In this document: one piece after another, positions 1 through 25,269 of the stretch
Position numbering within the stretch: the stretch's first letter is position 1
Layout: the number at the start of each line of letters is the position of its first letter
From: a virus
Reading direction: 5' to 3' (one strand)
Length of the DNA: 25,269 bases
IMG/VR virus record: IMGVR_UViG_3300028044_001506
Location: 1-25,269 of that record
The notes under the pieces: model-generated
What the model was told of the DNA's origin: nothing
The model's database searches: none
The model's input: only the letters and a program-made list of their open reading frames with translations
Translations under genes and position numbers: made by a program

Positions 1-381
1 TCAGACGCCGTCGCGGGCGATGATGCCCACAGCCGCCAGCTGGCCAATTTTGGTGGTGATCTTCGCGCCGTCATCGACGGTGGCGTCATAGGCGAGACCC
101 GCACGCGACACGATGGAGGGGCCGCGAGCGACAACAGTGCCGGTGGCATCCGCCAGTGTGGCATCGACGGCGTAGAGCAGCACGGCGCTGGCCACCTGCG
201 AACCATCGGCCCCTGTCGCGGGCGACAGGGTGTATTTGCCGCTGGCCGTGATCTTCCCCAGCACAGAGCCGACCGGGTAGGGCATGCCGATCAAAAGGGT
301 GATCGCCTCGCGGGTGTAGTTCGGATTGACCTCATATTTGAGGACATCGCCCATGCTGGGCGGTTCCGTCAGGACGGGCAT
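1..381 (-). CDS. Head decoration protein, lambda gpD-like
   Basis: This 126-residue protein resembles the lambda gpD/HDPD head decoration family, whose trimers bind the expanded capsid shell and stabilise it after DNA packaging. The start ATG (379-381) is preceded by GGAGA at a spacing of seven bases. The stop lies exactly at the window edge, so the gene is complete. The middle is rich in short beta-type residues with Gly/Ala/Thr, and the sequence includes a PYPVGSVLG stretch typical of this family's opening strands. It follows the S49 protease/scaffold gene by 39 bases, the same order as lambda C-Nu3-D, so the major capsid gene would be expected just beyond position 1. Length is close to the family norm (about 110-130). 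The assignment rests on family resemblance plus gene order. Confidence 0.85.
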   Translation of the reverse strand: MPVLTEPPSMGDVLKYEVNPNYTREAITLLIGMPYPVGSVLGKITASGKYTLSPATGADGSQVASAVLLYAVDATLADATGTVVARGPSIVSRAGLAYDATVDDGAKITTKIGQLAAVGIIARDGV

Positions 382-420
382 TGGTCAGTCTCCATTTCTG
401 GGGGTGGGGAGGGCGCTGGT

Positions 421-780
421 TCAGCGCTTGGCGTCGGTCGCGGTTTTCTTGGCGGCGGCCACGATGGGGCTTTCTTTTGCAGCGGCCGCTGGGGCGGTGG
501 CGATGATGCCAGCGGCATCACTGCGGGCGGCGAGGTCTGCCAGAACCCGGGCGCGCAGGGCGTCGGGTTTCAACCCGCGCGTGACCGCGTCAGCCGCGTT
601 GATGGTCACGCCGAGCCGGGCCGCTTGCGCACAGACCTGCGCCACTTCGGCGGCCTCAGCGCGAATGGCCTCTGCGGTCATGGTTTCGGGTGTCGCAGCG
701 GGGGCTTCCTGGGGCGTCGCGACGGGTGAGGAAGCTGCGGGTGCCGTCACGTCGGCGGAAGTTTCAGGCGTGGTGGTCAT
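421..780 (-). CDS. Nested in-frame scaffold protein (lambda Nu3-like internal start)
   Basis: Within the protease gene an in-frame ATG at 778-780 would make a 119-residue protein identical to the C-terminal tail of the larger product. On the minus strand it is preceded by AGAAAGGG, about seven bases before the ATG, which is a good ribosome binding site for an internal codon. The product begins with a Thr/Pro/Ala-rich stretch and continues into an Ala-rich, probably alpha-helical domain, as expected of a scaffold. Lambda makes Nu3 the same way, from an internal start in gene C, so position, size and design all match. That this start is used is inference; the start and ribosome site are seen directly. 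Confidence 0.6.
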   Translation of the reverse strand: MTTTPETSADVTAPAASSPVATPQEAPAATPETMTAEAIRAEAAEVAQVCAQAARLGVTINAADAVTRGLKPDALRARVLADLAARSDAAGIIATAPAAAAKESPIVAAAKKTATDAKR

Positions 781-1722
781 CTGTGGACCCTTTCTGCTGG
801 GGGAAGTTGTGCCGCGAGGCGCGGCGGCGAAAGCCTGGAAGGCAGCGACGGGATCGGCGAGATCATCGGCCAGACCGGCGGCGATGGCGTCGGCTCCGCG
901 GAACACAGCAGCTTCGGTGGCAAGCGCCGCAGCATGTGTCAGCCGATTGCCACGACCGGCAGCGACGGTTTCGGCAAAGAGGAAGCGCACCACCTCCAGC
1001 TCACGCTGCATCTGGTCGTGCACGGCCTCGGGCAGGGGCTGGTACGGGTTCGCGTCGATCTTGTGCGATCCTGCATGGATCAGCGTGACGGCAATGCCCT
1101 TCTGGTCGAGGGCGCCGCTCATGTCAGTGTGCAGCGCCACCACGCCGATGCTGCCGACAGCGCCGGTGCGCGGCAGGATGATCCGGTCGGCCTGGGAGGC
1201 CAGGACATAGCCAGCCGACAGGGCGTGTTCCGCGACAAAGGCGTGAACGGGTTTCTGCGCCCGGGCGGCACGGATGCGGTCGGCCAGATCGAAGGCCCCA
1301 GCCACCTCGCCACCGAAGCTGTCGATGTCGAGTGCGATGCCGCGCACGCCGGGATCGGCAACTGCCGCCTGCAACTGGGCGGCGATGCCCTCATAGGAGG
1401 TCAGGCCCGACGATTGCCCGATCCACGCGCCCCGATGGACCAACGTTCCGGCGATTTCGATGACGGCGATGCCATCGACCGCCGCAAACGGCTGGGTGCC
1501 GTTGCGCTGATGTCTCTGGGCCAGATCATTGCCGAACAGTGATGCCCGGGCGGGCAGGCTGGCAGTAATCTGGTCAGCGCCTTCCGCTTCCAGCCCTTGG
1601 AAGGTGATTTCCTGCCCGGCGATGCGCGGCCCCAGACCTGACAGAAACGCCAGCGCCTTGGCAGGATCCACCATCAGCGGTGTGTTGAAAGCGCGCTGGG
1701 CGATTTGTGCGTGGTGCATCAT
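421..1722 (-). CDS. S49 family capsid maturation protease with C-terminal scaffold domain (lambda gpC-like)
   Basis: This 433-residue protein is a head maturation protease of the SppA/S49 type. The nucleophile is probably Ser169 in the HALSAGYVLA motif, and the general base probably Lys221 in GSHKIDANPYQPL; this Ser/Lys dyad is the known chemistry of the family. The protease domain spans roughly residues 80-300. Residues 315-433 are a Thr/Pro/Ala-rich linker followed by an Ala-rich helical tail, which looks like a scaffold. The start overlaps the portal stop as ATGA; a second ATG follows immediately, and GGAGG sits 4 and 7 bases upstream of the two. An internal start at 778-780 probably makes the tail as a separate scaffold (listed separately). 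In lambda, gpC enters the procapsid through the portal neighbourhood and is processed there. Confidence 0.9.
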   Translation of the reverse strand: MMHHAQIAQRAFNTPLMVDPAKALAFLSGLGPRIAGQEITFQGLEAEGADQITASLPARASLFGNDLAQRHQRNGTQPFAAVDGIAVIEIAGTLVHRGAWIGQSSGLTSYEGIAAQLQAAVADPGVRGIALDIDSFGGEVAGAFDLADRIRAARAQKPVHAFVAEHALSAGYVLASQADRIILPRTGAVGSIGVVALHTDMSGALDQKGIAVTLIHAGSHKIDANPYQPLPEAVHDQMQRELEVVRFLFAETVAAGRGNRLTHAAALATEAAVFRGADAIAAGLADDLADPVAAFQAFAAAPRGTTSPSRKGPQMTTTPETSADVTAPAASSPVATPQEAPAATPETMTAEAIRAEAAEVAQVCAQAARLGVTINAADAVTRGLKPDALRARVLADLAARSDAAGIIATAPAAAAKESPIVAAAKKTATDAKR

Positions 1723-3215
1723 GCGCCCTCCTTGGGCTCGGGTTTTTCATCGCCGGTGTTGTCGGCCTCGTCTTCTTTGGCGCCGTCCTGATCCGCATCT
1801 TTGGCCACACCCTCGCCGGGCCCTTGGGCAGGTGATCCCGGACGGCGGAAGTCGAGGCCCAGCGTCGCTTCGCGTTTCCGCTCGGTCGCGATTTCGCGGT
1901 CGACCTGCTCGGCGTCGTAGCCACGCTCCGCCAAGGCTTGCGTGCGGGATTTCAGGCCCGCTTCGATCTGCAGGATCTCGGCCGAGGCGTCTTTCATCGG
2001 GTCGATCCAGTCCCATTTCGTGGGCAGCCAGGCGCAGGCGTGATATTGGCGGCGCTGGCTGCCATAGCCCGGCAGGTCCAAGACACCCGACAGCACGGCG
2101 GTATCCATCCAGCGGACCCAGACCACGCGGCAGAGCTGGTAGACCAAAACGCCATGCTGCCAGGCGGAGATGCGACGGCGGAATTCGATCAGGGAGATAC
2201 GGGTGTTGGAGAAGTTCCCCTTGGCGGTGTCACCGGTCAGATAGCCATAGGGCACGCCCAGCGCGGCCGCTATTTGCAGCAAGGTCCGGTACTGGAACGG
2301 CTCGTAAGTACCACCGGAATCCGGGGTTGCCGGGGTCGATACATCCTCGCCGGGATCCAGCCGCACCACCTGGCCCGGTTCGACCTCCAGATCCTCCTCG
2401 GTCGGTTCCAGCGGAGCTTCCGGGGCGGGCGAGGTGATGAACATCGCGAACATCGCCGCGATCTTTTTGCGCTCCAGCTCTGCATCGTCATAGAGGTCCA
2501 GCGTGAACAGCTTGACGATAGCGGCCGCAAACCGCGACACGCCGCGCAGCTGGCCAGCCTCGACCGGGTCCAGCACATGGATCACGTCGGCGGCCGGGAC
2601 ACGCACGGTTTCGCCAGATAGACCCGGATCGGTCAGATCACCGGGGTGGCGACGCAGGAAGTGATAGGCGACGCGACGGCCGATGCCGTCGAATTCGATG
2701 CCCTGACGGATCAGCCCAGCGCCTGGCAGGGTCCGGTTCATGTCCAAGGGCAGCATTTCCGCAGGCAGCATCTGCAGTTGCAGCGGGACAGTCAAACCGT
2801 CCTCGGCCCGGCGCGGACGGATGCGGATGAACACCTCGCCCGACAGGAATACCTCGCGCGCCGCCCGGCGCTGCAAGCCGTAGAAATCGGTCAGACCCTC
2901 GGCATCGGCATCGTCAGTCCAGGCGAGCCAGAGCGCCTGCAGTTCTTCCTTCTTGGCGGCATCCACGATGGTCGACGAAGGCTTGATGCCGTCGCCCACG
3001 ACATTGCTGGCGAAGGTTTCCACCGCATTCGCCGCATAGCCGTTGTTGCGGACCAGCCAGCGGGCGCGGGCGGTGATCGTGTCGCCCGAGGCCGCGATCA
3101 GCGTGTTCACATGGGCGCGGCTGGCGCGGAACCCGCGCAGGCGACGATGGGCTTGTGCCGCATCGAAGCCCCCAATGATCGATCCCAGCCGCTGGCGGAA
3201 TGCCTCGAACGCCAT
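1719..3215 (-). CDS. Phage portal protein, lambda gpB family
   Basis: This 498-residue protein matches the lambda-type portal family: a dodecameric ring at one capsid vertex through which DNA is packaged and to which the tail connector binds. Family features include the N-terminal RARWLVRNNGYAANAVE region (about residues 50-67) followed by a VVGDGIKP stretch, and the central GVPYGYLTGD and FSNTRISLIEFRR segments (about residues 320-345), which are typical of gpB relatives. The C-terminal 60 residues are charged and probably disordered (Glu/Lys/Asp-rich). The start ATG lies three bases after the gpW stop, with AAGGG about 11 bases upstream. The stop overlaps the protease start. Length is near the lambda portal (533). 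Confidence 0.93.
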   Translation of the reverse strand: MAFEAFRQRLGSIIGGFDAAQAHRRLRGFRASRAHVNTLIAASGDTITARARWLVRNNGYAANAVETFASNVVGDGIKPSSTIVDAAKKEELQALWLAWTDDADAEGLTDFYGLQRRAAREVFLSGEVFIRIRPRRAEDGLTVPLQLQMLPAEMLPLDMNRTLPGAGLIRQGIEFDGIGRRVAYHFLRRHPGDLTDPGLSGETVRVPAADVIHVLDPVEAGQLRGVSRFAAAIVKLFTLDLYDDAELERKKIAAMFAMFITSPAPEAPLEPTEEDLEVEPGQVVRLDPGEDVSTPATPDSGGTYEPFQYRTLLQIAAALGVPYGYLTGDTAKGNFSNTRISLIEFRRRISAWQHGVLVYQLCRVVWVRWMDTAVLSGVLDLPGYGSQRRQYHACAWLPTKWDWIDPMKDASAEILQIEAGLKSRTQALAERGYDAEQVDREIATERKREATLGLDFRRPGSPAQGPGEGVAKDADQDGAKEDEADNTGDEKPEPKEGA

Positions 3216-3218
3216 GGA

Positions 3219-3434
3219 TCACAGGCCCTTCGTGGCAACCGTGCCCCAGCGGCGACGACGCGGCGTGCCAGTCGTAACCGTGGCAATTCGGGTTTCCAGA
3301 TCGGCAATGGCGTTGGCCAGTTCCGCGTCAGAGCCATAGTTGATCGATTTTCCGTCATAGCTGACAGAGCGGACGCCCGCGTAGCGCGCCTCCTGAAGTG
3401 CTGCCAACAGGGCGCGCATCCGTTCCAGATCCAT
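3219..3434 (-). CDS. Head-tail joining protein, gpW family
   Basis: This 71-residue protein resembles phage gpW, the small head-completion protein that enters the portal after packaging, stops DNA leakage and forms the binding site for the next connector protein. It shows the usual pattern: an N-terminal helix (LLAALQEARYAGVRS), a short beta hairpin around SVSYDGKSINY, then a second helix with the typical SDAELANAIADLE motif, and a basic RRRR tail. It sits between terminase and portal, as in lambda, one base after the large terminase stop. GAGGG lies six bases before the ATG. Confidence 0.88.
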   Translation of the reverse strand: MDLERMRALLAALQEARYAGVRSVSYDGKSINYGSDAELANAIADLETRIATVTTGTPRRRRWGTVATKGL

Positions 3435-3435
3435 C

Positions 3436-5475
3436 TCAGTCCCTCATGAAGTTCGGTGTATAGGCCCGGCGTTTGCGCCGTGGCGTGGTTGGTGTCCCGG
3501 CTTTCACCGGGGTGGGCGACACCGGTTCAGTCGCGATGGCAGGCGTGGGCGCCAGTCGGGTTTCCACCCCGGCCTGCGCTTCCAGCCGCCGCCAGGTCGC
3601 CTCATCCCAGCGGTCGGCGCCCATGATCCAAGCCGCCGCCCGCGCATAGACGCGGGTGTCGAGGGCCTCATTGCGTTCCCGCATCTTCTGCCATTCAGGG
3701 TGGGCATAGCCGCGCTTGTTGCGCACGGTGACCAGCTGTTCCGCCACCAGTTGCTTCAGCCATTCGGTGTCGATCCAGTCGGGCAAGTGCACTGTGCCGG
3801 GGGCGTCCAGCGCGCCCAGCGCCCGGTCCTCGTCCGAGGGGCGTTCCAGCCGCAGGAAGCGGTAAGTTTCGGTCTTGAACGTCGCGGTGGCCACCGACCA
3901 GAGTCGTGCCCCGCGGCGCAGACGTTTGCCGCCGATGGTGGCATCGACGAAGGTCGGGCCCGACACCGGCGTGGCGCGGTTGAAGCCTTCCAGACCCTTG
4001 ATCGGGGCTACCTGATCGAACCCCTGCTTGCGCGCCCATGTGTAAACCGCCGGGGCTTCATAGCCGGTGTCGATGGCCAGCTTGCCGATCACCATCACCG
4101 CGCCATTGGCGCAAGCCCAGGTCCGACCCAGAAGTGCGGTCAGCTTGTCCCAGCAGGTCGGGTCGTCCGGGCCACCGGAGATCACGATGTGATCGACCAG
4201 CCAGCTTTCCAGGCCGCGCCCCCAGGCCCAGACATCGACCTCGATCCGGTCCTTCTGTACATCGACGCCAGCCGTCAGGAACAAGCCACCCACTGGGATC
4301 TGCACACCGCCATAAGCCTCGCGCCGTTCCGCCAGCCGCTGCCATTCCGGTGCATCGCCACTTTCAACCCACGTTTCGCCTAGAAGCGTGTTGCGCGCAG
4401 CGCGCAGCATTTCCTCCGACCCTTGCGCCGACAACCATTCGCGGGCGATCTGCTGCCAGCTTTTCCAGCCCAGTGGCGAATAGAGCGCCGAGAGGTGAAA
4501 GCCGATGGAATGCGGATCGGCGGAAACGGCGGTCGCACGCCATTCCCCGTTCTCCAGCATCTGCGTCTTGTGATGCTCGGCGATGGGCTTTTCGCAGCCC
4601 TCGCAGTGGTAGGCGGCGGTGTCGGGGCGTCCCTTGTCCCAGCGCAGGCGTTCGAACTGCAGCCACTGCATTGCGCCGCAATGGGGGCAGGGCACAAAGT
4701 ACCGCCGCTGGTCGCTGGCATCAAACTCCCGTTCAATACGCGACAATCCCCGGATCGTCGGGGTCGAGACCATGAACACCTTGCGCCGGTGCGAGAAGGT
4801 GGTGGTCCGCGCTTCCGCCAGAGTTACCGGATCACCTTCCTCGTCGGCAGAAGCGGGATAGGCGTCGACCTCGTCGAGGAAGATATATCGCGCAGGCATC
4901 GACCGCAGGCCGGTGGCGCTGTTGGCGCCGGTCAGCACCAGGATACCGCCTGGGAATTCCTTCGACAGCATCGAGTTGCCCGCGTCGCGGGACCGGGCCG
5001 GGCTCACCCGTTCGCGCAGGGCGGGACTTTCCGAGATCAACGGATCAAGCCGCCCGCGTGACGTGCGCTTGGCGAGTTCCAGCGATGGCAATACCGCCAG
5101 CATCGGCCCCGGTGCATGATGGATGACAAAGCCGATCCAGTTGTTGCCAGCCTCGGTTGCGCCAACCTGTGCCGCCTTCATGAAGGTCACACGCTGTGCC
5201 GGGTGGCGCGGCGACAGCGCGTCCATGATCTCGCGCAAGTAGGGCGCGCGGGCCGTGCGATAGCGTCCCGGTTCCGCCGCACCACGCGACGATAGCCAGC
5301 GATGTTCATCCGCCCATTCCGACACGGTCAGGTCCGGATCGGGACGCATGCCCTTGCGCCAAGAGCGCAGGATGTCCTCGGCCCCGTCAAAGCCAAGGTC
5401 GAGATCGACGGTCAGATCATTGCTATCCGAGGGAAACTCGGAGGTCGGCGAGGTCGTCGAGGTGCTGTCTGACAT
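3436..5475 (-). CDS. Terminase large subunit, GpA family
   Basis: This 679-residue packaging motor has an N-terminal ATPase and a C-terminal nuclease. The ATPase shows an adenine-binding/Walker A-like segment AAQVGATEAGNNW (about 101-113), which deviates from a classical Walker A as in lambda gpA, and a Walker B YIFLDEVDAYP (about 197-207). A CPHC (263-266) and CEGC (291-294) pair could bind zinc. Candidate nuclease acidic residues are Asp405 in TAGVDVQKDRIE, Asp469 in AIDTGYEAP, and the NEALDTRVYA motif (602-611). The C-terminus is basic (PRRKRR). It would cut concatemeric DNA at cos and pump it through the portal. Its start lies inside the end of the small subunit gene (53-base overlap), which suggests coupled translation. 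Confidence 0.95.
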   Translation of the reverse strand: MSDSTSTTSPTSEFPSDSNDLTVDLDLGFDGAEDILRSWRKGMRPDPDLTVSEWADEHRWLSSRGAAEPGRYRTARAPYLREIMDALSPRHPAQRVTFMKAAQVGATEAGNNWIGFVIHHAPGPMLAVLPSLELAKRTSRGRLDPLISESPALRERVSPARSRDAGNSMLSKEFPGGILVLTGANSATGLRSMPARYIFLDEVDAYPASADEEGDPVTLAEARTTTFSHRRKVFMVSTPTIRGLSRIEREFDASDQRRYFVPCPHCGAMQWLQFERLRWDKGRPDTAAYHCEGCEKPIAEHHKTQMLENGEWRATAVSADPHSIGFHLSALYSPLGWKSWQQIAREWLSAQGSEEMLRAARNTLLGETWVESGDAPEWQRLAERREAYGGVQIPVGGLFLTAGVDVQKDRIEVDVWAWGRGLESWLVDHIVISGGPDDPTCWDKLTALLGRTWACANGAVMVIGKLAIDTGYEAPAVYTWARKQGFDQVAPIKGLEGFNRATPVSGPTFVDATIGGKRLRRGARLWSVATATFKTETYRFLRLERPSDEDRALGALDAPGTVHLPDWIDTEWLKQLVAEQLVTVRNKRGYAHPEWQKMRERNEALDTRVYARAAAWIMGADRWDEATWRRLEAQAGVETRLAPTPAIATEPVSPTPVKAGTPTTPRRKRRAYTPNFMRD

Positions 5476-5959
5476 GGGCTTCCAACACCCTCTGCAGGAT
5501 CGCGGCCTCGATGATCACCGGTGTGCCGGTCTGTTTTTCCACCCCCAAGGCCACTTCGGCCGCCATCAACGCTGCCACTCTGTTGGGCCAGGTGACCCAA
5601 GTATCGCGTTCCTGCCGGGCCAATCGGAACACCAGCGCTTCTGCGCGCGCCCGGTCGACCAGCGTGCCCTTCTTCTTCTGGATGCCCAGCTGCTTGTCCT
5701 GCGCTTGGTAGACCGTCAGCGCGGTGCGGGCCTTCAGGTAGGACGAGCTGTCCGCTGGCCCTGAGAAGCCGCTGTCCCCGCCGGTGCTGCGACGCTGCTG
5801 GTCCGGATCGGTCATGTCGGCGCGGCGCACATCGGACGCGGCCGCGTTGATTGACCCGTCGCTGTATACCACCAAGCGGCTAGCGCGGCGGGCCTTCTGG
5901 ATGGCCCCGCGCGAGAGGCCGGAATGGGCGGAGTACTCCCGCTCGGACATACCTTCCAT
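5423..5959 (-). CDS. Terminase small subunit, Nu1-like
   Basis: This 178-residue protein has an N-terminal winged-helix/HTH segment (about residues 4-50: SEREYSAHSGLSRGAIQKA, then a short wing with DGSINAAASDVRRA) of the kind found in lambda Nu1, which binds cosB and hands the end to the large subunit. The middle (about 75-110) contains a helical segment with LKARTALTVYQAQDKQLG, a probable dimerisation region, and the C-terminal part is helical. It is often labelled 'elements of external origin' in this bacterial group. Size is close to Nu1 (181). Two starts are possible: the ATG at 5957-5959 with AGGAC four bases upstream, and an ATG three codons later. The first was chosen. Confidence 0.8.
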   Translation of the reverse strand: MEGMSEREYSAHSGLSRGAIQKARRASRLVVYSDGSINAAASDVRRADMTDPDQQRRSTGGDSGFSGPADSSSYLKARTALTVYQAQDKQLGIQKKKGTLVDRARAEALVFRLARQERDTWVTWPNRVAALMAAEVALGVEKQTGTPVIIEAAILQRVLEAHVRQHLDDLADLRVSLG

Positions 5960-6076
5960 GCTTGTCCTGGCCGCTTCTAAATCAATGAAATTGCTCGCTA
6001 TTCAGTTGATTACACTTCGGACAAGAGCGACTCTGACTGCACCAGAACGATGCAACTCAGCCCCGGAGACCTCGCC
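5960..6076. promoter_or_regulatory. Divergent intergenic region upstream of terminase; candidate cos/promoter zone
   Basis: This 117-base stretch separates the leftward packaging operon from the rightward small genes. It is noticeably more AT-rich (about 5976-6016) than its surroundings. CTTGTCC (5961-5967) and GGACAAG (6019-6025) form a perfect seven-base inverted pair flanking the AT-rich centre. In lambda, cosB and the Nu1 binding sites lie directly upstream of Nu1, so this is the natural place for cos-type sites and for the late promoter. No convincing -35/-10 pair or cohesive-end sequence could be identified by eye. Confidence 0.3.
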
Positions 6077-6159
6077 ATGCCACCCGCCGCGCGACCGACA
6101 ATGGTGAGACCGGTTCCGCCACTAGTTCGAGGAACCGGTCGAACGCCCTCGACGCCTTC

Positions 6160-6339
6160 ATGACCACCAAGTTCCAGATCGACGCGATGCTGGAGCGCCT
6201 GAAGGGGCTGAGCGACGACCACTTCGAGACCCACCCCGACGAGATCAACTGGGGCCATGTCGGCACCCTCAACCACTATGTCAGCCTCCTGCGCCAGATC
6301 ACCGACAGCGCCTTCAAGGAAGGCGAACACGCCGAATGA
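6160..6339 (+). CDS. Small conserved-looking phage protein, probably 5'-frameshifted
   Basis: From the ATG at 6160 this frame encodes 59 residues (MTTKFQIDAMLERL..., with the WGHVGTLNHY segment at about 31-40 and an acidic end). It looks like a small helical protein of Rhodobacterales phages, function unknown. The 6160 start has no ribosome site. The same frame reads sensibly upstream (…NRSNALDAF just before the Met), but has no normal start before a stop at 6034-6036. A well-placed ATG at 6077 with GGAGA seven bases upstream is one base out of frame; it opens a 28-codon reading frame that ends as ATGA over the 6160 start. Either a base is missing just after the 6077 start, or the 28-codon leader couples translation. 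The coding frame itself is fairly secure; the start is not. Confidence 0.55.
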   Translation: MTTKFQIDAMLERLKGLSDDHFETHPDEINWGHVGTLNHYVSLLRQITDSAFKEGEHAE

Positions 6340-6359
6340 CAGTGCGACAGCCCCGGACC

Positions 6360-6379
6360 AGCCCCGCGAAGGCGGGGCT
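6360..6379 (+). terminator. GC-rich hairpin after the first small plus-strand gene
   Basis: A perfect eight-base stem (AGCCCCGC / GCGGGGCT) with a GAAG loop begins about 20 bases after the stop at 6339 and before the next start at 6432. Only TT follows, not a full T-run, so it may be an attenuator or an RNA-stabilising hairpin and not a true intrinsic terminator. Confidence 0.35.
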
Positions 6380-6431
6380 TGGCCTCGTAGAAGGGGGCGC
6401 ATCCCGCGCGCCCGGATGAACGGAACACCCG

Positions 6432-6668
6432 ATGTCCTATCAAACCTTGCTGCACGGACTGGCACCCGATCTGAACCCCGCAGGGGTTGAAGCCTCGATG
6501 CGCCTCCACTACGGCACCCTGAATCATCTGCCGCGCGAAACCTTCGCCGAGGAGGCGCGGCTCGCCGCCGATCTGGAACGCCAGTCGCCGGGAATCCTGC
6601 GCCGCATCGCCGACAGCATGGGCATGGCCGACGAATTCGCCAGATGGGAGGCCAGCCATGCCGCTTGA
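6432..6668 (+). CDS. Hypothetical protein, 78 residues
   Basis: A small soluble protein of unknown function. It is rich in Ala, Glu, Arg and Leu and probably mostly helical; the second half (EEARLAADLERQSPGILRRI) looks amphipathic. No metal site, signal peptide or membrane segment is visible. The stop overlaps the start of the next gene by 11 bases, which places it in the plus-strand set of small genes leading to the DUF3489 protein. The ribosome site is weak (CGGAA about six bases before the ATG). The reality of the gene is supported by its tight packing and protein-like composition. Confidence 0.65.
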   Translation: MSYQTLLHGLAPDLNPAGVEASMRLHYGTLNHLPRETFAEEARLAADLERQSPGILRRIADSMGMADEFARWEASHAA

Positions 6669-6882
6669 TCCCGCCCAGCGCCATCAGATCGAACAGGATG
6701 CGATCTCCGCTGCATGGGAGGCCGAACGCCTCGCCGCCTGTGATGAGGCCATCGCCCTGCTGCGCGAGATCTTGGATCTGGAACGCGACGACGACGGCGA
6801 CGTGATCATCGGCACGGATGCCGACGGCCACAACGACCTGATGTCGCGCATCACCGCCTTCCTTGCCACCAACGACCAGTAG
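6658..6882 (+). CDS. Hypothetical acidic protein, 74 residues
   Basis: An acidic, probably helical small protein of unknown function. The central ILDLERDDDGDVIIGTDADG stretch carries a cluster of Asp residues that could bind a divalent cation, but no named motif is recognised. The start ATG has GGGAGG six bases upstream, a strong ribosome site located inside the end of the preceding gene. The stop is 12 bases before the DUF3489 gene, so the genes are probably co-transcribed. No homologue function is known to me. Confidence 0.7.
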   Translation: MPLDPAQRHQIEQDAISAAWEAERLAACDEAIALLREILDLERDDDGDVIIGTDADGHNDLMSRITAFLATNDQ

Positions 6883-6894
6883 GAGGAACCCAAG

Positions 6895-7467
6895 ATGACA
6901 AAGCTGACCGAAACCCAGACCATCATCCTCAGCGCCGGGGCCCAGCGTGCCGAGAACATCGCCCTGCCACTTCCCAAGGGGCTGGCCGGGGCGGCGGCGA
7001 AGATGGCCGTCGGCAAGATGATCGAACATGGCTGGCTGCAGGAGGTCGATGCCAACCTGCGGCGGGGCGAGCCGCTCTGGCGGGAAACCGGCGATGGGCA
7101 TGGCACCACGCTGGTGGTCACCGACGCCGGATTGCTGGCCATCGGGATCGAGCCGGTGGTGGTCAGGACGGTGATCGCGATCCGCCAACGCGCGAAGAAG
7201 GTACCGGAGGCGCAACAGCCGACGCCGCGTTCGGGCACCAAACAGGCGATGCTGATCGCGATGCTTCAGGCGCCCGAAGGTGCGACGATGGAGGAGATCA
7301 CCGCAGCGACGCAATGGCAGGCCCATACGGCGAGGGGCGCGATGTCTGGTGCCTTGGGAAAGAAGCTGGGGTTGAAAGTGACCTCAGCCAAGGAAGAGGG
7401 GAGAGGTCGAGTCTACCGTATCGGTCAGCCCGACTTGTACCAGCCTACTGATGGCGCTGAACCATAG
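6895..7467 (+). CDS. DUF3489 domain-containing protein
   Basis: This 190-residue protein has a typical DUF3489 C-terminal domain (about residues 115-185): a GTKQAMLIAMLQAPEGATMEEITAATQW-type segment followed by HTARGAMSGALGKKLGL and a charged GRGRVYRI hairpin. This reads as a winged helix, so the protein may bind DNA, but its function is not established. The N-terminal half (about 1-85) holds LTETQTIILSAGAQRAE and a second winged-helix-like GWLQEV...TLVVTDAGL segment, similar to those of short regulators. A strong AGGAGG ribosome site lies eight bases before the ATG. It is the last gene of the plus-strand set and ends 20 bases before a convergent zinc-ribbon gene. Confidence 0.85.
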   Translation: MTKLTETQTIILSAGAQRAENIALPLPKGLAGAAAKMAVGKMIEHGWLQEVDANLRRGEPLWRETGDGHGTTLVVTDAGLLAIGIEPVVVRTVIAIRQRAKKVPEAQQPTPRSGTKQAMLIAMLQAPEGATMEEITAATQWQAHTARGAMSGALGKKLGLKVTSAKEEGRGRVYRIGQPDLYQPTDGAEP

Positions 7468-7487
7468 CGGCTCAGGGGGTATGAGGA

Positions 7488-7664
7488 TCAATCGCGATCG
7501 TTGCAGACATCACAGATCGCGGCATCCGACGTTACAACGCCTTCGGTTGCGCGAAACGAATTGCCGCAATGCAGACAGGTTGCATAGCCAGAACCTGAGC
7601 GCTGTTCAGCCTTCTCGCGTGACCGCTGCTCTTGCGCCCATTTCTTTGTGGTTTCGTTGGACAT
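7488..7664 (-). CDS. Small zinc-ribbon protein
   Basis: This 58-residue protein has a charged N-terminal helix (WAQEQRSREKAEQRSG) and a C-terminal four-cysteine zinc ribbon: CLHCGNSF, a loop of about 15 residues, then CDVC. The fold is clear, the function unknown; similar mini-proteins bind nucleic acid or partner proteins. The ATG at 7662-7664 was chosen because AAAGG lies about seven bases upstream. A TTG two codons earlier has no room for a ribosome site. The gene is convergent with the DUF3489 gene and is preceded by an AT-rich stretch. Confidence 0.65.
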   Translation of the reverse strand: MSNETTKKWAQEQRSREKAEQRSGSGYATCLHCGNSFRATEGVVTSDAAICDVCNDRD

Positions 7665-7704
7665 GCTCAACCTTTGATTACTGGACTTTGTTTCTCCAAG
7701 TTAA

Positions 7705-7733
7705 ATTGGATCACAAAATCAACAGTGTTTCAA
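7705..7733 (-). promoter_or_regulatory. Possible promoter of the zinc-ribbon gene
   Basis: On the minus strand TTGAAA (7728-7733) and TCCAAT (7705-7710) are separated by 17 bases, within the AT-rich interval 7672-7735. The -35 is good, the -10 poor; placement about 40 bases before the zinc-ribbon start is reasonable. Visual call only. Confidence 0.25.
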
Positions 7734-7779
7734 TGTCCGCCAAGCCTGCTTTGCCAGCATCGCGGACGGGTTGCATGGA

Positions 7780-9108
7780 TCAACCATCCTTCAGAACCGC
7801 CGTCTTTCCCGTCGCCATCTCCCACCGCCGCACGGCCACGTCGCAATAGACCGGGTCCAGTTCCATCGCGAAACAACGACGCCCAGCGCGTTCGGCGGCC
7901 ACGATCTGGGTGCCGGAGCCGCAGAACGGCTCATAGATCAGGTCACCGGGATCCGAGAACGCTGTCAGCACCGCCTCGACCAGCGCCACGGGGAATACGG
8001 CCGGGTGCGATCCGGCTGCGCCCAGCCCGCCCTTGTGTCGCATGATGCGAAAGACGCTGTCGGGGATGCGGTGGCTTTGGATTGCATTGCCGGTTCCGGT
8101 CTTGGCGTGGACGGTGCCGTCGGCCCCGCGCAGCCCACCGCCGCCGAGGGTTTCGCCCGCGTGCTTGGACGGGATGGTCTTGTGCGGTTTGCGCGGGGCG
8201 CGGTTGAAGTGGAAAATGAACTCGTGTGACGGAGCCAGGCGGCCGTTCCAGTCGCCCGGCAGGCCCGGCCCTTGGTCCCAGACATACCAACCGAAGCGCC
8301 GCCAGCCAGATTTGCGCATCCATTCCACCCATCCTTCCCAATAGGGCTGCCATTCGCTGTCACGGTGCACCAAGCCGAGATTGACCAGCAGCTGGGCCTC
8401 GGCGATGACCGGTGCTGCGGTGAACACTCCCTGCATCAGCGCATCCCAATCGCCGACCTTTTCCTTGGCTGCGCCATAGTCGCGCTGCTGGGCGTAAGGT
8501 GGCGAGGTGAACATCAGCGTGGCCTGTTCGCCCTGCATCAGCGTGCCGACAGCGGCCGGATCGGTGGCATCGCCGCAGCAAAGACGGTGCTTGCCAAGCG
8601 CCCAGATGTCGCCCGGCTTGGTGATGGGTTCAGCGGGCGGCTCAGGGATCGCATCTGCCGCGTCGTCAGAAATCTCTTGGCGGTCGTCAGCATCTGCCAG
8701 CAAAGCGTCTAGTTCATCCTCGGGGATCCCGATCAGCCCGAGGTCGAAATCCTCGGCCAGCAGCGTCTGCAGTTCCTGCAGCAGCAGGGCCTCGTCCCAC
8801 CCGCCCAACTCGGTCAGTTTGTTGTCGGCGATGCGATAGGCCCGGCGTTGCGCTTCAGTCAAATGGCCCAGCACGATGACCGGGGCCTCAGACAGGCCGA
8901 GGTGGGCGGCGGCCAGGATGCGACCATGGCCAGCGATCAACTCGCCATCGTCGGCGACCAGCACCGGCACCGTCCAGCCAAACTCGGCCATGCTGGCGGC
9001 GATCTTGGCCACCTGATTGGCGTCGTGGGTTTTTGCGTTGCGGGCGTAGGGTTTCAGCTGGGCCAGCGGCCAGTATTCGATCTGCTTGGGCGAAAGGGGC
9101 GCGTTCAT
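7780..9108 (-). CDS. ParB-like domain / DNA methyltransferase fusion (TSPPY type)
   Basis: This 442-residue fusion has a ParB/Srx-like N-terminal domain (about residues 10-105) with the GELIAGHGR motif (56-63), and a beta-type DNA methyltransferase with the catalytic TSPPY motif (201-205) before the SAM-binding FCGSGT motif (395-400). SPPY-type motifs are common in N4-cytosine enzymes, so m4C is more likely than m6A, but this needs testing. It would modify phage DNA, probably to evade restriction; the ParB domain may give DNA binding or a second activity. The ATG at 9106-9108 was chosen because it overlaps the upstream stop as ATGA; the frame is open further upstream but that part is Arg/Cys-rich shadow. 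It forms a tandem pair with the next gene. Confidence 0.9.
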   Translation of the reverse strand: MNAPLSPKQIEYWPLAQLKPYARNAKTHDANQVAKIAASMAEFGWTVPVLVADDGELIAGHGRILAAAHLGLSEAPVIVLGHLTEAQRRAYRIADNKLTELGGWDEALLLQELQTLLAEDFDLGLIGIPEDELDALLADADDRQEISDDAADAIPEPPAEPITKPGDIWALGKHRLCCGDATDPAAVGTLMQGEQATLMFTSPPYAQQRDYGAAKEKVGDWDALMQGVFTAAPVIAEAQLLVNLGLVHRDSEWQPYWEGWVEWMRKSGWRRFGWYVWDQGPGLPGDWNGRLAPSHEFIFHFNRAPRKPHKTIPSKHAGETLGGGGLRGADGTVHAKTGTGNAIQSHRIPDSVFRIMRHKGGLGAAGSHPAVFPVALVEAVLTAFSDPGDLIYEPFCGSGTQIVAAERAGRRCFAMELDPVYCDVAVRRWEMATGKTAVLKDG

Positions 9109-10364
9109 GCGGCGAGCCTCTTTGCCTTCAGGTCGGCAAAGGTCTCGCCGGTGTCTGCAAGGACAGCGTTGGCGCCGGTGAACTGCTGCCAGCGCTCGAT
9201 GGCAACATCGACATATGCCGGGTTCAATTCGATTCCGAAGCACACGCGCCCGGTGGTTTCCGCTGCGATCAGCGTGGTGCCCGATCCCATGAAGGGTTCA
9301 AACACTGCTTCACCCGGGCTGGAGTTGTTCAGCATGGGGCGGCGCATGCATTCGACAGGTTTTTGCGTGCCGTGGACGGTGGCGGCGTCCTGATCCTTGC
9401 CGGAAATGTGCCACAGGGTGGTCTGCTTGCGGTCCCCGGCCCAATGGCCCTTGCCGGTCTTTTTGACCGCATACCAGCAGGGTTCATGTTGCCAGTGATA
9501 ATCGCCCCGGCTGAGGACAAGGCGGTCCTTGGCCCAAATGATCTGTGACCGGACGGCGAAACCCGCCGCAACCAGACTGTCGGCCACCTCGCCCGCATGC
9601 AGCGCGCCGTGCCAGACATAGGCCACGTCGCCGGGGAACAGCGCCCATGCTTCGCGCCAGTCGGCCCGGTCATCGTTCAGCACCTTGCCGGTTCTTTTGG
9701 TCTTGGCCGCACCCGCCTGGTTGCGCCAGGAGGGATCGTACTCCACGCCATAGGGTGGGTCGGTCACCATCAGCAGCGGGCGAACATCGCCGAGCAGCCG
9801 CTCGACCACATCTGCCGACGTGCTATCGCCGCAGATCAGCCGGTGCGATCCAAGCTGCCACAGGTCGCCCGCCACCGACACCGGCGTGACCGGCGGATCG
9901 GGAATGTCATCTTCGCCCTCGACCGCGCCGCCTTCCGCCTGATCCGGATCGCGCAGCAGCGCGTCCAGATCCTCGTCGGCGATGCCAAGCAACGACAGGT
10001 CGAAATCCTCGGCCAGCAGCCCCGCAATTTCATCGCGCAGCATCGCCTCGTCCCATTCGCCCAGCTCGGTCAACTTGTTGTCGGCGATCCGGTAGGCCCG
10101 TCGTTCGGCTTCGTCGAGGTGACCGAGCCGGATCACAGGCACGTCGGTCAACCCCAGCATGGTCGCCGCCAACACCCGGCCGTGCCCGGCGATCAGTTCC
10201 CCATCGTCAGCCACCAAGCAGGGCACCGTCCAGCCGAACTTGGCCATGCTGGCAGCGATCTTGGCGACCTGGTCCGTGCCGTGGATCTTGGCATTGCGGG
10301 CGTAAGGGCGCAGCCGCTCGAGAGGCCAAGTCTCGATCTGGCTCGGCGCAAAGACCAGGTCCAT
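9105..10364 (-). CDS. ParB-like domain / DNA methyltransferase fusion (DPPY type)
   Basis: This 419-residue protein is a paralogue of its downstream neighbour. The N-terminal ParB-like domain (about 10-105, GHGR at 60-63) is nearly the same in both, while the methyltransferase parts differ. Here the catalytic motif is TDPPYG (201-206), a GTQKPVE segment follows (332-338), and FMGSGTT (358-364) binds SAM. DPPY suggests N6-adenine methylation. GGAAG lies seven bases before the ATG at 10362-10364. It is the first gene of this two-gene unit, and the 646 bases upstream hold the repeat array described separately. Recognition sequence cannot be read from the protein. Confidence 0.92.
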   Translation of the reverse strand: MDLVFAPSQIETWPLERLRPYARNAKIHGTDQVAKIAASMAKFGWTVPCLVADDGELIAGHGRVLAATMLGLTDVPVIRLGHLDEAERRAYRIADNKLTELGEWDEAMLRDEIAGLLAEDFDLSLLGIADEDLDALLRDPDQAEGGAVEGEDDIPDPPVTPVSVAGDLWQLGSHRLICGDSTSADVVERLLGDVRPLLMVTDPPYGVEYDPSWRNQAGAAKTKRTGKVLNDDRADWREAWALFPGDVAYVWHGALHAGEVADSLVAAGFAVRSQIIWAKDRLVLSRGDYHWQHEPCWYAVKKTGKGHWAGDRKQTTLWHISGKDQDAATVHGTQKPVECMRRPMLNNSSPGEAVFEPFMGSGTTLIAAETTGRVCFGIELNPAYVDVAIERWQQFTGANAVLADTGETFADLKAKRLAA

Positions 10365-10547
10365 CGGGTCGCTTCCATCTGGGGCAGAGCGGACACGCCG
10401 ATGCGCGCTAGGCGATGCCAGCGTCAGAATCAGGATCCGCGATGTGGGGAAAACGAAAGCGCCCGCGAGGGGTGTCCTCCGGGCGCAATTCTTCGATGAT
10501 CAAGGGGTAGGTCAAGATGGGCAGCTTTGTCAAATGAAAAATACGCG

Positions 10548-10729
10548 TGGATTCAATGGCTTCCTGCAGGGTGGCTTCCACTGGCTGGCTTCCGGCGTGG
10601 TGGCTTCCGCAAACTGGATTCCCTGGATTCCGCAAAGAATCCAGCGCGCCAAGATCGTGATTCCGCAAGCCTTTGAAAACGAGTCGCTTTTTCCAAGATC
10701 ATACGGCAGGTGGATTCCGCCTGGCTTCC
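10548..10729. repeat. Array of TGG(A/C)TTCC short repeats
   Basis: TGG(A/C)TTCC occurs at 10557, 10572, 10586, 10601, 10615, 10624, 10711 and 10722, with near copies at 10548 (ending A) and 10658 (one G missing). Start-to-start spacings in the dense part are 9, 15, 14, 15, 14 and 9. Several copies extend to TGG(A/C)TTCCGCAA. One copy is half of a perfect inverted pair, TGGATTC (10624-10630) and GAATCCA (10637-10643). Spacings are not multiples of three, so this is not a protein repeat. Confidence 0.8.
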
Positions 10730-10930
10730 CCGGTGAAACTGCCTGTCGCTAGCGAAATGCCGCGCTGCGCCCCCCCGCATACGTTCAGGGCCGGGGAGGA
10801 ACCATGCCGTGGGGGGCGGCGCAGCACTTGAACGACGTACTCGGCCCATATAGCAGTCGATGGCGAGTGCCGCGGTGCCGCGTCCTTAGACTGGAAGCTC
10901 CGGCTGGCGCAAGCGAGCCCACCGGGCAGC

Positions 10931-10979
10931 GTCTGCAGTTCGCAAAGCGGTGCAGACAGGGCAATAGGCAACTATTGCC
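10931..10979 (-). terminator. Two tandem hairpins downstream of the RfbC-like gene
   Basis: Perfect inverted repeats GGCAATA/TATTGCC (10960-10966 and 10973-10979, six-base loop) and GTCTGCA/TGCAGAC (10931-10937 and 10951-10957, 13-base loop) lie 32 to 80 bases after the stop of the last gene in the leftward sugar operon. There is no T-run, so they could slow decay or help a Rho-dependent stop and need not terminate by themselves. Confidence 0.4.
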
Positions 10980-11010
10980 GAGCACGCTAAGACGAGTGCC
11001 AGTTGCGGGT

Positions 11011-11535
11011 TTACTGTATATTTGGCAAGGCGCTGTCAGATTGGGAGATGACTTGCGGGATGTCAGGCCAAGTGATGGAAAGCGCCGGGTCGTCCCAGCG
11101 GATGCCAGCGGAATGGCCAGGCATGTGGGCTGGGGTGATGTGGTAGAGCAGCGTGGTTTCCGGCTCCAACGTCATGAACCCGTGGGCAAAGCCTTCGGGG
11201 ATATAGATCGCATTCATCCGGCTGACGGAAAGTTCGACCCCGTGCCATCGCCCGTAGGTGGCTCCGGGACGCAGATCGACTGCCACATCGAAAGCCCTGC
11301 CAGAAACGGCGCGGACGAGCTTTGCCTCGGCAAAGGGCGGGCGTTGGAAATGCAAACCACGAAGCGTGAAGGCGGCGGTGTTGGTGGAAAGACTCGTCTG
11401 CACTGGCTGGAATGGGATACCCGCATCACGAAACTCATCGGCGCAGAAGGCCCGGGAAAAAGTGCCCCGGGCATCCGCATGGGGCGTGGCCTCCACCTCG
11501 ACGAGGCCCGGCAGCGGCGTGGGGTTGAAGATCAT
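11011..11535 (-). CDS. NDP-4-keto-6-deoxysugar 3,5-epimerase (RmlC/RfbC family)
   Basis: This 174-residue cupin belongs to the dTDP-4-dehydrorhamnose 3,5-epimerase family. Likely catalytic residues are His62 in TLRGLHFQ and Tyr131 in LLYHITP; IPEGFAHGF (112-120) and RWDDPALSITWP (146-157) are also family signatures. Because the operon makes a CDP sugar, the substrate here is probably a CDP-4-keto sugar and the enzyme may epimerise C3, C5 or only one of them. It is the last gene of the RfbF-RfbG-C-methyltransferase-epimerase operon, overlapping the methyltransferase stop as ATGA. Length is at the short end of the family (about 175-185). Confidence 0.9.
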   Translation of the reverse strand: MIFNPTPLPGLVEVEATPHADARGTFSRAFCADEFRDAGIPFQPVQTSLSTNTAAFTLRGLHFQRPPFAEAKLVRAVSGRAFDVAVDLRPGATYGRWHGVELSVSRMNAIYIPEGFAHGFMTLEPETTLLYHITPAHMPGHSAGIRWDDPALSITWPDIPQVISQSDSALPNIQ

Positions 11536-12782
11536 CGGATTTTCAGCTCGGGGACGGCGGTGACGAAGCGTCCGCCCCAGTCGCGGATCCGGGCCTCTTG
11601 CTCCATCACCTCGGGCGCGATGTTCCAGGGAAGGATCACTAGATAGTCCGGGCGGCGCACGGCGATCTGGACCGGGGCAAGGACGGGGATGTGGCTGCCG
11701 GGCAGAAGGGTGTTCTGCTTGGACGGGTTGCGGTCCACCACGAAGGCGATGCCGTCCTGCGGACCGATCCCGGCGACGTTGAGGAAGGTGTTGCCCTTGG
11801 CCGCGGCGCCATAGCCGGCGACGGTCTTGCCTGCGGCCTTGGCAGACAGAAGGAAGGCGCGGAAATCGGCAAGGATGCGTTCGACTTTCGCTGCAATGCC
11901 GGTGTAGCCCGCTGCGGTATCCAGCCGGAGGGCGTCTTCCTCGGCCTGCACTTCGGCCACTGACGGGCTGATAGGATGGGCGCCCGGATGGCAGCTGAAG
12001 ACACGCAGCGAGCCGCCATGGGTCGGCAGCCGTTCGATGTCGAAGACCTGCAGCGCTGCCTCGCGCATCAGCCGCTGCACGAAGGTCAGCGACAGGTAGG
12101 AATAATGTTCGTGATAGATCGTATCGAACTGCACCTGGGTCAGCAGGCGGGCAAGATGGGGGAATTCGAAGGTGGCCACACCCTGCGGCTTCAGAAGCAC
12201 CTTGAACCCTTCGACAAAGGCGCGGATGTCCGGCACATGGGCCAGCACGTTGTTGGCGGCCATCAGATCGGCCGCATGGCCTTGATCCCGCAGTCGCGCG
12301 GCGCTGGTCGCGTGGAAGAACTCCACCTTGGTCGGCACGCCCTTTTCCTCGGCGAGGCTGGCGGCATGGCCCGCCGGTTCGACGCCAAGGACCGGAATGC
12401 CCGCGGCGACGAAATGCTGCAGAAGGTAGCCGTCGTTCGACGCGACCTCGACCACCTTCGACTGTGGGCCAAGACCGAACCGTGCCGTCATGGCCGTGGC
12501 ATAGCGGCGCGCGTGGTCAACCCAACCCGCGGACCAGGATGAGAGATAGGCATAATCGTGCGAAAAGATCGCGTCGGCAGGCGGGGTTTCAGTCGTCTGG
12601 GCCAGCCAGCAGCCCTCGCAGACCACGACATGCAGGGGATAGCAGCGCTCGGCCTTCAGGGCGGCGGGGTTGCCCATGGGCAAGTAGCTGTTGGCCAGGG
12701 GCGTGGCCCCCAGGTCGACAAGGGACAGCGACACAGGCGCGTGGCAGAAACGGCAAGTGAGAGGTGCGGTCTGGTCAATCAC
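11532..12782 (-). CDS. NDP-sugar C-methyltransferase (TylC3/TcaB9-like)
   Basis: This 416-residue SAM-dependent enzyme has the three-part build of sugar C-methyltransferases: a zinc site from Cys10, Cys13, Cys55 and Cys58; a Rossmann domain with VEVASNDGYLL (111-121); and a C-terminal domain with AGYGAAAKGNTFLN. The residues reported as catalytic in TcaB9-type enzymes fall here at Tyr77, His182 and the YHEH group (223-226), all present. It would add a methyl to C3 of a 4-keto-6-deoxysugar, giving a branched sugar. It overlaps RfbG upstream and the epimerase downstream by four bases each, which fits one pathway: dehydration, C-methylation, epimerisation. Confidence 0.88.
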   Translation of the reverse strand: MIDQTAPLTCRFCHAPVSLSLVDLGATPLANSYLPMGNPAALKAERCYPLHVVVCEGCWLAQTTETPPADAIFSHDYAYLSSWSAGWVDHARRYATAMTARFGLGPQSKVVEVASNDGYLLQHFVAAGIPVLGVEPAGHAASLAEEKGVPTKVEFFHATSAARLRDQGHAADLMAANNVLAHVPDIRAFVEGFKVLLKPQGVATFEFPHLARLLTQVQFDTIYHEHYSYLSLTFVQRLMREAALQVFDIERLPTHGGSLRVFSCHPGAHPISPSVAEVQAEEDALRLDTAAGYTGIAAKVERILADFRAFLLSAKAAGKTVAGYGAAAKGNTFLNVAGIGPQDGIAFVVDRNPSKQNTLLPGSHIPVLAPVQIAVRRPDYLVILPWNIAPEVMEQEARIRDWGGRFVTAVPELKIR

Positions 12783-13831
12783 CGGGCTAGGTCCTGATAT
12801 TGGGCAATCTGGGCGTCAGTCAGCGCAGCGATGTCCTGCCCGGCAGCTTGTGCGGCATACCAATCTGCGGTCAGCTGCAACATGGCTTCAGAGTTCAGCC
12901 TGGGGTGCCAGGGCAATACTGTACCGGCAAGTCCAGGGTCAATGCTGAGCATTGCCATTTCATGCGGGCCAGTGGTCGGATCAAGTCGATGCAGCGCAGG
13001 GCGTTCCATGGCGGTCAGCATGGCATCGGTCAGGGCGGCCACGGTGAAAGACGGTGTTCCCCGCGCCGGACCGAAGTTCAGCGCGGGGGGAAGGCTGCGG
13101 CCTGTCGCCACACCTTGCAGATAGGTGAAATAGCCGTCAAGGCAATCCAGCACATGCTGCCAGGGCCGGGTTGCCCCCGGGTTGCGCAGGACAACTGGTT
13201 CGTTGCGCGACAATGCGCGAACAATATCGGGCACCAGCCGGTCGGCCGAATAGTCGCCCCCGCCGATCACGTTGCCGCCTCGCGCAGTGGCCAGCGCAAC
13301 GCCTTCGGGTGCGAAGAAGGCATCGCGGAACGAGGCGGCGACGATCTCGGTCGCGGCCTTGGAGGCGGAATAGGGATCGTGGCCGCCCAGGGGATCGCCT
13401 TCGGCATAGGCGCGGCCCGTCCCGTCGTTCGCATAGACCTTGTCCGAGGTGACGACGAGGATCGCCTGTGGCCGGGACAGGCGTCGCAGCGCATCCAGGA
13501 GATGCACGGTCCCCATGATGTTCGACCCGAAGGTGCCCACCGGATCGGCATAGGAAAGCCGCACCAGCGGCTGCGCCGCCATATGCAGGACCAGATCTGG
13601 GTCGGCTGTTTTCACGACGGCATCGACCCCGGCAAGGTCGCGCAGGTCGACGAAATGCGAGGCTGCCAGATGGTCCTGCCCCAGCATGTCGAACAGGTTC
13701 GGCCCCGGCAGTGGCGGCAAGGCCAGACCGGTGACCCGCGCCCCCTGTCCCGCCAGCCACCGTGCAGCCCAGGCCCCCTTGAACCCGGTGTGACCGGTCA
13801 AAAGGATCCGTCTTCCGGACCAGAAGCTCAC
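12779..13831 (-). CDS. rfbG: CDP-glucose 4,6-dehydratase
   Basis: This 350-residue short-chain dehydrogenase converts CDP-glucose to CDP-4-keto-6-deoxyglucose, the branch point for CDP-deoxysugars. It shows the NAD-binding [10 protein letters not shown] motif (12-21), which is particular to this enzyme group, TSDKVY (128-133), and the catalytic YSASK (154-158); [10 protein letters not shown] lies in the second half. The GTG at 13829-13831 was chosen because it overlaps the RfbF stop as GTGA and has GGAAGG seven bases upstream; a GTG five codons earlier has a poor ribosome site. Its position after RfbF is the usual order of this pair. Confidence 0.95.
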
Positions 13832-14598
13832 GTCCAGACCTTCCACGGCGCCTGACCCGAAGCCCAGAGGCCTTCCAGATAGTTTCGGTCGCGCAAAGTG
13901 TCCATAGCCTGCCAGAACCCGGGGTGGCGATAGGCCATTAGCTGGCCATCGGCGGCCAGGGTTTCCAGGGGCGCGCCCTCGAACGGGGTGGCGTCGCCTG
14001 CGATCCGGTCAAGCACCTCCGGCTCCAGCACGAAGAACCCGCCGTTGATCCGACCTTCGTCCCCGGGGGGCTTTTCGATGAACCTGGTCACCCGCGCATC
14101 GGCACCGAGGTCCAGCGCCCCATAGCGGCCCGGAGGTGTCACCGCCGCAAGCGTCGCCTGCCGCCCATGTGCCTTGTGAAACGCCACTTCCGCACCAATG
14201 TCGATATTGGCCACGCCATCGCCATAGGTCATGCAGAAGGAGCCGTTCAGATAGGACCGCACCCGCTTCAGCCGTCCTCCGGTCATGCTGCCTTCGCCGG
14301 TGTCGACCAGGGTGACCTTCCAGGGCTCGGCGATCGAGTTGTGATAGGTGATCTCTCCCGTCTGGGCATCGATCGTCACATCCGAGGAATGCAGGATGTA
14401 GTTGGCGAAGTACTCCTTGATCATGTAGCCGCGGTAGCCCAGGCAGATCACGAAATCGGTGATGCCGTGGGCCGCATAGATCTTCATGATGTGCCACAGG
14501 ATCGGCTTGCCACCGATCTCGATCATGGGTTTGGGGCGCAGATGGCTTTCTTCGGAAATCCGCGTGCCATATCCTCCGGCCAGAATGACAGCCTGCAT
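13828..14598 (-). CDS. rfbF: Glucose-1-phosphate cytidylyltransferase
   Basis: This 256-residue enzyme makes CDP-glucose from CTP and glucose-1-phosphate, the first committed step of CDP-sugar synthesis. Family signatures are AGGYGTR (7-13) and [16 protein letters not shown] (20-35), the CTP and sugar-phosphate binding loop, and the CMTYGDG motif with a metal-binding Asp. Length equals the family norm (257). The ATG at 14596-14598 was chosen because GGGGAG lies five bases upstream; the upstream 24 codons are a shadow. It leads the four-gene leftward operon and is divergent from a GT2 gene 72 bases away. Confidence 0.96.
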
Positions 14599-14670
14599 TG
14601 CCGCTCCCCATTTACTGTGGCAAAGACTTACAATAACCAGAGCCGGAAGCACAACTGCCGAAAGCTCCAC
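14599..14670. promoter_or_regulatory. Divergent promoter region between rfbF and a GT2 gene
   Basis: These 72 bases must hold the start signals for the rfbF operon (leftward) and, unless it is read from far upstream, the GT2 gene (rightward). The centre (14610-14636) is AT-rich. TACAAT at 14629-14634 resembles a rightward -10, but no matching -35 was found at the right distance, so specific boxes are not claimed. Confidence 0.35.
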
Positions 14671-15531
14671 ATGCCACGCGTCTCGATCGGTGTCCCTGTC
14701 TACAACGGAGCAAGTCTGATCCGCGAATGTCTGGAGTGCCTTGCTGCGCAGACCTACCAGGACTTTGAGGTCGTCATCTCTGACAATGCTTCAACTGACG
14801 GCACATCGGAGATCTGTGCCGAGATGGCGGCGCGCGACCCGAGGTTCCGGCATCTGCGGCACGCGGCAACGCACGATGTGATGACAAATTTTCTGGCGGC
14901 TCGAGACGCAACAGCAGCACGTCTGTTCATGTGGCGCGCCTTCGATGACGTTGCAGAGCCGGACTATCTTGCCCGACTGGTTGGGTTGCATGACGCACAT
15001 CCCGGATTGCGTCTTGCCGTAGGCACCGTGCAACAGGAGTTTGGCGACGCCAAGGCAGACAAACTCATCCCTTATCAGGCTTCAGATACCGGGCCGGTGG
15101 CACCACGCGTCATGTCTCAACTGTTTCGGGGCGAGGCGAGCTGGTTTTACGGTCTGTGGAGCAGGGCTGCCATCGAAGAATCCTTTTCAGCGGTCCGCTC
15201 TGTCTATCTCGATCCTTGGGGCGGAGATCACCTAAATATTTTTCATACCGCGATCCGCGATGGCATTCGGGGCGACACGCAAGCCATCTTCCGCCAGCGC
15301 ATCATCCCGTCAAGTCGCGGATATGTTGAGCGGCACAAGCCAACCTATCGTGAGATCAGCGGCCGGAATACCCGCTTCCATCAAGCGGCACTGAGCCTGC
15401 TTTCAGACGCCAAGACCGATCCGCTGACAAGTGGCCTGATCCGTGCAGCGATGCCCTTTTATGTTAACAAGCGCTGTCATCGCCTCTTGCGGGTTTTTCA
15501 GGCCCGCGTTCGACAGTTCCGGGGCCGCTGA
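14671..15531 (+). CDS. Family 2 glycosyltransferase
   Basis: This 286-residue GT-A enzyme begins with the GT2 opening strand [10 protein letters not shown] (4-13) and the nucleotide-binding [10 protein letters not shown] (36-45). The metal site is probably FDD in [13 protein letters not shown] (about 89-101). The second half has [12 protein letters not shown] (about 158-169) and DPWGGDHL (about 184-191), typical of the acceptor-side loop. No membrane segment is visible, so it would act at the cytoplasmic face on a lipid-linked sugar. It probably transfers the sugar made by the flanking operons. It is the only plus-strand gene in the island and ends five bases before the convergent O-methyltransferase. 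The upstream open frame is a shadow of rfbF; the ATG at 14671 was chosen by the GT2 start. Confidence 0.88.
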
Positions 15532-15535
15532 ACCA

Positions 15536-16303
15536 TCACTCAACCCGCCGCAGCCAGGCGCCGGGCCAGTGGGTGATGTTCTCGGCCAGTGCGCTTTCGT
15601 TGAAGGGCCAAGCGGGTTGTTCCAGCACAAAGCGGCTGTCGCGGGCGGCGAAATCGGCGGCGGCGCGGGTCGGGTTGTCGGTGGCCCAATCCGGCTGACC
15701 ACGTGGCACATCGGCCAGATCCCACATGATGCCATCGGTGGCGACGATGTAGGATCCCGGGCTGACCATATCAGCATAGGCCAGCAATTCGTCGTGCACA
15801 TGGCTGTAGCTATGGTTGGAGTCGAGGATCACCATAACCTTCTCGCCGGGCCTTATCTGGGCTTGCACTTGCGCGACAGTCGCAGGATCGGTCGAACTGC
15901 CCTCAATCATGGTGATGAATCCGGACAGGGTATGCGCTTCGATCGCGGAGCGGTTATGCGGGCGGATTTCGATGTCGACGCCGACGACACGGCCTTTGTC
16001 CATCGACTTGCACAGCGATGCATAGAAGACCAGCGACCCGCCATGCGCGACGCCGGTCTCGACGATCACATCAGGCTGGACCGCATGGATCACCTCCTGC
16101 ATCCGCAGAACATCCTCAGGCAACTGGATCATCGGTCGACCCATCCAACTGAAGCTGTACTGGTATTTCTGATTCCAGCCGACCCGAACCCATTGCCGCG
16201 ACAAGGCTTCAAAAGATTCTTTGCTGTAGAGATCCAGAGTCCGTTCGGTATCGCCGTCGGTCAGGGTCAGGGTTCGGGTGTCGGTGTCGAGGGTCAGCTT
16301 CAC
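15536..16303 (-). CDS. CmcI/rhamnosyl O-methyltransferase family protein
   Basis: This 255-residue protein belongs to the family named after cephalosporin hydroxylase CmcI, which also contains rhamnosyl O-methyltransferases. Rossmann-type SAM binding is shown by VETGVAHGGSL (81-91) and VVGVDIEIRPHN (107-118). LDSNHSYSHVHDEL (160-173) and VATDGIMWD (187-195) carry the likely metal-binding acidic residues. In a sugar cluster the most probable role is O-methylation of a transferred or nucleotide-bound sugar. The GTG start at 16301-16303 overlaps the upstream stop as GTGA. It is the last gene of the second leftward sugar set. Confidence 0.85.
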   Translation of the reverse strand: MKLTLDTDTRTLTLTDGDTERTLDLYSKESFEALSRQWVRVGWNQKYQYSFSWMGRPMIQLPEDVLRMQEVIHAVQPDVIVETGVAHGGSLVFYASLCKSMDKGRVVGVDIEIRPHNRSAIEAHTLSGFITMIEGSSTDPATVAQVQAQIRPGEKVMVILDSNHSYSHVHDELLAYADMVSPGSYIVATDGIMWDLADVPRGQPDWATDNPTRAAADFAARDSRFVLEQPAWPFNESALAENITHWPGAWLRRVE

Positions 16304-17472
16304 GGGCTACTCCAATCGAGAAGGGTGATCCTGGCGCCTAGCGAGGCCAGTTGATCTGCAATTTCGGCGCGATAATTGGGATTCATCACCAGAACATCCG
16401 TCACTCCCCGGTCGGCGAGAGCGGCCGGGGGAACAATGGCATGTCCGGTGCCGGGGATGTAACGGCCCTGTTTGGCGGGGTTCAGATCGACGACGCAATC
16501 GATGATGGTAGCTTCGGGGTCCACCAGGTTTGCAAATGTAGCCCCTTTGGCCCCGGCACCCCACAGCGCCACCCGGCCTGTTCCGGCCAACTTAGCCAGA
16601 CGTGTGGCCCAATCCCGGCGCAACCGTTCCACTTGGTCGCCATAGGCCAACGCCAGGGCTGAGGTCTCTTGCGGCGTGCGGCGACAGTCAGCCGCGCCTG
16701 GCCTCGCCTCAAGCCAAAGATACTGGCCGCCAAAGATGTGGCGGACTGAAAGCACCTCGAACCCTGCGCGGCGGAACAGGTACGACAGAGACCCTGCGGT
16801 AAAAAGAGAGCAATGCTCGTAGAAGAAGTCCCACAGGATCTCGCCCCTAAGTATCCAGTCGACGCAGGGCGTTTCAAACCAGATTCGGGCATGAGGTGCA
16901 GCAGCCAGCGCCGAACGGACGGCCTTCAAGAGAGCCAATGGGTCGGGCACATGCTCGATGACATGGCGACAGACCACGGCATCGGCGGGCACGTCCAGGC
17001 AGGTCTCGTCATAGAAGCGGCGTTCAAAGCGAAGGCGTCCATCTAGGTCTTGGTCCGGCCCGACATAGCTCGTGTCAAAGCCGATGCCGCTGTTGCCACT
17101 ATCGGGCCAGGTCACAAGCTTGCGCAAGAATAGTCCCTTGCCACAGCCTATCTCGACCACCTGCGCGCCGCGAACGTCACGGTCTTCGACCAATTCGCGC
17201 GCCAAGTCGTCCATATAAGCGTCAAAGGCGGACGAGCAGGACTGGGTGTTGTCGTAGTCGGCACCATAATCGAGCAGGTCTAGCTCAAAGGCCGCGTTCC
17301 AGACGAAATTGCAGTCCTCGCAGACATGTAGGTCCAGCTTGCCTCGTGGCACCATCCGCGCCGATTGGGCACTTGCGACCAGGATGTTCTGCTGGACCGG
17401 AACACTGTCCCGAAGCAAGAACCGGCGGCCAGACTTTGCATCGCAGACCGGACAAGGAAGTAAGTTCGTCAT
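16300..17472 (-). CDS. Second sugar C-methyltransferase-like SAM enzyme
   Basis: This 390-residue enzyme shares the build of the other C-methyltransferase in the window but only distant sequence similarity. It has a zinc site from Cys7, Cys10, Cys51 and Cys54, a SAM motif VVEIGCGKGLFL (105-116), and a C-terminal GAGAKGATFAN domain with VVDLNPAKQGRYIPG. His174 (VIEHVPDP) and Tyr218-Glu219-His220 (FYEHCSLF) fall where TcaB9-type enzymes have catalytic residues, so it is probably active on a sugar, possibly at another carbon or on another substrate. The ATG at 17470-17472 was chosen because it overlaps the reductase stop as ATGA; 19 upstream codons were dropped. Confidence 0.8.
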   Translation of the reverse strand: MTNLLPCPVCDAKSGRRFLLRDSVPVQQNILVASAQSARMVPRGKLDLHVCEDCNFVWNAAFELDLLDYGADYDNTQSCSSAFDAYMDDLARELVEDRDVRGAQVVEIGCGKGLFLRKLVTWPDSGNSGIGFDTSYVGPDQDLDGRLRFERRFYDETCLDVPADAVVCRHVIEHVPDPLALLKAVRSALAAAPHARIWFETPCVDWILRGEILWDFFYEHCSLFTAGSLSYLFRRAGFEVLSVRHIFGGQYLWLEARPGAADCRRTPQETSALALAYGDQVERLRRDWATRLAKLAGTGRVALWGAGAKGATFANLVDPEATIIDCVVDLNPAKQGRYIPGTGHAIVPPAALADRGVTDVLVMNPNYRAEIADQLASLGARITLLDWSSP

Positions 17473-18344
17473 ATCCAGTCCTGTGCATGAAGTTTCAGCC
17501 CCTGCGCAAGGGTCAGGCGTGGCGCCCAACCCAGAGACGTCAGACGCGCGGGCTCTCCGGCCAGCAGCCGGGGCTCGCCAGGACGGGGAGCCGCAAGAGC
17601 AAGTAAAGGGTCAGGGTCAGTGCCTGTCAGCTGCGCCAGACCGGTCACGATCTCGCGCAGCCGCACGGGCACCCCGGAACAGACATTTGCAATCCCATCT
17701 GCGCCGTCGGCCAGTAGCTTCAGCAGCGCAGCACCCGTGTCGCTAACATGCAGGAGATCCCGAAGGGCGTCACCGTCGATGGCAAAGGCAGGCCGTTCAC
17801 CACGCAGGGCGGCCAAGATTGATGGCACCAGCCGGCGCGGATCCTCGCCCGCGCCAAAGCAATGGAAGAGCCGCCCCCAGGCCAGCGGCACTCTGTAAAT
17901 CCTAGCAATGTCGCTGGAAAGCCGCCGCGCCGTGTCTTTGGCGGAGCCATAGAGCGTCGCCGGCAAAGAGGGTGTCAGCTCCTCTCGGCACCAGCCCTGT
18001 GACCAATCGTATTCCGCGCATGATCCGGCCACTACGATCCCTTTGCCACCGGCCTTGCAAAATGCGTCAACCAGTCTCGCAGTTAAAATGGCCCAGCGCG
18101 GGTTGTCGGGATGCGACCAATAGGCCCCGTGATCAGCCTCCCAAGCCAAATGGATCAGGTGACTTGCCCCAGATCGATGGACAATGCTGGTCAGGTCGGT
18201 TTCCTTCAGAAGGTCAACTTCAATGAACTCTACGCCGTCCACAGGGCGGCGACCCGCTGTGATCGCGGGCAGGGCGGCCTCGTTCAGCGCAGCCATAACG
18301 GCAGTGCCGACAAATCCGCTCGCTCCTGTGACGAGTATCCGCAA
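17469..18344 (-). CDS. NAD(P)-dependent sugar epimerase/4-ketoreductase (extended SDR)
   Basis: This extended short-chain dehydrogenase has the dinucleotide motif TGASGFVG (6-13), Ser108 in VAGSCAEYDWSQG, and the catalytic YGSAK (132-136). DLLHVSDTGAALL near residue 215 is a common substrate-domain motif. It resembles nucleotide-sugar 4-ketoreductases (the CDP-abequose synthase type and others), so it may complete the sugar by reducing the C4 keto group; an epimerase is possible. The start is uncertain: TTG at 18342-18344 has AAAGGG eight bases upstream and opens directly on the Rossmann strand; alternatives are GTG at 18353 and ATG at 18389, both with poor ribosome sites. With the TTG start it has 291 residues. 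Confidence 0.85.
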   Translation of the reverse strand: MRILVTGASGFVGTAVMAALNEAALPAITAGRRPVDGVEFIEVDLLKETDLTSIVHRSGASHLIHLAWEADHGAYWSHPDNPRWAILTARLVDAFCKAGGKGIVVAGSCAEYDWSQGWCREELTPSLPATLYGSAKDTARRLSSDIARIYRVPLAWGRLFHCFGAGEDPRRLVPSILAALRGERPAFAIDGDALRDLLHVSDTGAALLKLLADGADGIANVCSGVPVRLREIVTGLAQLTGTDPDPLLALAAPRPGEPRLLAGEPARLTSLGWAPRLTLAQGLKLHAQDWI

Positions 18345-18421
18345 GCGCCGCACCCTTTCTACGCCTGGCCAGGCTGCCCCGCCCCCCATAGCCTGAGGGG
18401 GTCCGCAGAGCAAGGCTAGGC

Positions 18422-19318
18422 CTACCGCCCTCTCAGCCGGAGGGAGAGTGTCTGCGCCAGCGCGTAAAACCGCAGCGACACCCGATGCGGTGCTGCCAGC
18501 GGCGAGGCCAGAGCCGCCCGCGCGCCCGCTCCGTCACGCGCCCGCGCCAGCAGTTTCAATTGGCGCTGCAACAGGTGCTTTGCCGCATCTGGCCGCTGGG
18601 TCAGCCAATCGGCATGGCGCGAAAGGATCATGCCAAAAAAACCCGCCCGCTCGCCAGCCTTGGCGGCGGCAGTCAGATGGCCGCGCTCTCCACCAAGTCC
18701 GTCATGCTGGCGAACCATTACAGCTGGTGCAGGGGCGCGCATTCCCCGCAGTCCGGCCCGGAGCAGTCGAATGGAAAACTCGGTATCTTCATTCACCCGG
18801 ATATCCTCGGCAATTCCACCGGTGGCGAGAAACGCCGCTCTATCAATCCAGAAGCCACAGCCGAGCCCGGCAATTTGGTGACGGAAGGGGCGCACGTCTA
18901 CAACAGGTTTCCCCGGACCTCCGGGATAGGCGCCGATAGATGGCGCTGTCATACCCCGAAAGCTTAAGATCGGTGCAAAGCCATAGTCAGACTGCTGTTC
19001 TAGCACCCAGGTGGGATAGCCGGGTATCATCAGGTCGTCATCGTCCAGAAAAAGGATACGCCGTCCGCGGGCATGCGCCACGCCCCAGTTGCGCGCGCCA
19101 GCAGCGCCAGTGTTTGCTTCGCTGGTAGTGACCCGCAGTCGAGGGTCTAGGTCTGCCATCAAGCTTGCTACAGGCAGCGCGCTGCGGTCATCAACTACCA
19201 GCACTTCTGCGGAAGCTGGCAAGCTGGCGAGCACTGACTGGACGGCCGCTGCAAGAAGCTGCGGCCTGTCCCTAGTCGGGACTATGACCGTCAGTTCCAG
19301 GTCTTGGCTAGGGATCAT
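18422..19318 (-). CDS. Family 2 glycosyltransferase
   Basis: This 298-residue GT-A enzyme shows LTVIVPTRDRP (9-19) at the start, VLVVDDRS (39-46), GARNWGVAHARG (74-85) and the acidic metal site LFLDDDD (89-95). VNEDTEFSIRLLRAG lies near residue 195, the usual ED motif of GT2 enzymes. No membrane span is seen; Arg-rich C-terminal helices may rest on the membrane. It is the first gene of the second leftward sugar set and probably adds a sugar made by the island. The ATG at 19316-19318 was chosen (GGAG nine bases upstream); an ATG at 19360 gives 14 more residues but has no ribosome site. A 77-base gap follows before the reductase. Confidence 0.85.
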   Translation of the reverse strand: MIPSQDLELTVIVPTRDRPQLLAAAVQSVLASLPASAEVLVVDDRSALPVASLMADLDPRLRVTTSEANTGAAGARNWGVAHARGRRILFLDDDDLMIPGYPTWVLEQQSDYGFAPILSFRGMTAPSIGAYPGGPGKPVVDVRPFRHQIAGLGCGFWIDRAAFLATGGIAEDIRVNEDTEFSIRLLRAGLRGMRAPAPAVMVRQHDGLGGERGHLTAAAKAGERAGFFGMILSRHADWLTQRPDAAKHLLQRQLKLLARARDGAGARAALASPLAAPHRVSLRFYALAQTLSLRLRGR

Positions 19319-19349
19319 GCCAGATGGCTCCGCTTCATTTGGGTATTCA

Positions 19350-19553
19350 TCAGCTCTCATTCATGTGGCATCGTGCTGCACCATCCCACTGCCCAATGGC
19401 AAGGGACGATTTCACTTGCTCCAACATACAGGCCGCGGCTGTAGGTGATACCGTTGCTTGATCTGGCAGAATGGTGGGCAGCGGGAATTGCCAACTTACG
19501 ACGCCGAGCGGTTCGCCACTGAGATACTCTACAACCTCGACCGACTTTGGCAC
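19350..19553 (-). CDS. Uncertain small open frame, 67 residues
   Basis: This frame would encode a 67-residue protein from a GTG at 19551-19553. It reads like protein (VEVVEYLSGEPLGVVSWQF near the start, then LPTILPDQATV), with mixed polar and hydrophobic residues and not the Arg/Pro pattern of shadows. The ribosome site is weak (AGGA about 12 bases upstream). It overlaps the possible longer N-terminus of the GT2 gene. No family is recognised. It may be a remnant at the island boundary, or not a gene. Confidence 0.3.
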   Translation of the reverse strand: MPKSVEVVEYLSGEPLGVVSWQFPLPTILPDQATVSPTAAACMLEQVKSSLAIGQWDGAARCHMNES

Positions 19554-19575
19554 ATCACAGTCGATCCTGCCGCGG

Positions 19576-20316
19576 TTAGCGAACGGCTGCCTCGCTGGAT
19601 TGCTGCGAGTGCGATGCCGCGCCGCCGTCGGTCCGCTTGCCGCCCATTGCGTCGATGTTACCCATTTCCCACGGTCGCACCTTCGGCATCGCCGCCGTCA
19701 CTTCGACCTCCTGCAGCATGCCACCTGCAAGCAAGCCGTCCCGCACCCAGCCCAGCGCCTGCCACCAATCCTCATAGCCGCGTCGGGCGGATGCGATCTG
19801 TTCCGGATGCGACCGCCAAGTTACCGGGCAAGCCAACAACTCAACCGTTCGCCATTTGCCGCGCGTCTTCACCCGCTCGGTGCCGACGACGATGGTCATT
19901 GCCCGCTCGCCATGCTGGTTGGTCTTGATTTCTAACGGAACGCAGCGCGGGACAACGCCCGGCATCCAGTCCGGGGTCAGACCGGCGCGCGCCAGTTCTG
20001 CCACCTGGATCGCCATGCGGATGCCGCCGAGGCGGTCGGGCATGCTTGCGACGGTGGCTGCGATCACCTCGGCATCCGGGTGGGTATAGCTGCCCATTTT
20101 GTGCTGGCCGCCTTCCACCTTGCAGCCAAGCATGGCGCGTTGCAGCAGGACGTATTCGAGGCCGAAGCCGAAACCTTCCTCGGTCACGTCCTTTGGCGGC
20201 AGCAGTTCCAGCTGCGCCTGTTCTACCCGGAATGCCCATTCCAGCGCCGCCTGCACGCCCAGCGCCCGCTTCACTTTCGTGCCGCCTGCGGGCCCAATCC
20301 GCCCATAGACGCTCAT
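19576..20316 (-). CDS. Hypothetical phage protein next to C5 methyltransferase
   Basis: This 246-residue protein is soluble and of unknown function. Its core (about 20-200) has features that look conserved: AALEWAFRVEQAQLEL (24-39), FGFGLEYVLLQRAMLG (about 49-64), THPDAEVIAATVASMPDRLGG and a C-terminal ARRGYEDWWQALGWVR. I recall similar proteins next to methyltransferases in Rhodobacterales prophages but know no function. The last 40 residues are Gly/Ser-rich and probably disordered. The ATG at 20314-20316 has GAGGGG about eight bases upstream, and overlaps as ATGA the stop of the alternative frame inside the methyltransferase gene, not the methyltransferase's own stop at 20329. Confidence 0.75.
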   Translation of the reverse strand: MSVYGRIGPAGGTKVKRALGVQAALEWAFRVEQAQLELLPPKDVTEEGFGFGLEYVLLQRAMLGCKVEGGQHKMGSYTHPDAEVIAATVASMPDRLGGIRMAIQVAELARAGLTPDWMPGVVPRCVPLEIKTNQHGERAMTIVVGTERVKTRGKWRTVELLACPVTWRSHPEQIASARRGYEDWWQALGWVRDGLLAGGMLQEVEVTAAMPKVRPWEMGNIDAMGGKRTDGGAASHSQQSSEAAVR

Positions 20317-20966
20317 GGCTGCATCCCCTCAAACAGGGACATCTGCGCCGGGCGCTGGGCCGGGTCCGTCGGCCGCCAGATCCACGGGCCCGAGGCCATG
20401 GGCAGCAGCGAGAGAGCGCCACGCATGTGCTGCTGCCAGAGGGTGAACTCCGTTGCCGAGCAGGCGCAGAGCGCGTGCCCGATGGGCCAACCCATCAGCC
20501 ATGCGACGAAGATCGGGTTTAGCCGCCGCCGTGATCGTCCCTTCAGGATCCGCCGCGAGACGACGCGCCCATGCGAGGCAATCATCGAAGCCCAGAGCGG
20601 GCGCGAGATCGGGGTGTGCGGTGAGAACCGCGCGCCATCCATCGTGATCGCCGGGTCCGGGCGGGTGAAGCCCTGTTCCGCTCGGTAATGCAGGATATCC
20701 AGCCGGGACTTCCCATCGGCCCCGGTCACGCTGGCCTCGCTGGATCCTTTCCAGTTCTGCGCCGCTGGGGTTGGCCACTGCGCCGCCTGCGCTGGCAAGG
20801 GTGGCGTCCCGCCCGAACCATAGCTCTGGCCCGGCCCACCCTTCGCGCCATCGGTCGCTTTCGGCGTCGACCAGTTGATGATACCCAGCGCCAACGCTTC
20901 CGCCTTGCGGGTGAAGTCGCTGTTCCCTGCCGGGTTGTAATTGGCGGTGCCGGGATGCAGGCTCAT
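20313..20966 (-). CDS. Alternative-frame coding region overlapping the C5 methyltransferase
   Basis: In the +1 frame relative to the methyltransferase, 217 codons from ATG 20964-20966 to 20313 read like a real protein. It carries repeated W(S/P)TP motifs: WPTP just before the Met, NWSTPKATDG (31-40) and QWPTPAAQNWKGSS (63-76). It also has DGKSRLDILHYRAEQ, and near the end LNPIFVAWLMGWPIG (149-163) and GPWIW (193-197). WPTPxAxDxxG repeats and the LMGWPIG segment are familiar from phage DNA methylase-associated proteins. Its stop overlaps the next start as ATGA. There is no clear ribosome site at 20966, so it might be reached by frameshift or not made. The first half of this frame (to 21482) is Ser/Pro-rich shadow. 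Confidence 0.45.
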   Translation of the reverse strand: MSLHPGTANYNPAGNSDFTRKAEALALGIINWSTPKATDGAKGGPGQSYGSGGTPPLPAQAAQWPTPAAQNWKGSSEASVTGADGKSRLDILHYRAEQGFTRPDPAITMDGARFSPHTPISRPLWASMIASHGRVVSRRILKGRSRRRLNPIFVAWLMGWPIGHALCACSATEFTLWQQHMRGALSLLPMASGPWIWRPTDPAQRPAQMSLFEGMQP

Positions 20967-21486
20967 CGGTGTGGGCCAGGATGAAGATCCGGAGCCGCTG
21001 GTGCGGCGCGCCGACTTCTGCCGCGCTGAACAGGCCCGCCGCAGGCGTGTAGCCCATGCGCCAAAGCTCTCGCAGAACGGATTCGAGGCCGAGGGTGACG
21101 TGACCCGCGACATTTTCGAGAAAGACCCATTCGGGGCCGCACTCGACGATGACGCGAGCGACCTCTGGCCAGAGATGGCGCGGGTCCTCGGCCCCGCCGC
21201 GCTTTCCGGCCGCGCTGAACGGCTGGCACGGATATCCGGCGAGGACGATGTCGAAGGCGCCGCGGAAGGGCTGGGCATCGAAGCTGCGAAGATCATCCCA
21301 GATCGGGGCTGGGGCGAAATACCCTGCGCGCTGGGCGGCGATGAGAACGGCGCGGGGCCAGTCCTCCCACTCGACGAAGGCGCGGGTGTGGAAACCGGGT
21401 TCGGCGAGCATGACGCCCAGATCCAAGCCTCCGCCGCCTGCGCAGAGGGACAATCCGTGCCGGGGACGTGACACCACACCATTCAC
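20329..21486 (-). CDS. DNA (cytosine-5) methyltransferase
   Basis: This 385-residue enzyme has the motifs of C5 methyltransferases in order: SAM motif SLCAGGGGLDLG (13-24), acidic VEW (38-40), catalytic GYPCQPFS (84-91, Cys87), FLENV (122-126), QRLRIFIL (163-170), then a variable recognition region and LLGNGVHPLAAA (342-353) as motif X. It would methylate phage DNA at an unknown site, probably against host restriction. The GTG start (21484-21486) overlaps the initiator stop as GTGA, with GAGGGG about four bases upstream. From about residue 170 the DNA also encodes a plausible second frame. The gene belongs to the early leftward operon. Confidence 0.92.
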   Translation of the reverse strand: MNGVVSRPRHGLSLCAGGGGLDLGVMLAEPGFHTRAFVEWEDWPRAVLIAAQRAGYFAPAPIWDDLRSFDAQPFRGAFDIVLAGYPCQPFSAAGKRGGAEDPRHLWPEVARVIVECGPEWVFLENVAGHVTLGLESVLRELWRMGYTPAAGLFSAAEVGAPHQRLRIFILAHTDEPASRHRQLQPGREQRLHPQGGSVGAGYHQLVDAESDRWREGWAGPELWFGRDATLASAGGAVANPSGAELERIQRGQRDRGRWEVPAGYPALPSGTGLHPPGPGDHDGWRAVLTAHPDLAPALGFDDCLAWARRLAADPEGTITAAAKPDLRRMADGLAHRARALRLLGNGVHPLAAAHAWRSLAAAHGLGPVDLAADGPGPAPGADVPV

Positions 21487-22508
21487 CGCACCCCTCGCAG
21501 CCGGAGGCGCTCGGGGGTGACCAAGCCGCGCACCAGCATCAGGTCGCGGATGCTGTTGTTGATCGCGCTGACCGGCAGGAAGCCGTCGGCGTTGACCATC
21601 TTGGCGTAGAACGCCGCCTTTTCATCGTCGCTCAGCCGGGGAGGGTCTTCGCGCTTGCGCCGCCGCTTTGCCTTTTGGCTTTTGGCCGTCGCAATGGCCG
21701 TCTGTGCATCGCGCTGGACGGCGCGTTCCATGAACCTGTCGAGGGCCTTGGGGCCATCAGGCGGATTGGGATGATCGGTACGGCTCTCAAGGGCGACCTC
21801 GATGATCCGCTTCCGCGACAACCCGATATCGTCGATCCAGCGGCGAACATGGGTGCGGGCTGGCCAACCCTGCCACCAGGCGGGGAGGGTGGCATTGGCG
21901 GCGAAGCCCAGCGCCGCAAGCAGTTCTGCGAAGAACCGATCAAATTCGGCCTCACGCGCTTGCGCGTCCTCCTCCTCCTTTACTGGTTTACTTAGTGGTT
22001 CTCTTACAAGGTTAGTGTCCGGATTCCGGACACGGCTTTCGGCATTTTCCGGACACGGGTCGGGGCAAAATCCGGACACGGGTTCCTGCGGATAGCCGTG
22101 TGCGATCTCCGGACACGGCTCGACCAGATCAGCTGGGATGGTGGCGATTTCACACGCAGTTTCAGCATCATGGCCGAAGTGCAAAAGCCCGTGTCCGATT
22201 TCCGGACATGGCTCCGGATCATGTGGTGCAAAGCCTTCCTCGAACCCCAAGATGTAGCGTGTCGGCAGCTGGCGCTTGGTGACGGGATCGATGCGCGGCA
22301 CCCGCCGCAGCAGCTGTTCCGCCTCCAGCCGGTCGAGATGCTCGTTCAGGGTGGACCGGCTGATTTCGCAATCATGGGCCAGCCGATCCTGCGACGGGAA
22401 GCAACCGAAGTCGGGGTTGAAACGATCACAGAGGTGCCAGAGCACGATCTTGGTCGTCGGCTTCAGCCCGCGCCGCTGGATGGCCCAGTTGGTGGCGTCG
22501 TGGCTCAT
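21483..22508 (-). CDS. Winged-helix replication-initiator-like protein (lambda O analogue)
   Basis: This 341-residue protein has an N-terminal winged helix (about 15-75) with KIVLWHLCDRFN, then FPSQDRLAHDCEISRSTLNEHLDRLE, the recognition helix region, typical of HTH_36-type phage replication proteins. The middle (about 95-165) is Pro/Cys/Glu-rich and low in order. The C-terminal part (about 175-320) is helical and charged, with SQKAKRRRKRED and KAAFYAKMVNAD, and may bind a helicase or loader. Five copies of TCCGGACA(C/T)GG lie inside the gene in different frames, as lambda ori lies in gene O, so an initiator role is inferred. The ATG (22506-22508) overlaps the VRR-NUC stop as ATGA and has GGAGGG seven bases upstream. 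A long upstream open frame is shadow. Confidence 0.75.
   Translation of the reverse strand: MSHDATNWAIQRRGLKPTTKIVLWHLCDRFNPDFGCFPSQDRLAHDCEISRSTLNEHLDRLEAEQLLRRVPRIDPVTKRQLPTRYILGFEEGFAPHDPEPCPEIGHGLLHFGHDAETACEIATIPADLVEPCPEIAHGYPQEPVSGFCPDPCPENAESRVRNPDTNLVREPLSKPVKEEEDAQAREAEFDRFFAELLAALGFAANATLPAWWQGWPARTHVRRWIDDIGLSRKRIIEVALESRTDHPNPPDGPKALDRFMERAVQRDAQTAIATAKSQKAKRRRKREDPPRLSDDEKAAFYAKMVNADGFLPVSAINNSIRDLMLVRGLVTPERLRLRGVR
21979..22212. repeat. Iteron cluster and AT-rich stretch, candidate replication origin
   Basis: TCCGGACACGG begins at 22025, 22048, 22071 and 22108, and TCCGGACATGG at 22201. Start-to-start spacings are 23, 23, 37 and 93 bases. The first copy forms a perfect 19-base inverted repeat with GTGTCCGGA (22015-22033); the last is paired with an imperfect inverse copy at 22187-22198. 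The stretch 21979-22016 is about 66% A+T in a GC-rich window. Spacing of 23 is not a multiple of three, and the copies are read in different frames, so the DNA itself seems to be under selection. Confidence 0.75.
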
Positions 22509-22900
22509 GGCGTAACCCTCCGCGCTGGCAGCTGCGCGCGGCTGGTGAAGCCGTTGTCGGCCAGCGCGCCCAGCGCGTCGTCGACCGAGCGCACCAGCGC
22601 CCAGCCAAAGCCCTGCGCGCAAACGGTATCGCGGAAGACCTCTTGCGATTTGCGCAATCGGCCGGTCTCGCTTTTGACCTCGAGGAACAGCACGCGGCCG
22701 CCGGAGATCACGATCAGATCGGCAAACCCGGCATGAACGCCCATGCCGACAAGGATCGACTGACGCTTCGCGCCGCGGGGCCCGGCCTCGGTCACCTCGT
22801 TGACGCAATGATGCACGATGGCGTCGCGGGGCAGGGCGAAGCGCAAGGCCTGCACGATTGCGCGCTGGGCATCGGCCTCGGGTGTGCTGCGCCGGTTCAT
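22505..22900 (-). CDS. VRR-NUC domain nuclease
   Basis: This 131-residue protein is a stand-alone VRR-NUC nuclease of the PD-(D/E)XK fold. The likely catalytic residues are Asp61 in HAGFADLIVI and Glu74-Val-Lys76 in VLFLEVKSE, with Gln86 in KSQEVFRD, in the family order. Members resolve or cut branched DNA and often sit in phage replication modules. The start ATG overlaps the upstream stop as ATGA, and the stop overlaps the initiator start, so the three genes are probably translated together. Length is typical for phage VRR-NUC proteins (about 100-150). Confidence 0.9.
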   Translation of the reverse strand: MNRRSTPEADAQRAIVQALRFALPRDAIVHHCVNEVTEAGPRGAKRQSILVGMGVHAGFADLIVISGGRVLFLEVKSETGRLRKSQEVFRDTVCAQGFGWALVRSVDDALGALADNGFTSRAQLPARRVTP

Positions 22901-23163
22901 GCCGCACCGCCTTTCGGGAAGGCGGCCGCCGCGATGGCATGCAAAGGGCGTCGGTCCAGCAGGCGCAACAGGTCGATGGCGTCACCACATTCGCGTGCAT
23001 CGTCGGTCTGTCCGACGACGACCCGTGCGGCGAGGATGACCAGCGAGTCCGGATGCTGGGTTGTGTCCGCGAGGACGACGCGCGCTTCGGTCAGGCGGTC
23101 ATGCATCCAATCGACGGTGGCGGAGTTCGGAATGACGGGCGGGTGGGACAGGAGGCTCGTCAT
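22897..23163 (-). CDS. Hypothetical protein, 88 residues
   Basis: A small protein of unknown function in the early operon. Residues 18-75 look helical (WMHDRLTEARVVLADTTQ, then SLVILAARVVVGQTDDARECGDAIDLLRLLD). It is mainly Ala/Val/Leu-rich without a signal peptide or a clear membrane span. Both ends overlap neighbours by four bases (ATGA), which supports the gene. No family is recognised. Confidence 0.7.
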   Translation of the reverse strand: MTSLLSHPPVIPNSATVDWMHDRLTEARVVLADTTQHPDSLVILAARVVVGQTDDARECGDAIDLLRLLDRRPLHAIAAAAFPKGGAA

Positions 23164-23405
23164 TTGCGGCCCTTCCCGTTTGCGCGCTTGGTGCTCTCCT
23201 GCTTTTCCAGCCAGTCCAAAACAACGGCGCGACGATAGTAGATGGTGCGCCCGGCTCGCACGCAGGCAGGGCCAGTGCGCCGGTCGTCCCAGCGCCGAAG
23301 CGTGTCGACCGAAAGGCCAAGCTCGCGCGCCAGGTCAAGGCGGCTGATCCATCCCGCCATCAAGGGCGCGGGTGGTGCCGCGGGATGTCGATGTGTCTGC
23401 GTCAT
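23160..23405 (-). CDS. AlpA/MerR-like HTH excisionase or regulator
   Basis: This 81-residue protein has a winged-helix DNA-binding domain of the excisionase/AlpA type (about 17-70): SRLDLARELGLSVDTLRRWDDR, then a wing with GRTIYYRRAVVLDWLE. The C-terminus is basic (KRANGKGRK). Such proteins act as Xis factors or as activators of the early operon. The ATG (23403-23405) was chosen because GGAGA lies about seven bases upstream; the longer frame adds Arg-rich shadow residues, and an ATG 15 codons in is a second option. It is first in the leftward early operon and faces the integrase across 604 bases with repeated DNA modules, which would suit a DNA-bending or repressing role there. Confidence 0.8.
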   Translation of the reverse strand: MTQTHRHPAAPPAPLMAGWISRLDLARELGLSVDTLRRWDDRRTGPACVRAGRTIYYRRAVVLDWLEKQESTKRANGKGRK

Positions 23406-24009
23406 GCGTCTTCTCCCGGTTGTTGCCCGAACGGGGCGTATGCCGGTTTGAGAAGGCGCAGATCGGCGGGGACGGCGGGAAGGCACTCAGTGACAGTGAA
23501 TGACACTGGCTTGGCACCCCCGTGCCGCCCCTTGTTTTATTGGGGTTTCGCGATTCTGGCCGAATTCATGCTGCGGTGCAGCGCGTCGTTCCTACTGTCT
23601 TGTTGAGGTGGCAACCGGCGCGGATGGAGACCACAAATGCGCCAAACCCTGCAAAACAAGGGATGCGGGCGGCTGGGCACGAACGGCGCTGTGACACTGA
23701 GTGACAGTGGCTTTGCACCCGGCTGCCGGTGATTGATTTTATTGGGATTTTCCGAGCGACGCGGCATCGGGCGAAATTGGGCAGCACTGGCGTGCAGGTC
23801 GTGCGGCGATCATCCTGGTGAAAAAACCGCCGTTCACGCCTGTCATGCCCGAAACCCGCCCAGACGCGAACGGCACCGGGGTGCAAGGCCAGTGCCAGCC
23901 AGTGTCATTCACCGCCGGTCAGTGCCTCCCCGCCGCCTACAAGCCCATGACTACCTTGATAAGCCTGCGAATCCACGCGTCATGACAAGGGCATTGATAG
24001 GAGGGTGAC
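23406..24009. promoter_or_regulatory. Divergent control region between excisionase and integrase
   Basis: No gene was found in these 604 bases. A module of about 64 bases occurs twice in direct orientation, 23490-23553 and 23691-23754. Each copy has two (G/A)TGACA boxes ten bases apart, then CTGGCTT(G)GCACCC-like sequence, and ends in TTTTATTGGG. A third, shorter inverted match (GCCAGTGTCATTCAC, 23898-23912) lies nearer the integrase. Both the leftward early promoter and the rightward integrase promoter should be here, but no boxes could be fixed by eye. An AGGAGG ribosome site at about 23999-24004 serves the integrase. Confidence 0.6.
23490..23754 (+). repeat. Direct repeat module pair in the control region
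   Basis: Copy one starts at GTGACAGTGAATGACACTGG (23490), copy two at GTGACACTGAGTGACAGTGG (23691). They stay alignable for about 64 bases, through TTGTTTTATTGGGG in one and TTGATTTTATTGGG in the other, with roughly one difference in four or five bases. The 10-base step of the paired TGACA boxes is one DNA helix turn. Confidence 0.7.
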
Positions 24010-25269
24010 ATGCCCAAGCGTATGAGATTGAACGACAAATCGGTCCGCGAACCCATGCCGGTAAAGGGGAGGGACTACCAGATCTTCGACACCGAGGTGC
24101 GCGGTTTCGCCGTGTGCATCTACCGATCCGGAAGCCGGGCCTTCACACTGGATTATCGCTATGCCGGTCGCCAGCGCCGGATCACCATCGGGCGCTGGCC
24201 GGAATGGACAGTGACCGCCGCCAGAGACCGTGCCCGACAGTTGCGCCGCGAGATTGACGAGGGTGGCGATCCGTTGGCCGGGAAGAGCGAACTGCGCACC
24301 GCCCCGCATGTCAGCGACATGATCGAGCGCTACATCGCGGAGCATGTCGTCAAACTGGCCCCGGCCAATGCTGCAGATCAGAAGGCGATGCTGGCCAAGC
24401 TGGTGACACCGCTCTGGGGCAACAAGCTGGTGACCGCGATCACCAAGACCGATGTGGCAAAGCTGCTGGCAAAGATCGCCGAGGGCAGGGCACGCCCGGC
24501 AAAGGAAAAGCCCAACAACCGGGCCCGCAAATTGCAGGGCCCCAAGCCCACGCCGGTGCGCGCCAACCGTGTGGGGGAGGTGCTGCGCAAGATGTTCACG
24601 CTGGCCATCGACTGGGGCTGGCGCGAGGACAACCCGGCCGCCGCGTTTCACCGCCGCATCGAATCCGCGCGCGAGCGCTTCCTGAGCCAGCAGGAAATCG
24701 TCAGTCTGGCCGCCGCACTGGATGCAGCCAAGGATCAGCGTGCTGCCGGGATCATCCGGCTGTGCATGCTGACTGGGGCGCGGCTGGGGGAGGTACGGCA
24801 AGCTCGGTTTGAACAGTTCAATCTAGAGCTTGGCATCTGGTCAAAACCGGCGGCCACCACCAAGCAGCGCAAGGTCCACAGGGTGCCGGTGTCGGCCGAT
24901 GTGGCGGCCATCGTGCGTCAACGCCAACTGCTGGTACCAAGCGGTGTGCAGTGGCTGTTTCCCGGCGATGTGCCGGGCCAGCCCGTGAAGGAAATCCGCC
25001 GATTCTGGATCAACGTCCAGAGGGACGCGAACCTGCCCGATGTGCGGATCCACGATCTGCGCCACACGTTCGCGTCCCTTTTGGTCAGCGGTGGCGCATC
25101 CTTGGAAATGATCGGCAAACTGCTGGGCCATACGCAGATGCAGACGACCCAGCGCTATGCACATCTGATGGATTCGCCCCTGCGAGCGGGTGTCGATGCG
25201 GTGGCGCATATCTTTCGGCCCCGCCCGACGCTGGTCCATGATGCCGACGTTGATCGCAAACAGGCCTGA
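24010..25269 (+). CDS. int: Tyrosine-family phage integrase
   Basis: This 419-residue site-specific recombinase has an N-terminal arm-binding domain (about 20-90: VRGFAVCIYRSGSRAFTLDY, then RRITIGRWPEW), a core-binding SAM-like domain (about 100-205) and a catalytic domain. Catalytic residues are visible in order: Arg258 (TGARLGEV), a Lys near 285-288, His348 and Arg351 (HDLRHTFAS), His374 (LLGHTQ) and Tyr383 (TQRYAHL). The set is complete, so the enzyme should be active. A perfect AGGAGG lies five bases before the ATG. It reads rightward and ends at the window edge, so the attachment site is probably just beyond, as for lambda int. Length is normal for P4-type integrases (about 400). Confidence 0.96.
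   Translation: MPKRMRLNDKSVREPMPVKGRDYQIFDTEVRGFAVCIYRSGSRAFTLDYRYAGRQRRITIGRWPEWTVTAARDRARQLRREIDEGGDPLAGKSELRTAPHVSDMIERYIAEHVVKLAPANAADQKAMLAKLVTPLWGNKLVTAITKTDVAKLLAKIAEGRARPAKEKPNNRARKLQGPKPTPVRANRVGEVLRKMFTLAIDWGWREDNPAAAFHRRIESARERFLSQQEIVSLAAALDAAKDQRAAGIIRLCMLTGARLGEVRQARFEQFNLELGIWSKPAATTKQRKVHRVPVSADVAAIVRQRQLLVPSGVQWLFPGDVPGQPVKEIRRFWINVQRDANLPDVRIHDLRHTFASLLVSGGASLEMIGKLLGHTQMQTTQRYAHLMDSPLRAGVDAVAHIFRPRPTLVHDADVDRKQA

Follow-up and report, generated by a model that had tools for sequence, protein, structure and literature searches.

A probable lambda-O-style replication origin inside the initiator gene of a rhodobacterial prophage

We propose that a rhodobacterial prophage carries a lambda-O-style replication origin inside its own initiator gene, a reading to which, working from sequence comparison, we give a probability of roughly 0.9. 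The proposal is built on the anatomy of the site, on selection acting on the DNA of its iterons and AT-rich element, on covariation of the initiator's recognition helix with the iterons and on the exchange of cassettes between relatives. The DNA analysed, here called the window, is an IMG/VR virus record of 25,269 bases, with genes for terminase, portal and head protease on its left side and an integrase at its right end. It is a 25-kb fragment of a rhodobacterial prophage and a second origin may therefore lie outside it.

An iteron array within the initiator gene

The first-pass annotation of the window had picked out five copies of TCCGGACA(C/T)GG in a winged-helix gene, three of them 23 bases apart, and these stand: exact TCCGGACAYGG is found at 22025, 22048, 22071, 22108 and 22201 on the plus strand and nowhere in the 25,269 bases outside 22025-22211. 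The copies start at codon positions 0, 0, 1, 0 and 2, so that all three frames are used, and encode CPE, CPE, VSG, CPE and VRN. In 5,000 synonymous-codon permutations, which preserve both the protein and the codon usage, 2,703 runs gave no copy, 1,921 gave one, 351 gave two and 25 gave three, while none reached five. This agrees with the earlier suggestion that it is the DNA and not the protein that is conserved. With two mismatches allowed the pattern falls to chance level (23 matches against 21 expected) and the signal is therefore that of exact, clustered copies. A weaker control, based on the multiplicity of 10-mers alone, was less extreme, with 1 of 60 order-2 Markov sequences also holding four copies within 240 bp, and the argument therefore rests on the codon test and on the relatives. 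Three of the copies are inverted repeats and two are half-sites (Table 1).

Table 1. Position of the initiator gene and of the elements of the candidate origin in the window.
Feature	Position	Strand	Basis
O-like replication initiator gene, 341 aa (P0001)	21483..22508	-	phrog_345, 7e-31; relatives keep the MSH start
Predicted winged-helix DNA-binding domain, residues 1-95, with the recognition helix at 51-63 and the wing strands at 67-73 and 80-87	22224..22508	-	HTH_36, 2e-14; AlphaFold2
Iteron 1, imperfect dyad CCATGTCCGGAAATCGGACACGG, 6/8 arm pairs	22189..22211	-	exact copy and arm pairing
Iteron 2, imperfect dyad CCGTGTCCGGAGATCGCACACGG, 6/8 arm pairs	22096..22118	-	exact copy and arm pairing
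Iteron 3, half-site CCGTGTCCGGA, 2/8 arm pairs	22059..22081	-	conserved 23-bp spacing
Iteron 4, half-site CCGTGTCCGGA, 2/8 arm pairs	22036..22058	-	conserved 23-bp spacing
Iteron 5, complete dyad CCGTGTCCGGAATCCGGACAC, 8/8 arm pairs, adjoining the AT-rich element	22013..22035	-	dyad of at least 6/8 pairs in 146/150 relatives
AT-rich element with three repeats in 12-bp phase, TAACCTTGTAAGAGAACCACTAAGTAAACCAGTAAAGG; putative DNA unwinding element	21977..22014	-	AT content, codons, relatives
Helical C-terminal domain, residues 173-341	21486..21992	-	AlphaFold2 model

The AT-rich element

The AT-rich stretch of about 38 bases that had been described after the repeats on the coding strand is also present. 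It is the AT-richest 38-mer of the gene (25/38, against 36% AT overall), though the window has two further sites of slightly higher AT content. Three TAA triplets in a 12-bp phase follow the last iteron on its 3' side in 133 of 160 relatives. Codon choice within the element is strongly biased when compared with the rest of the same genes. Valine is encoded by GTA in 269 of 269 cases inside the element and in 4% elsewhere, and the same holds for arginine AGA/AGG (97% against 8%), leucine CTT/CTA/TTA (99% against 14%) and serine AGT (82% against 5%). In two relatives (L198 and L200) the DNA of the element (ETLTSNRTSKGTGN) is kept in another frame, where it is read as TSNRTSKGTGN rather than VREPVREPV. 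Elements shifted in this way, with TSNRTSKGTGN-like products, are seen in L198, L200, L385, L396, L413 and L439, all of which encode initiators of the Arg51/Arg56 type.

Beyond these relatives, Serratia phage Parlo and Erwinia phage Pavtok have AAACCAGTAA-like repeats at the matching position of the gene, with no obvious 23-bp iterons. The O-like/HTH genes L370, L371 and L372 of gammaproteobacterial phages (Parlo, Vibrio D65 and Pavtok, respectively) were noted to carry AACCAGTAA- or AACCAGTCA-like repeats at a corresponding place in the gene, again with no obvious 23-bp iterons. A generic scan of viral contigs for the 12-mer was too unspecific, returning mostly tail-fibre-like repeats; 22 of its 91 occurrences, at about 15 loci, fell in O-like winged-helix genes.

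Conservation of the iterons amongst relatives

Scans of viral and genome contigs, later extended, gave more than 200 distinct related genes. In the first scans the best trio of repeats was spaced by exactly 23 bp, at the same place in the gene, in 110 of 114 distinct relatives. The wider set has 170 genes with a clear 23-bp trio, of which 160 could be placed in a common register, and in 157 of these 160 the three units lie in frames 1, 0 and 2; repetition at the level of the protein cannot produce such an arrangement. Loss of the repeats from genes that keep the protein, which the first-pass annotation had considered for related phages, was not found among close relatives.

The sequence of the repeat varies between clades, is uniform within a gene and switches together across the reading frames. 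More than 10 types were seen, including CCGTGTCCGGA, CCGTGTCCGAA, CCATCTCCGGA, CCGTGTCTCAA, CCGTGTCGCAA, CCGTGTCCAGA, CCGTGTCCAAA, CCGAGTCCAGA, CCGTCGGCAAA and CCGACTCCGG. In almost every gene the last unit is a full dyad, the mirror base of which tracks base 5 (G:C in 104 of 150 genes and C:G in 41 of 150), and the two units preceding it are mostly half-sites. A rhizobial-type branch (L052, L053, L178-L196 and phage PPF1, L373), with the helix DERSVRR, has a different and apparently reversed iteron, TTGAACCGGACTC; it keeps the 23-bp spacing and the same AT-rich element and stands outside the specificity rule described below. The idea that prophages of the same type exclude one another from a genome was discarded, as Pseudorhodobacter aquimaris has two loci of the CCGTGTCCGGA type and two of the CCATCTCCGGA type.

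Eleven R. capsulatus phages (RcBaka, RcKemmy and RcOceanus among them) carry a member of the family that is annotated only as a helix-turn-helix protein, and neither "iteron" nor "origin of replication" appears in the paper that describes the R. capsulatus phage genomes (PMC8601537).

The initiator protein

The 341-residue protein matches PHROG 345, "replication initiation O-like", and its first 70-200 residues match further PHROG families of replication initiation. Pfam returns HTH_36 and not RepA_N. Lambda O also matches phrog_345 (5e-17), whereas a direct profile comparison of the two proteins with hhalign found no detectable similarity (E 0.23, probability 0.3%). The homology to lambda O is thus indirect, by way of bridging PHROG families.

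A model of the protein was built in AlphaFold2 with 50 relatives, with low overall confidence (mean pLDDT 68). It predicts a winged helix, with helices at residues 3-11, 17-28, 40-47 and 51-63 and strands at 67-73 and 80-87, followed by a linker (97-172) with a pLDDT below 50 that is predicted to be disordered and is encoded by the DNA of the iterons and of the AT-rich element, and then by a helical C-terminal domain. In the mechanism proposed below, this last domain would recruit the replisome. Searching with the low-confidence full model in Foldseek gave general winged helices only, the best being the DnaD N-terminal domain with an E value of 0.04, and a sequence search of the PDB found no relatives of the initiator.

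Residues of the recognition helix covary with the iteron

It had been anticipated that the wing of the protein and the repeat would change together. Covariation is indeed found, mainly, though, at residues 51 and 56 of the recognition helix, with a weaker signal at residue 80 by the wing. Amongst 49 non-redundant genes residue 51 is the most informative for base 5 of the iteron and residue 56 for bases 8, 9 and 10, and base 3 correlates best with residue 80, which is beside the wing. The predicted recognition helix starts at residue 51, as would be expected if residues 51 and 56 contact the DNA. In the pooled genes Arg51 is paired with G5 and any other residue with C5 in 199 of 199 cases, where base 5 can be no other than G or C in the word search that defines the repeats, and Arg56 is paired with (T/G)CA at bases 8-10, also in 199 of 199.

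The rule was fixed in writing before the loci of the later scans were examined. Sixty-three genes lay outside the derivation, and the 49 with at least three recognisable copies were scored; 14 of the 63 have no readable repeat, so the rule is one for readable genes only. All 49 fit, with 28 Arg51/G5 and 21 non-Arg51/C5 pairs, and with 6 Arg56/TCA and 43 other/C(A/G)N pairs, although, as about 12 of the 63 had been viewed informally before the rule was written, and were not used to derive it, the set is not strictly blind. Leucine, asparagine and serine at position 51 were not foreseen, and pair with C as isoleucine and valine do.

A tree calculated with the recognition helix left out requires 6 changes each for base 5 and for Arg51, and 7 each for the 8-10 motif and for Arg56. 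On its supported branches the independent pairs are concordant in 2 of 2 cases for residue 51 and base 5 and in 4 of 4 for residue 56 and bases 8-10, or in 6 of 6 and 7 of 7 when all branches are counted, though with so few securely independent events neither pair reaches significance by the tree test alone. A contrast that comes close to a single residue is provided by L047, with Ser50 and T8, against L045 and L046, with His50 and G8. Pro50 was rejected as the determinant of A at base 4 because L163 and L165 combine it with T4, and Tyr57 fits some cases but not all. We found no published description of this residue-to-base rule among the open-access papers searched.

Exchange of the binding domain together with the iterons

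When the window is aligned with three relatives of the CCATCTCCGGA type (L079, L019 and L092), identity is mostly 80-95%, or around 90%, both immediately before the gene and beyond nucleotides 480-500, and only 36-76% over about nucleotides 50-450 of the gene, which hold the binding domain and the iterons. From this pattern of identity the binding domain and the iterons appear to have moved as a single cassette between genes that kept their AT-rich element and C-terminal domain. Linked exchange of this type is therefore one cause of the covariation between protein and repeat; the changes that recur on the tree indicate a contribution from substitution as well.

We would give even odds to a broader proposal with two parts. 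In the first, the initiators would form a natural specificity system that can be read, with residue 51 specifying base 5 and residue 56, together with 50, 53 and 57, specifying bases 8-10, such that the type of origin could be predicted from the protein. In the second, the 12-mer GTAAnnGAACCA, which is common to the iteron types and to several C-terminal modules and is apparently present in some gammaproteobacterial phages, would be recognised in single-stranded form by one shared factor.

Other possible roles for the repeats

If the protein were a transcription regulator, the repeats could be operators for its autoregulation and no origin need be present. The winged-helix domain is related to regulator families, and for many relatives the sole annotation is that of an HTH DNA-binding protein. 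However, the sites lie in the middle of the gene and not at a promoter, in a pattern without a further exact copy in the window, their array stops at a fixed AT-rich element in which rare codons are forced, and PHROG places the protein among replication initiators; we regard this reading as very unlikely. Plasmid iteron arrays may act in control or partition. With that precedent, and with ParB-like fusion genes at 7780-10364, the array might instead be a centromere-like site for partition or copy control that shares the specificity of the initiator, replication starting elsewhere. Those genes, though, are methyltransferase fusions 12 kb away, the adjoining conserved 12-mer AT-rich element suits unwinding and the protein that covaries with the sites is the one that contains them, making such a role highly improbable. 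Selection on protein motifs (CPExGHG, VREP), with the DNA repeats as a by-product, can virtually be dismissed, since, although three of the five copies code for CPE and most relatives have VREP in frame, all three frames are used in nearly every relative, synonymous shuffles never gave five copies, the AT-rich DNA is kept in another frame in L198 and L200 and the linker is predicted to be disordered.

Proposed mechanism and relation to known systems

For the in-gene origin that we favour, the following sequence of events may be envisaged. Induction of the prophage would lead to synthesis of the initiator, the N-terminal winged helix of which would bind the five iterons, as dimers on the dyads and cooperatively on the half-sites. 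Arg51 would contact the G at base 5 of the iteron, with residue 56 and its neighbours contacting bases 8-10. The bound assembly would then strain and melt the adjoining AT-rich element with its 12-mer repeats, and the C-terminal domain would recruit the host helicase or primase, allowing replication to initiate.

In-gene origins are textbook lambda biology. To our knowledge the way in which O-type initiators read their iterons, and the divergence of origin types inside a coding gene, are poorly worked out. The lambda origin is the closest model for the one described here. It occupies bases 39034-39160 in gene O and has four iterons of 18 bp and an AT-rich stretch of 38 bp (PMC3349717), the iterons starting 20, 24 and 23 bp apart at nucleotides 348-415 of the gene in the lambda record. 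Both systems have an N-terminal DNA-binding domain, iterons within the gene in several frames, an AT-rich stretch on their 3' side and a C-terminal domain, and the lambda-like arrangement proposed earlier is matched in order and in geometry, and further supported by the O-like family assignment and by retention of the repeats in relatives. The designs differ, however. The lambda iterons are four similar dyads, whereas here there are three dyads and two half-sites, and the lambda stretch is A-rich (78% AT), whereas the element here is 57-66% AT and phased by 12 bp. Unlike lambda, the window has no recognisable P gene, the C-terminal domain of the initiator is different and there is no direct sequence similarity. 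With homology that is indirect, no recognised P-like loader and different designs of iteron and unwinding element, the system is best filed as a variant of the lambda type.

Similarities are also seen with plasmids and satellites. In the RepA_N plasmid pSK41 the Rep boxes are central in rep and are bound by the N-terminal winged helix, the linker is encoded by the origin and the C-terminal domain of Rep contacts DnaG primase (PMC5703833). The rep region of pPR9 is capable of autonomous replication, and the chimeric Rep of this plasmid has an N-terminal domain of Pfam PF13730 (HTH_36), a family shared with the initiator here (PMC5703833). As in our prophage the origin lies within the initiator gene; these are, however, staphylococcal plasmids with antisense-RNA copy control, and a code for iteron types is not described in the parts of that work cited here. 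In PLE satellites, according to the sections cited, the RepA_N DNA-binding domain covaries with the origin iterons and the C-terminus is conserved, pointing to module swapping (PMC8263062). The PLE origin is noncoding, as opposed to in-gene here, and those sections give no residue-to-base rule. The oriV of RK2 has an AT-rich element of four phased 13-mers beside its iterons, one strand of which is bound by TrfA (PMC4081077). Phased short AT-rich repeats beside iterons are common to both, a parallel that we treat as a lead and not as a result; TrfA has two winged-helix domains, and single-strand binding by the initiator here is putative.

The family offers more than 10 natural origin types, a rule that holds in 199 of 199 genes, clear cassette exchanges and contrasts of nearly a single residue. 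Through it the origin can probably also be placed in many rhodobacterial prophages, as well as in the Rhodobacter phages in which this gene carries only a helix-turn-helix annotation.

Genes surrounding the origin

Neither a helicase nor a helicase loader was recognised among the genes of the window. The neighbours of the O-like gene are a VRR-NUC nuclease, a C5 methyltransferase and phrog_9306, the function of which is unassigned; phrog_9306 was considered as an analogue of lambda P and no supporting evidence was found. Control of the iterons through CCGG by the C5 methyltransferase is also unlikely, as its gene is optional and is also found beside iteron types that are free of CCGG (L024 and L027).

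Directly after the O-like gene two frames on the same strand overlap almost completely (20313-21486, minus strand). The first encodes the C5 DNA methyltransferase (21486-20329, 385 aa) and the second a 389-residue product (21482-20313) that matches phrog_27243 as well as phrog_1008, "DNA methyltransferase". This second frame contains exactly one stop in 59 relatives, taken to be the stop of the O gene at the first codon, as in the window, whereas about 4 stops arise when the methyltransferase codons are randomised synonymously, with a chance of about 1% of having none. From these counts the two look like a true overlapping gene pair.

The ParB-like genes (minus strand) are two adjacent, overlapping paralogues, each with a ParB-like domain and a DNA methyltransferase domain. 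Between them and the origin, at 11011-19360 on the minus strand, is a cassette of genes for sugar and methyl transfer, encoding a dTDP-sugar epimerase, two nucleotide-sugar epimerases, an NTP transferase, C-methyltransferases, a CmcI-like methyltransferase and a glycosyltransferase 2, which probably has a role in the modification of the surface or of DNA.
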